A stretch of DNA of 64,000 nucleotides, from the NCBI RefSeq assembly GCF_014642075.1, contig NZ_BMIK01000006.1, positions 124,677-188,676 of the forward strand, given 5' to 3'. The DNA is from Parapedobacter defluvii (lineage in GTDB: Bacteria > Bacteroidota > Bacteroidia > Sphingobacteriales > Sphingobacteriaceae). Shown here piece by piece: positions 1 to 64,000 of the stretch. Both the position numbers and the translations under genes were made by a program. Under the pieces are notes generated by a model. It saw nothing but the letters and a program-made list of their open reading frames with translations, searched no databases and was not told the origin of the DNA. How positions within the stretch are numbered: the stretch's first letter is position 1; each line of letters starts with the position of its first letter.

Positions 1-271
1 TCTTCGGAATGTCATACACATCACGCATGTCAAACCAAATGTAGCCGACATGACGTGTATGCCGGATGTGACTTACCTCGAACTCGTTGTCCTCTCGCGT
101 ATCCAGTAAGGTAACACCCTGCTTCATCATCGTTTTTAGGCCATTAACCGTCACCGTAGGCACACTGTGGCGGTATACACTGTTAAGCCGGTCGGCAAAT
201 TCCGGATTCAGGATCGAATCCTGCTGTATATTTCCCCAAATCAGGTGGGCTAGCGCAACTAATTTCCACAT
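1..271 (-). CDS. Rhodanese-like domain protein, N-terminal part (runs off the window)
   Basis: The first 90 codons of a minus-strand gene are visible; the rest lies beyond base 1. The visible protein opens with a mostly hydrophobic segment (LVALAHLIWG) and continues into a rhodanese-type fold start: VTLLDTREDNEFEVSHIRHTR resembles the alpha/beta strand with the conserved Asp-x-Arg and the helix entering the sulfur-transfer domain. The active-site Cys loop would be further along and cannot be checked. Its ATG shares one base with the stop codon of the CstB-like gene upstream, so the two are translationally coupled and probably act together in persulfide/thiosulfate sulfur transfer. The domain call rests on sequence pattern only. 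Confidence 0.6.
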   Translation of the reverse strand, partial: MWKLVALAHLIWGNIQQDSILNPEFADRLNSVYRHSVPTVTVNGLKTMMKQGVTLLDTREDNEFEVSHIRHTRHVGYIWFDMRDVYDIPK

Positions 272-1611
272 CAGTTTGCTCGTTCCAGATCCAAAATGTT
301 CGTACCGATATCTTGTACGGCGATATCGGGCAATGCAGCGGCCAGGATGCTAGAACCAATGGCTGACCGGTAACCTCCTGCGCAGTGCACGGCAATCGGC
401 TTATCTGTAGGAATTTCGTGTATACGCTCGCGTAATTCGGGCAGAGGGATTCGGATGGCCTGTTGGAAGATTGGGTTTGAATCGGATTCTTGACGATTCC
501 GGATATCCACAATCGTATATTCTCCCGGATGGTCTGAAAAATGTTTAAGATCAAACGGAATGGATTGTAAGGAGCCACCAGTGGTAATTAGTGTTGCCTC
601 TATCAGGCGTTCATAGCCGATCTTAGCAGCCTTTTCAAGTAATTTTCCCAGCTCATCTGCGCTGTCAGCCAATAAATAGAACCGTTCATCCGGATTAATG
701 ACAGAACCCAGCCAGGTTTCGAATCGCAAACCGTCCGGTATATTGAATGACCCGGGGAAGTGCCCTGAGCGGAATTGCTCGACCGGACGGCCATCCACGA
801 CAATTGCGTGAGGTTCCATCTCTTGGGGGCCGGTAAGTGCGGGAATCGCCTCAATGCCCGCTAAGAAAGAACCCGCTCCCTGTTTATTCAGCATCACATC
901 GTAGGCAAAATAGTTAGGTACGAAAGGCTGTTGGTCCAGTATCAGGTTAAGGAAGGCTTCTTCACTCATGGGCTGTAGGGCATAATTTTCGCGGATTTCC
1001 CTGCCAATTGTACTGTGCAGGTCGTTACCGATATTTTTTCCGCACAGCGAACCCGGCCCATGGGTGGGATAGACCAAAACGTCGTGTGGAAGCTTCATCA
1101 ATTTGGTGCGTGTGGTGTGGTACAGCTGTTTGGCCAAAGCTCTGGCTTCGGCGCGAATATTCCCTACATTCTCCCGTAAGTCCGGTCGTCCCACGTCTCC
1201 TACAAATAGTGTATCGCCGGTGAATACTGCGTGGGGCCGTCCGGCTTCATCCAATAGCAGAATGCTGATGCTATCGGGAGAATGACCTGGAGTATGGATG
1301 GCCTGCAGCTGCACATTGCCCAATGGAATGCGGTCATTCTCGTCAAACGGTATATGTGGATATTCAGCGCCAACCAAGCCACTGATGTAAATCGGGGCCT
1401 CGTTCATTTCGTACAGCTCGACATGTGAACTGACAAAATCTGCATGCGGGTGTGTTTCAATGATAGCCGATATGCGTGCGTGTTGGCTTGCCGCAAAATC
1501 AAGGTACGGTTTGGGGTTCCGCCCCGGGTCTATCAGCGCTAGTTGGCCTCCACTGATGATGGCATAGGAAGCATGCGCCAGTCCTTTATCGTAAAATTGG
1601 TGTATATTCAT
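271..1611 (-). CDS. CstB-like persulfide dioxygenase-rhodanese fusion
   Basis: 446 residues with three modules. Residues about 1-235 are a metallo-beta-lactamase fold of the ETHE1/persulfide dioxygenase type: THPHADFVSSH (53-63) supplies metal ligands, followed by HTPGHSPDS, FTGDTLFVGDVGR and a YPTHGPGS loop. Residues about 265-350 are a rhodanese domain without an active-site Cys (ADSADELG where the loop should be). Residues about 355-446 are a second rhodanese with the catalytic loop HCAGGYRS. This is the order known for Staphylococcus CstB, which oxidises low-molecular-weight persulfides to thiosulfate. By analogy it would act in the cytoplasm in sulfide detoxification; the exact substrate is inferred. 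It is followed by a coupled rhodanese gene. The ATG at 1611 matches the family's usual N-terminus. Confidence 0.85.
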   Translation of the reverse strand: MNIHQFYDKGLAHASYAIISGGQLALIDPGRNPKPYLDFAASQHARISAIIETHPHADFVSSHVELYEMNEAPIYISGLVGAEYPHIPFDENDRIPLGNVQLQAIHTPGHSPDSISILLLDEAGRPHAVFTGDTLFVGDVGRPDLRENVGNIRAEARALAKQLYHTTRTKLMKLPHDVLVYPTHGPGSLCGKNIGNDLHSTIGREIRENYALQPMSEEAFLNLILDQQPFVPNYFAYDVMLNKQGAGSFLAGIEAIPALTGPQEMEPHAIVVDGRPVEQFRSGHFPGSFNIPDGLRFETWLGSVINPDERFYLLADSADELGKLLEKAAKIGYERLIEATLITTGGSLQSIPFDLKHFSDHPGEYTIVDIRNRQESDSNPIFQQAIRIPLPELRERIHEIPTDKPIAVHCAGGYRSAIGSSILAAALPDIAVQDIGTNILDLERAN

Positions 1612-1631
1612 CTATGTGGGCGTTTAGGAAA

Positions 1632-1639
1632 CAAAGATA
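1632..1639 (-). promoter_or_regulatory. Bacteroidetes -7 box for the CstB-like gene
   Basis: TATCTTTG on the minus strand fits the Bacteroidetes -7 consensus TAnnTTTG and lies 20 bases before the ATG. A convincing -33 TTG is not seen at the expected distance. Confidence 0.45.
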
Positions 1640-1680
1640 GGTAAAATGTTTTTTGGGAATTTAATTTGTAATTTGGCCGC

Positions 1681-2562
1681 ATGAGGTGGAACCGCAAATA
1701 CCTACTATTTTTACCGGGTATCCTGGTAGCGACAGGTGCATGGGCACAAGAAAATATGCTCTTCGGATATGGGCAGCCGAAAGGTAGGATTACTTCCACG
1801 GAAATTAATGAGGCATCGGGATTGATAGGTTCAGCGGAGAATGCCGGCTTTTTTTGGACACACAATGACAGCGGCGACGCGGCACGAATATTTCTAATTG
1901 ATGATTCTGCGCGGCTCCGGGCAACTTATTACCTGCAGGGAATCGTTGCCCGCGATTGGGAAGACATTGCGATGGTGAAACGCTCGGAGCGAAATTACCT
2001 GCTGGTGGGAGACATCGGTGACAATAAGAACCGGTATCCATTTGTTTATGTACATCTGTTTGAGGAACCTACAGGAAACGGGGCGACCAAACGTATTGAC
2101 ACAATTCCCAAGGAAAACATCACCACCTTTGTAATGAAATATGAAGACGGGCCACGCGACGCCGAGTCGCTGTTCTTCGATCCGGTGGACGATTATCTGT
2201 ACGTCATCGGTAAACGAGAGCTTCAGGCAGGAATTTACCGCACTATTCTTCCCGAAATCCCAACGGATACATTGATATTAAAACGTGTCGGCACCATACC
2301 TCACACTTTTGTCACTTCGGCTGATATCCGTGCAGATGGAACGGAGATATTGATGAAAAATCTGTTGGGTGTTTTCTATTGGAACCGGAAACGTACAGAA
2401 TCGGTACCCCAGGCGTTGAAACGGCCGGCTGTTATCCTGCCGTACCGGCCGGAACCGCAAGGCGAGGCCATTGCCTTTTCGCGGGATGGCAAGGGTTATT
2501 ATACCTTAGGCGAATCAGCATTGGGTTTGAATGCAATTTTGTACTTTTACCAGCGACGTTAA
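1681..2562 (+). CDS. Secreted beta-propeller-like protein of unknown function
   Basis: 293 residues beginning with a clear signal peptide (hydrophobic LLFLPGILVATGAWA then AQ), so export to the periplasm or cell surface is likely. The mature part has repeated short strands with turns such as EASGLIGS, WTHNDSGDAARIF, DWEDIAMV, GDIGDNKN, DAESLFFDP and GEAIAFSRDGKGYY, a pattern typical of an SdiA-regulated/esterase-like beta-propeller. No catalytic motif is recognised. The gene stands alone, divergent from the CstB-like gene and 94 bases before the secreted esterase on the same strand, with which it may be co-transcribed. I do not recognise a specific function. Confidence 0.7.
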   Translation: MRWNRKYLLFLPGILVATGAWAQENMLFGYGQPKGRITSTEINEASGLIGSAENAGFFWTHNDSGDAARIFLIDDSARLRATYYLQGIVARDWEDIAMVKRSERNYLLVGDIGDNKNRYPFVYVHLFEEPTGNGATKRIDTIPKENITTFVMKYEDGPRDAESLFFDPVDDYLYVIGKRELQAGIYRTILPEIPTDTLILKRVGTIPHTFVTSADIRADGTEILMKNLLGVFYWNRKRTESVPQALKRPAVILPYRPEPQGEAIAFSRDGKGYYTLGESALGLNAILYFYQRR

Positions 2563-2656
2563 TATTCCGATGAAACCTACATGAGCTGTTCTCAAAAAAA
2601 ATGCGAATAAATTCGCTCATGCAAGCTTCATTGCCACTTAATAACAATTTATTCGA

Positions 2657-3469
2657 ATGAAAAATTACTTACTACTCCTGTTGGTCATGTGGTGCGCGAC
2701 AGCTACGCAGGCTGCTCAAGTGGATACAGCCGTTGTGGATAGCCGCGCTATGAACAAAGCCATTAAAACCGTGGTCATTGTACCGGAAAATTATTCCGCA
2801 CTTGATTCGCTGCCCGTGGTGTACTTGCTGCATGGATACAGTGGAAATTATGCGGATTGGGTAAACAAAGCCCCTGAAATAAAGGACCTCGCCGACCGGT
2901 ACCACTTCATCATCGTGTGCCCCGATGGCGGATACGGAAGTTGGTACTGGGACAGTCCGGTGGATCCCTTGTTCCAATACGAGACCTTCGTGTCTAAAGA
3001 ATTGGTGGATTGGGTGGATACCAATTATAAGACCATACGGAACCGGAAAGGACGGGCTATTACGGGATTAAGCATGGGAGGCCACGGCGCGCTGTATCTA
3101 GCCATACGGCATTTGGATGTGTATGGCGCGGGGGGCAGCACAGCGGGAGGTGTGGACATCCGTCCTTTTCCACTCAACTGGGACATGGCCAAACGGCTGG
3201 GTAGTTACGCAGACAATCCGGAAAGATGGGAGAAGCATACGGTCATCAACCTATTGCACCGGCTTACCCCCGATGCATTGGCACTGGTAATCGATTGCGG
3301 AACGAGTGACTTCTTTTATGGTGTTAATGAGCAACTGCACCGGAAATTGCTGGAAAGGAACATACCACATACCTATATTACCGGACCGGGAGCACATAAC
3401 TGGGAGTATTGGCAACAATCCATCTGCTATCAGCTCTTGTATTTCCATAAATTTTTTGCAGGTAACTAA
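2657..3469 (+). CDS. Secreted alpha/beta-hydrolase, esterase D family
   Basis: 270 residues with a signal peptide (about residues 1-19, ending TQAAQ). The core is the putative esterase family that includes S-formylglutathione hydrolase/esterase D and the feruloyl-esterase domains of xylanases: VVYLLHGYSGN forms the oxyanion-hole strand, GLSMGGHGAL carries the nucleophile Ser, DCGTSDFF a likely acid Asp and GAHNWEYW the catalytic His near the C-terminus. All three catalytic positions are present, so the enzyme should be active. Substrate is not predictable from sequence; secretion suggests an acyl ester from polysaccharide or lipid. The 3' side is followed by about 150 bases and an intrinsic terminator at 3622-3650. 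Confidence 0.82.
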   Translation: MKNYLLLLLVMWCATATQAAQVDTAVVDSRAMNKAIKTVVIVPENYSALDSLPVVYLLHGYSGNYADWVNKAPEIKDLADRYHFIIVCPDGGYGSWYWDSPVDPLFQYETFVSKELVDWVDTNYKTIRNRKGRAITGLSMGGHGALYLAIRHLDVYGAGGSTAGGVDIRPFPLNWDMAKRLGSYADNPERWEKHTVINLLHRLTPDALALVIDCGTSDFFYGVNEQLHRKLLERNIPHTYITGPGAHNWEYWQQSICYQLLYFHKFFAGN

Positions 3470-3621
3470 TGGATGCTGTTTCTTTAGGTTCGATTTGATT
3501 AACAGGAAGTTACAGTGATTGACTAAAAAATACTGACTTTTTTGAATAAATTACTTGACAAAGTCAACTAATTTTCCATATTTTTATTGCGCAAACCGAC
3601 TAATTATAAACTTAAACAGGT

Positions 3622-3650
3622 CCCGGTTATTTCAGTAACCGGGGCTTTTT
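3622..3650 (+). terminator. Rho-independent terminator
   Basis: Stem CCCGGTTA (3622-3629) pairs with TAACCGGG (3636-3643), loop of six, followed by GCTTTTT. It lies between the esterase gene and the AraC-type gene. It could end the esterase transcript or a short RNA started at a weak promoter near 3555-3586 (TTG, 21 bases, TATTTTTA). Confidence 0.75.
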
Positions 3651-3670
3651 GTTTCTGTTGCGGACCCGGC

Positions 3671-3701
3671 TTGCATATACGGGTCAACTTACCTAAGTTT
3701 G
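3671..3701 (+). promoter_or_regulatory. Promoter of the AraC-type regulator with overlapping dyads
   Basis: TTG (3671-3673), 20 bases, TAAGTTTG (3694-3701) matches the Bacteroidetes -33/-7 pattern. An AACTT-N4-AAGTT dyad (3686-3699) overlaps the -7 box, and GACCCG (3663-3668) with CGGGTC (3680-3685) flanks the -33 box. The start codon follows the -7 box after only seven bases, so the transcript may be almost leaderless. Confidence 0.7.
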
Positions 3702-3708
3702 AAAAAGT

Positions 3709-4575
3709 ATGTTGAAGGCTTCGTTGGAATACATCGACTCTCAGGACGACCATTCGTTTCTGCTGCGTAGGTTTGGGTCGGAAGCATTCGATGCGCCGTA
3801 TCATTTCCATTCTGTCTATGAGCTGACTTACATTGCACGTGGCGCTGGTAAACGGTACATCGGGAGTCATCAGGACGATTTTGGCCCGGGCGATTTGGTA
3901 CTTATCGGTCCGGATATTCCGCATTGCTGGAAGTTAACACAATCCAATCCGTGCGATGCGGGAGCAATTGTAGCTCAATTCTCGGCAAATACACTCGGCA
4001 CCGCTCTATTGGCAAAAAGAGAATTGGGAGAGATCAGCAGACTTCTGCAACGTGCCGAAATTGCTGTCTGTTTTGCAGAATCGATCTCCGGCCAAATCGG
4101 GGAGAGGCTGAAAATATTACATGAAAAAACTGAATTTTATCGCTTTATCGGCTTACTGGAGATTCTCCAACAGCTTTCCGAAGAAGATGCTTATGTGGTA
4201 TTCAACCAACAAAACACCGGTGCTTTACAATCCCCCGGATCGCAGCAGCGCATAAGTCCGGTGTTCGCATATCTTGTTGACAACTTCCGGTACAAGGTTT
4301 CTTTGGAGGAAGCCGCTTCCTTAGCTCATATGACACCCCAGGCCTTTTGCAAATACTTCAAAAAGACCACGCGCAAAACCTTCATGGAAACGGTAATCGA
4401 GTACCGGATCAATTATGCCGCGCAGCAGTTGATCCAGACCGAAAACACCGTGTCCGATATTTCGTATCAGAGTGGATTTTCTGACGTATCGTTTTTCTAT
4501 CGGACATTCAAAAGAAAAATGGGCGTCAGTCCGCTAAATTACCGACGCCATTTTCATGCGACCTTAAAGCAATAA
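3709..4575 (+). CDS. AraC-family transcriptional regulator with cupin sensor domain
   Basis: 288 residues. The N-terminal half (about 20-110) has cupin features: PYHFHSVYELTYI with the metal/ligand-binding His cluster, GPGDLVLIGPDIPHCW as the second cupin box. The C-terminal about 100 residues are the double helix-turn-helix of AraC/XylS proteins (SLEEAASLAHMTPQAFCKYFKK and VSDISYQSGFSDVSFFYRTFK, ending RKMGVSPLNYR). Such regulators usually respond to small sugars or related metabolites and control neighbouring genes. The next gene, a phytanoyl-CoA-type dioxygenase, is convergent and overlaps it by 12 bases, so direct co-transcription is impossible but cross-regulation is plausible. The promoter contains dyads that could bind the protein itself. 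Confidence 0.9.
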   Translation: MLKASLEYIDSQDDHSFLLRRFGSEAFDAPYHFHSVYELTYIARGAGKRYIGSHQDDFGPGDLVLIGPDIPHCWKLTQSNPCDAGAIVAQFSANTLGTALLAKRELGEISRLLQRAEIAVCFAESISGQIGERLKILHEKTEFYRFIGLLEILQQLSEEDAYVVFNQQNTGALQSPGSQQRISPVFAYLVDNFRYKVSLEEAASLAHMTPQAFCKYFKKTTRKTFMETVIEYRINYAAQQLIQTENTVSDISYQSGFSDVSFFYRTFKRKMGVSPLNYRRHFHATLKQ

Positions 4576-5388
4576 CGGGTTCAGATCTGAATCGGCCAAT
4601 GATCCCGGCGTTTTATTGCCAAGCCATGTTTTTAAGTCGTTTTCCTGGAATTGATGCTGCGGCGTTGCAATCCGGGTACCGTCTGCGTAGTAGATAATGG
4701 TCATTACCTCACGCATCCGGTCACTGTGATTTCCTGGCGCATTGTGTATGGTAAAGCCGTTATGCCAGGTCGCGTCACCTGCTTTTAACGCTGCGGGCCG
4801 AACCAGCGGGAATCGATGTTGACGTACATACTGTTCAAACGCATCTTCAGATTCGTCAGAGATTACCAGATCAGATACGGCCCCTTCCCGATGAGATCCG
4901 GAAGCAAAGGTAAGCATGCCCATTTCCGGATTGGGGATGTCAACTAAGGGCATCCACATGGTGACGGTTTTGCGGGTGGCCAATGGCCAGTAATTCTGAT
5001 CCTGGTGCCAAGGTGTTGGTCCTCCACTTGCTTCCTTGAAAAGCGCCTGATCGTGATATAAACGTACATTTTCCACATCCAACAATGCAGCAGCAACATG
5101 CGCAAAACGTTTGGCCAACACAAATTTTTTCACACCCTCATCCACACGCCATAAATTCATAATTTGTAAAAAAGCCCTACCATACGTATCACGTTCGGCA
5201 AGACTCCTTGTTTCCTTGTTGAAACGATCTACGGCTTCACTGATCACACGCCGATAAGCGGTTACCTTTTCTTCGTTGAGCAAATTCAACGTCTGTATAT
5301 GACCATTTTGCCCAAATTCCCGAACCTGTGCATCGCTAATTTCATACCGATCGTTCAAATCGGGTAAAGATTCCAAAGCTGTTTCCAT
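4564..5388 (-). CDS. Phytanoyl-CoA dioxygenase (PhyH) family Fe(II)/2-oxoglutarate oxygenase
   Basis: 274 residues from the ATG at 5388 (a longer TTG start at 5412 is possible but less likely). WHQDQNYWPLA gives the His-x-Asp of the 2-His-1-carboxylate iron site, NGFTIHNAPGNHSDRMREVM gives the distal His and the Arg that binds 2-oxoglutarate, and MWMPLVDIPNPEMGMLTF is the conserved PhyH core strand. The iron and co-substrate ligands are all present, so a hydroxylase is expected; the substrate is unknown. In Bacteroidetes such genes often sit beside AraC regulators and carbohydrate genes. It is convergent with the AraC-type gene, their 3' ends overlapping by 12 bases. Confidence 0.87.
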   Translation of the reverse strand: METALESLPDLNDRYEISDAQVREFGQNGHIQTLNLLNEEKVTAYRRVISEAVDRFNKETRSLAERDTYGRAFLQIMNLWRVDEGVKKFVLAKRFAHVAAALLDVENVRLYHDQALFKEASGGPTPWHQDQNYWPLATRKTVTMWMPLVDIPNPEMGMLTFASGSHREGAVSDLVISDESEDAFEQYVRQHRFPLVRPAALKAGDATWHNGFTIHNAPGNHSDRMREVMTIIYYADGTRIATPQHQFQENDLKTWLGNKTPGSLADSDLNPLLL

Positions 5389-5528
5389 CTGATTGTAGTT
5401 TATTGACAACAAATGAAGGAAACAACCCGGTTGTAAAAAATGAGTAATTTAACCAAATTGTGGATTATGTTGTCCAATTGTTAATGTGGCAAGACTTATT
5501 GTGAACAAGATAAGCGACTAACCGCCCA

Positions 5529-5828
5529 CTATGTATTTCGGTTTCCTTCGATTTCCTGTTGTTGGCGAAGTTGATCCACGTTGTTTTTCACCCCGAAATC
5601 TTCGGTTTTTTCGGCGAAAGCATTTAGCAATTCAGTAATTGCATCCGAATTCTCGGCAGTGCGCTGATAGATATCCGGCAGCACCTTTTCCAAACGGCTG
5701 TCTCCTAATTCGATGTTATCTACTTCGATTTTGCCGATTTTTTCGAGTACGGCTTGACCGCTTCGCCTAAGATCCTCCAGTTCCCGGACGATCTTTTCCA
5801 TCAATTCAAATTTCTTCAATTTATCCAT
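5529..5828 (-). CDS. Small charged protein, predicted coiled coil
   Basis: 99 residues without signal peptide or membrane segment. Heptad-like spacing of Leu/Ile among charged residues in KLKKFELMEKIVRELEDL and in DIYQRTAENSDAITELLNAF suggests mostly helix, possibly a coiled coil. No known family is recognised. The gene follows the 186-residue membrane-anchored gene on the same strand after 89 bases and could share its transcript. The coding reading is supported by codon usage like neighbouring genes and a clean ATG, but the function is open. Confidence 0.6.
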   Translation of the reverse strand: MDKLKKFELMEKIVRELEDLRRSGQAVLEKIGKIEVDNIELGDSRLEKVLPDIYQRTAENSDAITELLNAFAEKTEDFGVKNNVDQLRQQQEIEGNRNT

Positions 5829-5917
5829 AACACCTAATTTTTATTCTGAATAAACAGTAAAAGGAAGAAAAGGTTTGAAGTATCGGGTCACCAACGTTAT
5901 TGCGGTAGGTGGGGATA

Positions 5918-6478
5918 CTACCACACTTTAGCGTCTGGCAAAGCGTAATGGACTGTATCCTGCTGCGTTTGCCAGGGTGCCTGGTGGAATTTCCAGCTTT
6001 CTTTGATCTTGTCAAAACGCCGTCCTATATCTTGTGTTCCCCATTGGTAGGCTATTTTGTATTCCTGACCGTTGTGATGGATCGTTCCAAATACTGTCGG
6101 ATACGACGATCCCGAGACACCATTGGTATACTGTGTCGCTTTTTCTATCCTCAGTTTGGTGCCGGTGGGGAATGAAGTTATTTCCACTAAATCGGGCTCT
6201 GCAAGGTTTTTGCGTTCTTCAACATATTGCCATTGTGGATGCAGGCTATCCAACAAGGTATACGGATACCGGCCATTGGTGTTCATCCTTATATTTTCTT
6301 CAAAAAGGAAGGTTTGACGGTGCAGTGTGACGGTTTGACCCACCCATTCTTTGAAAGGTTTGTTTGTGTTGATATTTGTGGACTTTGTTTTTATCGTAGC
6401 ATAAAGCATAAAAATGAATAGCCCGATCCCTCCACAGAAGACCAATGCGATGATGCCCATTATTTTCTTTGCTGTCAT
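5918..6478 (-). CDS. Membrane-anchored hypothetical protein
   Basis: 186 residues. Residues about 5-28 (IMGIIALVFCGGIGLFIFMLYA) form one transmembrane helix after a short positive N-terminus; the remainder (TNINTNKPFKEWVGQTVTLHR onwards) is soluble and would face the periplasm. Strand-rich stretches such as TKLRIEKATQYTNGV and TVFGTIHHNGQEYKIAYQWG suggest a small beta domain. No family was recognised. It precedes the small coiled-coil gene on the same strand. Confidence 0.6.
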   Translation of the reverse strand: MTAKKIMGIIALVFCGGIGLFIFMLYATIKTKSTNINTNKPFKEWVGQTVTLHRQTFLFEENIRMNTNGRYPYTLLDSLHPQWQYVEERKNLAEPDLVEITSFPTGTKLRIEKATQYTNGVSGSSYPTVFGTIHHNGQEYKIAYQWGTQDIGRRFDKIKESWKFHQAPWQTQQDTVHYALPDAKVW

Positions 6479-6932
6479 TTGTTTTTATCCGTGATTGTTA
6501 TCAAGATCCATCTTGCCGTTTGGATATACGATAGGATGAGGTAAATATCCGCATAAAAAACCAATATAGGCTATGACTCATGATACATGGTGTCTACCTA
6601 TGCACTTTTGGGGATATACAAAGTATCTACAAACTCGCCGAGCGCAATTCTAAAGGTCATTATTGGTCCTTGGCTTAGCCATTTCAATACTTATAAACGG
6701 CAGTGCTAAATATTCGTTGGACTAAAACCTTGCGACGAAAACAGCGGTTTAATTCGTCAGGTAAATGACAACGGGCTCAGTTCTGAGCCCGTTTCATGAT
6801 ACTTTTTAACTTCTTTTCTCGTTTTTTTAGTATGAACCGTCCATGTTTAAAATTTCATTTTTATCACACAGGGAAATGTAAATTTTAAATAGGATAAGCT
6901 CCATCTGACCGATGGAATAAAATTATTTACAG
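6479..6932. other. 454-base intergenic region without an established gene
   Basis: The only firm structure is the perfect inverted repeat at 6771-6792. An open frame 6580-6678 on the plus strand (32 codons, C-terminal part GDIQSIYKLAERNSKGHYW) has a protein-like look and might be the tail of a lost gene, but I recognise no family. No tRNA, promoter pair or mobile-element end was seen. Confidence 0.5.
6771..6792. terminator. Strong hairpin, possible terminator remnant
   Basis: ACGGGCTCAG (6771-6780), TT, CTGAGCCCGT (6783-6792): a perfect 10-base-pair stem with a two-base loop. The plus side is followed by TTTCATGATACTTTTT, so termination on the plus strand is possible though the T-run is interrupted. 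There is no intact gene directly upstream. Confidence 0.5.
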
Positions 6933-7335
6933 ATGAAAGTAAGTGTGGCTATACTGGGCATATCGGCTATTCTATGGAGTCCTGCGAATGGACTTCCCGC
7001 TCCAAAGATCAACCGAAAAACACCGATATGGAAATTTACATTCCGGTTGAAAAATCGAAACTATATGCACGGGTCGTTGGCAATCCTGAAGGCTCTTTGG
7101 TGATCAATTTACACGGGGGGCCGGGAGCTTTTTCAGGATTCGATCGTGAATTTAACCGGGATTTCCTCGAAGACGATTACCTTTTTGTATACCTGGATCA
7201 GCGGGGTGGGGGTTGGAAAATGTCCCAGCGGGCGACAAGGAGTTGCACGTCTTTCCGAACGCTGCCCATAACGTAAACATGGAAGCCACGGAGGCTTATT
7301 ATGCCTGGGTACATTCCTTTTTTGACAAACATTGA
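6933..7335 (+). pseudogene. Decayed alpha/beta-hydrolase (proline iminopeptidase-like), internal deletion and frameshift
   Basis: Three pieces of one exported alpha/beta hydrolase lie in different frames. A signal-peptide-like start (MKVSVAILGISAILWS, from the ATG at 6933) is out of frame with the next piece. That piece is the N-terminal catalytic domain: VINLHGGPGAFSGF is the oxyanion-hole HGGPG motif and VYLDQRGGG the conserved DQRG turn. Soon after, the downstream coding shifts by one frame and picks up a C-terminal segment (GDKELHVFPNAAHNVNME, with the catalytic His; stop at 7333-7335). The nucleophile elbow and the whole cap region are missing, so no active enzyme can be made. CAGGCG-like short repeats (CAGCGGG at 7199 and 7226) lie near the junction. 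Expression of the 100-residue open frame from 6974 is possible but meaningless for catalysis. Confidence 0.8.
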
Positions 7336-7489
7336 CTTTTTCCAATTTTCCCATTTACCCCCCTCGATTGTCGTATCTACCACCAGATAATTAATAGATA
7401 TGCGCTATTTTTGTATCGTAGCATCATCTATCAGAATACCCAAAAACACGTACGGGAAATAGTTGCTTTTTACCTTTAAAAAATAACCA

Positions 7490-7879
7490 ATGAAAAGAAA
7501 AATTTTAAACGTATTGTCTGTATTATTTGGACTTTTGCTAATGAACGGGGGGTTGAGTAAATTCTTTAACTATATGCCTGCTCCCGAAAACCTGCCCGAG
7601 GCAGTGGTAAAAGACAATGCCGCCTTGGCTGAAATTTCGTGGCTGATCCCCTTGATTGCTTCAGCTGAACTGTTGGGAGGGATGCTTATTCTATTTCCCA
7701 AAACAAGGGCATTGGGTGTATTGGTGGTATTTCCTGTTATGGTTGGGGTATTGCTAACGCACATTTTTGTAGCACCAGATGGACTTCCTATCGCATTGGT
7801 AATCTGGGTGATATTACTTTGGATTATTGTTGACAACAAACAAAGATATCGGGCATTGATTGGATACACAAAGAGTTAG
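7490..7879 (+). CDS. DoxX-like small membrane protein
   Basis: 129 residues with four predicted membrane helices: ILNVLSVLFGLLLMNGGLSK, AEISWLIPLIASAELLGGML, LGVLVVFPVMVGVLLTHIF and LPIALVIWVILLWIIVD. The GGLSKFF turn after the first helix and the AELLGG motif in the second are typical of the DoxX/DoxD-like family of inner-membrane proteins, whose role is mostly undefined (some are linked to thiol and oxidative stress). It is followed after four bases by a glyoxalase-fold gene, so the two are very likely co-transcribed. Confidence 0.8.
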   Translation: MKRKILNVLSVLFGLLLMNGGLSKFFNYMPAPENLPEAVVKDNAALAEISWLIPLIASAELLGGMLILFPKTRALGVLVVFPVMVGVLLTHIFVAPDGLPIALVIWVILLWIIVDNKQRYRALIGYTKS

Positions 7880-7883
7880 GGCG

Positions 7884-8357
7884 ATGGCAAAGAACAAATT
7901 ACTCAGAATGGATAATGTCGGCATTGTTGTAGAATCCCTAGATGATGCCATTTCTTTTTTCACGGAAATAGGCCTAAAGCTCGAAGGGCGAGCCACGGTC
8001 GAGGGTGATTGGGCTGGTCGTGTTACGGGACTGGGATCTCAGTGCGTAGAGATTGCGATGATGGTTACTCCCGATGGACACAGTAGACTTGAGATCTCGA
8101 AGTTTCTTACTCCAACAACCGTTTCCGACCACCGGACAGCGCCAGTTAATTCGCTCGGCTATCTACGCGTCATGTTCGCCGTTGAAAATATTGACGAGAT
8201 GGTCTCCCGGCTTATTAGGCATGGAGCTCAACTTGTAGGTGAAGTGGTTCAATACGAAAATTCCTATCGCCTCTGTTATATTCGTGGAACTGAGGGGATT
8301 CTTATCGGGCTTGCAGAACAACTCAATGGCGTTAGCGGTCGTCGTGAGCCACTTTAA
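7884..8357 (+). CDS. Glyoxalase/bleomycin-resistance (VOC) fold protein
   Basis: 157 residues from the ATG at 7884, chosen because it lies four bases behind the DoxX-like stop; an in-frame start at 7860 would overlap that gene. The protein shows the paired beta-alpha-beta-beta-beta modules of vicinal-oxygen-chelate proteins: DNVGIVVESLDDAISFFTEIGLK opens module one and LGYLRVMFAVENIDEMVSRLIRHG opens module two, with VEIAMM and YENSYRLCYIRG as metal-side strands. Whether it is an enzyme (dioxygenase, lyase) or a binding protein cannot be said. The pairing with DoxX suggests a small stress-response operon. Confidence 0.82.
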   Translation: MAKNKLLRMDNVGIVVESLDDAISFFTEIGLKLEGRATVEGDWAGRVTGLGSQCVEIAMMVTPDGHSRLEISKFLTPTTVSDHRTAPVNSLGYLRVMFAVENIDEMVSRLIRHGAQLVGEVVQYENSYRLCYIRGTEGILIGLAEQLNGVSGRREPL

Positions 8358-8479
8358 CGGTCCAGTGAAATTGACTCTGCCTTCAATCGTTGAGCCGACA
8401 GGAAATTTTGAAATAACGAATAACAAAGGGGAGATTATAAATTAAAAGGTTATGCCACTATGCCGTTTTTCCGCGGCCT

Positions 8480-9403
8480 TCAATGTTGAGCATCCAGCCA
8501 ATGAATGATATTCAAAAGAAATTGTACATGTTGAGCTGCATCCGGATGGTTCATACCCCGTTTGTTGCTTTTGATCCCTTGTAACTGGGCGGTAAACGGT
8601 GCACCGTCAGCAAACAGGCATACGCTGCCGCGTCCGCATTGCAGGATAGCACCATTGGCTAAACCCATGCCCGTGATTTTCGGAACAGAGGCAGCAATAG
8701 GATGATATATTTCGGACACGTCCGACGGAAGGAATATCTCATAGTCTTCACCCAACGCTGAAACAATGATGGCCTCCGGCGGTGGAAAAAAGCCGGCTCC
8801 TCCCCAACATCGGATACTGTCTATTTCAAAACCTTTGACATCGGTGATCGGATTGGCCGTGAGGTTGCCCCGTGCACGTGAGAATATCTCCGGTTGGCCG
8901 TCTTTTCGCTGAGCAGATCCGTTGACCAAGTTAAACCCGAAACGTGCAGCAAGATTACTGACCGAACCTGCGGAGGGCATGTGGTCGGTAACAAGGAAAA
9001 GGGCTCCCCCGTGTTGATACACCCAATCGTATAGGATTTCAACTTCTTCGTCCGTATAGACATTTCCCGTCGGCAGGTTCCAGTTCTCCAAGTCGTACAG
9101 CGCATTTACGGTAACGAACACCCGAGCATTTAACAGGGTTTCCATTGTGATGGTTTCACGTTGGGTCGCCATGCGGTAACCGTCTGCTTCGAGTACATGG
9201 GCAAATGCGGCGTATTGTCCTTTGATACTGAGGGGGTTGTTGTGCCCCTCGTCATACAGGACAAGAGGGCCTCTGCCTTCGATGTAACGGGGGTTCATGA
9301 TCTCAAAGCGGAAATCCGGATCGGCTACGCTTTGGGCAAATAACGGGGTGCATGAAAAGAGCAATTCTATCCAAAACAACGCTTGAAATCGGCTGCAGGT
9401 CAT
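8480..9403 (-). CDS. Secreted protein with ThuA/DUF4350-like amidotransferase fold
   Basis: 307 residues with an N-terminal signal sequence (hydrophobic ALFWIELLFSCTPLFA, then QS). The mature part resembles glutamine-amidotransferase-like DUF4350 proteins: VLYDEGHNNPLSIKGQYAAFA, LEADGYRMA, RVFVTVNALYD, and LYDWVYQHGGALFLVTDHMPSAG, where strands alternate with helices and a DH pair replaces the Cys nucleophile elbow. No nucleophile Cys is visible in that turn, so it is probably not an amidotransferase. Its ATG overlaps the stop of the upstream gene by four bases (ATGA), showing translational coupling with that secreted protein. Confidence 0.65.
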   Translation of the reverse strand: MTCSRFQALFWIELLFSCTPLFAQSVADPDFRFEIMNPRYIEGRGPLVLYDEGHNNPLSIKGQYAAFAHVLEADGYRMATQRETITMETLLNARVFVTVNALYDLENWNLPTGNVYTDEEVEILYDWVYQHGGALFLVTDHMPSAGSVSNLAARFGFNLVNGSAQRKDGQPEIFSRARGNLTANPITDVKGFEIDSIRCWGGAGFFPPPEAIIVSALGEDYEIFLPSDVSEIYHPIAASVPKITGMGLANGAILQCGRGSVCLFADGAPFTAQLQGIKSNKRGMNHPDAAQHVQFLLNIIHWLDAQH

Positions 9404-10080
9404 TTAGCCTCCTTTTTTAACCATACGTCAGATTCAAAGCAGGTAAGTTTTTTTACTGCACCGTTTTCAATATCGAATGTCAAGGGGAAAGTCAATTCCT
9501 CATTGAAAAAGTCCGTGGGAGAATACGCTTCAAATAAGATCGTTTGGTTATCCCACTGTTGTCGGAGGGCAAGCTTCCCACCCTGAATCGACAGGCTAAT
9601 TTCCATGTTTTTGTCTTTTTGGAATTGGTACAGGCCCAATAGTGGTTTGAGCTGCTCTGCAGTAGGCTTGATATACCGGGTAGGGTTGTAAGACACTTTT
9701 TCCAAGATTATGCGGCCGAGAATCTTAGCCTTGTCGATTACTCCTGCTTTTCCTTCCATAAATGCGATCTCATAGGCCTCATCGCTGGACTGAAAAGTGA
9801 GTGAGCCTGTACGATGCAATGGATACGTACGTCCATCCCACACTTGCTGTGCAACGAACTCGTCTTCTTGATCAAAAAAGCGGATGTAGGCGGCCCGATT
9901 GGGAAACCGATAATACCCCGCCATTGCCTCCCATGAAACGGTGTCTGCTTGGGGGGCGGCGGTTATCGTAGGTGAAAGCGTTGTTCTCGGTCCGGCAACC
10001 GTACCGCTTGACATCGCCAAACTTGCGACGATAAGCACCCAAGTCTTTACTGATCCGTGTTTTGCTGTTTTTGTTGTCAT
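9400..10080 (-). CDS. Secreted hypothetical protein
   Basis: 226 residues. The N-terminus has a positive stretch and a hydrophobic segment (WVLIVASLAMSSGTVAG), so export is likely. Two similar segments, WEAMAGYYRFPNRAAYIRF and LKPLLGLYQFQKDKNMEIS, both start with a Gly-Tyr/Leu-Tyr turn followed by strands, as in the DUF3471-type beta domain seen behind beta-lactamase-like serine hydrolases; two copies of such a domain are therefore my best reading. No catalytic domain is attached. It is translationally coupled to the DUF4350-like gene, so the two may act together outside the cell. Confidence 0.6.
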   Translation of the reverse strand: MTTKTAKHGSVKTWVLIVASLAMSSGTVAGPRTTLSPTITAAPQADTVSWEAMAGYYRFPNRAAYIRFFDQEDEFVAQQVWDGRTYPLHRTGSLTFQSSDEAYEIAFMEGKAGVIDKAKILGRIILEKVSYNPTRYIKPTAEQLKPLLGLYQFQKDKNMEISLSIQGGKLALRQQWDNQTILFEAYSPTDFFNEELTFPLTFDIENGAVKKLTCFESDVWLKKEAK

Positions 10081-10185
10081 AATTATTACCTATTGATTTG
10101 ATGACACAATATTCCGTATCAAAAAGGGAACATCTGTTCGACTGGATACAGATGGATAAATTTGGATGCCGGATTGAAGAAATAC

Positions 10186-11298
10186 TCAGGTGTTAAATTG
10201 TTCAAGATATGCTTTGGGGGTCATCCCCGCAATCTTCTTGAATGCGGTATAGAACGTGGTTCTGGAATTGAAGCCAGCATGTACGGCAATACTAGCCATA
10301 TCCTGATCCCGAAATGCCTCGCTTTCCAATAGTTGTTTTGCCTCTTCCACCCGCAGTTCATTGATGTATTGGTAGAAATTCTTACCGAAGCCCTGATTGA
10401 GAACAAATGATAATTCATGGGTACCGAGGCCCACCTTTTCCGATAGCGCAGGCAAATTGAGCAAGGGATCTAAGTAAAGCCTCTCATCAACGACTGCTTT
10501 CTGCACCTCTTTTTGGAGAAGCGCTACCTGATCGTCGGTAAGACGTGCGTGGCGCTTATCGGGTAGGGTTATTGCGTCGATCACTTCGGGAAGTTGGGAT
10601 TGGCTTATGGGATAAATTGCTTGTTGGTTTAGGGAATGATAAGCCATGAATAGGATGAGCGCGAAGTACCCAAACGGGACTAGCGCGGCAATAGACGGAT
10701 CGTTCTTGCCAAGGATCCAAAGTGTGGTCATCCCCAACACAACATACATGATCCATCTTATCCACGCGAGATTTACATGCTCAATAATAGCGGAAAACCG
10801 CTTAATTTGACGTTCGTGGCGCCGTAGTAATAAGAACGATAATGTGCAATATACAATCGCTTGGCCGAGAAACAGATACCGGATAACCCATGCCACCCAT
10901 GCAGGTAGATTTAGGATGATCTGGTTATCGGCATAGGCGTCGGGAAATAGCACGAATGCGGCATACAAACAAAACAAAAAAAACGGAACGAAATGCCAAG
11001 TGGCTTTTCGGATAGAGACCGTTGGGTTGACAAAGCTTCTTAAAGAGAGGAAAAAATAAGGGAATGTGGCCCAACGGGGTAGTTCCAAGAATGGGATAAG
11101 CCAAAACCAGGGATTACTTTCTTCCGGTGCCGCCGCTTCTACTAACAATTGGATAAAAATAGTAGCGGCGCAGAGGAAGAATAACCCCAACCACCTGTTC
11201 GCTAACTTGTTGACATGCGTTACATTGGTTATTAGAATGAAACCCTGCAGGATCAGTGCTCCCGCAGATAATGAATACCAAAGAAACGACGGATTCAT
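10186..11298 (-). CDS. Membrane-bound AraC-type transcriptional regulator
   Basis: 370 residues from the ATG at 11298 (a GTG two codons upstream is possible). The N-terminal about 235 residues contain seven hydrophobic helices (for example SLSAGALILQGFILIT, WLGLFFLCAATIFIQLLV, FFLFCLYAAFVLF, IRYLFLGQAIVYCTLSFLLL and ALVPFGYFALILFMAY), a membrane sensor. The C-terminal about 100 residues are an AraC/XylS double helix-turn-helix (LSEKVGLGTHELSFVLNQ and MASIAVHAGFNSRTTFYTAFKK, ending AGMTPKAYLEQF). Such seven-helix AraC proteins are common in Bacteroidetes and regulate without a separate kinase. It lies upstream of the two secreted-protein genes on the same strand, which are candidate targets. 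Confidence 0.88.
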   Translation of the reverse strand: MNPSFLWYSLSAGALILQGFILITNVTHVNKLANRWLGLFFLCAATIFIQLLVEAAAPEESNPWFWLIPFLELPRWATFPYFFLSLRSFVNPTVSIRKATWHFVPFFLFCLYAAFVLFPDAYADNQIILNLPAWVAWVIRYLFLGQAIVYCTLSFLLLRRHERQIKRFSAIIEHVNLAWIRWIMYVVLGMTTLWILGKNDPSIAALVPFGYFALILFMAYHSLNQQAIYPISQSQLPEVIDAITLPDKRHARLTDDQVALLQKEVQKAVVDERLYLDPLLNLPALSEKVGLGTHELSFVLNQGFGKNFYQYINELRVEEAKQLLESEAFRDQDMASIAVHAGFNSRTTFYTAFKKIAGMTPKAYLEQFNT

Positions 11299-11533
11299 AA
11301 TCACTAAACTTTTAGTTGCTTCGTATTGCGGTAAAAGTATGAAATACGATGCACACCTTGTTCATTTGGATACATTGGTACAGGTTAACCGTTTGATTCA
11401 AGTAGGTTCCTCTGTCACCTCTGGTTTTCCCTGTGGGGAGGTTTCAACCAAAATGAAGCCATTCGCTACGCTCATTCCTTTTTTTGTTGAACAGGCTTCA
11501 CTCAAAACAAGTTTGGCTCACCCTATTCAACAG

Positions 11534-11554
11534 AAAAACCCGACTTACGTCGGG
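11534..11554 (-). terminator. Rho-independent terminator of the tRNA-Ser transcript
   Basis: CCCGAC (11539-11544) and GTCGGG (11549-11554) form a six-base-pair stem with a four-base loop. Read on the minus strand the hairpin is followed by five T residues. It lies 15 bases beyond the 3' end of the tRNA, as expected for its terminator. Confidence 0.85.
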
Positions 11555-11568
11555 CTTCATTTTGGGTG

Positions 11569-11656
11569 CGGAGAGGGCGGGATTCGAACCCGCGATACGC
11601 TCAACACGTATACACACTTTCCAGGCGTGCTCATTCGACCACTCTGACACCTCTCC
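11569..11656 (-). tRNA. tRNA-Ser (anticodon GGA)
   Basis: 88 bases on the minus strand. The acceptor stem GGAGAGG pairs with CCTCTCC, discriminator base G; the anticodon stem CACGC/GTGTG encloses the loop CTGGAAA with anticodon GGA, which reads UCC and UCU. The long variable arm (about CGTGTTGAGCG) and the T-loop GGTTCGAATCCC are typical of a class II serine tRNA. CCA is not encoded. A canonical promoter lies just upstream and a terminator just downstream, so it is a single-gene transcript. Confidence 0.95.
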
Positions 11657-11666
11657 GAGTGGGCTG

Positions 11667-11697
11667 CAAAAGTACACGTTTATTTTAGTATTTCAAA
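11667..11697 (-). promoter_or_regulatory. Bacteroidetes promoter of tRNA-Ser
   Basis: On the minus strand TTTG, 19 bases, TACTTTTG: a full -33/-7 pair. The -7 box ends ten bases before the mature tRNA, so the primary transcript has almost no 5' extension. Confidence 0.8.
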
Positions 11698-11739
11698 TGA
11701 AAATATATCGGTCGGGGTGATTTGTGGCGCATTTTTCGG

Positions 11740-12072
11740 TTACAGTTCGTCTTTTTCATAACCTCCCATGCAATCCATACAAGCATTCGCGTAAGCATCG
11801 TATTCATCGTAAGCAGCACCTGGCTTGCCAAACAACGTTATGATTCTATCTATCCTGATTTTGACTTCGGTATCAAGAAAGATAAACAGTCCACTGTTTT
11901 TTTCTTCCTTTAGGTCTATAATGCGTCCCTGCGCTTCGCAAATTCCCTCACTGGCGCAAAAATAAAATATTTTACCGACCGTTTTCTTTTTGATTTCTTC
12001 TTCGATAACTTCCCGGTATTCCCATGCTACCGGCAGGTATGATGTGTCTGTTGATGTGTTTTTCAGATTCAT
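11740..12072 (-). CDS. Small acidic protein with C-terminal Cys pair
   Basis: 110 residues from the ATG at 12072; an ATG at 12117 would add 15 residues with no clear support. No signal peptide or membrane helix. The middle (YFCASEGICEAQGRIIDLKEE and SGLFIFLDTEVKIRIDRII) looks like a small beta barrel, perhaps an OB-like or SH3-like fold reading a ligand. The tail YANACMDCMGGYEKDEL contains CMDC, a CxxC that could bind metal or form a disulfide. I recognise no named family. The gene stands alone beside the tRNA promoter. Confidence 0.6.
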   Translation of the reverse strand: MNLKNTSTDTSYLPVAWEYREVIEEEIKKKTVGKIFYFCASEGICEAQGRIIDLKEEKNSGLFIFLDTEVKIRIDRIITLFGKPGAAYDEYDAYANACMDCMGGYEKDEL

Positions 12073-12287
12073 AATTACAGTATGCTGTGTAATACATAAC
12101 GTTTTCGTTTTTATCATTATTATATGCTAAAAAATGTATCGGAAAAAGCGATATTCCGATGCATTCAAACTCAATGGGATTGAGGTGTCATCGTCCGGGG
12201 AGAACTCCCATGCAGGAAAGTACAGGATAACCTTTCGGGGAATATTTTGTTTCTTCAACAGATTTATAAACCAAAAGAAGCTAAGAA

Positions 12288-14783
12288 GTGACATTTGTTA
12301 GAAACGGGAAGATAATGGGATGCATAAGTATTTTGCTCGTATATGCATTCAATGCTGTGGCGGAATCAGTACCTGCGGATGTACCCGCATCTGCAAGCGA
12401 AGCTTGGTGGGGTTGGGAATTTTTAGGACGATTGCATCCAATAATGGTGCATTTTCCTGTGTCATTGCTGTTGATCGCCGCAGTCATGGAAGTAATGACC
12501 TTCCGCAAATTTCAGTCGTCACTCCGTACGGGTATCAATTGGCTGGTATTCGTCGGTGCCGGTGGTGCGCTCATATCTGCTGTATTCGGCTGGTTACTGG
12601 CATCGTCCGGAAGCTATGGCGGAGATACGTTTGCCACCCATCAATGGGTTGGGATCGCTACGGCGGTACTGGGGATACTGGTGGCCTTCTTTCTTTGGTT
12701 GATTATCCGGAAAAAACGCTATGGCTTTGTGAAGGTGTATCAAGCACTGCTGCTGCTTGCTACCGTGGGGGTTTCGGTAGCGGGGCATTATGGAGGCTCC
12801 CTTACGCACGGACAGGATTATTTGCTCGGCGTCACGCCTTGGGCTTCGGATGACGATGAACTATTGGGAGGTGCCGAAGGTCCTTCAACACCCGTCGACT
12901 GGCAGACGTTTGCTAGCTTGGATAGTTTGGATGATGAGCAGGAAATGAATCTCAATTTGGCAGTTCGTACGATTTTGGCTCACAAATGCTATCAGTGCCA
13001 TAGTAGCGACAAAACAGAAGGGGAGCTAAGGCTTGACCAAAAAGAATTCGTGTTCCAAGGCGGTGAGTCGGGGCCAGTCATCCACCCGGGGGATGTGAAG
13101 AACAGTGAACTGGTACGCCGGATTACCTTGCCCCCGGGGCATAAGGAGGCGATGCCGGGAAAAGGCAAGCCTTTGAACGATAATGAAATCGCTTTAATAA
13201 AACTTTGGGTCGAAAAAGGTGCCCCATGGCCGGATCAGGCGAAGGGTATTTTCAGGGTAGCGCCGTTGGCACCACGGCAACCTCAATTGCCTGCTGCGGT
13301 GGTCGGACTGGAAAATCCGTTGGACCTGTGGGTCAATGAATATTTTAAAAAGAATGAAATCCAATGGCCAACCGTTGTAGACGATCGGGTATTCCTGAGA
13401 CGCGTTTATTTCGATCTGATCGGGCTTCCGCCTGGTCCGCAGCAATTAGCAGATTTCCAAGCTGATACAAGACCCGATAAACGGAAACTTATCGTAGCGG
13501 AATTGCTGGCTAGGGATAACGATTATGCCACGCATTGGACTACATTTTGGAACGACCTACTGCGGAACGATTATACGGGACCGGGTTATATTACCAACGG
13601 GCGATTCAATATCTCGGACTGGCTGTATAGGTCTCTTGCCAGCAACAAACCCTACGACCAGTTTGTGAGGGAACTGCTGGCACCCAGCGAGGCATCCAAA
13701 GGATTTATTAAGGGCATTGAATGGCGGGGAGCGGTCAACAGCAGCCAAACGACGGCAATGCAGGCCGCACAGAATGTGTCTCAGGCATTGTTGGGCGTGA
13801 ATCTGAAATGTGCCTCCTGCCACGATAGCTTTGTGAGCGACTGGAAATTGGACGATGCTTATGCCTTTGCCAATATCTTTTCGGAAACGCCACTGGAAAT
13901 AAACCGGTGCGATATTCCAACCGGAAAAATGGCCGACACGCGTTTACTGTGGCCTGAACTGGGAAACATCCCATCCAGTGGTTCGGTTGAGCAAAAATCT
14001 CAAGAATTAGCCCGTGCACTCACCCAACCCGAAAATGGACGGATCTACCGAACGTTGGTGAACCGAATATGGGGCCAACTGATGGGACGCGGGATTGTGG
14101 CTCCGACCGATGAAATGGACAAGCAACCCTGGAGCCAGGATTTGCTGGATTGGATGGCGGTCTATTTCGCAGAAGAAGGGTATGACATCAAAAAACTGCT
14201 TTACTTGATTACCACGTCGAAGACGTATCAGTTGCCTTCCGTAACGGTGGCCGACCCTGCTACCATCAATGCGGACAACTTTGTTTTTACAGGAATGTTG
14301 AAACGGAAGTTAACGGCCGAACAGTTTGCCGATGCGGTCAGCATGGTTGTTCACCCGATATATTCAGTTGAAGCACTGAAATACAATCCCCTTGGAAACG
14401 AAGAGGCCTTCAAAAACGTTAACTCTTTTGTACGGGCGGCTTTGGTGCAGAACGACCCGTTTTTAACCGCTTTGGGACGTCCAAGCCGCGAGAATATCAT
14501 CAGTGCACGGGAAGGTCAGGCTACGCTTCTACAGGCCATGGAACTGACAAACGGGAAGTTGCTGAATGAGACATTGATAGCGGGCGCTAAGGAATGGGCG
14601 GATGACCATCAAAGCCCCGAATCACTCACGGAAGCGGTCTTTAGACAGAGCTTCGGACGCGCCCCTTCGGAAGACGAGCGGCGCGTTGCCAACGAGATAT
14701 TAGAAAATGGCGTGGATACCAACGCCGTTCAAGATTTATTATGGGCTGTAATATTGCTGCCTGAATTTCAATTTATTGAATAA
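12288..14783 (+). CDS. Planctomycete-type cytochrome c/DUF1549/DUF1553 protein
   Basis: 831 residues. The GTG at 12288 is preferred to the ATG at 12315 because it adds Arg/Lys in front of the hydrophobic signal sequence. Order: signal/first helix, a DUF2231-like membrane region with three helices (about 45-170), a haem-binding planctomycete cytochrome c domain with CYQCH (about 235) and the distal part PGHKEAMPGKGKPL, then DUF1549 (about 345-560) and DUF1553 (about 575-830). A second CxxCH, CASCHDSF, lies inside DUF1549. The two haem motifs point to covalent haem and to a periplasmic redox function; the catalysed reaction of this family is not established. It is followed after six bases by a DUF1501 gene, the pairing typical of planctomycetes and some Bacteroidetes. 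Confidence 0.85.
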   Translation: MTFVRNGKIMGCISILLVYAFNAVAESVPADVPASASEAWWGWEFLGRLHPIMVHFPVSLLLIAAVMEVMTFRKFQSSLRTGINWLVFVGAGGALISAVFGWLLASSGSYGGDTFATHQWVGIATAVLGILVAFFLWLIIRKKRYGFVKVYQALLLLATVGVSVAGHYGGSLTHGQDYLLGVTPWASDDDELLGGAEGPSTPVDWQTFASLDSLDDEQEMNLNLAVRTILAHKCYQCHSSDKTEGELRLDQKEFVFQGGESGPVIHPGDVKNSELVRRITLPPGHKEAMPGKGKPLNDNEIALIKLWVEKGAPWPDQAKGIFRVAPLAPRQPQLPAAVVGLENPLDLWVNEYFKKNEIQWPTVVDDRVFLRRVYFDLIGLPPGPQQLADFQADTRPDKRKLIVAELLARDNDYATHWTTFWNDLLRNDYTGPGYITNGRFNISDWLYRSLASNKPYDQFVRELLAPSEASKGFIKGIEWRGAVNSSQTTAMQAAQNVSQALLGVNLKCASCHDSFVSDWKLDDAYAFANIFSETPLEINRCDIPTGKMADTRLLWPELGNIPSSGSVEQKSQELARALTQPENGRIYRTLVNRIWGQLMGRGIVAPTDEMDKQPWSQDLLDWMAVYFAEEGYDIKKLLYLITTSKTYQLPSVTVADPATINADNFVFTGMLKRKLTAEQFADAVSMVVHPIYSVEALKYNPLGNEEAFKNVNSFVRAALVQNDPFLTALGRPSRENIISAREGQATLLQAMELTNGKLLNETLIAGAKEWADDHQSPESLTEAVFRQSFGRAPSEDERRVANEILENGVDTNAVQDLLWAVILLPEFQFIE

Positions 14784-14789
14784 AATACT

Positions 14790-16208
14790 ATGAAGCGTTA
14801 CTATAACAGAAGAGACTTCCTAAAAACTGCAAGTGCAGGGACCCTGGCTGCCCTTGCCGCAGGAGCTCCGATGTCAGGATTCTTGAGTTCTTGTTCCGGT
14901 AAGCAAGGCGGAGCTGATGCCGTCATCTTGTTGTGGATGGCGGGAGGTATGGCGCATACAGACACTTTTGATCCCAAAGCGTACACGCCTTTTGAGAAAG
15001 GGCTGGATTCCAATCGGGTATTAAGTACATTCAAGTCCGTTCCCACGGCGTTGGACGGTATTCATTTTTCAGAAGGATTGGAGTCCATCGGCGCATTGAT
15101 GGATAAGGGGACGCTAATCCGTTCGTATGTGGCAGCGGATTTGGGGCATATCCTCCATTCGCGGCACCAATATCATTGGCATACTTGCTACGAGCCTCCG
15201 CAAACCGTGGCTGCTCCCCACATCGGGGCCTGGATCGCGCAGGAACTGGGGCCGAAGAATCCGGTGATACCGGCATTCATCGACATCGGTCAACGGATGA
15301 CGGTGGGGGAGGCCGAAGAGCTTAAAGCTTTTCATACAGCTGGTTTCCTGGGCAGCGAATATGGTCCATTTATGATTCCTGACCCGTCCTCCGGATTGGA
15401 TGCGGTAAAACCGCCGGCAGGGATGTCGTTCAGCCGTTTTGAGCGACGTAATCAGCTGTACACAGATTTGTTGAATCAAAATATAATTGGAGAATATGGA
15501 AGTGATTACCAAAAGGAATCGTTCAAACGTTCCATGGAACAGGCTTACATGTTACTTAAATCCCCTGAAGCCAAGGCATTTGACCTGAATGACGAACCGA
15601 AGGATAGCTACGACATCTACAATACGGGTCGATTTGGACTGGGGTGCCTGATGGCACGCAGGTTGATTGAACAAGGTGCACGGTTTATCAGTGTAACTAC
15701 AGAGTATGAGCCATTTATGGGGTGGGATACCCACGAAAATGGGCATGTCCGAACCCGCGATATGAAGAAATTGATTGACGCTCCGGTCGCGCAGCTGATC
15801 AAAGATCTGGACCGTAGCGGACACCTGGACCGTACGCTGATCATCATCGCCAGCGAATTCAGCAGGGATATGGTGATGGAAGGGCGTCCGGGTGCGGAAG
15901 TGAAACACCAGGTAGACCAACCCGATGTGATCAATGACATCAAAAACTATGGCATGCACCGGCATTTTACGGACGGATGCTCGATGTTGATGTTCGGCGG
16001 TGGTATAAAAAAGGGGTTTGTCTACGGGAAGACGGCCGATGAACGGCCGTGCAAAACCATCGAAAAACCGATCCGGATTGAGCAGGTGCATCAATCTATT
16101 TACCATGCGTTGGGCATAGACCCCCAAAAACATGAAGTTATTGAAGGACGACCGTTTTATACAACACCAGACGGTGTTCACAAACCGGAATTAGAGCTCT
16201 TTGCGTAA
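14790..16208 (+). CDS. DUF1501 (sulfatase-like) protein with Tat-type signal
   Basis: 472 residues. RRDFLKTASAGTLAALAAG is a twin-arginine signal, followed by FLSSCSGK where Cys could be lipidated. The body is the DUF1501 family, related in fold to alkaline phosphatase/sulfatase: LWMAGGMAHTDTFDPK carries a likely metal-binding Asp, HILHSRHQYHWHT a His-rich loop, and WDTHENGHVRTRDMKKLID plus TLIIIASEFSRD the second metal region. The natural substrate is unknown. It is co-transcribed with the DUF1549/DUF1553 cytochrome and is most likely exported folded to the periplasm. Its 3' end overlaps the convergent hydrolase gene by 31 bases. Confidence 0.87.
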   Translation: MKRYYNRRDFLKTASAGTLAALAAGAPMSGFLSSCSGKQGGADAVILLWMAGGMAHTDTFDPKAYTPFEKGLDSNRVLSTFKSVPTALDGIHFSEGLESIGALMDKGTLIRSYVAADLGHILHSRHQYHWHTCYEPPQTVAAPHIGAWIAQELGPKNPVIPAFIDIGQRMTVGEAEELKAFHTAGFLGSEYGPFMIPDPSSGLDAVKPPAGMSFSRFERRNQLYTDLLNQNIIGEYGSDYQKESFKRSMEQAYMLLKSPEAKAFDLNDEPKDSYDIYNTGRFGLGCLMARRLIEQGARFISVTTEYEPFMGWDTHENGHVRTRDMKKLIDAPVAQLIKDLDRSGHLDRTLIIIASEFSRDMVMEGRPGAEVKHQVDQPDVINDIKNYGMHRHFTDGCSMLMFGGGIKKGFVYGKTADERPCKTIEKPIRIEQVHQSIYHALGIDPQKHEVIEGRPFYTTPDGVHKPELELFA

Positions 16209-17503
16209 GGTTGGGTGATCAGAAAATCGGCTACTACGGCATTGAACTTCGCCGGATTATTTACGGGGAAATAGTGATCTTCACCCGTTGCAATATACAG
16301 TTTCCCGTTGGGTAAATGGGTGGCGATTTCGCGGGTATGGTTTTCGTGAATGATGTCGTTTTCACCGGCCATCACCAATACTGGGCAATGGATTGCCCGT
16401 AAGTCTTCGTACACGTGGTTCGGCTCCGTTAACAGCAATGTCATCAAACGTGCGGTGTTTTGGGAGGTTCGGCTGGTATCTGTTTTTAATGCTTCCCGGC
16501 GTTTTTCAATTTCCTGAAGCACATTGCGGTCTACTACTTGATCATTGATGTAGATATTGGCACCCATGGTGACGAGTTTTTTTACCTTGGCGGGATGCTT
16601 CATTGCCAGAAGTAATCCCGTATTTCCGCCATCACTCCATCCAACTACATTGACGCTGTCTAGTTCCAGCTTATCCAGCAACGCTTTCATGTCGTCGGCA
16701 AAAAGTTCATACGTATACGGTTTCCCATCTTCAGATGATTTGCCCTGACCACGGGTGTCCACAGCGATAACCTGGTAGTGTTTCGCAAACTCCGGGATTT
16801 GATGGGTGAAGGCTTGGATAGATTGTGAATTGCCATGAAGCAGCAGCAAGGGTTCGCCCTGGCCGTAGGTTTCGTAATACAATTCGATCCCATTAACCGT
16901 TATCCGATGCCCGGCACTGTCATTATCGCCATACCTAATTGGTTTCTTAAAACCAGAGCCATCAACCAGTGCCGATCGCTTGCCCAAATAAGGAGATTCC
17001 GTAGTGCCGGAAAGCGTAAATCCTTCATGTTGCTGCAAATAGCCCCAGTGTTGTGCTACACTGTCACCTTCAAAATCGCCGGAGGGAATCGGTATCTTTT
17101 CAAGGTTTCCCTCCTCATTTTCGACAAATAACTGAAAATCGTCAAAATAGAACCGGCCCTGACGGCTATAGAGTCCGCCGAACGCCAGAAACTCAGCGTC
17201 TTTATCGATTTTACCTTCGATGACATACACTTGCCAGTCGCTCTTCCGGATGGGTTTATCCATCATGTTATAGAAGAAGCCCACTCGTTTATTTTTTCGG
17301 TCCACCCGAGCCCAGATCTCCGCTTCGGCGGTGGAATCGATCAGGTCCACTTTGACGGCGGCCTGGAGTCGGAAAAGTTTGCCGTGATGTGATTCAATCG
17401 GAATACGCTGGGCAAAGGCGCCCCAGTCATCAGCCGGCTGAGCCAACAAAAAATAGGGCAGAAGGAGCAACCAGCCGATGGCTATGGGTATGTAACGTGT
17501 CAT
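16178..17503 (-). CDS. Secreted alpha/beta hydrolase with N-terminal beta domain
   Basis: 441 residues from the ATG at 17503, which begins a good signal peptide (IAIGWLLLLPYFLLAQ); a longer frame to 17566 lacks this and would start upstream of the -7 box. Residues about 25-205 are strand-rich (FRLQAAVKVDLIDS, EIWARVDRKNKRVGFFY) and look like a carbohydrate-binding-like module. Residues about 210-440 are an alpha/beta hydrolase: LLLLHGNSQS, VDTRGQGKS, VVGWSDGGNTGL with nucleophile Ser, MAGENDIIH with Asp and TGEDHYFPV with His. The catalytic triad is complete. Substrate unknown. Convergent with the DUF1501 gene. Confidence 0.85.
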   Translation of the reverse strand: MTRYIPIAIGWLLLLPYFLLAQPADDWGAFAQRIPIESHHGKLFRLQAAVKVDLIDSTAEAEIWARVDRKNKRVGFFYNMMDKPIRKSDWQVYVIEGKIDKDAEFLAFGGLYSRQGRFYFDDFQLFVENEEGNLEKIPIPSGDFEGDSVAQHWGYLQQHEGFTLSGTTESPYLGKRSALVDGSGFKKPIRYGDNDSAGHRITVNGIELYYETYGQGEPLLLLHGNSQSIQAFTHQIPEFAKHYQVIAVDTRGQGKSSEDGKPYTYELFADDMKALLDKLELDSVNVVGWSDGGNTGLLLAMKHPAKVKKLVTMGANIYINDQVVDRNVLQEIEKRREALKTDTSRTSQNTARLMTLLLTEPNHVYEDLRAIHCPVLVMAGENDIIHENHTREIATHLPNGKLYIATGEDHYFPVNNPAKFNAVVADFLITQPYAKSSNSGL

Positions 17504-17508
17504 GCATG

Positions 17509-17516
17509 CAAAGATA
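17509..17516 (-). promoter_or_regulatory. -7 box directly before the hydrolase start
   Basis: TATCTTTG on the minus strand fits TAnnTTTG and ends five bases before the ATG at 17503, so transcription would begin close to the start codon. No clear -33 TTG was found. Confidence 0.5.
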
Positions 17517-17578
17517 GTCAGCTGGCAAGTGCTATGCGCTTTTTTAACATTCATTAACGGTAGCAACCCCTCAAAGTT

Positions 17579-18691
17579 CTAAAATTTCACTTGTAATTCG
17601 ACTTTCCGTTCGCCGTTTTTACCCGGCTGCCATTTGGGCCCCTCGCGGACTAACTGCGTAGCCCGTTCACCAAGTGCCGGGTGGGTTGAACGGATAACCC
17701 GGATATCGGTGGGGGTCCCTTGTTCATCAATTGTAAAGGTCAATACCACAGTTCCTTTCAAGCTTTCTGCTTGGCGCACACCCTTTTTAAGGTAGCGGTT
17801 GTACGCCTTCCAGCCAGCTGCCGGCTCAGGGTGAAAGGTTCTTTCCGGTTTACGCTTATCGCCGTACCCGACCACGACCACTTCACTCAGTGCCGCCACA
17901 TCGGGTTGGAGGGCAATCGTGAGGCTATCCTGACCCGTGAGTGTTACCGTCTGTTCTTCATAGCCGATCAATTGGGCTTGAAGGGTATCCGGTGGCTGCG
18001 CAAGGGTAAATCGACCGGCGGAATCGGTTGTCCGTGCATTTAGCGCATATTCCTCTTGTTTTGTTTGTTCGGTGTCCGGCGGCAGGGTAACGGCCCCCAC
18101 AACGCCGGATCTTTCCTGCCGCCCATATCCGATCACCACGAGAGGTTCAGACGTGTCACTGGCTTGTTCTTTGGTGACAGTTGCCGGAGCCGCCGCTGAT
18201 TTTGACGCTGCGTCTGCCTCTGTGGCAGACGTTGGCGGTTTGGATGGAGGCGCTGTTGCAGTGGTTTCCTCCGCGGCGTTTTTCCGGAGGGTTTCATGGG
18301 GGGATGAGACGGCCCGCTGTTCAGCTTGCTGTGTTCCAGTATCAGCGGGTGCTGATGCGATGGTTGGTTGATTTTCATCCAACGTGTGCCACTGGCTGAA
18401 CCATAAGGTGCCGAGCGTAAAAGCTACTAGTACAGTTGCCGCTATGGCCCAGCGCTGGATGGGGGCAAGTCGCCGTACACGGCCACGTCCGATGCGTGAT
18501 GCAACACGCTCGCGTAGCGCTGCTATATTCGCATCATGTACCGCTTCGGTATCGCTTTCCATGCCCAGGATAACATCCATCCACGCGGGATCATCCTGTG
18601 CCCGGCGTTCCAGGGAATGCATTTCCCTGGGGGTAAGCTCCCCACGGATATACCGCCTGATTATCTCGATGTCTACCTTATCTTTTGCCAT
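17579..18691 (-). CDS. Anti-sigma factor/TonB-like hybrid with SusC-plug signatures
   Basis: 370 residues. Residues 1-75 are cytoplasmic and acidic-helical (IEIIRRYIRGELTPREMHSLE), as in anti-sigma proteins; about 82-102 is one transmembrane helix (WAIAATVLVAFTLGTLWFS). A long Ala/Thr/Pro-rich stalk follows (about 105-175). Then LVVIGYGRQERSGVVGAVTL (about 180-200), a carboxypeptidase-regulatory-like strand set (DSAGRFTLAQPP ... LIGYEEQTVTL), and SEVVVVGYGDK. The two GYG signatures imitate the start of the SusC plug. The C-terminus (about 290-370) is a TonB domain: LTFTIDEQGTPTDIRVIRS. It overlaps the ECF sigma gene by 14 bases and is probably its membrane regulator. Confidence 0.75.
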   Translation of the reverse strand: MAKDKVDIEIIRRYIRGELTPREMHSLERRAQDDPAWMDVILGMESDTEAVHDANIAALRERVASRIGRGRVRRLAPIQRWAIAATVLVAFTLGTLWFSQWHTLDENQPTIASAPADTGTQQAEQRAVSSPHETLRKNAAEETTATAPPSKPPTSATEADAASKSAAAPATVTKEQASDTSEPLVVIGYGRQERSGVVGAVTLPPDTEQTKQEEYALNARTTDSAGRFTLAQPPDTLQAQLIGYEEQTVTLTGQDSLTIALQPDVAALSEVVVVGYGDKRKPERTFHPEPAAGWKAYNRYLKKGVRQAESLKGTVVLTFTIDEQGTPTDIRVIRSTHPALGERATQLVREGPKWQPGKNGERKVELQVKF

Positions 18692-19256
18692 GGCGGGCCT
18701 CCATACACAACTTTAAATTTCGCTTGCCGTTTTGGATGTAGCTTTTAACCTCGTTCATGTTATATCCCGTGATTTCGGCAATTTCCTTGTAACACTTCTC
18801 GTTTAGATAGAACAAATCGACGCTGCGCTTTTGTTTTTCGGGCAATTGTTCCATACAGTGTTCCAACGCCGTGAGCTGTTCCTCTTTTTCTGTTGCATCG
18901 TCCGCAGGATGCACGGGAAGGGAAAATTCCACAAATTCATCGATGGAAACTTGGTGTCTATTTTTCTCGGACCGCAATTGCATCAGGCAATGGTTGCGGC
19001 TGAGTACATAAAGCCAACTGCCAAATCGCTGGATTTCCTGTTTATTTATCTTATGGATGAGTTCTTCGAATATTTGCATGACGGCGTCTTTGCTGCGTTC
19101 ATTGTCCTGTAGGTAACGCTTGCATACATAGTAGACCATTTCTGCATGCACATTGAACAATTCGCCCAACACGGTTAGGTCGCCTGTTTCACGATAGCGC
19201 TTTAAAAGCGTATCGTCGTCATCGACTTTCTTTTTAGACTTGCCGAACCTGCTCAT
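18678..19256 (-). CDS. ECF-type RNA polymerase sigma factor
   Basis: 192 residues. Region 2 is LGELFNVHAEMVYYVCKRYL to EIQRFGSWLYVLSRNHCL, with the Trp-containing melting segment; region 4 is ALEHCMEQLPEKQKRSVDLFYLNEKCYKEIAEITGYNMNEVKSYIQNGKRNLK, a typical helix-turn-helix. The linker lacks any extra domain, so it is a plain sigma-70 ECF factor. It would direct RNA polymerase to a small regulon when released by the coupled anti-sigma/TonB hybrid downstream. The VWA gene is divergent, with only 77 bases between the start codons, and is a natural candidate target. Confidence 0.92.
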   Translation of the reverse strand: MSRFGKSKKKVDDDDTLLKRYRETGDLTVLGELFNVHAEMVYYVCKRYLQDNERSKDAVMQIFEELIHKINKQEIQRFGSWLYVLSRNHCLMQLRSEKNRHQVSIDEFVEFSLPVHPADDATEKEEQLTALEHCMEQLPEKQKRSVDLFYLNEKCYKEIAEITGYNMNEVKSYIQNGKRNLKLCMEARHGKR

Positions 19257-19333
19257 TGCCGGGTGAAAATAATTTTTTTTTCTGGTTTATGGAAATTTGG
19301 AAAGCCACGCATCCTTCGCCAAAATTCAGTATT

Positions 19334-21211
19334 ATGAAACCGATCATCTTTTTTACAACGGTGCTGACGCTATCCCTAGTGGGATACCGCACCCCCACAT
19401 CGCTTACAATTAGCGGCAAGGTTTACGATCAACACACAGGAGCAGCCTTGGTTGGGGTTGCCGTTTCGGTAGAAGGGAGCCGATTAGCCACTCAAACGGA
19501 CTCCAATGGGCAATACGCCATTTCGGCTGAAGCCGGACAATTCCTGCTGTTTAGTTACATCGGTTACGAAACCAAGCGGATAAAGGTGGGAAAAAAGAAA
19601 ATGCTGGATGTGTCCCTTGTGCAGTCACAGACATCGCTGGACGAAGTGGTGGGGGTAGGTTTGGGTACACAGGAGCGGTCTGCATTGGTTGGAAGCGCTA
19701 CAGGCCTCACTATTGGAAACAGATCCGTCAAGATGTACGTTCCGGACCGGTTCCCGCGCTATCCCGAAAACACCGAATCGTACAAAGGGATTACGGAAAA
19801 CCGCTTCCTGAATCCGTTGGACGAGCCATTGTCAACCTTTGCCATCGACGTGGATGCGGCTTCCTATAGCAACTTCCGCAGGTTCATTAACAACGGACAA
19901 TTACCCCCTACGGACGCGGTGCGGATTGAAGAAATGATTAATTATTTCCAGTACGAACTGGAAGGCCCCAGCAATCGTGAACCCGTTGCCATCCACACGG
20001 AATTGGCAGTCGCACCCTGGAATTCCCAGCATCATCTGCTGCGCATTGGACTGAAAGCAAAATCGATGCCTGCGGATGAACTCCCTGCATCGAATTTGGT
20101 CTTTCTGATCGATGTGTCGGGCTCCATGATGGATGCAAATCGCCTGCCGCTTGCACAGGCGTCCATGAAAATGCTCGTGGATCAGCTTCGTGATAATGAC
20201 CACGTTGCCATCGTGACGTATGCCGGATCGGCCGGTGTGGTACTTGAAAGCACGCCGGGCAATCAGAAAACTAAAATCAAGGATGCCATTGATGCACTCA
20301 GTGCCGGAGGATCCACGGCCGGCGGCGCTGGACTGCAGTTGGCATACCGCATCGCCCGCCAGCATTTTATCAAAGGGGGGAACAACCGCGTTATCCTAGC
20401 TTCCGATGGGGATTTTAATGTAGGTCCATCCAGTGATGGCGATATGGAGCAATTGATTGCCAAAGAACGGCAAAGCGGTATCAGCCTATCTGTATTGGGT
20501 TTTGGTATGGGTAATTTAAAAGACAGTAAGATGGAATTGCTGGCCGATAAAGGGCATGGCAATTATGCATATATCGACAATATCACCGAGGCCCGCAAGG
20601 CGATGGTCACCGAATTTGGCAGTACACTCTTTACCGTCGCAAAAGATGTGAAAGTACAGGTGGAGTTTAACCCTGCAAAGGTGCAGGCTTATCGATTACT
20701 GGGATATGAAAACCGTTTGCTGGAAAAAGAAGATTTCAACAACGATGAGAAACTAGGGGGTGATATGGGGGTGGGGCATGCCGTAACCGCGCTGTATGAA
20801 ATCGTGCCGGTGGGCGTTAAGAGTGCTTATCCGGGTCAGGTCGATCCCTTGAAATACCAGCCGGTGAAAGAGCGGCCAACGGCGGCACCCAGCAATGAGG
20901 TGGCAACGGTCAAATTCCGCTACAAGGATCCCGATGGTGACAAGAGCCGTCTGCAGCAGGTGGCTGTGGCCGAAAGACCAGTGGAACTTGCCAACGCCAG
21001 CATGGATTTCCGTTTTGCCAGCGCCGTGGCCGAGCTGGGCATGTTGCTACGTAACTCGGATTATAAACAACAAGCAGACTATGATCAGCTGATTATGCGT
21101 GCTAAGGCATCGAAGGGTACCGATGATGAAGGGTATCGGGCTGAATTTATCCGCTTGGCGGAGAGTGCCAAATTACTTGCCGGAAACAACAGCTTAGCCG
21201 TACAAGATTGA
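19334..21211 (+). CDS. Exported VWA protein (YfbK-like) with carboxypeptidase-regulatory-like domain
   Basis: 625 residues from the ATG at 19334, which starts a signal peptide (IIFFTTVLTLSLVG); the in-frame ATG at 19256 would overlap the sigma gene start. Domains: a carboxypeptidase-regulatory-like beta domain (about 22-105, ISGKVYDQHTGAALVGVAVSV), a SusC-like signature LDEVVGVGLGTQERSALVGS (about 105-125), the YfbK N-terminal domain (PLSTFAIDVDAASYSNFRRF), a VWA domain with intact MIDAS (FLIDVSGSMMD at about 255) and a C-terminal DUF3520 region (KFRYKDPDGDKSRLQQV). Metal-dependent protein binding at the cell envelope is expected. The shared SusC-like signature links it to the anti-sigma hybrid across the divergent promoter. 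Confidence 0.88.
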   Translation: MKPIIFFTTVLTLSLVGYRTPTSLTISGKVYDQHTGAALVGVAVSVEGSRLATQTDSNGQYAISAEAGQFLLFSYIGYETKRIKVGKKKMLDVSLVQSQTSLDEVVGVGLGTQERSALVGSATGLTIGNRSVKMYVPDRFPRYPENTESYKGITENRFLNPLDEPLSTFAIDVDAASYSNFRRFINNGQLPPTDAVRIEEMINYFQYELEGPSNREPVAIHTELAVAPWNSQHHLLRIGLKAKSMPADELPASNLVFLIDVSGSMMDANRLPLAQASMKMLVDQLRDNDHVAIVTYAGSAGVVLESTPGNQKTKIKDAIDALSAGGSTAGGAGLQLAYRIARQHFIKGGNNRVILASDGDFNVGPSSDGDMEQLIAKERQSGISLSVLGFGMGNLKDSKMELLADKGHGNYAYIDNITEARKAMVTEFGSTLFTVAKDVKVQVEFNPAKVQAYRLLGYENRLLEKEDFNNDEKLGGDMGVGHAVTALYEIVPVGVKSAYPGQVDPLKYQPVKERPTAAPSNEVATVKFRYKDPDGDKSRLQQVAVAERPVELANASMDFRFASAVAELGMLLRNSDYKQQADYDQLIMRAKASKGTDDEGYRAEFIRLAESAKLLAGNNSLAVQD

Positions 21212-21233
21212 ATCTGCAACACCATATAATCCG

Positions 21234-22115
21234 TTAAAGTTTGGATACCATGCGATCGAACACAGCTCGTTGTGCCCGCATGGATCCAACTTTATCTGCA
21301 GGGTTGGTATGACATTCCAGCAGGATCCAGCCCTTATAATCCATGTCGGCCAGATTTTTCAGCAACGTCGCATACGGATAATCCGTACGATCCAGCTCCC
21401 GCACATGGATGGTATCGCCCAGACGGTCCTTTACCAGGTCAAAGTTGTATTGGAATCCCTGGCCGTTCAGATCCTCCGGATTACAATTCCAGCAAATCGT
21501 GGCGTTGGGGTGATCGGCATGATCCATGATGGTCTTGATGTTTGGCAGTTCCTGCGTTTCGTTACCATGGACCTCCAGGCGGAGTTGCTGGCCGAAATCG
21601 GCTGCATAAGCCGCCAGTTCGTTTAAGGCTGCACCAATCTGGGCCATCGTCTGTTCCCCTGGCACGTTCGGGTGAAAGGCATTCGGTTTGACCTTGACCC
21701 CGCTACCGCCAATATCTGCACTTAATTGGATGAATTCTTTGGTTCGTGCAATGGATGCCTTAAGTTTATCCTTATCCGGGAAATCGTATTGTTCATTGGT
21801 CCCCATGCCCACGAACGTTACCGGACTGTCAGCAAATAGATTTTTGACGGCCAAACGCGCTTGCTTAGTCATTTCGGGGGTTACCCCGTGGGCGTGGTCT
21901 ACCCGCAACTCGACTCCCTGTACTCCCGTATCCTTGCAGTTTTTGATCAACGTAGGCACATCCCAGTCTTTCCCCCATTGATAGGTGACAAGTCCCAATT
22001 TCATCTTTGTCGCATATTTTCCCTTCGCTGCTGCCCAAGTAGAGGCAGGAAGCAAAGATGAACCGGCCAATAGCGAAATCGTGCTAATGAATTGCTTTCT
22101 ATTAATACTGTACAT
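21234..22115 (-). CDS. Secreted sugar phosphate isomerase/epimerase-like TIM barrel
   Basis: 293 residues from the ATG at 22115; the longer frame to 22175 crosses the promoter. NRKQFISTISLLAGSSLLPAS is a signal sequence without the double Arg of the Tat type. The rest follows the xylose-isomerase-like TIM barrel: MKLGLVTYQWGKDWDVPTLIKNCKDTG, GVELRVDHAHGVTP, FVGMGTNEQYDFPD, LRLEVHGNE, ICWNCNPEDLNGQG and WILLECHTNP, with Glu, His and Asp residues placed as metal ligands. Family members act on sugars or inositol derivatives; exported ones are common in Bacteroidetes. The actual substrate is unknown. Its promoter lies in a 59-base element also found before the antiporter gene at 38923. Confidence 0.82.
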   Translation of the reverse strand: MYSINRKQFISTISLLAGSSLLPASTWAAAKGKYATKMKLGLVTYQWGKDWDVPTLIKNCKDTGVQGVELRVDHAHGVTPEMTKQARLAVKNLFADSPVTFVGMGTNEQYDFPDKDKLKASIARTKEFIQLSADIGGSGVKVKPNAFHPNVPGEQTMAQIGAALNELAAYAADFGQQLRLEVHGNETQELPNIKTIMDHADHPNATICWNCNPEDLNGQGFQYNFDLVKDRLGDTIHVRELDRTDYPYATLLKNLADMDYKGWILLECHTNPADKVGSMRAQRAVFDRMVSKL

Positions 22116-22143
22116 AGTTTTATCAATTGGTAAGTAGTAATGG

Positions 22144-22202
22144 ACAAACTTAGATAAAGTTGCTTTTATATGCAATTATAATTGTGTTCAATAAAAAGCA
22201 AC
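22144..22202 (-). repeat. 59-base promoter-bearing element, copy A
   Basis: Read on the minus strand it starts GTTGCTTTT and carries AAAAGCAAC 26 bases later (inverted repeat), then AACTT-N5-AAGTT. The promoter TTG (22175-22173), 20 bases, TAAGTTTG (22152-22145) lies inside. It matches 38821-38879 at 51 of 59 positions without gaps. Confidence 0.75.
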
Positions 22203-22304
22203 GTTATTCGCTACGGCCTGCTTCCATCGGTACATGAATGCTACGCATTTAGCGGTCTACTCGGCTGCCGCTGAAAAGCGACTTACTACCAAAAGCCAAT
22301 ACCC

Positions 22305-24293
22305 TCAGAAATGCATCCGCTGAATGCGGATGGCATTGCCAATGGCGATCAAGGCCACCCCTACATCCGCAAAGACGGCTTCCCACATATTGGCCAGCCC
22401 ACCTGCCCCGAGAATAAGGACTACAGCCTTCACAACAAAAGCCATTGTAATATTCTGCCATACAATACGGCGTGTAGCCCTGCCAATACGAATTGCCACG
22501 GGTATCTTGCTGGGCATATCATCCTGAATGACCACATCGGCCGTTTCAATGGTGGCATCGCTGCCTAGACCACCCATTGCGATGCCCACATCGCTTAGTG
22601 CCACAACGGGGGCGTCATTTACCCCATCGCCAACAAAAGCAATCCGGCAATTGGATGCTTTCATTTCCTTGATCTTCTCTGCCTTATCTTCTGGCAGCAA
22701 ATCTCCATATGCCTGGGATATATTCAGGCTGTCAGCTACTTCGCGGACAACGGTTGTGCGGTCGCCGCTGAGCATCGTGGGGGTGACACCCAATGCCTTC
22801 AGTTCACGGATGGCCTTAGTCGCATCCGGTTTAATTTCATCGGCTATAGTCAGGTATCCAGCAAACTGGCCACTATAACCGACGGCAACCAGGGTTTGAG
22901 CGGTATTGCCGATTGAAACATCGTATTTAACCCCGAACCGGTCGAGCAGTTTGAAATTACCTACCAGAAGTTCCTTGCCGTCTAACATGGCCCGCAAACC
23001 GTAGCCCGCAATTTCCTCGATCTCCTCCAACCGAAGGGCCTCATCTACGGGGCCGGCATAATCATGGATGGCTGTGGCAACCGGGTGGGTGCTGTTGCGT
23101 TCCAATGCATTGGTCCACGCGAGTACTTCATCCCGATCAAACTCCTCCGAAATGAAAATATCCTGCACGGTAAATACCCCTTTCGTGAGGGTACCTGTCT
23201 TGTCCATTACGACTTGCTGAATAGTGGCCAATGTATCCAGAAAATTGCTTCCTTTGAACAGGATACCGTGACGGCTGGCGGCCCCAATACCACCGAAATA
23301 TCCCAGCGGGATGGAGATGACAAGCGCACAGGGGCAGGATATAACCAAAAAGACCAGCGCTCGATACAGCCAATCCGTAAACATGTAATCAGCTACAAAC
23401 AGGGCAGGCAACGCGGTGATCAGCAGGGCAAGCAATACCACAATGGGCGTATAAACTTTGGCGAACTTACGTATGAATAGTTCAGTTGGTGCTTTTTGTG
23501 ACGTGGCATCTTGTACCAATGCGATGATCTTGCTGAGTTTACTGTCGTTATACGCAGCGGTGATACGTACCTGCGCTACGGTGTTCAGGTTAATCATGCC
23601 TGCCAATACCGTGTCGCCCATTATTTTTGTATCCGGCTTGCTTTCGCCGGTGAGTGCTGCGGTGTTAAAGGCCGCGCGGTCGGAAACTAATTCCCCATCC
23701 AAGGCCAACTTTTCACCGGGCTTAAGCTGTAAGGTTTGTCCGATGCGAGCCTGCTTGGCCTTTATGGTGCGGGGACTGCCCTGTTCTATCAGGGTCACCT
23801 CGTCCGGCCGCTGGTCCAACAGTGCCTTGATGTTTCCCTTGGCTCGGCGTACGGCCATACCTTGCAGATTTTCACCCACGGTATAGAAGAGCATGACCGC
23901 CACGCCTTCGGGATATTCCCCGATAAAAAAGGCTCCCAGTGTGGCGATGACCATCAAAGTGAATTCCGAAAAGATTTCTTTCTTCCGGAAGGCCTGCAAC
24001 ATCTCCAGAATAACCGGCCCGCCCACGGGAACATAGGCAGCGGCATACCCTATGAAACGTACCCAACCGCCGAAAAAAGGAGGATGCGGAAGCCATCCGT
24101 TATCAAAGGCCAGGCCCAATAGCAGGAGCGCAAAACTGATGATAGCCGGAAGGAAAAGCCTGAATAGGGAAGGACCGCTGCTTTGAACGTGATTATGACC
24201 GTCTCCATCAACATGTATGTGGTTAGAAATACTGTCTTCCGATGAGCAGCAGGTCGTATGGTTTTGAGGTTTCATTAGAAAATCATTATTCAT
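22305..24293 (-). CDS. Heavy-metal P1B-type ATPase, Zn/Cd/Pb-like
   Basis: 662 residues. The start is either 24293 or an in-frame ATG at 24275. The N-terminus is short and rich in His and Cys (TTCCSSEDSISNHIHVDGDGHNH), a metal-binding tail instead of an HMA domain. Transport core: ALTGESKPDTK in the actuator, SCPCALVISIPLGYFGG with the CPC metal site in helix six, DKTGTLTKG with the phosphorylated Asp, HPVATA in the nucleotide domain and GDGVNDAPVVALSDVG at the hinge. CPC together with a His-rich tail suggests export of Zn(II), Cd(II) or Pb(II) rather than copper. A Fur-family gene lies upstream on the same strand; a dyad overlaps the promoter at 24422-24450. Confidence 0.92.
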   Translation of the reverse strand: MNNDFLMKPQNHTTCCSSEDSISNHIHVDGDGHNHVQSSGPSLFRLFLPAIISFALLLLGLAFDNGWLPHPPFFGGWVRFIGYAAAYVPVGGPVILEMLQAFRKKEIFSEFTLMVIATLGAFFIGEYPEGVAVMLFYTVGENLQGMAVRRAKGNIKALLDQRPDEVTLIEQGSPRTIKAKQARIGQTLQLKPGEKLALDGELVSDRAAFNTAALTGESKPDTKIMGDTVLAGMINLNTVAQVRITAAYNDSKLSKIIALVQDATSQKAPTELFIRKFAKVYTPIVVLLALLITALPALFVADYMFTDWLYRALVFLVISCPCALVISIPLGYFGGIGAASRHGILFKGSNFLDTLATIQQVVMDKTGTLTKGVFTVQDIFISEEFDRDEVLAWTNALERNSTHPVATAIHDYAGPVDEALRLEEIEEIAGYGLRAMLDGKELLVGNFKLLDRFGVKYDVSIGNTAQTLVAVGYSGQFAGYLTIADEIKPDATKAIRELKALGVTPTMLSGDRTTVVREVADSLNISQAYGDLLPEDKAEKIKEMKASNCRIAFVGDGVNDAPVVALSDVGIAMGGLGSDATIETADVVIQDDMPSKIPVAIRIGRATRRIVWQNITMAFVVKAVVLILGAGGLANMWEAVFADVGVALIAIGNAIRIQRMHF

Positions 24294-24421
24294 TCAGTTG
24301 TCTGCTTTCATATGGCATCATGAATGCCTCGCAGTTTGCTTTTATATGGTTTAATGAACCCGAGTTTCCATCGGGACTTATTGCCTTCAGCACCTTTTTG
24401 AATGAGGCACTGACATGTCAG

Positions 24422-24450
24422 GTCATTATATCCATAGTATGACAAAGATA
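24422..24450 (-). promoter_or_regulatory. Metal-ATPase promoter with candidate operator
   Basis: TATCTTTG on the minus strand (24450-24443) fits the -7 consensus. GTCAT (24422-24426) and ATGAC (24439-24443), spaced by 12 bases, form an inverted repeat over the predicted transcription start. A second dyad TGCAA-N5-TTGCA lies at 24464-24478. Either could be the site for the Fur-family protein encoded next door. Confidence 0.45.
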
Positions 24451-24481
24451 ATCCCAAAAAGTATGCAATCGATTTGCAAAT

Positions 24482-24898
24482 TTAGTTCGAGCAATCTTCA
24501 CACAGCCCCTTTAATACCATATTCATTTCTTTCAGTATAAATTTATGGGGCAGGTTTATGGCCGGAATGGTATATTCTGTGAGGCAGAATGTCCGTTTAC
24601 AGAGCTGACAATGAAAATGAACATGCAGGTCGCCCGGATTACACTCGCACCCTTCGCTGCATAGGGCATATTTTGCGGATCCGGTGCCATCATCTATGCT
24701 GTGGATGATCTTGTGCTGTTCAAAGGTTTTCAGTGTGCGGTATAGGGTGACTTTATCTACTTTGTCAAACTGTTCCTCCAGATCTGATAGGCTGATCGCA
24801 GTTTCCTGCCGTGCGAGCATGTCAAGCACCAACAACCGCATCGCAGTTGGCTTAACCGAGCGGGCATTCAAAATCGTTGTCAGTTGCTTCTCATTCAT
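24482..24898 (-). CDS. Fur/Zur-family metal-dependent repressor
   Basis: 138 residues from the ATG at 24898 (24925 is also an ATG but lies upstream of the predicted transcription start). The N-terminal half is a winged helix (VKPTAMRLLVLDMLARQETAISLSDLEEQF and VTLYRTLKTFEQHKI, the Fur recognition helix). Then DDGTGSAKYALCSEGCECNPGDLHVHFHCQLCKRTFCL gives the metal site: HVHFHC is the regulatory site, CxxC (CQLC) and the late CEDC form a structural zinc site. This matches Fur-like proteins; which metal it senses cannot be told from sequence. Being directly upstream of a Zn/Cd-type exporter and Cu genes, Zn is a reasonable guess. Confidence 0.88.
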   Translation of the reverse strand: MNEKQLTTILNARSVKPTAMRLLVLDMLARQETAISLSDLEEQFDKVDKVTLYRTLKTFEQHKIIHSIDDGTGSAKYALCSEGCECNPGDLHVHFHCQLCKRTFCLTEYTIPAINLPHKFILKEMNMVLKGLCEDCSN

Positions 24899-24914
24899 CG
24901 GTATCCCAGCAATA

Positions 24915-24922
24915 CAAAGGTA
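24915..24922 (-). promoter_or_regulatory. -7 box of the Fur-family gene
   Basis: TACCTTTG on the minus strand, an exact match to the strongest form of the -7 consensus, 16 bases before the ATG at 24898. It supports that start over 24925. No clear -33 TTG. Confidence 0.55.
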
Positions 24923-24975
24923 CATAAATTAATCGGATGCCGACCGTTTTGTGTATCCACCTTAAAGTAATCCCG

Positions 24976-25731
24976 CTAAATCAGCAAAAATAAGGTTGAT
25001 ACGATTGTTAACGTAATCATGAGTATTTTGAAATGTCGCTCCGGTAGGATGTGGACAATCCGGATGCCAACAAAGCCGCCCACGAGAATAAAAGGGAGAG
25101 CAGTTAGGCTGAGCGTAAAGCCTGCCCAGGACACATTATCCCAAACAAAAATCTGAAGGGGTATTTTTAGGTAATTTAAGATCATGATAAACCACGCACC
25201 CGTTGCTACAAATGCAAATTTGGGAAGCCGCATGGCCAACAGATAGACGGTGAGGATAGGGCCGGCAGCATTGCCAATCATGGTGGAAAAACCGAGGACA
25301 AACCCGATTACCGGTGCAAACCAACGTGATGCTGTAACCTTGTTCAGCGATTCGGGACGATTCATTCCGGCCATTGTCACCACACCCAGCAGAACGCATC
25401 CACCCATTAGTATCTTAAAGCCCGATTCAGGAACCATATGTCCCAGTATAAGGGCAACAACCAATCCCATCAGTGCCCAGGGCATGGGCTTGATTACGAG
25501 ATCCCGATGGAATTTTTTCCGGTAATAGATGACAGCCAATAAGTCGGCCATACAAAGCATAGGTAGTACAATACCGGTCGAGTGTTTGGCGCCGAAAAGC
25601 AATGCGAAAACAGGTATGGTTGCCGTACCGATATTTTGGACGCCTGTTTTAGACATACCAATGAGCATCGCGCAGAAGAAGAAAAGAACCCACTCTCCGG
25701 GGCCATGCAGCAGGTTGGAAAAATCAGGCAT
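24976..25731 (-). CDS. TSUP (TauE/SafE) family anion exporter
   Basis: 251 residues with eight or so hydrophobic helices: WVLFFFCAMLIGMSKTGVQN, TATIPVFALLFGAKHSTGIVLPML, ALMGLVVALILGHM, FKILMGGCVLLGVVTMAG, APVIGFVLGFSTMIGNAAGPILTVYLLA and others. The first repeat motif GMSKTG and the second FSTMIGNAAGP mark the inverted pseudo-twofold repeats of the TauE/SafE family. These proteins move sulfite, sulfoacetate, sulfur compounds or organic acids. The 5' end is overlapped for eight bases by the stop of the HAD gene, so the two are coupled. Substrate unknown; no sulfur gene is adjacent. Confidence 0.88.
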   Translation of the reverse strand: MPDFSNLLHGPGEWVLFFFCAMLIGMSKTGVQNIGTATIPVFALLFGAKHSTGIVLPMLCMADLLAVIYYRKKFHRDLVIKPMPWALMGLVVALILGHMVPESGFKILMGGCVLLGVVTMAGMNRPESLNKVTASRWFAPVIGFVLGFSTMIGNAAGPILTVYLLAMRLPKFAFVATGAWFIMILNYLKIPLQIFVWDNVSWAGFTLSLTALPFILVGGFVGIRIVHILPERHFKILMITLTIVSTLFLLI

Positions 25732-26392
25732 GATGAATTGCCAGCATTTGCTTGATTTTTGCTACGTCAACCTGGTAATAATTCCGGACATAGTGTTGGC
25801 AGGGAGGTAGCTGTTCTTTTGTATGCGAGGTAAGCACACCGACCACCTTGGCTCCGGCATTGATGGCTGCAGATACGCCTGAAAAAGAATCTTCGAAAAT
25901 TACACAGTTCGCGGGCCGGGTGTCCAGATTTGCAGCTGATTTCAGGTAAATTTCCGGGTCAGGCTTATGGGCAGTTACGTCTTCACTAGCTAAGACGGAA
26001 TCCATCAACGGCCGTAAGGCGAGGCCATCAAGGATAAAATCCAGATTAGCGCGCGGCGCGGATGTGGCAACACCAATGTGGATCCCCTCGGATCTGAGTG
26101 CGGCGAGGAATTCCGGTAATCCAGCGATGGGCTCTAAATGGGAGCGGTAGATTTCACGAAACAAGGCCTCTTTCTCATCAGCCAGGCGTTTGACTTCTTC
26201 GTCGCTGAGCTCACGCTTGAAAAAATACCGCATGATGTAGTCGTTGTGTTTGCCATACATGTGGTCCTCGAATTCCTGATCGGTATAGGGAACGTTATAG
26301 TTGTCAAAAAACTGCCTGAATGCTTCGGAATGGTAAGGATTGGTGTGCGCGATGACACCATCCATGTCAAAAATGACCGCGTAGTTATCCAT
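25724..26392 (-). CDS. HAD-superfamily hydrolase, beta-phosphoglucomutase-like
   Basis: 222 residues. FDMDGVIAHTN holds the nucleophile Asp and the acid/base Asp two residues later; VATSAPR is motif II (Ser/Thr); a Lys in DVTAHKPDPE is motif III; and FEDSFSGVSAA motif IV. The DMDGVI pattern and the helical cap between residues 20 and 85 fit the beta-phosphoglucomutase/phosphatase subfamily. It may act on a sugar phosphate, or be a general phosphatase. The gene is coupled by overlap to the TSUP gene downstream and lies 30 bases behind the multicopper oxidase stop. Confidence 0.9.
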   Translation of the reverse strand: MDNYAVIFDMDGVIAHTNPYHSEAFRQFFDNYNVPYTDQEFEDHMYGKHNDYIMRYFFKRELSDEEVKRLADEKEALFREIYRSHLEPIAGLPEFLAALRSEGIHIGVATSAPRANLDFILDGLALRPLMDSVLASEDVTAHKPDPEIYLKSAANLDTRPANCVIFEDSFSGVSAAINAGAKVVGVLTSHTKEQLPPCQHYVRNYYQVDVAKIKQMLAIHHA

Positions 26393-26422
26393 GGCCCCAA
26401 ATGTAAGGCTTTTTGATACGAA

Positions 26423-28561
26423 TCAATACGTAAATGTTAATCCACCTCCCCAACCCATGTCGCTGTCGTAATGGCTAGATAACGCCAGGTATTTGGTGAG
26501 GATATATTTCGCACCCACGGTGTATTCGCCGTCGCTGTTGTAGAGTCCCCGCAGCCGCAGCCGTGTAGTGATGGGAATATCATCCCGCTCAATCTGCAGA
26601 CGAACGTATCCCTTGTGGTTCACACGCAGATCGGCCACGATGAACCAGGGGAGCGTGTATTGCAATCCGATGTTGAAAGCCGTGCGGTCATCTTTCGTAT
26701 TAACCTGTCCAAACCAGTTGCGGTCGGCATGTCCACCTTCACGGTAGCGCCATTCTCCTCCAACAAAGACCATTAGGAACTGGTTACGGTCGAGATACCT
26801 ACCGAAGCGGGTATCGACTTCGTAGCCACGGCGCTTGTTGGGGCCGAGGTGCCAATCCGTCTGCCAGGCCCAGCGTGTATTTTCCAGCACAACGTCGCCA
26901 TCACTCGCGTTGGTCTCGATACCGATTTCAGCACCTAGGTAAAATCGCCGGTCGTCGGCGTATACCTTACGCAGGCCTTTTTCCGGATCGGGAATCTGTG
27001 GATTGGGCGGCGAATGTTCATACGTGAAGATCCGGCCCATGCCGCTCATCATGTGATAGAGGATGTGGCAGTGGAAAAACCAGTCGCCGTATTCTTCCGA
27101 GGCGTTGAATTCCAACGTATCGGTTTCCATGGGCATGATATCCAATACGTTTTTCAATGGCGCATGGTCGCCCTGCCCGTTGATTACCCGGAAAAAGTGA
27201 CCATGCAGGTGCATCGGGTGGCGCATCATGGAATTGTTGGTGAGGATAATACGGATGTTTTCTCCCTTTTTGATCCGGATTTTATCGCTCTCGGACACCG
27301 TGCGGTTATTCAGGGTCCACACATAGCGGTTCATGTTGCCGGTCAGCTCAAAATGGAGTGTCCGGAAAGGCTTGTCTGGTAGTGTAGTGGGCTGGGGCGA
27401 CCGCAGCATGGCGTAATTGAGCGTCTTCGGACTGTTTCCTTCGGGATACATGACCACATTCATGTCCATCTGTTGCAGGCTCATGTTCATGCCCATATCT
27501 TTCATATTGCCACCCACGGTCATCATGCCGTTCATCATCTTCATCCCTTCAAAATAATCCAGTTTGCCGAGCGGTTGCTTCAGCTGTTTGACGCCATCGC
27601 CTAGCCACAGGGATACCTGGCCCATGCGGTCTTCAGAAGTCGCCGCCAACTCGTAAGCAGCTCCGTCTGCCGGGATGGTCACTTCTATATCGTAGGTTTC
27701 TGATACGCCTACAATAAGCCGGTCTACGGTTACCGGTTCTACGTCGGCGCCATCCGAAGCCACCACGGTAAGGGGTCCACCCGAATAGGTAAGCCAGAAA
27801 TATGTGGATGAACTGCCATTGATGATGCGTACCCGAACCTTATCGCCTTTGCGGTAGTGTTGACGTTGTTCTTCCGCATGGCCATTCACAAAGAAGCGTT
27901 CATAATAGACATCGCTCACGTCCATGGCATGCATCCGTTTCCACTCATTTACGAATTTGGTGCCCAAATGTCCGGACATCAATCCTTCGCCATAGCTTTG
28001 GGCAGCGCCTTTCCGGATGCCGTACCAGTCGGTCGCCCGGTGCAGCGACCGCTCGATCTGGTGGGGATTTTCGTCGCTCCAATCGCTCAGCAGCATGACC
28101 TCCTCATTTACCGGGCGCTCATTTCTTTTATGGATGATGAACGCGCCGTATAGGCCGATCTGCTCCTGCAGCATGGTATGTGAATGATACCAGTACGTGC
28201 CACTTTGCCGGATGGGAAACCGGTATACGTGGGTACTCATACCTTTGATCGGGGCCGTGGTCAGGTAAGGAACCCCGTCCTGTTCGTTGGGTAAAAGAAT
28301 GCCATGCCAGTGGATGGATGTCTCGTGATGCATGTGGTTGTGCACGTGGATTTCCGCGGTGTCACCTTCGGTGAAATGAAGGGTAGGAGCGGGCAGCTGC
28401 CCATTGATGGCGATGGCCTTCCGGGTTTTCCCGGTGTAGTTAACCACCGTATCGGTGACGTCGAGATCGTAACGGACCGTCTGCTGTGCGGTAGCCACCG
28501 ACATACTGGCCGTCAACAACAAGACCAATAATACCCTATGTATGTTATGGATGCCCCTCAT
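26423..28561 (-). CDS. Multicopper oxidase fused to a CopB-like outer-membrane barrel
   Basis: 712 residues with a signal peptide (VLLVLLLTASMSVATA). Residues about 30-530 are a CopA-type multicopper oxidase with all four copper motifs: SIHWHG (82-87), TYWYHSH, HPMHLHGHFF and FFHCHILYHMMSGM (type 1 copper). A Met-rich loop (MKMMNGMM ... MGMNMSLQQMDMN) lies at about 335-370. The C-terminal about 180 residues (DRRFYLGAEIGIETN ... LSSHYDSDMGWGGGLTFTY) show amphipathic strands ending in an aromatic residue, as in CopB-type outer-membrane copper proteins. Periplasmic/outer-membrane copper(I) oxidation and tolerance is the likely role. It overlaps the DUF3347 gene by four bases. Confidence 0.88.
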   Translation of the reverse strand: MRGIHNIHRVLLVLLLTASMSVATAQQTVRYDLDVTDTVVNYTGKTRKAIAINGQLPAPTLHFTEGDTAEIHVHNHMHHETSIHWHGILLPNEQDGVPYLTTAPIKGMSTHVYRFPIRQSGTYWYHSHTMLQEQIGLYGAFIIHKRNERPVNEEVMLLSDWSDENPHQIERSLHRATDWYGIRKGAAQSYGEGLMSGHLGTKFVNEWKRMHAMDVSDVYYERFFVNGHAEEQRQHYRKGDKVRVRIINGSSSTYFWLTYSGGPLTVVASDGADVEPVTVDRLIVGVSETYDIEVTIPADGAAYELAATSEDRMGQVSLWLGDGVKQLKQPLGKLDYFEGMKMMNGMMTVGGNMKDMGMNMSLQQMDMNVVMYPEGNSPKTLNYAMLRSPQPTTLPDKPFRTLHFELTGNMNRYVWTLNNRTVSESDKIRIKKGENIRIILTNNSMMRHPMHLHGHFFRVINGQGDHAPLKNVLDIMPMETDTLEFNASEEYGDWFFHCHILYHMMSGMGRIFTYEHSPPNPQIPDPEKGLRKVYADDRRFYLGAEIGIETNASDGDVVLENTRWAWQTDWHLGPNKRRGYEVDTRFGRYLDRNQFLMVFVGGEWRYREGGHADRNWFGQVNTKDDRTAFNIGLQYTLPWFIVADLRVNHKGYVRLQIERDDIPITTRLRLRGLYNSDGEYTVGAKYILTKYLALSSHYDSDMGWGGGLTFTY

Positions 28562-29406
28562 TCGTGTGAATGTGTTTCAGCATCCTTTCCACCCAGTGTT
28601 TCAACGACATTGCCACAGGTTAGCATCTGGTCTCCGTAATAAGGATTCCGGATGGCTTTCTCGTTGCTCAGCCAGTTGGCACCTTTTCCTTTGTTATACA
28701 TCGGGCAGTGCTGATAATAAACCAAAGACGAAGGCGAATTCGTTTTCGTGAAGCGATACAGGCTTTCAGACAGCGCGGCAAATCGGATCCGCTGGTCTTC
28801 GAGGGTTTTGGCCTTGGCTACCGCGGCTGCATGGGTGGCCGCCTCTTTGGCTTCCGGTGCCGATAGCCCTTCCAGCTGCTTGGACAGATCCGCTGCAACG
28901 GCAGACACATTTTTCGCATTGCCAGCTACAAGGGCGTCTTTCAATTTGAAGTAGGAGGGAAGCACACCGTCTACAGGTGAATGGTGACCGGTGGTCGGTG
29001 ATGGGTGATCGGCATGGGGTATGCCGTGTTCAACGCGTGCCGGGTCATTGTTCGTTGTTAGCGCGGTAGCCTGTGGAGCACGTTCATATTGGCAACAGTT
29101 TTTTAATGCAGCATAAGCTTCGGCAGGAGCCAGGTAATGTTCGTTGTCGTAACCAGCATAGGCTACCCGTTTCAGTACCACATCGGCAGTTGTTGCTGCG
29201 GAATCGTAGGTAAGCTCCGCAAAATGGGTATCTGCATTCCAGGATAGGACACTTTCACCCTTCCTGGTGCCGGCAGCTTCGATGGTTTGCTTGCACATAC
29301 CGCAATTGCCTGCGATACGGAAGGTTTCTGTCTTCGCATTCGGGAGCTGTGCGGGTGCCATATTCCCTATGTGGAGTAACATCGATAATAACAAAGTAAT
29401 CTTCAT
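28558..29406 (-). CDS. Periplasmic copper-binding HMA/DUF3347 protein
   Basis: 282 residues. A signal peptide (LLLSMLLHIGNMAPAQ) is followed by an HMA-like domain (about 28-95) with GNCGMC, a copper CxxC motif. A His-rich linker (HGIPHADHPSPTTGHHSPVD) leads to a DUF3347 domain (about 145-265), with FAALSESLYRF and YYQHCPMYNKGKGANWLSN, including a conserved CPM that could bind copper. DUF3347 is found in CusB-like and copper-storage proteins. It is the gene before the multicopper oxidase, coupled by ATGA overlap, so it probably carries copper to it. Confidence 0.85.
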   Translation of the reverse strand: MKITLLLSMLLHIGNMAPAQLPNAKTETFRIAGNCGMCKQTIEAAGTRKGESVLSWNADTHFAELTYDSAATTADVVLKRVAYAGYDNEHYLAPAEAYAALKNCCQYERAPQATALTTNNDPARVEHGIPHADHPSPTTGHHSPVDGVLPSYFKLKDALVAGNAKNVSAVAADLSKQLEGLSAPEAKEAATHAAAVAKAKTLEDQRIRFAALSESLYRFTKTNSPSSLVYYQHCPMYNKGKGANWLSNEKAIRNPYYGDQMLTCGNVVETLGGKDAETHSHE

Positions 29407-29425
29407 GACAAGTTAGTTTTGATTG

Positions 29426-29495
29426 AACACGGATGACGCGGATTGAACGGATTTTTCCGCTGATTTAGGTGTTGTTTTTCTGCGTCGTCCGTGTT
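29426..29495. repeat. Imperfect long inverted repeat
   Basis: AACACGGATGACGC (29426-29439) and GCGTCGTCCGTGTT (29482-29495) pair at 13 of 14 positions around a 42-base centre. It lies between the HMA chaperone gene and the DUF3347 gene. It could be an RNA hairpin in the shared transcript or a Bacteroidetes-type intergenic repeat. Confidence 0.6.
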
Positions 29496-29504
29496 TTATT
29501 ACAT

Positions 29505-29723
29505 TTATTGTACTACAGATTCTGCTTTGAACCCGGCCTTGCTGACCGCCGCAACAACCGTATCCGCATCGGCAGCATTGGCATTTACCGTCAGGATTTT
29601 ATCCGGATTGTTAATATCTACCTGCCAATTTCCTTCGCCAACAGACTGGTTGAGAGAAGGTGTTACGGCCGCCAGGCAGCCACCGCAGTTAATCGTTGTT
29701 TTGAATTTAAGTGTAGTTTCCAT
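29505..29723 (-). CDS. Small HMA-domain metallochaperone
   Basis: 72 residues from the ATG at 29723; the longer frame to 29786 would read Lys/Thr-rich sequence from the tandem-repeat border and is unlikely. The fold is a single heavy-metal-associated domain: TLKFKTTINCGGCLAAVTPSL, where the CxxC (INCGGC) binds Cu(I), and the closing strand TVVAAVSKAGFKAE. No signal peptide, so it works in the cytoplasm, handing copper to CopA just upstream. Regulation is unknown. Confidence 0.87.
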   Translation of the reverse strand: METTLKFKTTINCGGCLAAVTPSLNQSVGEGNWQVDINNPDKILTVNANAADADTVVAAVSKAGFKAESVVQ

Positions 29724-29783
29724 ATTGTTTTTTAAATGTGTTTTTGTTTGCTGTGTTTTTGTTTTTTCCCTAACCATCATTAT

Positions 29784-29874
29784 CAATTATCAATTATCAA
29801 TTATCAATTATCAATTAACAATTAACAATTAACAATTAACAATTATCAATTATCAATTATCAATTATCAATTAA
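29784..29874. repeat. Heptanucleotide tandem repeat, 13 copies
   Basis: Unit CAATTAT/CAATTAA, exactly 13 copies in 91 bases, arranged as four CAATTAT, four CAATTAA, four CAATTAT and one CAATTAA. It lies between the chaperone and CopA and reaches into the last codons of copA. Confidence 0.97.
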
Positions 29875-32289
29875 CCGAAGCCGCAGACTATTGCTCACCA
29901 CACTCACGCTGCTGAGTGCCATGGCGGCACCGGCAATCATCGGGTCCAACAGGAATCCGTTGATGGGATATAACAGTCCGGCTGCAATCGGAATACCGAT
30001 GATATTATAGATAAACGCCCAAAAAAGATTTTGTTTGATGGCAGCCACCGTTTTCCTCGAAAGCTGGATGGCAGTGGGAATTCGCGTAAGGTCGCTTGAG
30101 ATGATCGTCATCTTAGCAACATCCATGGCGATATCGCTGCCTTTGCCCATCGCAATACCCACATCGGCCTGGGCAAGGGCATTGCTGTCATTGATACCGT
30201 CGCCCACCATGCCCACGACATGCCCCTTTGCTTGCAACTCCTTCACGAAATCTGCTTTTTCGGCGGGTAGTACGTTCGCCCTGTAGTGATTGATTCCGGT
30301 TTGTTCGGCAACCGCCTGCGCCGTCTGCTCGTTGTCGCCGGTTAGCATATAGACGTCTACGCCGGCCGACTGCAATTTGCTGATTGCCTCTACCGACGTA
30401 GGTTTTATCTTATCGGCAATGGCAACGGCTGCCAGCAACGTAGATTCGTCCGCAAAATGGATGACGGTATGGGCAAGTTCCAATTGGTCATCGATCCACT
30501 GCCGTGCGTGCTCATTTACTGCAATGCCATGGTCTTTCAATAGCACGGCATTGCCAATCAGGTAATTCTTCGAGCCGTAGGTGCCCTGTATACCCTGTCC
30601 GGTGATGTTTTCTACCGTTATGCCTTGAAGGAAAGCGGCCTGGTCGGCAAGTGTCTTCACCACCGCATCGGCCAATGGATGCTCAGACGATTTCTCAATG
30701 CTATATAGGAGGTTGCGCAGTTCGCCGGTTTCGGGTACAAACCAATGCAGGGCTACGACATCTGGTTTGCCTTCCGTAATGGTACCCGTTTTATCAAGCA
30801 CGATGGCATCCAGCTTCTTTGCAAGTTCCAGGCTCTCGGCGTCTTTGATCAGGATGCCCTGTTCGGCGCCTTTGCCCACGCCCACCATGATGGCGGTAGG
30901 GGTGGCTAGCCCGAGCGCACAGGGGCAGGCGATAACGAGCACTGTAACCAATGCCAACAAGCCGTGCGTAAATCCTTCCTGCCCGTCGAAAACGATCCAC
31001 AGTCCGAAACTGAGAATGGCGATACCGATCACGATCGGCACAAAAATTCCGGCTATCCGGTCGACCAGCTTCTGTACCGGGGCCTTACTGCCCTGGGCGT
31101 CCTGCACCATTTTAATGATCTGACCCAATAAGGTGGCTCCGCCTACTTTTTCCGCTTTAAACTGGAAGCTCCCTTTCTGATTGATGGTGCCGGCAAAGAC
31201 CGCAGCTCCCGGCTGCTTGGCTACGGGTACCGGTTCACCGCTGATCATACTTTCATCCACGTAGGAGTTGCCGGAGACTACAGTACCATCAACCGCGACT
31301 TTTTCGCCGGGCTTTACCAAGAGTATGTCACCCACAGTAACTTTAGCAATAGGGATTTCCTGTTGATGGCCGCCTCCATGCACCACGGTTACAGTCTTCG
31401 GCTGTAGACCCATCAATTTTTTGATGGCTGACGAAGTATTTCCTTTTGCCCGCTCCTCCAGCAATTTACCCAGTAAGATGAAGGCGATGACCACAGCGGC
31501 CGATTCAAAATATACGTGTGCATGCAATCCACGGCTATGCCAGAACCCGGGGAAGAGCACGTTGAACACGCTGAACAGGTATGCAACGCCGGTGCTCAGG
31601 GCTACTAAGGTATCCATGTTGGCTGAGCGGTGTTTAGCCTGCTTGTATGCGCCGACGTAAAATTGCCGACCGAATACGAATACGACGGGTGTAGCCAGCA
31701 ACCACATACTATAGTTGGCCCATCCCTGGTTCATCAGTGCCGGGGTCATTCCGATGATGACCAACGGTATGGATAGCAGGATGGCACCGATCGTACGTTT
31801 TTGCAACGACTTGAAGTGAGACTGTTGCAATGCCTCCAGCGACTCAGCGGCTTCTGCCGAGTCGTCAACCATCAGGTCATATCCGATGGATTGAACGGCT
31901 GCCCTCAATTGCTGGGCATCCGTGATGCCTGGTACGTATTCCACCTGCGCAGTGGCATTGGCATAGTTGACCGTTGCAGAAAGCACGCCGGGCTGAGCCG
32001 TGAGGATGGTTTCCGTGCTGTTGGCGCAGGAAGCGCAGGAAAGATTTAGCACCGGAAAAGATTGTTTTACGGTGGAAACGCCATAACCCAGATCACGGAT
32101 TTTTTCTACGGCCCGGGGTATGGCATCAATCGCATTGCCGGATGTAATTACAGCACGGCGATTGTTCAGTTCGACGTGATGGTTGCTGATTTCCGGTATC
32201 TCTGCCAATCCCTTATCTACAATCATTGCACAGTGCTCGCTGTCGACGTTTTCAAGTGGCAAGTATATCGTATTGTTTGTGTGTCCCAT
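29860..32289 (-). CDS. copA: Copper-exporting P1B-type ATPase CopA
   Basis: 809 residues. Two HMA-like domains: the first (1-75) is degenerate, with SEHCAM in place of CxxC; the second (about 78-150) has SCASC (Cys85, Cys88). Core motifs: VDESMISGEPVPV in the actuator, IACPCALGLATPTA with the copper CPC, DKTGTITEG with the phosphorylated Asp, SSEHPLADA with the nucleotide-binding HP, and GDGINDSNALAQADVG. The invariant MxxSS in helix eight (GAAMALSSVSVVSN) supports copper(I) export. The C-terminal codons and stop come from the heptanucleotide array, so the last residues (LIDN) depend on repeat copy number. Confidence 0.96.
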   Translation of the reverse strand: MGHTNNTIYLPLENVDSEHCAMIVDKGLAEIPEISNHHVELNNRRAVITSGNAIDAIPRAVEKIRDLGYGVSTVKQSFPVLNLSCASCANSTETILTAQPGVLSATVNYANATAQVEYVPGITDAQQLRAAVQSIGYDLMVDDSAEAAESLEALQQSHFKSLQKRTIGAILLSIPLVIIGMTPALMNQGWANYSMWLLATPVVFVFGRQFYVGAYKQAKHRSANMDTLVALSTGVAYLFSVFNVLFPGFWHSRGLHAHVYFESAAVVIAFILLGKLLEERAKGNTSSAIKKLMGLQPKTVTVVHGGGHQQEIPIAKVTVGDILLVKPGEKVAVDGTVVSGNSYVDESMISGEPVPVAKQPGAAVFAGTINQKGSFQFKAEKVGGATLLGQIIKMVQDAQGSKAPVQKLVDRIAGIFVPIVIGIAILSFGLWIVFDGQEGFTHGLLALVTVLVIACPCALGLATPTAIMVGVGKGAEQGILIKDAESLELAKKLDAIVLDKTGTITEGKPDVVALHWFVPETGELRNLLYSIEKSSEHPLADAVVKTLADQAAFLQGITVENITGQGIQGTYGSKNYLIGNAVLLKDHGIAVNEHARQWIDDQLELAHTVIHFADESTLLAAVAIADKIKPTSVEAISKLQSAGVDVYMLTGDNEQTAQAVAEQTGINHYRANVLPAEKADFVKELQAKGHVVGMVGDGINDSNALAQADVGIAMGKGSDIAMDVAKMTIISSDLTRIPTAIQLSRKTVAAIKQNLFWAFIYNIIGIPIAAGLLYPINGFLLDPMIAGAAMALSSVSVVSNSLRLRLIDN

Positions 32290-32421
32290 AACTTTTTCTG
32301 ATTGAACACTACAAATGTCGGTGTTAACTTACCGGAAGTTTTATGGAATGATGGGAAATGTTTATGGTTTAATGGATAAATTTATCGGATGTACCGTGTG
32401 CCGGAAAGTGCAAAAAAATAC

Positions 32422-32429
32422 TATTTTTG
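32422..32429 (+). promoter_or_regulatory. -7 box upstream of the M16 protease gene
   Basis: TATTTTTG fits TAnnTTTG; GTG (32398-32400) at 21 bases is a poor -33. The leader would be about 50 bases. Confidence 0.4.
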
Positions 32430-32485
32430 AGCCGTAACCATATGTTCAGAATCAAGTTAATACCTTTTGAATTAAATAATATCGT

Positions 32486-35317
32486 ATGCATAACAAAAAC
32501 GGATTGATCAGTGCGGTGGTGTTACCACTCCTGTTCCTTTTGCTTTCAATCCAGGCGTCAACCGCCCAACAAGCCGGCAATGTTCCGCTTACTGACACCC
32601 TGCCGATGGATGGGACGGTGGTGAGAGGGCGGCTTGAAAATGGACTTGCTTATTACATCCGTCATAACGAGGAACCCAAAGACCGTGTGGTGATGTACCT
32701 TGCTACGAAGGTGGGGTCTATACTCGAAACGGAAGACGAGCTGGGACTAGCACATTTCCTCGAACACATGCAGTTCAATGGAACGAAAAACTTCCCTAAG
32801 AATGAGCTGGTGAACTACTTGCAGAAGGCGGGTGTACGTTTCGGATCAGACCTGAATGCTTACACAAGTTTTGATGAAACGGTGTACCAATTGCCGATAC
32901 CATCGGATGATCCCGAGCTGCTCAAAAACGGACTGCAGGTGCTACGCGATTGGGCGCAGGATGCCTTACTCGATGAAGAGGAGATTGACAAGGAGCGTGG
33001 TGTGGTGCTTAATGAGATGCTGGGGGGGCGCGGTGCGGAACAGCGTATGCGCGATCAGTATCTGCCAATGATTCTCAACCAATCGCGCTATGCAAAACGG
33101 TTGCCGATAGGCACAAAGGAAAATATTGAAGGCTTTGCTTACGAAACACTCCGTGACTTTCATCGCAAGTGGTACCGGCCCGATCTGCAGGCGATCATAA
33201 TTGTGGGTGATATCGATGTATCCGAAATGGAAACACAGATCAAGACACTGTTTTCTGACCTGAAAAATCCCGAGCAGGAACCGACTCGTGATGAATACGA
33301 GATTCCGTTGACCGGCAAGAATCAATTTTTGGCGGTGACGGATCCGGAAATGCCACAAACGGTGGTGCAGGTGGTTGTCAAGCATCCCGAAGCAAAAGTA
33401 AGAACCGTAGCCGATTACCGTATGCAGCTATCGAAGTCGTTGTTCAACCAGATGGCGGGGGCACGTTTCGCAGAGCTTACGCGCCAGTCGGATCCTCCCT
33501 TTATCCAGGGAGGAGGAAGTATCGGTGGTTTTTTGAGGGGATTGGACGCATTTACGATGTATGTGGTTGCCAAACCCGGCGAAATCAAACGTGGGTTTGA
33601 GTCGGTCGTGACCGAATTCGAGCGCATCCGCAGATACGGTTTCACGGAGACTGAACTGGATCGCGCCAAAAGCAATTTTTTGACCGGTCTGGAATCGGCT
33701 TATGCCGAGCGGGATAAGCGCAAGTCACAAAGCTACGTGGATAGTTACCTCAACCATTTTTTGGAAGGAGAACGTGCATTGAGCAACGAAAATCGCTATC
33801 AGCTTGGAAAACAGCTCATCGGCACGATTTCGATAGAAGACGTCAATGCATTGGGCAAGCAGTACTACGTAGACCATAACCGTGATATCCTCATATTAGC
33901 ACCCGATAAAGATAAAGACAGCCTGCCTGATGAAACTGCGGTAACCGGCTGGATGACGGAAATCAAGGACGCTGACCTAGCGCCTTATGATGACAACATG
34001 CAGGATGTACCCCTTCTGGAAACGCCCCCGCAGGCCGGAACGGTAAGCAAACGGGTTGAGAAACCCGAATTGGGAGTAACCGAACTGACATTGAGCAACG
34101 GGGTAAAGGTCGTGATGAAACCGACGGATTTCAAAAACGATGAAATTGATATCACAGCTTTCAGTCCCGGAGGCACTTCCCTGTATAGCGACACCGATTT
34201 CCTTTCGGCTGCCTATGCCGCTTCGGTGGTGGGCGGAAGCGGTCTCGGCCCGTATAACGCTACTCAGCTTACCAAGTATCTAAGTGGCAAGAATGTTTCC
34301 GTGCAACCTTACATTGGCGAGCTTACCGAAGGATTCCGTGCTTCCAGCGGCAAGAAGGATCTACCAACGGCCTTTGAGCTTATTTATGCATATTTTGCGG
34401 TACCAAGGCTGGACATGGATGTTTTCCACGGGTATATGCAACGGATAAAGGCTTCGCTTGCCAATCGGCTGGATGATCCGGATGCTGTTTTTGCGGATAC
34501 CATCAACGCTGTTTTATATCACAATAACATCCGTCGTACCAGCATGACGGTTGAACAGGTGGATCTCATCGATCCCCAACGAGCCTATGAGATTTATAAG
34601 GAACGGTTTGCGGATGCAACTGATTTCACAGTAACAATTGTAGGTAGCTTTACCGAGGATGAGATTATGCCGTTGATATTGGAATACCTGGGAGGCTTGC
34701 CCAATGTGGGAAGAAAGGAAGCAGCACGCGATCTAGGTATTTATCCGCCTGAAAAAGGATTGGAACGTACCGTATACCGGGGTAAAGAACAAAAATCCAG
34801 CGTACGCTTGTATTATTTCGGCGAATATGATTATTCGGAAGACGAAAACATGCAGTTAGATGCACTGGAAAGTATCCTGAATATCAAATTGATTGAACGG
34901 CTTCGGGAAGCTGAAAGCGGAGTTTACGGTGTGGCCGCACGTGCCTCTTACACCAAATATCCCCGCCACCGTTATTCGTTCAGCGTGGCGTATGGCACCA
35001 GCCCCGACAAAGTGGAACCGTTGATGAAATCCGCTTTGGATGAAATTAATAAAATTAAGCAAAACGGTCCGGAACAGGTCGATATTGATAAGTTTGTAAG
35101 TGAACAAAAACGTGTATTGGAAGTGCAGCTCAGGGAAAACAGCTTTTGGTTAGGGCACCTTTCGGGTTCGTATCAAAACAATGAAGATCCCGCCTATATC
35201 CTGAGATACCTGGATGAGTTGAGCAATGTGACCGTAGAAAGCGTAAAAGCGGTGGCGAATAAATACCTCGTTGAAGAACGACTGTTCAAATTCATGTTAA
35301 TGCCGGAGGCGCAATAA
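32486..35317 (+). CDS. M16 family zinc peptidase (insulinase/pitrilysin type)
   Basis: 943 residues with a signal peptide (LISAVVLPLLFLLLSIQAST). AHFLEHMQFNGTKNFP (about 90-105) carries the inverted zinc motif HxxEH, with the third ligand Glu about 75 residues later in ERGVVLNEM. Two M16 modules of about 450 residues follow one another, the second lacking the zinc motif, as in pitrilysin-type enzymes. An exported or periplasmic oligopeptidase is expected. The gene has its own promoter region and a strong terminator 31 bases beyond the stop codon. Confidence 0.9.
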   Translation: MHNKNGLISAVVLPLLFLLLSIQASTAQQAGNVPLTDTLPMDGTVVRGRLENGLAYYIRHNEEPKDRVVMYLATKVGSILETEDELGLAHFLEHMQFNGTKNFPKNELVNYLQKAGVRFGSDLNAYTSFDETVYQLPIPSDDPELLKNGLQVLRDWAQDALLDEEEIDKERGVVLNEMLGGRGAEQRMRDQYLPMILNQSRYAKRLPIGTKENIEGFAYETLRDFHRKWYRPDLQAIIIVGDIDVSEMETQIKTLFSDLKNPEQEPTRDEYEIPLTGKNQFLAVTDPEMPQTVVQVVVKHPEAKVRTVADYRMQLSKSLFNQMAGARFAELTRQSDPPFIQGGGSIGGFLRGLDAFTMYVVAKPGEIKRGFESVVTEFERIRRYGFTETELDRAKSNFLTGLESAYAERDKRKSQSYVDSYLNHFLEGERALSNENRYQLGKQLIGTISIEDVNALGKQYYVDHNRDILILAPDKDKDSLPDETAVTGWMTEIKDADLAPYDDNMQDVPLLETPPQAGTVSKRVEKPELGVTELTLSNGVKVVMKPTDFKNDEIDITAFSPGGTSLYSDTDFLSAAYAASVVGGSGLGPYNATQLTKYLSGKNVSVQPYIGELTEGFRASSGKKDLPTAFELIYAYFAVPRLDMDVFHGYMQRIKASLANRLDDPDAVFADTINAVLYHNNIRRTSMTVEQVDLIDPQRAYEIYKERFADATDFTVTIVGSFTEDEIMPLILEYLGGLPNVGRKEAARDLGIYPPEKGLERTVYRGKEQKSSVRLYYFGEYDYSEDENMQLDALESILNIKLIERLREAESGVYGVAARASYTKYPRHRYSFSVAYGTSPDKVEPLMKSALDEINKIKQNGPEQVDIDKFVSEQKRVLEVQLRENSFWLGHLSGSYQNNEDPAYILRYLDELSNVTVESVKAVANKYLVEERLFKFMLMPEAQ

Positions 35318-35340
35318 GTACCACGTCCAAACCACTGTCA

Positions 35341-35374
35341 ATAAAAAAGCGCCCTGAACAGGGCGCTTTTTTTG
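35341..35374. terminator. Bidirectional intrinsic terminator
   Basis: AGCGCCCT (35348-35355) pairs with AGGGCGCT (35360-35367), loop GAAC; A-run before and T-run after. It serves the convergent M16 and sigma-factor genes. Confidence 0.92.
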
Positions 35375-35394
35375 ACAAATGATAAAATTAATAA

Positions 35395-36255
35395 TCAACC
35401 TAAATAGGATTTCAAGATCCGGCTGCGTGAAGTATGACGGAGCCGTTGCAAGGCTTTATCCTTGATTTGACGAACGCGTTCACGAGTCAGGTTGAATTTT
35501 TCGCCGATTTCTTCCAACGACAACTGATGGTTGGAACCCAGGCCAAAAAACAATACAATGATTTCCCGTTCACGCTCGGTAAGCGTAGCCAATGAACGTT
35601 TGATTTCCTCAGAAAGCGATTCATCGATCAACGTACTGTCTGTATCCGGATCACTGTTTTCCAGCACATCCAGCAACGTATTCTCCTCACCCTGTACAAA
35701 CGGTGCATCCATTGACACATGACGGCCTGAGTTGCTCAGCGTATCGGAAACTTTGTCTACCGTTGTTTCTAAAATGTCAGCCAATTCTTCCGGTGAGGGT
35801 TCCCGCTCATATTCCTGTTCCAATTTGGAAAAGGCTTTGCTGATTTTACTTAGTGAACCTACCTGATTAAGTGGAAGACGTACAATACGTGATTGCTCTG
35901 CAATGGCCTGAAGGATGGATTGACGAATCCACCAAACTGCATAAGAGATAAATTTAAATCCTTTGGTCTCGTCAAACCGTTTGGCGGCCTTGATTAAACC
36001 TAAGTTTCCCTCATTGATTAAATCACCCAAGGTAAGCCCCTGGTTTTGGTATTGTTTCGCTACAGAAACCACAAAACGCAAATTCGTTTTGGTCAACCGC
36101 TCTAACGCAGCCTGATCGCCTTCCCGAATTTTCTGGGCAAGGATGACCTCTTCTTCGGCTGTAATTAAGTCTACTTTACCAATCTCATGCAAGTACTTGT
36201 CTAACGACTGCGACTCCCGATTGGTAATGGATTGTGTAATTTTGAGCTGTCTCAT
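35395..36255 (-). CDS. rpoD: Primary sigma factor, Bacteroidetes RpoD type
   Basis: 286 residues, the short form typical of Bacteroidetes, without the large region 1.1. Region 1.2/2: [27 protein letters not shown], then [55 protein letters not shown] (core binding and -7 recognition). Region 3: [12 protein letters not shown] and [13 protein letters not shown]. Region 4: [17 protein letters not shown] and [29 protein letters not shown], the -33 recognition helix. It should read the TTG/TAnnTTTG promoters seen in this window. Confidence 0.95.
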
Positions 36256-36290
36256 TTAATATATTAGTACCTTCCTTTCTAAAAAGTTTG

Positions 36291-36298
36291 CAAAAATA
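36291..36298 (-). promoter_or_regulatory. -7 box of rpoD
   Basis: TATTTTTG on the minus strand fits the consensus; the -33 side has TTA at the right distance. The leader of about 30 bases contains AAGGAAGG, a fairly good ribosome binding site. Confidence 0.5.
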
Positions 36299-36510
36299 CG
36301 ACTTTTCTCCATCATATTAACTGATTTTTTTGGAAAAAGTTGTCTGATTTAGAGGAAATTATCGGATTTTTTTTTAATGTATTCTTTAACAAAAAGTGTT
36401 CCAAATAATTTGTGTCAGAATGGCAGTGTGAAATTGGGCTTATTTATTAATATGTTTATTTTTAGGTATTTATGTTTTTATTTGCGAAATAGGCGGGATC
36501 ATTCATCGTT

Positions 36511-37452
36511 TCATTGTGAGAAAATTGTGACAGAATCTGAGCGATATCCTCTCAAAAATGCCTGAATGTCCATTCTTTTTTTTCCGGCGAGCTGAAGTTC
36601 CTGTATGCTTATATAACCATCCGGACACGCGAACTTCAGGAACGACGTCCCATCAGTGAAGTATGTGCCTACAGGGTGGTTAACAGCGGTCTTTTCTTTG
36701 GTAGCCTTAAAAATCTTCAACACCTGTCCATCCAGTTCGGTATAGGCGGTAGGATAAGGGCTCAGCCCCCGGATCAGGTTATATACATCATCAACCGGTC
36801 GGTTCCAATCGATTTTGCCATCTTCTTTGAATATTTTTGGAGCATGTTTTAGCACATCCCCCGGAGCCAGACGTCCCTGCGGAGTGGGGTTGGTTTTCCC
36901 CGCTGCTAAGGCTTTTACGGTCCTAACGAGCAATCCGGCACCGACCGCCATCAACTTGTCATGTAGATCACCTGCCGTATCGTCGGGGCCGATAGCCACT
37001 TTTTCAGTGAACAAAATGTTACCGGTATCAATTTCATGTTGCAGGAGGAACGTAGTGACGCCGCTCTCGGTTTCGCCGTTGATAACTGCGTGATTGATGG
37101 GGGCTGCACCGCGGTATTGGGGCAGAAGGGAGGCATGAAGGTTGACCGTTCCCAAAGGAGGCATGTTCCAAACGACCTCCGGCAGCATCCGGAAAGCAAC
37201 AACCACCTGCAGGTCGGCTCCTAACGATTTTAAATTACTTAGAAATTGAGGATCACGTAACTTTATGGGTTGGAGAACCGGGATCCCGCGCGAAATAGCG
37301 TACGTTTTTACTGCCGACTGCTGAAGTTTCTGCCCCCGGCCGGCCGGTTTGTCCGGTGCGGTAACCACCGCTACCACATCTTCTCCGGCTTCCAGCAGCG
37401 CATCCAGTGAAGCAACGGCAAACTCAGGAGTTCCCATGAAAATAATGCGCAT
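36511..37452 (-). CDS. fmt: Methionyl-tRNA formyltransferase
   Basis: 313 residues. The N-terminal transferase domain has IIFMGTPEFAVASL, HASLLPQYRGAAPIN (with catalytic Asn/His of the SLLPxYRGxAP motif) and GVTTFLLQHEIDTGNIL (catalytic Asp-x-x-x-Gly). The C-terminal domain (about 205-313) matches the OB-like tRNA-binding domain ending near IQAFLRGY. It formylates initiator methionyl-tRNA using 10-formyl-tetrahydrofolate in the cytoplasm. It shares a divergent promoter with the LolE/FtsX-type gene. Confidence 0.96.
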   Translation of the reverse strand: MRIIFMGTPEFAVASLDALLEAGEDVVAVVTAPDKPAGRGQKLQQSAVKTYAISRGIPVLQPIKLRDPQFLSNLKSLGADLQVVVAFRMLPEVVWNMPPLGTVNLHASLLPQYRGAAPINHAVINGETESGVTTFLLQHEIDTGNILFTEKVAIGPDDTAGDLHDKLMAVGAGLLVRTVKALAAGKTNPTPQGRLAPGDVLKHAPKIFKEDGKIDWNRPVDDVYNLIRGLSPYPTAYTELDGQVLKIFKATKEKTAVNHPVGTYFTDGTSFLKFACPDGYISIQELQLAGKKRMDIQAFLRGYRSDSVTIFSQ

Positions 37453-37489
37453 CTTGAATTTCTGATTTCGTATTTCTAATCTCGTGTCT

Positions 37490-37505
37490 TACCTTTGCAA
37501 AGGTA
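37490..37505. promoter_or_regulatory. Palindromic divergent promoter fmt / permease
   Basis: TACCTTTGCAAAGGTA is a perfect 16-base palindrome in which each half is a -7 box (TACCTTTG), one for each strand. Starts would lie about 40 bases from the fmt ATG and about 20 from the permease TTG. Confidence 0.65.
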
Positions 37506-37523
37506 CAAAATATATCGAAAGGC

Positions 37524-38744
37524 TTGAATTTCCCTTATTTTTTGGCAAAACGGGCAGCCATCAGCGGCAAGCGGACTTTCTCGGGACTCATTGTCCGGGT
37601 TGCCATTGGGGCCATTACATTGGGGGTTGCCGCCATGTTGTTATCCATCGCGGTGCTTAAAGGGTTCAAAGGTGAAATAACAGCTAAACAGCGTGGCTTT
37701 TTCGGTGATATCGTACTCAGCAAATATGACCTCAATATGTCATACGAGCCTACGCCGTTTGCACTTACGACTGCCGAGGTGCAGGAACTGAAAGACATTT
37801 CCGGTGTTTCATCCATTCATTATTTTGCAACAAAGCCCGGCATCATCAATGTGAACAACGAGGTGGAGGGTGTATTGCTTAAAGGGATCGATGACACATA
37901 CGATGCCCGTTTTCTGAACGGGTTGTTGGTAGCCGGGCAGCCCATCGATTTTTCGGACAGTACCCATGCATCCGGGCAGATTCTGATTTCACAATATACC
38001 GCCAATCGGCTGAAGTTAACCGTGGGCGACGATTTTATCATGTATTTTGTTCAGGAGCCTGTAAGACGTCGCAAATTCCAGATTGCCGGCATTTATCATA
38101 CAGGGGTGGAAGAACTGGATAAAACCTACGTGGTCGGCTCTCTCTCCCTGATCCGTAGGCTCAATGACTGGAGCGAAGACGAGGTAGGGGGGTACGAGGT
38201 ATCCATCGCGGATTTCAACAGACTCAACGACGTGACCGACGAAATCCGGGATATACTGCCGATCGAAGTGGATGCGGTGAATGTACGTGACCAACTACCT
38301 GAAATTTTTCAGTGGTTGGACTTATTGGACGTTAATACTGTCATTATTTTAATCCTCATGATGGTGGTGGCCACCGTAAATATGATATCCGCCCTGCTGA
38401 TCATCATTTTGGAGCGTACGTCCATGATCGGCCTGTTAAAAGCGTTGGGGTATACAGATGGGGGAATCCGAAAGGTTTTTCTGTATCAGGCGGCCTATTT
38501 AATTGGGTTGGGTTTACTTTTAGGCAATCTATTGGGCGGAGGGTTGTATTGGTTCCAGGATCACACCCGGTATTTTAAACTGGACGAAGCGTCGTATTAT
38601 GTTTCCTATGTTCCGGTCAGCATCACCTTGCTGGAGGTGGTTTTCCTCAACGCAGGCGTTGTCGTGGTTACCCTGGCCGTATTGTTGATTCCATCGTATC
38701 TAATCAGTAAAATCAGCCCGATTAAAGCCATCCAGTTTCAATAA
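37524..38744 (+). CDS. ABC-type lipoprotein-release/FtsX-like permease
   Basis: 406 residues. The start is TTG at 37524: no ATG is available before the first membrane helix. N-terminal helix IVRVAIGAITLGVAAMLLSIAVL, then a large periplasmic domain (about 48-265, ALTTAEVQELKDISGV to NVRDQLPEIFQWLDLL), then three helices (TVIILILMMVVATVNMISALLII, KVFLYQAAYLIGLGLLLGNLLG, VVFLNAGVVVVTLAVLLI). This is the MacB/LolCE/FtsX topology with the SMIGLLKALG cytoplasmic loop that contacts the ATPase. The likely role is lipoprotein release to the outer membrane (LolCE); the partner ATPase is not in this window. Confidence 0.9.
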   Translation: MNFPYFLAKRAAISGKRTFSGLIVRVAIGAITLGVAAMLLSIAVLKGFKGEITAKQRGFFGDIVLSKYDLNMSYEPTPFALTTAEVQELKDISGVSSIHYFATKPGIINVNNEVEGVLLKGIDDTYDARFLNGLLVAGQPIDFSDSTHASGQILISQYTANRLKLTVGDDFIMYFVQEPVRRRKFQIAGIYHTGVEELDKTYVVGSLSLIRRLNDWSEDEVGGYEVSIADFNRLNDVTDEIRDILPIEVDAVNVRDQLPEIFQWLDLLDVNTVIILILMMVVATVNMISALLIIILERTSMIGLLKALGYTDGGIRKVFLYQAAYLIGLGLLLGNLLGGGLYWFQDHTRYFKLDEASYYVSYVPVSITLLEVVFLNAGVVVVTLAVLLIPSYLISKISPIKAIQFQ

Positions 38745-38820
38745 AATAGGTAATTGTGGTCTGATTTTATTATATTTCCTCCCTAAAGTCGTCTCTTGGC
38801 AGCGGGGGAGAATTCCACTA

Positions 38821-38879
38821 GTTGCTTTTTATTTAACGCGATTATAATTGCATAAAAAGGCAACTTTGCCTAAGTTTGA
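38821..38879 (+). repeat. 59-base promoter-bearing element, copy B
   Basis: GTTGCTTTTTAT (38821-38832) and ATAAAAAGGCAAC (38852-38864) form an inverted repeat; TTG (38848-38850), 20 bases, TAAGTTTG (38871-38878) is a full -33/-7 promoter, and AACTT-N5-AAGTT (38862-38876) covers the -7 box. Same layout as 22144-22202. Confidence 0.78.
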
Positions 38880-38922
38880 GGGCGTCTTTATTGCATTGCT
38901 GCGATGAAGAAACTTGTTATTT

Positions 38923-41055
38923 ATGATCAAAAACTTTCTCGACCATATCAGCCACGCATTTGACATCCCTTTGAGCAACCCTGTGCTCGTTTTCGCACTC
39001 ATTCTTTTCATCATTCTTTTATCACCCATATTATTACGCAGGATAAAAATTCCGGGAATTATCGGGTTGATCCTTTCGGGGGTGGTTATCGGACCACATG
39101 GACTGAACCTGCTGGAGAGAAGTTCAGCAGTCGACTTATTTTCCACCATCGGGCTTTTGTATATCATGTTTATTGCCGGATTGGAATTGGACATGAATGA
39201 ATTCCGGAAAACCCGGCATAGAAGTGTTCTTTTCGGATTTTTCACGTTTGCAATTCCCATCCTCATCGGTTATCCGGTTTGTTACTACGTGCTGGGATAC
39301 GATGTGTTGTCCAGTATCATGATTTCCAGTATGTTTGCCACACATACGCTGGTTGCGTATCCGGTGGTAAACAGTTACGGAATCTCAAAAAATGAGGCGG
39401 TAGCCATTACCATCGGTGGCACCATTCTTACCGATACGGCGGTACTGATTATACTTGCGGTTATTATCGGTGCTTCTCAGGGCCAGCTCGGAAAAGAGTT
39501 CTGGCTAACCCTTGGATTTTCATTTGCAGTTTTCCTGCTGATTATGTTCGGGGTTATCCCCCGGATTGCCAAATGGTTCTTCCAGAAGATAGAAGGAGAA
39601 AAGACAGCACATTATATTTTTGTGCTCTTTGTAGTTTTTTTTGCTGCCTTTCTGGCCGAAATTGCTGGTCTCGAACACATCATCGGCGCATTCGTTGCTG
39701 GCCTGGCACTCAATAAACTGATTCCCCATTCGTCCGCACTGATGAATCGGATCGAGTTTATCGGCAACGCGATCTTCATCCCCTTTTTCTTGATCAGCGT
39801 GGGCATGATCGTAGATATCAGCGTATTGCTGAATGGACCCGCCGCCCTAATCATTGCGGCGACACTTACGTTGGTAGCCATCTTTAGCAAGTGGATTGCT
39901 GCCTGGTTCACACAACTTTCTTTTCGGTATTCTTCCGCCCAGCGGCAAGTGATTTTTGGACTAAGCAGCGCGCACGCGGCGGCAACGCTGGCTGTTATCA
40001 TGGTTGGGCACAGATACGGGATCATTGATGAAAATGTACTTAACGGCACCATCGTGCTGATCTTGGTAACCTGTATTGTTGCTTCCTTGGCAACGGAGGC
40101 GGCATCCAAGAAGGTCGTATTGGCAGGTGAGCAGGATGAAGTGCCCAGCGAGAAAAATATAGCGCGGGAAGAACAGTTGATGCTGCCCATTGCAAATCTT
40201 AACAACATGGAATCCCTGTTGGATTTTGCAACACTGATTAAAAGCAAACATTCCCCCCATCCGATTACGGTATTAACGGTTGTCCCCAACAATGAAATGG
40301 CGGAGCAGAACCTGCAAAGAGCTCGTAAAAATCTGGATTCGACCGCCAAATACGCATCAGGTAGTGAAACCGAAGTAAGCATGATTGCCACAATTGATCA
40401 TAACATCGCGAATGGCATCAGCCGGGCGGCCCGGGAAGAAGACGCAGATGGCATCCTGCTTGGCTGGCCGAGCAAACCAGGTATCATCGAAAAGATGGTA
40501 GGGGAAAAAACTGAAAGTATCCTCAATCAGACCGACGCTAACCTGTTTATGTGTCATGTGGATAAGTCGTTGGTGATGCAAAAACGTATTGTTGTATTCT
40601 GCCCGCCGTTATCTGAATCTGAACTTGGATTCGATTTTTGCATGGGAAAGATACTGAGATTAAGTCAGGAACTGTCTATTCCTATTTTATATGTTTGTGA
40701 TACCCGGACGGAGCGGGCCATTACGGAATACATTGAGCGAAACAAAAATAGTTCGCGTGTGTTATTTTCGAGCTATCAGGATTGGGATGATCTCTCGGGG
40801 CTGCGCACATTTGTAAAAGAAAATGATTTTGTTGTGTTTATCTCTGCGCGTCAGGGCGAAGTATCCTATCGTCACTCGTTTGACGGTATTCCCAAAAAGT
40901 TGGGTAAAATTTATGCACAGCATAACCGGATATTGATTTTCCCGAGCAGGAGGGGTGGATACTCATTAGACGAATACGAAGATATATCCGCCGCACCGAT
41001 TTTGCAACGGATTGGCAGAGGTATCGGTAGCATCTTTACCAAGGATAAACATTGA
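38923..41055 (+). CDS. Cation:proton antiporter (CPA2/KefB type) with universal-stress-like tail
   Basis: 710 residues from the ATG at 38923 (a TTG at 38914 is in frame). Residues about 15-395 have 12 hydrophobic helices of the Na+/H+ exchanger family: LVFALILFIILLSPILLRRIKIPGIIGLILSGVVIGPHGL, LEHIIGAFVAGLALN and HAAATLAVIMVGHRYGI. Two clusters in the C-terminal soluble part (about 420-700), SLLDFATLIKSKHSPHPITVLTVVP and MQKRIVVFCPPLSESELG, look like tandem universal-stress-protein domains, replacing the TrkA-N domain of KefB. Proton-coupled Na+/K+ exchange is expected, possibly controlled by nucleotide binding to the tail. Confidence 0.9.
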   Translation: MIKNFLDHISHAFDIPLSNPVLVFALILFIILLSPILLRRIKIPGIIGLILSGVVIGPHGLNLLERSSAVDLFSTIGLLYIMFIAGLELDMNEFRKTRHRSVLFGFFTFAIPILIGYPVCYYVLGYDVLSSIMISSMFATHTLVAYPVVNSYGISKNEAVAITIGGTILTDTAVLIILAVIIGASQGQLGKEFWLTLGFSFAVFLLIMFGVIPRIAKWFFQKIEGEKTAHYIFVLFVVFFAAFLAEIAGLEHIIGAFVAGLALNKLIPHSSALMNRIEFIGNAIFIPFFLISVGMIVDISVLLNGPAALIIAATLTLVAIFSKWIAAWFTQLSFRYSSAQRQVIFGLSSAHAAATLAVIMVGHRYGIIDENVLNGTIVLILVTCIVASLATEAASKKVVLAGEQDEVPSEKNIAREEQLMLPIANLNNMESLLDFATLIKSKHSPHPITVLTVVPNNEMAEQNLQRARKNLDSTAKYASGSETEVSMIATIDHNIANGISRAAREEDADGILLGWPSKPGIIEKMVGEKTESILNQTDANLFMCHVDKSLVMQKRIVVFCPPLSESELGFDFCMGKILRLSQELSIPILYVCDTRTERAITEYIERNKNSSRVLFSSYQDWDDLSGLRTFVKENDFVVFISARQGEVSYRHSFDGIPKKLGKIYAQHNRILIFPSRRGGYSLDEYEDISAAPILQRIGRGIGSIFTKDKH

Positions 41056-41061
41056 TGTTTC

Positions 41062-42354
41062 ATGGCCCCTACAAGAATTACAAAAAAATCCGATGGAACA
41101 TTTGACGTTCCTGATCACGTGGACATCCCGTTTATCATCGGCGATGGCATTGGTCCCGATATCTGGCGAGCTGCAGTCCGTGTATTTGATGCCGCTGTAG
41201 AAACCGTATACGGTGGGGCGCGCAAGGTCAATTGGAAAGAAGTACTGGCTGGTGGAAAAGCGTTCGATCAAACGGGTGAATGGCTCCCGCAAGTCACCAT
41301 AGATACCATCCGGGATCACCTGGTCGGAATCAAAGGACCGCTTACCACACCCATAGGGGGCGGTATACGTTCCCTAAATGTAGCCATACGCAAGGCGCTC
41401 GATCTGTATGTCTGCCAACGGCCAACCCGTTGGTTTGAAGGCGTGCCATCGCCTGTGAAACATCCGGAACTGGTGGATATGGTGATCTTCAGGGAAAACA
41501 CGGAAGACATCTATACCGGCATCGAATTCCCCGCAGGCACAGCTGAGGCTGCTCGCGTGAAAGATTTCCTCCATTACGAAATGGCTGTGGATTTTAACTT
41601 TACCGAAGATACAGCCATCGGCATAAAAACCGTTTCCGAGACAGGCTCAAAGCGGTTAATCCGCGCCGCCCTGAATCACGCAGTCCAACACAGATTACCT
41701 TCTGTAGCGCTTGTGCATAAAGGAAATATCATGAAGTATACCGAAGGCGCATTTAAGGGATGGGGATATGAAGTTGCGGAGACCGAATTTGCCGAATATA
41801 CCTATACTTGGGCGCAGTGGGAGCGGACCAAAGAGGCGCTGGGTGAACAACAGGCAAACACGGAATTGAAAACGGCGGAAACCACAGGGAAAATCATTGT
41901 CAAAGATGTGATTGCCGATAATTTTTTGCAGCAAATTCTATTAAATCCCAAAGATTATTCCGTTATTGCTACATTGAACCTCAATGGCGACTACATTTCA
42001 GACGCATTGGCGGCCATCGTGGGCGGCATAGGAATAGCACCGGGCGCAAACATCAATTACCATACAGGTTATGCCGTTTTTGAGGCCACGCATGGTACAG
42101 CCCCGAGGTTTGCAGATACAGACAGCATGAATCCGTCATCCGTCATTCTGAGCGGCGTTATGCTATTTGAATACATCGGCTGGAGTGAAGCAGCTACGGC
42201 GATTGTGGAAGCACTGCAGGAAACCATTCTGCAGAAAACTGTCACCGTGGATTTCTTTAATCAAATGACCGATGGAAAATTATTAAAAACGAGCGAATTC
42301 GCAACGGCGATTGTCGATAAAATAAAAGCCGGCTTTGACCGTTCGATATACTAA
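41062..42354 (+). CDS. icd: NADP-dependent isocitrate dehydrogenase
   Basis: 430 residues. [14 protein letters not shown] is the N-terminal nucleotide/substrate strand; [18 protein letters not shown] carries the Ser/Asn that contact isocitrate; [16 protein letters not shown] the Arg/Glu substrate loop; [15 protein letters not shown] the catalytic Lys region; and [23 protein letters not shown] the metal-binding Asp pair. The closing [10 protein letters not shown] belongs to the NADP site. It converts isocitrate to 2-oxoglutarate in the citric acid cycle. The gene follows the antiporter after six bases and may be on its transcript. Confidence 0.95.
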
Positions 42355-42386
42355 AACAGACAGACTACATTTTTAATCTTTGATAC

Positions 42387-43754
42387 ATGGCCAATATTCT
42401 GTTGGTAGAGGACGATACAACGTTTGCCACAATACTTGAAAACTTTTTAAAGAAAAAGGGCTTTGAAGTGGTCGTAAAATACAGCGTAAAAAGCGGTATT
42501 GAGGCACTTAAGCACCATACATTTCACCTGATTCTGCTGGACTACCGGTTAGGTGACGGCATCGGGCTGGATATTGTGGAGGCGTTACGGGCGGAAGACA
42601 AAACGATTCCCTCTATTATTATGACCAGTTTCAACGATGTCCGCACAGCCGTGAAAGCCATCCGCCAGGGAGTTTTTGATTACATCACCAAACCGGTTAA
42701 TCCAGATGAGCTACTGATGGTCGTAAACGAAGCGCTGCAAGGCAAATCGGCCGAGCGGGAACGCCCTGCGCTGCGCAATCAGCCCAGCGGTGCAGCAAAT
42801 GCGGAAGAAGGAGACTTCGTGGAGGGAACCAGCGCGGCAGCCCGTAAACTGCATGACTACATTGCCCTGGTAGCTCCCACCGATATGTCGGTCTTGATCC
42901 GTGGGGAAAGCGGTACAGGTAAAGAGTATGTCGCAAGATCGATTCACCGCATGAGCAAACGGGCGGATAAGCCTTTCGTGTCGATCGATTGCGGTACGCT
43001 TTCGAAAGAACTAGCTTCCAGTGAATTATTCGGCCACGTCAAGGGCTCTTTCACCGGTGCCCTTAACGACAAAACAGGTCAATTTGTAGAGGCTTCCGGT
43101 GGTACGCTGTTTTTGGATGAAATAGGCAACCTTTCCTACGATGTGCAGGTCAAATTGTTGAGGGCTTTGCAGGAAAAAGTGATCCAACCTGTGGGCGCGA
43201 ATAAAACCATCAACGTAGATGTACGGGTTATCGCGGCAACTAACGAAGACCTGCTGGGGTCAGGAAAATTCAGGGAAGATCTTTACCACCGCATCAACGA
43301 GTTTGAAATTATTGTGCCCGCACTCAGGGACCGACGGAGCGATTTCCAGCAGTTTGTTGATTTTTTTATCAGTAAGGCGAATGCAGAACTTGGCAGGCAG
43401 GTCAGTGAGCTGTCTGATGAAGTGATGGAGATTTTCGGTGCGTATGATTGGCCGGGAAACCTGAGAGAACTGAAAAACGTAATCAAACGGATGGTACTCC
43501 TTTCAACCGGTAGCCGGGCCGAAGTTTCGGCGCTTCCCGAAGAAATGGTCTTTGTCCTCAAGAATCCGGACAGTGCAACGCCCAAACCCTCTTCCGATAA
43601 TCCCGATCTGCGCCTGCATAGCGAGGCTCATGAGCGTAAACTGATTATGGATGTGTTGCAAAAAGCAAAGTATAACAAAAGTAAAGCAGCCCAAATGCTT
43701 AACATAGACCGGAAGACCCTCTACAACAAGATGGAAAAATACGGCATTGAGTAG
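42387..43754 (+). CDS. NtrC-type sigma-54 response regulator
   Basis: 455 residues. Receiver domain 1-120 with the phosphorylated Asp52 in LILLDYRLGDG and Lys in TKPVNP. AAA+ domain: Walker A GESGTGKE (173-180), the sigma-54 loop GSFTGA (220-225, Ser in place of the usual Ala at position two), Walker B FLDEIG and the sensor arginines in HRINEFEI. C-terminal Fis-type helix-turn-helix: KSKAAQMLNIDRKTLYNKM. It should activate sigma-54 promoters after phosphorylation. The matching kinase is not adjacent. It starts 32 bases after icd. Confidence 0.94.
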   Translation: MANILLVEDDTTFATILENFLKKKGFEVVVKYSVKSGIEALKHHTFHLILLDYRLGDGIGLDIVEALRAEDKTIPSIIMTSFNDVRTAVKAIRQGVFDYITKPVNPDELLMVVNEALQGKSAERERPALRNQPSGAANAEEGDFVEGTSAAARKLHDYIALVAPTDMSVLIRGESGTGKEYVARSIHRMSKRADKPFVSIDCGTLSKELASSELFGHVKGSFTGALNDKTGQFVEASGGTLFLDEIGNLSYDVQVKLLRALQEKVIQPVGANKTINVDVRVIAATNEDLLGSGKFREDLYHRINEFEIIVPALRDRRSDFQQFVDFFISKANAELGRQVSELSDEVMEIFGAYDWPGNLRELKNVIKRMVLLSTGSRAEVSALPEEMVFVLKNPDSATPKPSSDNPDLRLHSEAHERKLIMDVLQKAKYNKSKAAQMLNIDRKTLYNKMEKYGIE

Positions 43755-43794
43755 TCTTTTCTATTGAATTATTCGCAACAAACAATAAAAATTA

Positions 43795-43828
43795 TTGAAT
43801 GAATTTCAATAAATAATTATTATTTTTG
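43795..43828 (+). promoter_or_regulatory. Possible serC promoter
   Basis: TTG (43795-43797), 23 bases, TATTTTTG (43821-43828). Spacing is at the long end of the Bacteroidetes range. Confidence 0.45.
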
Positions 43829-43901
43829 CGGGCAATTAAACAGCATACACCTTTCAGCTGAAATAAACACGAGTTATCGTGAGATTAACAAAAAAGCGTA
43901 T

Positions 43902-44969
43902 ATGAAACACAATTTTGGAGCGGGACCGTGCATATTACCCCAGGAAGTTTTCCAGGAGGCTTCCCAAGCAGTACTTAATTTCAATGACACCGGATTGTCT
44001 ATTCTGGAAATTTCACACCGGAGTAAGGAATTTGAAGCCGTAATGGCCGAAACAGAAAGACTTGTGCGCGAATTGCTTTCCGTGCCCCAAGGATATTCCA
44101 TTCTCTTCCTGCAAGGGGGCGCAAGTACCCAGTTTGCCATGGTGCCTATGAACCTGCTTCCCGAAGGGGGCAAAGCAGCGTACCTGGACACCGGAACATG
44201 GTCAAGCAAAGCCATCAAGGAAGCTAAGAAAATCGGAGGTGTAGACGTTGTGGCGTCGTCTGCCGATGCAAACTATACATACATTCCCAAAAGCTATGAC
44301 ATCCCGGCTGATGCGGCATACTTCCATTACACGTCAAACAACACGATTTTTGGTACCGAAGTGTTTGAAACACCGCAAAGCAACATTCCATTGGTATCTG
44401 ACATGTCATCGGATATCCTGAGCCGCAAAATCAACGTGTCCGATTTCGGACTGATCTACGCCGGTGCACAGAAAAACATGGGGCCGGCAGGTGCAACCGT
44501 CGTGATTGTAAAGGATGAGTTGTTGGGGAAAACCGGACGGACATTGCCCACGATATTTGATTACCAACCCCATATTGCAGCCGGTTCGATGTATAATACC
44601 CCTCCGGTATTTTCCATTTATGTGTCTATGCTAAACCTGCGGTGGTTAAAAGCAAAGGGTGGAGTGGAAGTGATTGAACAGGAAAATATTATCAAGGCAC
44701 GTACACTTTATGACGAGATTGACCGCAATCCGCTTTTCAAGGGTACAGCCGCAAAAGAGGATCGCTCCCGGATGAACGTAACCTTCGTAACGGAAGATAA
44801 GGCCCATGAGGCTGCATTCCTTGACCTGGCAAAGGAAAGGGGATTGGTGGGGTTGAAAGGACACCGGAGCGTAGGCGGATTCAGGGCATCCATTTATAAT
44901 GCGTTGAGTATTTCCGGGGTCAACGCCTTGGTTGACGCCATGCAGGAGTTTGAAGAAAAAAATTCGTAA
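43902..44969 (+). CDS. serC: Phosphoserine aminotransferase
   Basis: 355 residues, the normal length. FGAGPCILPQEVFQEA is the N-terminal arm; ISHRSKEFEAV and FLQGGASTQFAMVPMNLL belong to the PLP pocket; SDMSSDILSR holds the Asp that pairs with the pyridine nitrogen; IYAGAQKNMGPAG the Schiff-base Lys; and GHRSVGGFRASIYNAL the substrate Arg loop. It converts 3-phosphohydroxypyruvate to phosphoserine. Together with the serA-like gene downstream it forms a two-gene serine operon, broken only by a short repeat region. Confidence 0.96.
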   Translation: MKHNFGAGPCILPQEVFQEASQAVLNFNDTGLSILEISHRSKEFEAVMAETERLVRELLSVPQGYSILFLQGGASTQFAMVPMNLLPEGGKAAYLDTGTWSSKAIKEAKKIGGVDVVASSADANYTYIPKSYDIPADAAYFHYTSNNTIFGTEVFETPQSNIPLVSDMSSDILSRKINVSDFGLIYAGAQKNMGPAGATVVIVKDELLGKTGRTLPTIFDYQPHIAAGSMYNTPPVFSIYVSMLNLRWLKAKGGVEVIEQENIIKARTLYDEIDRNPLFKGTAAKEDRSRMNVTFVTEDKAHEAAFLDLAKERGLVGLKGHRSVGGFRASIYNALSISGVNALVDAMQEFEEKNS

Positions 44970-44988
44970 ATATAAGATAGGAGACACC

Positions 44989-45044
44989 AGATGTGAGATT
45001 GTCTTAGGTCACAAATCTCACATCTCACATCTCACATCTCACAT
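44989..45044. repeat. Inverted repeat plus four CTCACAT heptamers
   Basis: AGATGTGAGATT (44989-45000) and AATCTCACATCT (45014-45025) form a perfect inverted repeat; CTCACAT is repeated four times at 45017-45044. It sits between serC and serA, ten bases before the serA start, where it would affect the ribosome binding region. Confidence 0.93.
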
Positions 45045-45053
45045 CTAAAAAAA

Positions 45054-46001
45054 ATGAAGATTTTAGCAAATGACGGAATAGATCCTTTGGGTAGACAATT
45101 GCTTGAAGATGCAGGGTTTTCCGTAGATACCAACCACATACCACAGGAAGAATTAGCAGAACGATTGCAAGCATACGATGCCATCACCGTGCGCAGTGCA
45201 ACCAAAGTACGGCAGGCACTGATTGACGCATGCCCAAATCTGAAACTCATTGGCAGGGGAGGCGTAGGCATGGATAATATCGATGTGGAGTATGCCCGTT
45301 CAAAAGGAGTAGCGGTGGTCAATACACCAGCTGCATCTTCGTTATCCGTAGCCGAACTGGTATTTGCGCACCTGTTAGGTGGTGTCCGGTTTTTATACGA
45401 CTCACAACGCAAAATGCCCGTAGAAGGCGATACGAATTTTGGAGGACTCAAAAAGGCATATGCCAAAGGAGTCGAACTGCGCGGCAAAACGCTCGGTGTA
45501 ATCGGTTTTGGGCGGATCGGTCGGGAAACGGCTAAGGTGGGGCTGGGCCTCGGTATGGATGTCATTGTAAGTGATCTGTTCGAAGCCCCCAAGAGCCTGC
45601 CTTTAACCCTGTCAGGTGGTATCACCGTAGATGTTCCCATTCAACAGGTAGAAATTGCGGATTTATTGGAACGTGCTGATTTCATTTCACTGCACGTGCC
45701 CTTTACGGATAAACCCATCATCGGTTCCGCTGAGTTTGCATTACTCAAACCGGGAGTGGGAATCGTCAATGCATCGCGCGGCGGTGTGATCGATGAACTT
45801 GCCCTGATAGAGGCGCTTGACAGCGGAAAAGTAGCATTTGCCGGTCTCGACGTATTCGATAACGAACCTACTCCCAGGAAGGAACTGCTCACGCATCCGA
45901 AGGTGTCCCTAACTCCCCACATCGGTGCGGCAACTAATGAAGCGCAGGAACGCATCGGAGAGGAGCTGGCTAACCTGATTATTGAGCACTTAAAGAAATA
46001 A
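45054..46001 (+). CDS. serA: D-3-phosphoglycerate dehydrogenase (D-2-hydroxyacid dehydrogenase family)
   Basis: 315 residues: only the two core domains of the family, no C-terminal ACT or ASB domain, so no serine feedback site is expected. Rossmann motif GKTLGVIGFGRIGRETAKV, catalytic Arg in NASRGGVID, Glu in VFDNEP and His in TPHIGAAT. The SIMILAR loop VTVRSATKVRQALID binds the substrate. The location right behind serC makes phosphoglycerate the best substrate; other short hydroxyacid dehydrogenases are possible. The start overlaps the end of a CTCACAT tandem repeat region, 10 bases away. Confidence 0.85.
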   Translation: MKILANDGIDPLGRQLLEDAGFSVDTNHIPQEELAERLQAYDAITVRSATKVRQALIDACPNLKLIGRGGVGMDNIDVEYARSKGVAVVNTPAASSLSVAELVFAHLLGGVRFLYDSQRKMPVEGDTNFGGLKKAYAKGVELRGKTLGVIGFGRIGRETAKVGLGLGMDVIVSDLFEAPKSLPLTLSGGITVDVPIQQVEIADLLERADFISLHVPFTDKPIIGSAEFALLKPGVGIVNASRGGVIDELALIEALDSGKVAFAGLDVFDNEPTPRKELLTHPKVSLTPHIGAATNEAQERIGEELANLIIEHLKK

Positions 46002-46020
46002 CATAGCGGGAAACGGTGAG

Positions 46021-47334
46021 ATGAAGATACTGAAATTTGGGGGAACATCTGTAGGAAGTGCTGAACGGATCAAGGGATTGCTGGATATTATCCGTCCGCA
46101 GGAACGCCAGATCGTCGTGCTTTCGGCCGTAGCGGGTACAACCAATGCGCTGGTTGAGATATCCCAAGCGTTTGCAGCGGGCGACAAAGATCGGGCAGCG
46201 TCCCTGATCCACACGCTGCACGACCGTTATCGGACGCTTATTGTCGATCTTTTCACTACGGAGGAGGGGCTTCAGAATGGAACCGAATTGATTGATTACC
46301 ATTTTAATCTCATCGCCTCATTCTCAAGTGATCTTTTTACGCCCATCGAAGAAAAAATCATTCTTGCGCAGGGCGAACTGATTTCTACCACGCTTTTCCA
46401 TTTTCACTTAACCGAATTGGGGATCCGGTCGAAGTTATTGCCGGCACTTGATTTCATGAAAATCGATGAAGACAATGAGCCGAAAATTGATTTCATTCGC
46501 GAGAACCTAAGTGAATTATTACTTCAATCGAGCGATCATAATCTCTTTATTACACAAGGGTATATATGCCGAAATGCCTTTGGTGAAATTGACAATCTGC
46601 GGCGTGGGGGCAGTGATTATACGGCTTCCTTGATCGGGGCAGCTATCGGTGCCGATGAAATTCAGATATGGACGGATATAGACGGGATGCATAACAATGA
46701 CCCACGTATCGTGAACGGCACAAAACCCATCGCCAACCTAAGTTTCAATGAAGCGGCTGAATTGGCGTATTTCGGTGCCAAGATTCTGCATCCCCAAAGT
46801 GTTTTTCCGGCACAGCGCTACAATGTTCCCGTGCGGTTGTTAAATACAATGGAGCCCGATGCCCCGGGTACGCTGATTAACAAGGAAGGCACGGCAAAGG
46901 GAATTGTGCGTTCAATCGCTGCGAAGGACGGTATTACTGCAATCCGGATCCATTCCTCACGGATGTTGCTCGCCTATGGATTCCTGCGGCGGGTATTCGA
47001 AGTGTTTGAACGGTATAAAACTCCCATCGACATGATTACTACATCGGAAGTAGCCATATCACTGACCATTGATGATGTCAAATACTTGTCCGATATCGAA
47101 CGTGAGCTAACTGACTTTGGATCTGTTGAAATCGATCGCGATCAAACCATCGTATGTGTAGTGGGCGATTTTGGAGTGAATACACACGGCTATGCCGCGC
47201 GTGTGCTGGATGCGGTAAAACACATCCCCATACGGATGATTTCTTACGGCGGTAGCAACTACAATATATCCATGCTGTTGCAGACGGAGCATAAGGCAGA
47301 GGCGCTACGGTCCTTACACAACAGGCTTTTTTAA
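46021..47334 (+). CDS. lysC: Aspartate kinase
   Basis: 437 residues, the length of monofunctional enzymes. MKILKFGGTSVGSAERIKG is the N-terminal KFGGTSV signature; LRRGGSDYTASLIGAAIGADEIQIWTDIDGM the substrate/ATP site; two ACT-like parts follow (about 300-437, ITAIRIHSSRMLLAYGF and TIVCVVGDFGVNTHGYAARV). No homoserine dehydrogenase domain. It phosphorylates aspartate, first step to lysine, threonine and methionine. lysA follows after 22 bases, so the pair likely supplies diaminopimelate/lysine, and serA precedes it by 19 bases. Confidence 0.94.
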   Translation: MKILKFGGTSVGSAERIKGLLDIIRPQERQIVVLSAVAGTTNALVEISQAFAAGDKDRAASLIHTLHDRYRTLIVDLFTTEEGLQNGTELIDYHFNLIASFSSDLFTPIEEKIILAQGELISTTLFHFHLTELGIRSKLLPALDFMKIDEDNEPKIDFIRENLSELLLQSSDHNLFITQGYICRNAFGEIDNLRRGGSDYTASLIGAAIGADEIQIWTDIDGMHNNDPRIVNGTKPIANLSFNEAAELAYFGAKILHPQSVFPAQRYNVPVRLLNTMEPDAPGTLINKEGTAKGIVRSIAAKDGITAIRIHSSRMLLAYGFLRRVFEVFERYKTPIDMITTSEVAISLTIDDVKYLSDIERELTDFGSVEIDRDQTIVCVVGDFGVNTHGYAARVLDAVKHIPIRMISYGGSNYNISMLLQTEHKAEALRSLHNRLF

Positions 47335-47356
47335 CGAAATAAGCGAGTGACCGACT

Positions 47357-48538
47357 ATGTTTGATGCAAACCTCATCGAGTCTTTTTTCATTCAGGAGAC
47401 GCCGTTTTACTACTACGATCTGACGTTGCTTCAGAAAACATTGAGCACGGCAAAACAAGTGGCTGATGTACATGGCTTTCAGGTACATTACGCTTTGAAA
47501 GCCAATTTCAACGACCGGATACTTAACCTGATCCGGGAGGCAGGTTTCGGAGCCGACTGTGTAAGCGGAAACGAAGTCAGGAAGGCGATTGAAATCGGCT
47601 TTAATGCCGGTGATGTTGTCTTTGCGGGTGTAGGTAAATCGGACAAAGAGATCAGTGATGCATTGGATTACGATATTTTCGCATTTAATGTAGAATCGAT
47701 TGAAGAATTGAAGGTCATTAACGCATTAGCCGCCGACCGGGGGAAGAAAGCACGCGTTGCTCTTCGCATTAATCCGAATGTCGACGCACAGACCCACCAA
47801 TACATAACTACCGGATTGGATGAAAATAAATTCGGCATCGCGTACTGGCAACTCGGAGACGCCGTGGAGGTGCTCGGTCAATCCGAACATCTTGAATTAA
47901 TCGGTATTCACTTCCACATCGGTTCGCAGATAATTGATCTGAATGTTTTTAAAAGTCTTTGCGTAAAAGTCAACGAATTAAACAATTGGTTTGATGAACG
48001 GGGGTTCCGCCTACGTGTGCTGAACGTAGGAGGGGGGCTCGGCGTAGATTACCATCAGCCCGACGTCCATCCAATTCCGGACTTTCGGTCTTATTTTTCC
48101 ATATTTAATGATTTCCTGGAGCGTAAACCGGGTCAGGAGGTCCATTTTGAATTGGGAAGGGCATTGGTGTCGCAATGTGGCAGTCTGATCAGCCGGGTGC
48201 TGTATGTAAAAAATGGCCTTAAAAAGAATTTCCTTATTCTTGATGCCGGAATGACAGAACTGATGCGGCCGGCACTATACCAGGCGTATCATCAGATCGA
48301 AAAACTCACGGCAGCAACGGAAAGCGATGAGGAGCAGCTTCGTTACGACGTGGTAGGCCCCATTTGCGAAAGCACCGACTGTTTCGGTAAGGAAGTACCG
48401 CTTCCTAAATGTGAGCGTGGCGATCTGATAGCGATCCGGACGGCGGGTGCCTATGGGGAGGTCATGGCTTCCCGTTATAACCTGAGGGATGAAATACGCT
48501 ATGTATACAGCCCTGTGCTTACCGACGTTTCAAATTAG
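47357..48538 (+). CDS. lysA: Diaminopimelate decarboxylase
   Basis: 393 residues of the fold III PLP decarboxylases. VHYALKANFN has the Schiff-base Lys48; GADCVSGNEVRKAIEIGF, LRINPNVDAQTHQYITTGLDENKFGI, GIHFHIGSQI and NVGGGLGVDY surround the cofactor; CESTDCFGKE supplies the Cys from the dimer partner. AGAYGEVMASRYNLRD is the C-terminal Tyr/Met loop. It forms lysine from meso-diaminopimelate. Convergent with the response regulator gene, ten bases apart, no terminator seen. Confidence 0.95.
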   Translation: MFDANLIESFFIQETPFYYYDLTLLQKTLSTAKQVADVHGFQVHYALKANFNDRILNLIREAGFGADCVSGNEVRKAIEIGFNAGDVVFAGVGKSDKEISDALDYDIFAFNVESIEELKVINALAADRGKKARVALRINPNVDAQTHQYITTGLDENKFGIAYWQLGDAVEVLGQSEHLELIGIHFHIGSQIIDLNVFKSLCVKVNELNNWFDERGFRLRVLNVGGGLGVDYHQPDVHPIPDFRSYFSIFNDFLERKPGQEVHFELGRALVSQCGSLISRVLYVKNGLKKNFLILDAGMTELMRPALYQAYHQIEKLTAATESDEEQLRYDVVGPICESTDCFGKEVPLPKCERGDLIAIRTAGAYGEVMASRYNLRDEIRYVYSPVLTDVSN

Positions 48539-48547
48539 CGGCACACC

Positions 48548-49174
48548 TTAATTCCCACCAATCAGTGTGAGCATTTCCGCCGTGTTTCGCACGCTTAATT
48601 TATGCAGGATATTCTTCCGGTGCGTCATTACGGTATGGATGGACAGAAACAGTATATCAGCTATTTCCTGGTTGGTATGTCCATTACGGACCAGTTGAAT
48701 AATTTCCTGTTCCCGTTGGGAAAGTTTAAACTTATTTACAAACTTGTCCTCAAAAAGGGGATCTCCGGCGAAGCTCGATTTAGGCAAATGGTCATAGTCG
48801 TAACGATTTTCTCCCGCTGATATCACTTTGATCGTATCGATCAGGTGCTGTGCATCCGAGTCTTTATGCAGGTAACCATTTATGTCCAGTTCCCTGCATT
48901 TTGCATAAATTGTTTCGTCTGCATACATGCTCAACACGACAATTTTAACCGGTATACAACTATTTCTCAGGACACGTATGGTGTCCGGCCCGTTTAACAC
49001 GGGCATATTCAGGTCAATCAATACGAGGTCTACCTCGTTTTTCTTTAGGTATTCGATCAGTTCCTTGCCATTGGTGCAGATTTTGGACACCCGCAAATCG
49101 GGGTCGGACTGCAGGATCGAGGCAATTCCTTCAGACATCAGTTTGTGATCGTCGGCTATGGCTATCGTTATCAT
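48548..49174 (-). CDS. NarL/FixJ-type response regulator
   Basis: 208 residues. Receiver domain with the phosphorylated Asp54 in LVLIDLNMP, acidic pocket IADDH and Lys in LHKDSDAQ. The C-terminal LuxR-type helix-turn-helix is LSQREQEIIQLVRNGHTNQEIADILFLSIHTVMTHRKNILHKL. Acts as a transcription factor under control of the kinase whose stop codon lies five bases upstream. The closeness shows one operon with the kinase and the seven-helix membrane gene. Confidence 0.94.
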   Translation of the reverse strand: MITIAIADDHKLMSEGIASILQSDPDLRVSKICTNGKELIEYLKKNEVDLVLIDLNMPVLNGPDTIRVLRNSCIPVKIVVLSMYADETIYAKCRELDINGYLHKDSDAQHLIDTIKVISAGENRYDYDHLPKSSFAGDPLFEDKFVNKFKLSQREQEIIQLVRNGHTNQEIADILFLSIHTVMTHRKNILHKLSVRNTAEMLTLIGGN

Positions 49175-49179
49175 ATTGG

Positions 49180-49953
49180 TCAGTTTTCAGCGAATGTTAA
49201 CCGTGGTATCCGGAGTTTTATCTCTGTTCCCGCACCCAGGGCAGAATGGATCTCTATGTCGCCGCCAATGAGCTTTACGCGATCGTAAATGTTAATCAGC
49301 CCCGAACCGAGATGCGCAGCGGTTGTTTCAAACCCTACGCCGTCATCTACCACAGACAGCATGCAGGTACCATCTACCGTAAACAGTTTTACAAATATAT
49401 GTTTTGCTTCTGCATGTTTCAGGATATTATTGATGCATTCCTGAAAAATACGGCTGATCATCAGTCGATCATGCATGTTTAACGGTTCACAGGCACCCAT
49501 ACTTTCAAAGGAGGTTTTCACGAGGCCCGCTTTGTGTACTTTATTAAGTTCCTGCTCTATAAAGTCGCTCAAGGAATACTGTTCTACCCGGTTTATGTTT
49601 AGGTCTTGGGATAGTGAACGGATATCTGAAATTGCCTGATCGATCAGCTGCCTGATTGCCGCTTTCTGCTGTATTTCCGGCTGGGAAAGGTAAAGTTTGA
49701 TCAAAGATAATACCTGCCCGACGTTATCATGAAGTTCCTGGCCTACATACTTAAGGGTTTCTTCACGCATTTCCACTTTTGCTTTCAGAACCGCTTGTTC
49801 GTACTGCGTGATCAGCCGTTGCTGTTCCCGGATGTTTTTGATCTTCCTTTTCTGATAAACAATGACCATTACAAACATAAAAACACCGATCAAAGCAAGT
49901 ATCAGGCTCCCGAAAAGAACCGCAAGAACCACTTCAATGTTCGATGTTTCCAT
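49180..49953 (-). CDS. HisKA_3-type sensor histidine kinase
   Basis: 257 residues. One N-terminal membrane helix (VLAVLFGSLILALIGVFMFVMVIVY), then a coiled coil and the dimerization box with phosphoacceptor His75 in QELHDNVGQVLSLIK. The HATPase domain has FQECINNILKHAEA (N box), VVDDGVGFET (G1) and GSGLINIYDRVKLIGG (G2). There is no periplasmic or PAS sensor domain, so the input must come from another protein; the seven-helix gene upstream is the best candidate. Partner of the NarL-type regulator downstream. Confidence 0.93.
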   Translation of the reverse strand: METSNIEVVLAVLFGSLILALIGVFMFVMVIVYQKRKIKNIREQQRLITQYEQAVLKAKVEMREETLKYVGQELHDNVGQVLSLIKLYLSQPEIQQKAAIRQLIDQAISDIRSLSQDLNINRVEQYSLSDFIEQELNKVHKAGLVKTSFESMGACEPLNMHDRLMISRIFQECINNILKHAEAKHIFVKLFTVDGTCMLSVVDDGVGFETTAAHLGSGLINIYDRVKLIGGDIEIHSALGAGTEIKLRIPRLTFAEN

Positions 49954-49987
49954 GTTTCACATCCTTATGTGCCGAAACCGGCATGTG

Positions 49988-50641
49988 TCAAGGATCTCCT
50001 TCGGCTGATCTATGCAACAACATGCCAGCAATATACATCGAATACAAGAGGAAAACAAATACACGCATCATGACCGTTCCGAAATATTCATTGTTAATGA
50101 CAAAATAACTCCAAAAAATGATCGTCAATGTGCTGCATAGATAAAAGAAAAATATGCTGGTAACGATCCAGAACGAAACGTTGCGCACCGGATTGATGTT
50201 TTCTCCGGTATCGTCGGTTACTATTTCATGGAAGTACAGTAAGCTAAAGATCACCAGCGAGACCGACATGGCTGTCCTTGAATAAGTCATCAGGAAGGAA
50301 ATATCCTGAATGAAAATCAAATTGACAACAAAGAACAGCAGGTTCAGCACTGTACCTATCAAAACCACCCTGCGCTTGACGGTGCTCCGGATGATCCCGT
50401 GATATAGCATACCAAAGTACACGATATTCACCGGCAATACCAGATTGAAAATAAAATGGTTGGAAGCATTGTCGGTGAATACAAATGAATACGCGGATGC
50501 AACGAATTGATAGATAAACTGGAACAGCAGGAAGTAGGGAAATAACTTCAAAACCGGTATTTTAAAGTTTTTCCGGCTATAGAATCCGATCACGGCCCCC
50601 AACAAAATCAGTCCCAGTAGGACAATCGTAATAGCATCCAT
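49988..50641 (-). CDS. Seven-helix membrane protein, likely sensor for the kinase
   Basis: 217 residues with about seven hydrophobic helices and short loops (AITIVLLGLILLGAVIGFY, LFPYFLLFQFIYQFVASAYSF, VLIGTVLNLLFFVVNLIFI, MSVSLVIFSLLYFHEIV, FWIVTSIFFFYLCSTLTIIFW, VFVFLLYSMYIAGMLLH). No domain name fits with certainty. It lies 34 bases upstream of the sensor-less kinase on the same strand; its role as ligand-binding part is inferred from this context. A hypothetical protein lies upstream. Confidence 0.7.
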   Translation of the reverse strand: MDAITIVLLGLILLGAVIGFYSRKNFKIPVLKLFPYFLLFQFIYQFVASAYSFVFTDNASNHFIFNLVLPVNIVYFGMLYHGIIRSTVKRRVVLIGTVLNLLFFVVNLIFIQDISFLMTYSRTAMSVSLVIFSLLYFHEIVTDDTGENINPVRNVSFWIVTSIFFFYLCSTLTIIFWSYFVINNEYFGTVMMRVFVFLLYSMYIAGMLLHRSAEGDP

Positions 50642-50666
50642 AGGCTGATCCGGCCACTAACTGAAC

Positions 50667-51173
50667 TTACAACAGATGTCCTTTCGGCTTGGGTGGCGGG
50701 CACAGTTCCAGCTCATCCGCCGGCAATCCTGCCTGTGAAGGAGCTACGGGAAAAATCACGGATCCGACTTTCCCGCCTTTTTCTAAGGTTCTTTCTTCTT
50801 TTTTTGGTATATTCAGGCAATCAGTACTGTTTTCCATGGTTGGGTTATCCGGATCTTCGGATCGCGTAGCCACCATTACTACCGTATGTGCTTTTTTATG
50901 GTCTGTCTTTTTCAGCGGGAAGCCCGGATAATCATCGGCAATTGCGTAGTAGAACCGGATGCCATCGGCTTTATTTAGGGTCATCAGTTCAAGCAGCGCT
51001 TCTTTGCTTACCCAAAATGAGTGAGGCTCTTCAACCTCTTTTCCCAATTCCTTGCTTCGCATTTTAGCCGCTGGCGCACTGCGTTGTTCCCGATAGGCTT
51101 TGACCATATGCTGGGCTAATTCGACGGGAATCAGATTTAATTTACTTTTTCTCGGATTGATTGAATCTTTCAT
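50667..51173 (-). CDS. Hypothetical cytoplasmic protein
   Basis: 168 residues, charged, no signal peptide or transmembrane helix. Segments such as LIPVELAQHMVKAYREQR (helix) and GIRFYYAIADDYPG with KKAHTVVMVATRSED (strands) suggest a small alpha/beta protein. The C-terminal third is Pro-rich (LCPPPKPKGHLL). I recognise no family. Located 25 bases before the membrane-sensor gene on the same strand, possibly the first gene of that operon. Confidence 0.6.
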   Translation of the reverse strand: MKDSINPRKSKLNLIPVELAQHMVKAYREQRSAPAAKMRSKELGKEVEEPHSFWVSKEALLELMTLNKADGIRFYYAIADDYPGFPLKKTDHKKAHTVVMVATRSEDPDNPTMENSTDCLNIPKKEERTLEKGGKVGSVIFPVAPSQAGLPADELELCPPPKPKGHLL

Positions 51174-51260
51174 AACAGGTCTTTTTACTTGCTTAATTTT
51201 TAGAATGCTACAAACATCGAAAAAAACAAGTGTAATGGCAATACACCAAAATGGGTATTT

Positions 51261-51719
51261 TTATACAGCAGCGGATTCAAAACCCCCGTCAATCAGCCAC
51301 TGCGATGAATTAAGCGAGGCCTGCACGGCCAGTTGGTCACAACGCTCATTTTCGGGATGACCCGCATGGCCCTTTACCCAGACAAACCGTACCCTGTGCA
51401 GGTTATAAATCTTCAGGAAACGCATCCACAGATCCTTGTTTTTTTTTCCTGCAAAGCCTTTCCTTACCCAGCCATGTACCCAGCCTTTTTCAACCGCATC
51501 GATGACATACTTCGAATCGGAATAAACCACCACGTCCTGACCGGGTTTCCGCAGCGCTTCCAGCCCGGTGATTACGGCAAGCAGCTCCATCCGGTTGTTG
51601 GTGGTCTTCCGGAAACCTTGGGATAGTTCTTTGTAATGGGGACCGGACCTCAGGATAACTCCATATCCACCGGGACCGGGATTGCCGCTCGAAGCGCCAT
51701 CGGTATACAGTTCGATCAT
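51261..51719 (-). CDS. rnhA: Ribonuclease HI
   Basis: 152 residues from the ATG at 51719 (a TTG three codons earlier is in frame). The four acidic catalytic residues are in place: Asp in LYTDGASSGNPG, Glu in TNNRMELLAVI, Asp in VYSDSKYVIDAV and Asp in ENERCDQLA; VRFVWVKGHAGHP has the conserved His loop. The basic protrusion GWVHGWVRKGFAGKK is present, as in the E. coli enzyme. It removes RNA from RNA-DNA hybrids. The -7 box lies six bases before the ATG. Confidence 0.95.
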   Translation of the reverse strand: MIELYTDGASSGNPGPGGYGVILRSGPHYKELSQGFRKTTNNRMELLAVITGLEALRKPGQDVVVYSDSKYVIDAVEKGWVHGWVRKGFAGKKNKDLWMRFLKIYNLHRVRFVWVKGHAGHPENERCDQLAVQASLNSSQWLIDGGFESAAV

Positions 51720-51725
51720 CGTGCG

Positions 51726-51733
51726 CAAAGGTA
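51726..51733 (-). promoter_or_regulatory. -7 box directly before rnhA
   Basis: TACCTTTG on the minus strand ends six bases before the ATG at 51719, so the mRNA may be leaderless. No TTG at the -33 position. Confidence 0.5.
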
Positions 51734-51790
51734 AGGCATTCCGGGTTAAATCGTTGGGTAATTACACCGGAAATTGGTTATTTTGTCTAC

Positions 51791-52474
51791 ATGGAACACA
51801 TTGTGGTATTTACCGGGGCAGGTATATCGGCCGAAAGCGGGCTCAAAACTTTCCGTGGGACGGATGGACTGTGGGAAGGGTACCGGGTAGAAGAGGTAGC
51901 CACGCCGGAAGCCTGGGAGCGGAACCCGGAACTGGTACAACATTTTTATAACATTCGCAGAAAGGCGGTACGCGAAGCCCGACCGAACGCCGCACATCAG
52001 GCGTTGGCAAAACTGGAGGAAAAATACCGGGTGACCGTCGTCACGCAGAATATAGATGACCTTCACGAACGGGCAGGTTCGAGTACGGTGCTGCATCTCC
52101 ATGGGTTGATTACCAGGTCGCAATCCAGTGTGAATCCGGCGCTGACTTATCCCATTACCGGCGACGAAATCCGCATGGGTGAGTGTTGCGAACTGGGCAG
52201 CCAACTGCGCCCGCATGTCGTGTGGTTTGGCGAAGCCGTTCCCGCCATGGGAGAGGCGATCGGAGTATGCCACCAAGCAGACGTTTTTATTGTTGTCGGC
52301 ACGTCGCTGCAGGTCTATCCCGCTGCAGGCTTGTTGGATGAAGTACCAGACCGTGCGGTTAAATATTTTGTGGATCCGCAGGCTTCTCTGCTATCGCGGC
52401 AACCCGGGGTGATCTGTGTTGATGATAAGGCTGCGGCTGCCGTACCTCAACTCGTAGAGAGGCTGATGGCGTAG
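51791..52474 (+). CDS. cobB: Sir2-family NAD-dependent protein deacylase
   Basis: 227 residues. GAGISAESGLKTFRG and TQNIDDLHERAGS bind NAD; the catalytic His is in VLHLHG. The zinc module is reduced: the usual first CxxC is replaced by TRSQSS, and only CC remains in MGECCELG, as in many Bacteroidetes members. FYNIRRK has the Tyr and Arg of class III (succinyl/malonyl removing) sirtuins. It likely removes acyl groups from lysines in the cytoplasm. Single gene, divergent from rnhA with 71 bases between starts. Confidence 0.88.
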   Translation: MEHIVVFTGAGISAESGLKTFRGTDGLWEGYRVEEVATPEAWERNPELVQHFYNIRRKAVREARPNAAHQALAKLEEKYRVTVVTQNIDDLHERAGSSTVLHLHGLITRSQSSVNPALTYPITGDEIRMGECCELGSQLRPHVVWFGEAVPAMGEAIGVCHQADVFIVVGTSLQVYPAAGLLDEVPDRAVKYFVDPQASLLSRQPGVICVDDKAAAAVPQLVERLMA

Positions 52475-52490
52475 CAAAAGTGAGCCGCAA

Positions 52491-52739
52491 TTAATATTCA
52501 TGCCGTTTGTATGCGCCGATGAAGGACTGACGCATTTCATCAAAACGTTGGGATACCGACTTGGTAAAGTCGTCATCAATCAGCTGAAACACCCCGTTGA
52601 CCCCGTCGGTAATATCCGCTTCTGCGATCTTATAAACCTGTTCAAGTGTACCTTGTTCGAATTTCACGATGAATTTTTGGTTCATCGTGAAAATCGTTAT
52701 TTTAAAATCGGGGTGGGGGAGTTCTGCGACGGTCCTCAT
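52491..52739 (-). CDS. Small hypothetical protein coupled to glutamate dehydrogenase
   Basis: 82 residues, acidic, no export signal. HPDFKITIFTMNQKFIVKFEQ looks like two strands and ITDGVNGVFQLIDDDF with VSQRFDEMRQSFIGAY like helices. No family recognised. Its ATG overlaps the stop codon of gdhA by four bases (ATGA), so it is translated together with the enzyme; a regulatory or unrelated role is equally possible. Confidence 0.65.
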   Translation of the reverse strand: MRTVAELPHPDFKITIFTMNQKFIVKFEQGTLEQVYKIAEADITDGVNGVFQLIDDDFTKSVSQRFDEMRQSFIGAYKRHEY

Positions 52740-54067
52740 ACCAGTCCTTGTGCCCGCATTGCGGTAGCCACCTTGACAAAACCTCCGATGTTGGCACCTT
52801 TTAAGTAGTTAATCCGCCCGTTCTTATTCTTGCCGTAGTGCGAGCAGGTATCGTGGATGTCGTGCATGATTTTTTTGAGTTTGCTATCCACTTTTTCTGC
52901 CGGCCATTGCTGACCGATGCGGTTTTGAGACATTTCGAGTCCGGATACCGCAACGCCACCGGCGTTTGCCGCTTTACCGGGAGCAAATAATAGGTTGGCT
53001 TTCAGTATTTCTTTTACAGCCTCCTCGGTGCAGGGCATGTTCGCACCTTCCGCAATACAAAAGCAGCCATTTCCGATAAGCTGTTTTGCATCTTCTTCAT
53101 CCAGTTCGTTTTGAGTAGCGCAGGGGAGGGCTATATCACACGGAAACTGCCAGGGTTTCTTTCCCGCATGAAACTCCGAAGCATAACGTTTCGTATATTC
53201 CTGTAAGTTCCGCTTCAGCGAATTGACGTAATCCAATTTTTCGGCAGTGAAGCCGTTTTCGTCGTAAATTGTACCGGTACTATTGGATATGGTCACGACT
53301 TTAGCACCCAGAGAAGTTGCTTTTAAGGCTGCATAATAAGCAACGTTTCCTGCACCTGATACGGCAACCGTTTTGCCTTTCAGGGAATCCTCAACTTCAT
53401 ACAGCATGCGCTCTACAAAATAAAGCAATCCGAAACCGGTAGCTTCCGGGCGGATGAAACTGCCTGCCCAGGTTGGGCCTTTGCCGGTAAGTACGCCGGT
53501 AAAATTATTCTGCAGGCGTTTGTATTGACCAAATAAATACCCGATTTCACGTTCTCCCACACCGATATCACCTGCGGGAACATCGGTTTCGGAACCGATA
53601 TGCCGGTATAACTCGGTCATGAAGCTTTGGCAAAAGCGCATGATTTCATTGTCCGATTTGCCCTTGGGATCAAAATCTGCACCGCCTTTGCCACTGCCAA
53701 GCGGCAGGCCGGTCAGGCTGTTTTTAAAAGTTTGTTCGAACGCGAGGAATTTTAAAATACTGAGATTCACCGTTGGTGAAAAGCGTAGGCCGCCTTTATA
53801 AGGCCCCAGTGAGCTATTCATTTGTACCCGGTAACCACGGTTAACCTGTATGTTGTTTTGGTCGTCCTGCCAAACTACCCGGAAAGAAATAGTCCGTTCC
53901 GGTTCCACCATCCGTTCAAGCAATTTCCGGTCGATGAACTCAGGCGCATTTTTTTCAATATACGGAATAACATCTTCAGCAATTTCCCTGACTGCTTGCA
54001 AAAACTCAGGTTGATGTGGATTTCGTGTGGCAACGTCTTCGATGAACGAATGTAAATAACTTGGCAT
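52736..54067 (-). CDS. gdhA: NADP-type glutamate dehydrogenase
   Basis: 443 residues, the normal length for hexameric bacterial enzymes. YKGGLRFSP and GSGKGGADFDPKGKSD carry the substrate Lys residues; DVPAGDIGVG has the catalytic Asp; VAVSGAGNVAYYAALKA is the dinucleotide-binding motif; and GANMPCTEEAV and APGKAANAGGVAVSGLEMSQ complete the fold. It assimilates ammonia with 2-oxoglutarate. A small gene is coupled downstream. A terminator lies upstream at 54241-54266 separating it from the cys operon. Confidence 0.95.
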   Translation of the reverse strand: MPSYLHSFIEDVATRNPHQPEFLQAVREIAEDVIPYIEKNAPEFIDRKLLERMVEPERTISFRVVWQDDQNNIQVNRGYRVQMNSSLGPYKGGLRFSPTVNLSILKFLAFEQTFKNSLTGLPLGSGKGGADFDPKGKSDNEIMRFCQSFMTELYRHIGSETDVPAGDIGVGEREIGYLFGQYKRLQNNFTGVLTGKGPTWAGSFIRPEATGFGLLYFVERMLYEVEDSLKGKTVAVSGAGNVAYYAALKATSLGAKVVTISNSTGTIYDENGFTAEKLDYVNSLKRNLQEYTKRYASEFHAGKKPWQFPCDIALPCATQNELDEEDAKQLIGNGCFCIAEGANMPCTEEAVKEILKANLLFAPGKAANAGGVAVSGLEMSQNRIGQQWPAEKVDSKLKKIMHDIHDTCSHYGKNKNGRINYLKGANIGGFVKVATAMRAQGLV

Positions 54068-54240
54068 CGTTTAAAAATTTAATATAAGTTTCGCAGCAAA
54101 TTTATAATTTTTTTAAGAGAAATAAGATTTTATTATCTTATTATCAAAGAAAAGTGACATTAGGTGTTACATAGCTATTTACAGCACATATTTTAGACTA
54201 TAATTGACGTTATGTTAAATAATAATTCAGTAAACAAATA

Positions 54241-54266
54241 AAGGGAACCCCATTCCGTTCCCTTTT
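54241..54266. terminator. Terminator between cys operon and gdhA
   Basis: Stem AAGGGAAC (54241-54248) with GTTCCCTT (54257-54264), eight-base loop. Both strands show T-rich tails (TTTTTC on plus, TTTATTT on minus). It most likely ends the cys transcript coming from the right. Confidence 0.75.
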
Positions 54267-54300
54267 TCATTCGTTTGCTGGTAACTTACTAATCATGCAA

Positions 54301-55551
54301 TTAGTCGACGGGCTCTGTGATCATTAGCGCCGCCACAGTCAGGTTATTCCGCAGATCAATGAGAATTGCGCCACCGTTTGCTTTGTTCGACACGTAGCTG
54401 TCAAATGCCAGCGGATCTGCCGATTTGAATTGGATTTTACCGATGTCGTTCAAATCAAGCTCTGCAGCGGCCGACTGCTGTAATGTTTCAACGTTGACCC
54501 GGTAAATTACGTCCTGTATTTTTACCTTGGCTGTTTTTCCGTGCTGCTGCAGCAAATAAAACTGATTGAGATCCAGCGGCCGGGTATCCATCCAGCAGAT
54601 TTCCGCTTCAAAGCGCTGTGAAACAGCGGGCTGCTCATCTTGTTTTACCAGCATATCTCCCCTGCTGATATCGATGTCATCAGCCAGGTGGATGACAACA
54701 GAAGCACCCTCGGGTGCGGTATTTAAATCGTTGTTAGCCAATTCAATACGGCTAACTATGCTGCTGAATCCGGATGGCAATGCGACCACCCGGTCCCCCA
54801 CTTCAAACGTACCTCCCACTACCCGTCCCGCATAGCCGCGGTAATCGTGTAATGCCTGTGTCTGTGGCCGGATGACCCATTGTACCGGAAAACGGGCCTG
54901 CTTGTTATCCGAGGCATGATCTATTTGTACGGTTTCAAGGAAGTCCAGCAAAGGTCTGCCCTGGTACCAGGGGATATTTATAGACGTTGTAACGATGTTA
55001 TCGCCCTTCAACGCGCTCACAGGGATATAATCGATCTGTTTGATGCGTAGACTTTGTGCAAGCCGCTCGTAATCTGTTTTGATTTTGTCGAATACCGCCT
55101 GGTCGTAGTCTACCATATCCATTTTATTCACACACACGAGGACATTCGGGATCCCCAGTAACGACACAATAAACGAATGCCTCCGTGTTTGTTCCACCAC
55201 ACCTTTGCGTGCATCGATCAGGATGATGGCCAAATCAGAATTGGACGCTCCGGTTACCATGTTCCGGGTATATTGAATATGCCCGGGTGCATCTGCGATA
55301 ATGAATTTACGCTTTTCCGTTTGGAAATATTTGTATGCCACATCAATGGTAATTCCCTGTTCGCGTTCCGCCTTTAGTCCATCGGTCAATATGGCTAAAT
55401 CCAGTGTGCCGTCGTTGTTTTTCCGGTTGGCTCGTTGTATGGCCTCCAATTGATCGTCAAGCACCGAGTTTGTATCATACAGCAATCGCCCGATCAGTGT
55501 GCTCTTTCCGTCGTCCACACTTCCTGCTGTAATAAATTTTAATAGATCCAT
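54301..55551 (-). CDS. cysN: Sulfate adenylyltransferase subunit 1 (GTPase)
   Basis: 416 residues. Translation-factor-like GTPase: SVDDGKSTLIGRLLYD (P-loop), GITIDVAYKYF (switch I), DAPGHIQYTRNMVTG (switch II) and NKMDMVDYD (guanine). Beta-barrel domains 2 and 3 fill the rest (VQWVIRPQTQALHDYRG onwards). There is no CysC (APS kinase) domain. It drives sulfate activation to APS together with CysD. Last gene of the operon, followed by a terminator. Confidence 0.95.
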   Translation of the reverse strand: MDLLKFITAGSVDDGKSTLIGRLLYDTNSVLDDQLEAIQRANRKNNDGTLDLAILTDGLKAEREQGITIDVAYKYFQTEKRKFIIADAPGHIQYTRNMVTGASNSDLAIILIDARKGVVEQTRRHSFIVSLLGIPNVLVCVNKMDMVDYDQAVFDKIKTDYERLAQSLRIKQIDYIPVSALKGDNIVTTSINIPWYQGRPLLDFLETVQIDHASDNKQARFPVQWVIRPQTQALHDYRGYAGRVVGGTFEVGDRVVALPSGFSSIVSRIELANNDLNTAPEGASVVIHLADDIDISRGDMLVKQDEQPAVSQRFEAEICWMDTRPLDLNQFYLLQQHGKTAKVKIQDVIYRVNVETLQQSAAAELDLNDIGKIQFKSADPLAFDSYVSNKANGGAILIDLRNNLTVAALMITEPVD

Positions 55552-55591
55552 GTTTGGATTGTTTTCTTCTTACTTTCTACTTTTTACTTTC

Positions 55592-56482
55592 TCAAAAATA
55601 TCCGCCTTTTTTACGGTCCTCCATTGCAGCTTCCGACACCTTGTCGTCCATTCTGGCTCCGCGTTCACTTATTTTCGACAACCGGATTTCTTCGATGATG
55701 TCATCGATGTGGTAGGCCTCGGAGGGTACTGCAGCAGTACAGGTCATATCCCCTACCGTCCGGAACCGTACTTTCCGGTATTCGATTACATCTTCGTGAT
55801 CTAGGTTCAGAAATTCGGTAGCTGCCATTAATTGTCCGTTGCGGGTGATGACATCGCGCTCATGGGAAAAATAAATGGAGGGCAACTTAATATTTTCTCT
55901 CCGGATGTAATTCCATACGTCCAGCTCCGTCCAGTTGCTGATGGGAAACACCCGTACGTTTTCTCCTTTATGGATACGTCCGTTGTAGATGTTCCATAGC
56001 TCCGGGCGTTGCCTTTTGGGATCCCATTGTCCAAACTCATCGCGCACCGAAAAAATGCGCTCCTTGGCCCGTGCTTTTTCCTCATCCCGTCTGGCACCAC
56101 CGATGCAGGCGTCAAAACCATGCTTCGCAATGGTATCAAGAAGTGTAACGGTCTGAAGTGGGTTCCGGCTGGCGTTCTTGCCTTTCTGCTCAACCACTTT
56201 TCCGGTATCAATGCTTTCCTGTACGTAACCAACGATTAGTTCTTCCCCCAACCTAGCTACTAGTTCATCACGGAATTCAATGGTTTCGGGAAAATTATGA
56301 CCGGTATCTATATGCACCAGTGGGAATGGGAATTTGCCGGGGCGAAATGCTTTTTCTGCTAAATGAACCAATGTTATGGAGTCCTTTCCTCCGGAAAATA
56401 GCAAAGCCGGTTTTTCAAATTGACCTGCCACCTCACGCAGGATATAGATCGCCTCCGCCTCTAAATGGTCTAAATAATCCAT
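55592..56482 (-). CDS. cysD: Sulfate adenylyltransferase subunit 2
   Basis: 296 residues from the ATG at 56482, which aligns with the usual CysD start; a frame from 56554 adds 24 residues with no resemblance and runs through A-rich leader-like sequence. ALLFSGGKDSITLVHLAEKAF is the PP-loop (ATP pyrophosphatase), HIDTGHNFPETIEFRDEL binds sulfate/ATP, and ACIGGARRDEEKARAKERIFS the second PP motif. With CysN it forms APS from sulfate and ATP. The cysN gene follows after 40 bases. Confidence 0.94.
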   Translation of the reverse strand: MDYLDHLEAEAIYILREVAGQFEKPALLFSGGKDSITLVHLAEKAFRPGKFPFPLVHIDTGHNFPETIEFRDELVARLGEELIVGYVQESIDTGKVVEQKGKNASRNPLQTVTLLDTIAKHGFDACIGGARRDEEKARAKERIFSVRDEFGQWDPKRQRPELWNIYNGRIHKGENVRVFPISNWTELDVWNYIRRENIKLPSIYFSHERDVITRNGQLMAATEFLNLDHEDVIEYRKVRFRTVGDMTCTAAVPSEAYHIDDIIEEIRLSKISERGARMDDKVSEAAMEDRKKGGYF

Positions 56483-56563
56483 ATTTGTTGTTTGTTGTAT
56501 TTTTTCAGTTATCTGCTTTCGGCTATCGGCCTTTAGCGAGATACCTTCGTTCATTCGTAACGC

Positions 56564-57274
56564 TCAATGTGTTTCGGTAGCGTGCAATCCGCATTCTTTT
56601 TTACTGGTATCCTCCCACCACCAGCGGCCTGCCCGGAAGTCCTCCCCTTCCCTGACGGCACGTGTACAGGGAGCACATCCGATGCTGGGAAATCCTTTGT
56701 CATGCAGCGGGTTATAGGGAATATGGTGCGCCTTCGTGAAGCTCCAAACTTCATCCAACGACCAATCGTAGATCGGATGGAACTTGAGCAACTGGTTGTT
56801 GTTGTCCCATTCAATCTGGGACATACCCTGCCTGTTGTCCGACTGTTCAGCGCGGATGCCGGTAATCCAGCATTCTGCTCCTTCCAAAGCCCGTTGCAGG
56901 GGTTCAATTTTGCGGATACGGCAGCACTCTTTCCTGTTTTCGACCGACTCGTAGAAACTTGACGGCCCCTTTTGGCTGATCAGTTGCTGCACGGCATGGG
57001 TATCCGGGAAATACGCTTCGATGTCTTTTTTATAGATCTCCAGCGTACGGTTCCAAACGTAGTACGTTTCCGGAAATAACCGCCCCGTTTCCAGTGTAAA
57101 GACCCTGATGGGTAAATTGTTGCTAAAGATAAAATGTGTAATGATTTGATCTTCAATACCAAAACTGGTTGAAAATACGATCTTTCCCGGAAACCTATCG
57201 GCCAAAGCTGTTAATGCCTGCACCGTATCCTTTCCGTATACCAATTCGCTTATTTCTTCTGTCAAAACGTTCAT
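56564..57274 (-). CDS. cysH: Adenylyl-sulfate (APS) reductase
   Basis: 236 residues. KIVFSTSFGIEDQIITHFIF is the PP-loop fold; RVFTLETGRLFPETY binds the nucleotide; and KECGLH near the C-terminus carries the catalytic Cys. Two more Cys pairs are present: ECCRIRKIEPL and GCAPCTRAV, which together bind a 4Fe-4S cluster. They are absent in PAPS reductase of E. coli and mark APS reductases. This fits the lack of an APS kinase in this operon. It reduces APS to sulfite with thioredoxin. The stop codon of the previous gene overlaps its start by four bases. Confidence 0.93.
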   Translation of the reverse strand: MNVLTEEISELVYGKDTVQALTALADRFPGKIVFSTSFGIEDQIITHFIFSNNLPIRVFTLETGRLFPETYYVWNRTLEIYKKDIEAYFPDTHAVQQLISQKGPSSFYESVENRKECCRIRKIEPLQRALEGAECWITGIRAEQSDNRQGMSQIEWDNNNQLLKFHPIYDWSLDEVWSFTKAHHIPYNPLHDKGFPSIGCAPCTRAVREGEDFRAGRWWWEDTSKKECGLHATETH

Positions 57275-57870
57275 ATTCCCTCCTTTGACGCCAGCAGCGA
57301 AGCAGTATGTGCATTCAATGCCTTTACCTTGTCATTGAAATCCCCCTTTAGTAAATCCCGCAGCTGACTCATATATGTCAGTGTCTCATCAATTTCGTCC
57401 GGCAACGCGTCATTCAATAATTCTTTGATTCTTTTTGCAATGGTCGGTGATTTGCCGTTGGTCGAAATTCCCAGTTTCAGATTTCCTTTCTTTACGACCG
57501 AGCCCAGGTAAAAATCACACAAATCCGGTTTATCTGCCACGTTGATTAACAAATGTCGTTTACGGCATTCATTCCGGATATGTGCATTCAATTGAGGATT
57601 ATTGGATGCCACCACGACCAGGTCCACCCCGTCGAGATCCGCTTCTTCGAATGCGCGCTCGCGCAATCGCACAGCGGGGTAGTCAGCAACATAGCTGCGC
57701 ACATCTGTACTGATTTCGCGTGCCACAAGCGTTACCGTTGCTTCCGGGCTGTTACCCAGCAATGCCGTCAGTTTCTCCAATCCCACGTTTCCTCCACCCA
57801 CGAGCAGGACATGCAGTTTATTCAACTGCAGGAACACAGGAAACAACGGATTGCCTGTAACTTCTTTCAT
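57271..57870 (-). CDS. Precorrin-2 dehydrogenase/sirohydrochlorin ferrochelatase (Met8-like)
   Basis: 199 residues, corresponding to the N-terminal CysG half. FLQLNKLHVLLVGGGNVGLEKLTALL is the NAD-binding strand with GGGNVG; ASNNPQLNAHIRNECRKRHLLINVADKPDLCDF holds the catalytic Asp and the Asn near the NAD; STNGKSPTIAKRIKELL the second half. It oxidises precorrin-2 and inserts iron to make sirohaem. Coupled on both sides by ATGA overlaps to cobA and cysH. Confidence 0.92.
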   Translation of the reverse strand: MKEVTGNPLFPVFLQLNKLHVLLVGGGNVGLEKLTALLGNSPEATVTLVAREISTDVRSYVADYPAVRLRERAFEEADLDGVDLVVVASNNPQLNAHIRNECRKRHLLINVADKPDLCDFYLGSVVKKGNLKLGISTNGKSPTIAKRIKELLNDALPDEIDETLTYMSQLRDLLKGDFNDKVKALNAHTASLLASKEGI

Positions 57871-58625
57871 ACCGCTATCGCATTGGCTTGTTCCAGCCCG
57901 AATTGTTTATGTTTGGCTACGACCTCGCCGATCACAATGACCGCAGGTGCGCCTATTCCCTGATCTTTTACGTGCGCAACAATGGTATCTATCGTGCCTA
58001 ATACGATCTTTTCGTCAGGCATAGAGCCATTTTGGATCACGGCAATCGGAAGGTTTCCTTTTCCCTCGTTCCGGAAAACCGTAACGATCTCCGTGAGCTT
58101 ATTCAGTCCCATGAGGATGACAACCGTGGCTCCGGTCTTGGCGGCAGCATGGATATCCTGCGAAATTACGCCGGCCGTGGTTGCACCGGTAATCACCCAG
58201 AAACTCTCACTTATGCCGCGGTAGGTTAACGGTATTCCCTGTAATCCCGCAAGTGCGACAGCGCTGCTTATACCGGGTACCACAGCGGTGGGGATACCGC
58301 ATAGCGCGGCGTGATCCAATTCTTCACCGCCTCTTCCGAATACAAACGGATCGCCGCCTTTCAACCGTACCACATGGCCATTCGAACGGGCATAGGCCAC
58401 CATCATTTCATTGATCTGTTGCTGGCTATATGCGTGCTGGTTTGCGCGTTTGCCCACGAAAACCCGCAGTGCCTCTTTCGGTACATATTCCAGCAGCTCT
58501 TCGTTGACCAACGCGTCGTAAAGCACCACATCGGCTGTTGACAATGCTTTCAATCCCTTGAGGCTGATCAAATCAGTATCCCCCGGCCCCGCTCCTACTA
58601 ACGTTATTTTGGGATAAGCGTTCAT
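57867..58625 (-). CDS. cobA: Uroporphyrinogen-III C-methyltransferase
   Basis: 252 residues from the ATG at 58625, the fitting start; a frame from 58649 adds eight residues. GAGPGDTDLISLKGLKALSTADVVLYDALV and RLKGGDPFVFGRGGEE are the two SAM-binding signatures of the cobA/cysG C-terminal family; PGISSAVALAGLQGIPLTYRG the substrate region; ILMGLNKL closes it. It converts uroporphyrinogen III to precorrin-2 for sirohaem. Second gene of the cys operon. Confidence 0.94.
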   Translation of the reverse strand: MNAYPKITLVGAGPGDTDLISLKGLKALSTADVVLYDALVNEELLEYVPKEALRVFVGKRANQHAYSQQQINEMMVAYARSNGHVVRLKGGDPFVFGRGGEELDHAALCGIPTAVVPGISSAVALAGLQGIPLTYRGISESFWVITGATTAGVISQDIHAAAKTGATVVILMGLNKLTEIVTVFRNEGKGNLPIAVIQNGSMPDEKIVLGTIDTIVAHVKDQGIGAPAVIVIGEVVAKHKQFGLEQANAIAV

Positions 58626-58663
58626 TTTCTTAACTTGTTGTTCATGCATTTAACCTGCCGTTA

Positions 58664-60772
58664 TTAACCATTTACCTCGGCGGTAACCGATCGTTTCGCA
58701 GCGACTGTTTGATAGAAATCGATTACGCCGGCAAGGTATTGACGGGCAAATGCCTCCGAAGGCTCGTGCTTGTTGATTTCCAGCACCCGGTCTTCAAAAC
58801 CGCCGGATACCAGGAACTCACCCGATTCCACGAAATTCTTATCAAAATCCCTGATAATTGCAATCTGGGTACTGCTGTGGATGCCTTTGTCAAGCAACAA
58901 GGCTTTTGCGGTACTTATGTATACGGCATAGGCATGATAGATCGCATCGGCATAAGCGCCTGCACTGTAGCTCTCGTTTGCCCAGCCCAGTTTTTCTTCC
59001 GCCTCGAATAGTAACACCGCAACGAGGTCGATGACCACACCGGCACACTCGCCCACACCGATCGCCTGCTGGTAGGTTTCCTGGTGTCCCCAATCGACAA
59101 ACTCATCCTCAATCAGCGTGGTAAGGTCTGCCAGCGGTTTCAGCATGCGGTAAAAATAATCTTTGGTTTGCCGGTCGTAGTAATCATGAAAGCGCTCTTC
59201 CGGATTGGAATTAGCCAGGTAATCGTCCAGCAGCAAACGTACGGCACTGACTACGCGCTTAGACGGAACTTTGATCACACGTTCAGCCACGCGTCCCAGT
59301 CCGTCGCCCAACACACCGCCTCCCAGCATAATCTGGGCGGCAGGAACCACCCTGCCATCGGCTTTCAGCGAGCTACCGTGTATCCCGATGTTTGCGATCC
59401 CATGCTGTCCGCATGAATTCATGCACCCGCTGATTTTGATTTTAATTTCCCGGTCAAAAACCAGTTCCTCATATTCATCGTATATTAACGATTCGAGCAC
59501 CCTGGCCATTTCGGTACTGTTGGAAATACCGAGGTTACATGTATCCGTACCCGGGCAGGTGGTCACATCGGCTACGCTGTCAAAACCGGGTTTGGCGAAA
59601 CCGATCTTTTCCAGCACATTGTATATATGCGGAAGGGATTCTTCCCGTGCAAATTTCAGCAGCAGTCCCTGATTTTGTGTAATCCGTACTTCATCGGCCA
59701 CATGCCCGCGTATACCTGCTATCAATACCCGTGCATCCTTGGTCGGCATGTCACCGGTTGGCACCTTCACATAGACGGCATAATACCCCGTCTGTTTTTG
59801 TTCCCATGTATTGGTCTTTTTCCAGACCTCATACGCGATCGGATTCGACACAGGCTCCTCCTCGATCGGGCGTAATTCCGGTGGTTCAGGTTGGGGCACC
59901 GCATCTCGGTCGATCTTGAATGTCTTTACTTTGCTTGCTATCTGCTCTTCAGCAATCAGCCGTTTTACTTCATCCAGCCCAAGCTTTTGGATCAGATATT
60001 TAAAACGGGCTTTGTTTCTGTTGTTCCGTTCGCCATACCGGTCAAATACCCGGAGTACACTTTCCGAATAGGGAATCAACTGGTCTTCGGGAAGGAACTC
60101 ATGCACCAGGTGCCCGGCCATCGGCTGCGCCCCGAGCCCACCGCCCAGGATCACCCGGAATCCGCGTTCTTCGACGTTATTCACCGTCCGGACTTTTGGA
60201 ATAAAACCCAGGTCCTGCCCAAAAGCAAAAGCCGTATCCCGTGTGCTGGATGAAAAGCCGAATTTAAACTTCCGGCCGAGTTCCTGGCAAATCGGATTGC
60301 GCAGGAAATAGGAAAATGTCGCGTGTGCATAGGGCGACACATCAAACGGTTCCTCGGGATCAATACCCGCCTGGGGAGATGCCGTCACATTACGCACGGT
60401 GTTGCCGCAGGCCTCGCGGATGGTGATATCATCCTGGGCCAATTTCGCCCAGAGTTCGGGTGTACGGTCCAAACTCACAAAGTGAATCTGTATGTCCTGC
60501 CGGGTGGTAAAATGCAAATTCCGGATGGCATACTCATCGGATATATCCGCAATGCGCAGCAGTTGCTTGAACGTTGCTTTGCCGAAAGGTAGCTTAATCC
60601 GTACCATCTGTACGCCGGGTTGCCGTTGACCATAAATTCCCCGGGCCAGACGTAGGCTCTTGAATTTATCTTCAACCATGGATCCTTCCCGATACGCTCT
60701 GATTTTGCGTTCGAGCTCGATGATTTCCTTTTCAACAACCGGATTTTCCAGTTCGGTTCGAAAGCTCTGCAT
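58664..60772 (-). CDS. sir: Sulfite reductase (ferredoxin type) with C-terminal HEPN-like domain
   Basis: 702 residues, longer than the usual about 560. Residues about 1-560 are the duplicated sulfite/nitrite reductase fold: PGVQMVRIKLPFGKATFKQL, NLHFTTRQDIQIHF, TVRNVTASPQAGIDPEEPFDVSPYA, and the cluster/sirohaem ligands CPGTDTCNLGISN plus CMNSCGQHGIANIGIHGS. Residues about 580-695 (EAEEKLGWANESYSAGAYADAIYHAYAVYISTAKALLL) look like a HEPN all-helical domain, typical of Bacteroidetes versions, role unknown. No flavoprotein subunit is present, so ferredoxin is the likely donor. First gene of the operon behind a Cys leader peptide and attenuator. Confidence 0.92.
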   Translation of the reverse strand: MQSFRTELENPVVEKEIIELERKIRAYREGSMVEDKFKSLRLARGIYGQRQPGVQMVRIKLPFGKATFKQLLRIADISDEYAIRNLHFTTRQDIQIHFVSLDRTPELWAKLAQDDITIREACGNTVRNVTASPQAGIDPEEPFDVSPYAHATFSYFLRNPICQELGRKFKFGFSSSTRDTAFAFGQDLGFIPKVRTVNNVEERGFRVILGGGLGAQPMAGHLVHEFLPEDQLIPYSESVLRVFDRYGERNNRNKARFKYLIQKLGLDEVKRLIAEEQIASKVKTFKIDRDAVPQPEPPELRPIEEEPVSNPIAYEVWKKTNTWEQKQTGYYAVYVKVPTGDMPTKDARVLIAGIRGHVADEVRITQNQGLLLKFAREESLPHIYNVLEKIGFAKPGFDSVADVTTCPGTDTCNLGISNSTEMARVLESLIYDEYEELVFDREIKIKISGCMNSCGQHGIANIGIHGSSLKADGRVVPAAQIMLGGGVLGDGLGRVAERVIKVPSKRVVSAVRLLLDDYLANSNPEERFHDYYDRQTKDYFYRMLKPLADLTTLIEDEFVDWGHQETYQQAIGVGECAGVVIDLVAVLLFEAEEKLGWANESYSAGAYADAIYHAYAVYISTAKALLLDKGIHSSTQIAIIRDFDKNFVESGEFLVSGGFEDRVLEINKHEPSEAFARQYLAGVIDFYQTVAAKRSVTAEVNG

Positions 60773-60796
60773 GAATGTTGTTTAGTTATATTTTAT

Positions 60797-60829
60797 AAAT
60801 AATAAAACCTCCCTAATTGTTAGCGGAGG
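60797..60829 (-). terminator. Attenuator terminator of the sulfate-assimilation operon
   Basis: Minus strand: CCTCC, bulged G, CTAA, loop CAA, TTAG, GGAGG, then TTTTATTATTT. The nine-base-pair stem and T-rich tail lie 24 bases before the sulfite reductase start, so it would stop transcription before the first structural gene. Confidence 0.8.
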
Positions 60830-60873
60830 CCGTTATATCTTACCTTAAGCGGAAACGTATACCAACAGCCACC
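60825..60873 (-). promoter_or_regulatory. Predicted antiterminator helix
   Basis: GGTGGCTGTT (60873-60864) can pair with AACGGCCTCC (60834-60825) at nine of ten positions (one T-T mismatch, one GU). This uses the CCTCC needed by the terminator, so the two structures exclude each other. The 5' arm begins right behind the leader-peptide stop codon. Confidence 0.65.
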
Positions 60874-60874
60874 C

Positions 60875-60925
60875 TTATTCAAGAGGCATGCAACAGTACA
60901 TTTTTTGCTCGTTTGTTTGTTTCAT
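60875..60925 (-). CDS. Cys-rich leader peptide of the sulfate-assimilation operon
   Basis: A 16-residue frame, MKQTNEQKMYCCMPLE, with adjacent Cys codons 11 and 12 (TGT TGC) followed by Met. It stops at 60877-60875, two bases before the 5' arm of a possible antiterminator. A ribosome held at the Cys codons would leave the arm free; one that reaches the stop would cover it, letting the terminator form. Translated product is probably without function. Start at 60925 lies four bases behind a -7 box. Short frames occur by chance; position, Cys pair and paired structures together make this one credible. Confidence 0.65.
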   Translation of the reverse strand: MKQTNEQKMYCCMPLE

Positions 60926-60929
60926 GCGA

Positions 60930-60937
60930 CAAATATA
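60930..60937 (-). promoter_or_regulatory. Candidate -7 box of the sulfate-assimilation operon
   Basis: TATATTTG on the minus strand fits TAnnTTTG. It ends four bases before the leader-peptide ATG. A clear -33 TTG is not found, so the call is tentative. Confidence 0.45.
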
Positions 60938-60973
60938 CGTAAAGTATATAGAAATAGTAGAATAAAATTAAAA

Positions 60974-61591
60974 TTACTGTGTCCCCACATATTTTACTTC
61001 CGCCCCCGTCACCTGCTGTAGCCTCCCCGACGCCCGGTTTACCTGTTGTTGCCGGATTTCCAGTTCCAGGATACACTGGCTATCAAACTCCTGTTTCAAT
61101 ACGCCGATTCCTTCATCTTTCACGATACGCATCACGTCGTTCATCTGTTCGTAGCCGAAGGATACACGGTATATATCATTTACCGTCAACTCCACCACTT
61201 CTGCGGCGGTCAATGCTTCTTGAGTAGCCGTTTTATACGCATGGATCAATCCCGGTACACCGAGTAACGTGCCTCCGAAATAGCGCACCACCACCACGAG
61301 AATATTGGTGAGATCGTACGATAGCAGGGTGTTGAGAATCGGTCGGCCGGCTGTGCCTGACGGTTCTCCGTCGTCATTGATGCGATATACGGAGCGGTCG
61401 GGCGTAAGCCGGTACGCCCAGCAGTGGTGCCGTGCTTTGGGATGTTCGGATTTCAAAGCAGCCACCCGTTCCTTTATTTGGTCCTCACTGCGCAGCGGAT
61501 AGGCATACGCAATGAATTTGCTGCCCTTATCCTTGTATATTCCCTCACTTGGGGAAGCAATGGTTTTATAGGTGTCTTCGAATAAACTCAC
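60974..61591 (-). CDS. YigZ/IMPACT family protein
   Basis: 205 residues, start GTG at 61591. The GTG overlaps the TGA stop of the EamA gene (GTGA), the typical coupled start; no ATG is near. SEGIYKDKGSKFIAYAYPL and ARHHCWAYRL start the UPF0029 N-terminal domain; DDGEPSGTAGRPILNTLLSYDLTNILVVVVRYFGGTLLGVPGLIHAYKTA is its core signature. The C-terminal part (about 140-205) is the second small domain. The family is related to eukaryotic IMPACT and may touch translation control; its exact function is open. Confidence 0.9.
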   Translation of the reverse strand: MSLFEDTYKTIASPSEGIYKDKGSKFIAYAYPLRSEDQIKERVAALKSEHPKARHHCWAYRLTPDRSVYRINDDGEPSGTAGRPILNTLLSYDLTNILVVVVRYFGGTLLGVPGLIHAYKTATQEALTAAEVVELTVNDIYRVSFGYEQMNDVMRIVKDEGIGVLKQEFDSQCILELEIRQQQVNRASGRLQQVTGAEVKYVGTQ

Positions 61592-62451
61592 AGATACGCG
61601 ATCATCAATACCGATATTACGGCCAAAATTATCCCAATTTTGTTGATAAACGACAATTTTTCCTGAAAAAGAAAAATACCGATAAGGGCTCCCAGTGCGA
61701 TGACTCCGACATTCATGCCGGTGAAAACGATGGACGGATTGTCCGGCAGGGCACGGTGTGCCCGCATGTAAAACAGGATGTTGGCAAAGTTGAATCCACC
61801 CAATACCATTCCCCAGAAGATTGCATGCACGGAAAAGCGTTTCTTCGCCCCCATGATGTGATAGGCCAGGTAGATAAACGCCACACCCATGGCCAAAAGA
61901 AACACCATCAGCATCGACGTTGTATAGGGTACATCCGTATGCTGGGCGACCTGCTTGAACAGGATATCGACAATGCCATATCCGAAGAATATGACCACCG
62001 GATATAACCACACCCGATGGTTAAGCCCATACTGGTTTTTGCCTTTATGCCAACCGATGCTACATAGGATGCCCACAACACCGACGGCAACCCCCGCAAG
62101 CTTGGCAGACTGTGGTGTTTCGCCGAACAGCAGAAATGCCGCTATCAACGAGATAAACAGCGACAGGCGTTGCGCCACTTCCGTGCGGACGATCCCAGCA
62201 TAGCGGATCGAGGCACCGAGTGCCACGAAGATCCCGGGTAGTAAGACGGCCAGCGTACCATACAATCCGAACGGAGCATCTGCCATCACCGTGGGGGTCC
62301 ACACGGGTTGGAGAAAACCCCACGTGCACAGCACGGCTACCGGGTAATTCCAGACGATGATCTGGGTAGTGTCCACTTCATAACGCCGCGCCAGTTTGAG
62401 GATCACCGAGACCGTGACACTGCACACAACGCTGAAAAGCACGTAGAGCAT
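61588..62451 (-). CDS. EamA/DMT-family transporter
   Basis: 287 residues with ten hydrophobic helices in two EamA repeats: for example MLYVLFSVVCSVTVSVILKLA, LAVLLPGIFVALGASIRYAG, LSLFISLIAAFLLFGETPQSAKLAGVAVGVVGILCS, VWLYPVVIFFGYGIVDILF, TSMLMVFLLAMGVAFIYLAYH, and VIALGALIGIFLFQEKLSFINKIGIILAVISVLMIAYL. The repeat ends FxExPxxxKxxGxxxGxxGI mark the drug/metabolite transporter superfamily. Substrate unknown. YigZ is coupled downstream, DUF6266 lies four bases upstream. Confidence 0.88.
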   Translation of the reverse strand: MLYVLFSVVCSVTVSVILKLARRYEVDTTQIIVWNYPVAVLCTWGFLQPVWTPTVMADAPFGLYGTLAVLLPGIFVALGASIRYAGIVRTEVAQRLSLFISLIAAFLLFGETPQSAKLAGVAVGVVGILCSIGWHKGKNQYGLNHRVWLYPVVIFFGYGIVDILFKQVAQHTDVPYTTSMLMVFLLAMGVAFIYLAYHIMGAKKRFSVHAIFWGMVLGGFNFANILFYMRAHRALPDNPSIVFTGMNVGVIALGALIGIFLFQEKLSFINKIGIILAVISVLMIAYL

Positions 62452-62455
62452 ACCG

Positions 62456-63115
62456 TCAGACTGAGCCGTTTTCGAACACTATCCTGCCCGCATACACACT
62501 GTCGGATACTTCGCCTGTCTCGACATTCATAAAAGCCATATAGGCATGGCACACAGTACCTTCGCGATAGCCGAGAAAACGGAGTGACAGTTCTCCCGAA
62601 CACGAATGGGCACCTGCGCCGCAGACCTCGTAATAAGCCAATGATTCCGTGGTGTTATAGGCAAGTAGCAGCGTGCGTGCATTGCCGAGCCTGGCATCGA
62701 TGCCAGGCTTTTCCCACGTAAAATGCAGGGCATCTTCTCCCAAGGATACGCGGGGGTTCACGGGCGATGTCAGCGGCCCCGCACTGAAACAAAAAGCTTC
62801 CGGATCCACAGAAAACTGGCCGTTATTTTCAACGATCGCATGCTTCATATTGTAAGACATCGCCACGTTATGCCCCGTTTTGGGCGGCGCGTAATGCCCG
62901 AAACCGATACGCACCAGACCTCTCATCGGTTTTAGCCATTCCTGCATCAACTTGAACTTGGCCCGCTGCATGGCCTGTTCCGGACTGGGCTTGCGCTTAC
63001 GCCGGGTTACACGCGGCAACGACCGGGCGCGGTTCTGCCCTTTAACCTGATAAAAAACCACATTGCCTAATCGGCCGGTAACCGGCCCATTCACTCCTTC
63101 TGTTATGATCGCCAT
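62456..63115 (-). CDS. DUF6266 family protein
   Basis: 219 residues, no signal peptide. N-terminal GVNGPVTGRLGNVVFYQVKGQNRARSLP with the Gly-rich start, then SPEQAMQRAKFKLMQEWLKPM and GFGHYAPPKTGHNVAMSYNMKHAI, the hallmarks of DUF6266 in Bacteroidetes. The second half is strand-rich (ALHFTWEKPGID, LSLRFLGYREGTVCHAYMAF). Function not known. It has an unusually good ribosome binding site (AAAGGAG nine bases before ATG). EamA follows after four bases. Confidence 0.82.
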   Translation of the reverse strand: MAIITEGVNGPVTGRLGNVVFYQVKGQNRARSLPRVTRRKRKPSPEQAMQRAKFKLMQEWLKPMRGLVRIGFGHYAPPKTGHNVAMSYNMKHAIVENNGQFSVDPEAFCFSAGPLTSPVNPRVSLGEDALHFTWEKPGIDARLGNARTLLLAYNTTESLAYYEVCGAGAHSCSGELSLRFLGYREGTVCHAYMAFMNVETGEVSDSVYAGRIVFENGSV

Positions 63116-63198
63116 AGTTACTTCTCCTTTACATTAAGTTTACACCAAAACTACTAATAAATTTGAAATCAGATGATAATAAATCTTATTTTACTTTT

Positions 63199-63250
63199 AG
63201 TTTATTCGGTTAATTACCGAGTAAACTCCGAACAAACTCCGAATAAAACT
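63199..63250. repeat. Short direct and inverted repeats in the DUF6266/valS intergenic region
   Basis: AGTTTATTCGG (63199-63209) mirrors CCGAATAAAACT (63239-63250) with one extra base; AAACTCCGAA is repeated with an 11-base period within. It lies between two divergent genes and might bind a regulator. Confidence 0.5.
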
Positions 63251-63352
63251 CAATTAAATATAAAGTAAATAGTGAGGTTTGTGTAAGGTAAAGATACGCT
63301 ATACCCAAGCATTGGGGCAACCGGATGTCCTGCCAAACAAGCGATATGGTAT

Positions 63353-63383
63353 TTGCTTTAATTCCCAACTTTCCCTAAGTTTG
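63353..63383 (+). promoter_or_regulatory. valS promoter with AACTT/AAGTT dyad
   Basis: TTG (63353-63355), 20 bases, TAAGTTTG (63376-63383), a full Bacteroidetes promoter 26 bases before the valS ATG. AACTT-N5-AAGTT covers 63367-63381. Confidence 0.75.
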
Positions 63384-63408
63384 CGTCCCTTAAAACTGCA
63401 GACGGTTC

Positions 63409-64000
63409 ATGAGCATTGCAAAGACATACAACCCAAAAGACGCCGAAGATAAATGGTACACATACTGGATGGAAAAAGGCTTTTTCCGTTCCGTGCCGGA
63501 TGATCGCGAACCGTATACCATCGTGATGCCACCTCCCAATGTCACCGGCGTGCTTCACATGGGGCACATGCTCAACAACACTCTGCAGGATGTGCTCATC
63601 CGACGGGCCCGCATGCAGGGGAAAAATGCCTGCTGGGTTCCCGGCACCGACCACGCCTCCATTGCGACGGAAGCGAAAGTGGTCGCCATGCTTAAAGAAA
63701 AGGGCATCAATAAGAAAGACCTGACACGTGAACAGTTTCTTGAGTACGCGTGGGAGTGGAAGGAAAAATACGGCGGTATCATCCTGAAGCAACTGGAAAA
63801 GCTGGGAGCCTCCTGCGATTGGGAGCGTACGCGTTTTACCATGGAAGCTGACCTGTCCGAAGCGGTTATCGACACGTTCATCCGCCTGTACCGGAAAGGA
63901 TATATCTACCGGGGCGTACGAATGGTCAACTGGGATCCACAGGGACGTACCGCCCTGTCTGACGAGGAAGTGATCCGCAAAGAGGTCAACCAGACGCTTT
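63409..64000 (+). CDS. valS: Valine--tRNA ligase, N-terminal part (runs off the window)
   Basis: The first 197 codons are visible. Start ATG at 63409 gives the usual N-terminus [44 protein letters not shown] is the class I HIGH motif (HMGH); [19 protein letters not shown] and [18 protein letters not shown] belong to the catalytic domain, followed by the start of the editing region ([24 protein letters not shown]). It charges tRNA-Val in the cytoplasm. KMSKS and anticodon-binding parts are outside the window. Confidence 0.96.

Follow-up and report, generated by a model that had tools for sequence, protein, structure and literature searches.

A predicted cysteine-responsive leader-peptide attenuator ahead of the sulfate-assimilation operon in Parapedobacter and related Bacteroidota

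We analyzed a 64,000-nucleotide stretch of DNA (the window) from the soil bacterium Parapedobacter defluvii and found on its minus strand, ahead of the sir-cobA-cysG-cysH-cysD-cysN operon, every element that an earlier reading of the letters (the original prediction) had named. Taken together with their counterparts in relatives, these elements are highly likely to form a trp/his-type transcription attenuator that works through the ribosome and senses cysteine, with Cys-tRNA as its signal. As judged from the sequence, this RNA switch very probably lets transcription into the operon continue only in cysteine shortage. The operon genes, which all run in one direction, make sulfide for cysteine, and the switch would offer a concrete, testable answer to how these Bacteroidota turn on sulfate assimilation. 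The features are collected in Table 1.

Table 1. Observed and predicted features of the leader region and of the operon behind it, in window coordinates
Feature	Position	Strand	Basis
Promoter-upstream block CTACTATTTCTATATACTTTACG	60938..60960	-	consensus CTACTAtTtC..TATAC.tTA upstream of -7 box in several genera
Predicted -7 box TATATTTG, Bacteroidetes sigma-A type	60930..60937	-	sequence; consensus TAnnTTTG given for F. psychrophilum in PMC9723704
Predicted transcript start, A of leader ATG	60925	-	box spacing
Leader ORF MKQTNEQKMYCCMPLE, 16 codons	60875..60925	-	sequence; Cys-containing counterparts in relatives
Predicted control codons TGT TGC (Cys11-Cys12)	60890..60895	-	Cys-enriched leaders in relatives
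Predicted antiterminator 5' arm GGTGGCTGTT	60864..60873	-	9/10 pairs with 60825-60834; duplex -15.8 kcal/mol
Predicted antiterminator 3' arm, overlaps terminator's 5' arm	60825..60834	-	pairing with 60864-60873
Predicted intrinsic terminator hairpin	60806..60831	-	fold -12.1 kcal/mol alone; GCCTCC...GGGAGG kept in Parapedobacter
T-rich tail TTTTATTATTTAT	60795..60807	-	sequence
sir, NirA-like sulfite/nitrite reductase, first gene of operon	58664..60772	-	NCBIfam NF007126 E 4.1e-66, below curated cut-off; other reductase models
cobA-type uroporphyrinogen-III C-methyltransferase	57867..58649	-	profile match
cysG N-terminal type siroheme synthase domain	57271..57870	-	profile match
cysH, APS/PAPS reductase	56564..57274	-	profile match
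cysD	55592..56554	-	profile match
cysN	54301..55551	-	profile match

The leader frame reads ATG AAA CAA ACA AAC GAG CAA AAA ATG TAC TGT TGC ATG CCT CTT GAA TAA, and its place directly upstream of the operon and its Cys-Cys-Met stretch are as first described. The antiterminator 5' arm begins two bases past the leader stop codon, and nine of its ten positions pair with the 3' arm, one of the nine as G.U, the remaining position being a U.U mismatch. This helix and the terminator hairpin are mutually exclusive, again at the coordinates originally given, and the T-rich tail of the hairpin lies about 24 bases from the sir ATG. In the minimum free energy fold of the window, the one fold in which a 1:2 pause or protector hairpin was sought, the Cys region pairs with the antiterminator arm. 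A generic terminator scan of the window did not list the hairpin among its terminators. Taken alone, the window leader has a mildly unusual fold (z = -1.53), and 20% of arm shuffles pair as well as its real antiterminator arm does (p = 0.20). The leader stretch by itself is not statistically striking, and the case therefore rests on relatives. We ruled out a known riboswitch or T-box at the element, where the Rfam covariance models had no match: across the window and ten related loci, tRNAs were their sole matches, and at 60760-60950 there was none up to E 1.

From this arrangement, we infer how the leader would be translated, where the ribosome would stall, how transcription would end, and which way the switch would respond. 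Transcription would start at or beside the leader AUG, and a ribosome would presumably load at the RNA 5' end. With ample Cys-tRNA, the ribosome would reach the stop codon and cover the antiterminator arm, and the terminator hairpin would end transcription. With scarce Cys-tRNA, it would wait at Cys codons 11-12 with its front edge near 60879 and leave the arm free; the arm would then capture the 5' half of the terminator, and the polymerase would read into the operon. While a ribosome waits with a Cys codon in the A site, it shields some 12 bases beyond that codon. The distance from the first base of the last Cys codon to the 5' arm is 19 nt in the window (17 nt if the computed duplex is used); in a second family, f5, the corresponding distance is about 16 nt, so that the arm should be free in a stall and covered at the stop. 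The spacing agrees with the geometry put forward originally for the window.

We then considered where the transcript begins. In the passages of PMC9723704 that describe it, the sigma-A consensus TAnnTTTG of Flavobacterium psychrophilum sits at -12 to -5. The predicted +1 in the window coincides with the leader AUG, and the window leader is probably leaderless, to judge from this box. A transcript start downstream of 60875 would speak against an attenuator here; the promoter predicts otherwise, with +1 at 60925. We searched for leader starts 0-16 nt behind the -7 box, and the gap between box and start codon was 4 nt in 28 of 28 Pedobacter, 9 of 9 Pedobacter-like clade, and 5 of 6 Parapedobacter leaders; it was 4 nt in only 6 of the 33 Mucilaginibacter leaders. 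If the F. psychrophilum box position carries over, a 4-nt gap makes the AUG the RNA 5' end in the first three groups. Leaderless mRNAs account for just 5.5% of the F. psychrophilum set given in PMC9723704, and that text says that organisms of this group are without Shine-Dalgarno sequences. If the leaderless starts are true, the element would represent transcription attenuation from a 5'-terminal AUG in such organisms.

To follow the element through the Sphingobacteriaceae, we compared the sir upstream regions of 170 loci, 80 of them in named genomes, which gave 145 distinct regions; the family sample took in 60 of at least 120 listed family places. A region was counted as positive if a frame with at least one Cys codon started no more than 16 nt from the box and a terminator was present as well. 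Leader and terminator were counted in 79 of the 145 regions, and 71 of these 79 had at least two Cys codons. Positives came from Mucilaginibacter (33/47), Pedobacter (28/36), a Pedobacter-like clade (9/10), Parapedobacter (6/9, four of them with at least two Cys codons), Albibacterium (1/2), and two unplaced Bacteroidetes (2/2); there were none in Sphingobacterium (0/24), Olivibacter (0/5), g18 (0/5), g7 (0/2), and three others. Before the count, every Sphingobacterium call was dropped, and inspection by eye removed L149, L168, L169, L159, L078, and L093. The unedited count would be 82/145, since the automatic terminator test accepts L149, L169, and L159 (scores 19.3, 14.4, and 14.4); a recheck of Sphingobacterium found a Cys frame in two of the 24 regions, neither followed by a terminator. 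Three regions with a leader and no scored terminator (L031, L040, and L060) were entered as misses, and Cys leaders visible by eye at L018/L149 and at both g7 loci were missed by the caller.

In dinucleotide shuffles, which were made from the 79 positives only, a leader with at least two Cys codons plus a terminator arose in 2 of 3,160 trials, with a frame caller that favors Cys-rich frames in real and shuffled sequences alike. Set against 79 of 145 relatives, this count indicates that the element is more than chance. Cysteine accounts for 204 of the 1,606 leader codons in the 79 relatives, a figure that includes the caller's preference for Cys-rich frames, and common leader ends are MCCCCKTQ, NCCMxxxxSWL, MYCCCQ, and LCCMAVLK. 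The conservation of frame and terminator that the original prediction looked for among relatives was thus present in Mucilaginibacter, Pedobacter, and the Pedobacter-like clade and absent from Sphingobacterium and Olivibacter.

Within Parapedobacter itself, L006 and L009 have lost the element, the Cys codons of L005 are out of frame, and L004 and L008 retain a single Cys codon each. At L218 and L205, upstream of sir in Pedobacter suwonensis and P. terrae, the former keeps its Cys run but has ATA where the leader ATG would stand, and the latter has a decayed frame in the leader's place. At the g18 loci L063, L069, and L091, a promoter and a terminator lie ahead of sir with no Cys-rich frame visible between them.

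Next, we asked whether arms and terminators change in step. We computed, as a duplex energy, how strongly the stretch that follows the Cys codons would pair with the 5' half of the terminator, and compared own pairs with pairs permuted within each genus. Own pairs gave -11.52 vs -10.50 for permuted pairs (sd 0.22), and none of 20,000 permutations was as good; with a wider arm region, 2 of 20,000 reached the own pairing. The signal comes from Mucilaginibacter and, weakly, from Pedobacter (0.038). We observed no co-variation beyond permutation among the six Parapedobacter sequences alone (fraction 0.58) or in the Pedobacter-like clade (0.30), so the compensatory changes originally called for appear in Mucilaginibacter and, weakly, in Pedobacter, and not in these. 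When arms were shuffled, 25 of the 79 beat 95% of their own shuffles (p 0.05). The fifth pair in Mucilaginibacter was G-C in 14 leaders, A-U in 5, and mixed in none (the motif is missing from 14 of the 33; Fisher 8.6e-5, with no correction for kinship). A MAFFT alignment of Parapedobacter shifts the arms, and no pair counts were taken from it.

The conserved block ahead of the -7 box hints at an additional layer of control by a transcription factor, for which 60938-60960 is possibly the operator; the search pattern for this block was picked after inspecting sequences. A regulator bound there could even be the main control, the leader and terminator being minor or partly vestigial. The block does recur across genera, including Olivibacter (4/5) and g18 (4/5), where no Cys leader was counted, and some congeners have no leader, as such control would allow. 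Selection on the leader must nonetheless be ongoing, because the co-variation of arm and terminator and the enrichment of Cys codons require it, and we regard a mainly promoter-based control as quite improbable. Attenuation and a transcription factor may both be present together.

A stronger form of the same conservation came from f5, another family of the same class, which its many genera mark as probably Chitinophagaceae. Of 80 f5 genomes, 26 have a homologue of sir with an E value no worse than 1e-100. Of 25 sir loci scanned, L250 being left out as cut, 20 carry frames with runs of three to nine consecutive Cys codons. Contigs end at L227 and L232, which the scan did not place correctly; the genome of L227 adds one more leader locus (L311). 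These polyCys frames number 31, of which 30 have a terminator, and two units stand in tandem at 11 of the 25 loci. Own pairing of arm and terminator across 30 units was -14.96 vs -10.06 for permuted pairs (sd 0.47), unmatched in 20,000 permutations, and the median distance from the last Cys codon to the arm start is 16 nt (IQR 14.25-17). In tandem pairs, own pairing beat cross-pairing with the neighboring unit in 14 of 15 cases. The same switch would work here with longer Cys runs, often as two switches in series. By eye, cobA- and cysG-N-like genes lie behind sir at all four f5 loci inspected, one of them interrupted by a masked stretch. At L241, several terminator-like stretches ending GGCTCTTTTT are repeated in a row between the two polyCys units, in the region from about 520 to 300 bases ahead of sir.

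We also ran a covariance model, R1, over 41 genomes and obtained matches in 37, mostly weak; most of the weak matches are probably plain terminators. Among the hits were polyCys units before cysH (L308, tandem) and cysM (L282, L309, and L310, tandem), both named from partial matches of 140-residue fragments below curated cut-offs, as well as before a thioredoxin-reductase-like protein (L302, its assignment likewise below the curated cut-off) and a peroxiredoxin (L306). The terminator test was laxer for these extra units (four T of eight), and some tails are short. Hits L285-L291, L303-L305, and L307 showed no polyCys leader with a terminator and are probably plain terminators. Overall, we lean towards a Cys-tRNA attenuation regulon for cysteine genes in at least two Bacteroidota families: leaderless before the sir operon in the Sphingobacteriaceae, with serial polyCys gates sharpening the response in f5, with units at sir, cysH, and cysM and perhaps also at the thioredoxin-reductase-like protein and the peroxiredoxin.

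The frame might instead work through translation or Rho-dependent termination, in the manner of leaderless mycobacterial polycysteine frames, with the decision then made elsewhere than at the hairpin. The predicted leaderless position and the Cys run do resemble the mycobacterial case as the relevant part of PMC1262725 presents it, and in g4, a genus of the same family, no clean U-tract terminator follows the Cys leader that lies ahead of a TonB receptor. We nevertheless consider this reading very improbable: a hairpin with a U-tract follows 79 of the 82 family Cys leaders examined and 30 of the 31 in f5, and the alternative helix uses the hairpin's own 5' arm. It is barely conceivable that a small Cys-rich peptide with a function of its own, such as metal or redox binding, is made from the frame. 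Cys-Cys and longer Cys runs would suit such a peptide, as would the likeness of N-terminal parts among some leaders within a genus; by eye, however, only the Cys codons are kept between genera, the length varies, and the spacing of the frame is tied to arm and terminator. Transcription attenuation by a stalled ribosome remains the reading that we prefer.

Leader-peptide transcription attenuators of the trp/his type are known from Proteobacteria. The element shares with them control codons, competing antiterminator and terminator, and the way the arm is placed with respect to a stalled ribosome, and differs in phylum, amino acid, and operon, and in its predicted leaderless start. Among cysteine leaders, the uORFC-8-2 motif of Rhodobacterales, predicted upstream of cysS (PMC8632094), likewise combines a short upstream frame holding tandem Cys codons with an intrinsic terminator, and Cys-tRNA is its proposed signal; the motif controls cysteinyl-tRNA synthetase in alphaproteobacteria, and the passages describing it mention neither tandem units nor a leaderless start. 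Actinobacterial cys operons also have Cys runs ahead of cysteine-pathway genes, but the portion of PMC1262725 that deals with them describes these leaders as without conserved terminators, whereas a terminator is present in the window and its relatives. The leader RNA of Salmonella mgtCBR holds two leader frames with attenuators in tandem, as in f5, but according to the section of PMC3641672 concerned these read ATP and proline, whereas both f5 units would read the same amino acid. Two attenuators in series for a single amino acid would lend themselves to studying whether a response becomes sharper or deeper when terminators are stacked. By the account of others, Canestrari and colleagues reported in 2020 that leaderless polycysteine frames, which the window's predicted leaderless frame would resemble, exert translational control in M. 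smegmatis.

Closer to Parapedobacter, PMC9723704 describes, in the part concerned, leader-peptide attenuation before unnamed amino-acid operons of F. psychrophilum, and its supplementary list might hold a cysteine case; short leader frames in Bacteroides are mentioned in a passage of PMC7366714. Among the matches listed in the open-access literature, subscription papers being outside the scope, no cysteine attenuator was described in Bacteroidota. As far as searched, the phylum, the operon, the leaderless start, and the serial arrangement are new; the kind of attenuation is itself known.

Other searches bear on how far the element extends. We ruled out a general cysteine regulon in Parapedobacter: 20 cysK/cysM-type loci in this genus contained a few CC or CxC frames, and none was followed by a terminator. 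A gapped pattern search of nine genomes gave mostly chance matches, with similar control counts in several genomes, and missed the window itself because the window tail does not have six T in a row. In 20 other genomes, where frames the size of cysH, cysD, and cysN mostly precede sir, the weak candidates in the sir upstream stretches were judged to be chance save L141 and L142; at L142, a TonB receptor is flanked by sir on one side and an O-succinylhomoserine sulfhydrylase-like gene on the other. Short frames ending CCCCC, CCCC, CCC, or CCS just before the stop codon occur in all four g4 genomes (L315-L318), some 130 to 80 bases ahead of a TonB-dependent receptor, and have no clean U-tract terminator. 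Finally, two Parapedobacter genomes have in common a short element that follows a -7 box and carries a strong CCCGGA/TCCGGG-type terminator (L116, G002:C21:822832-822910; L112, G007:C35:94538-94613).
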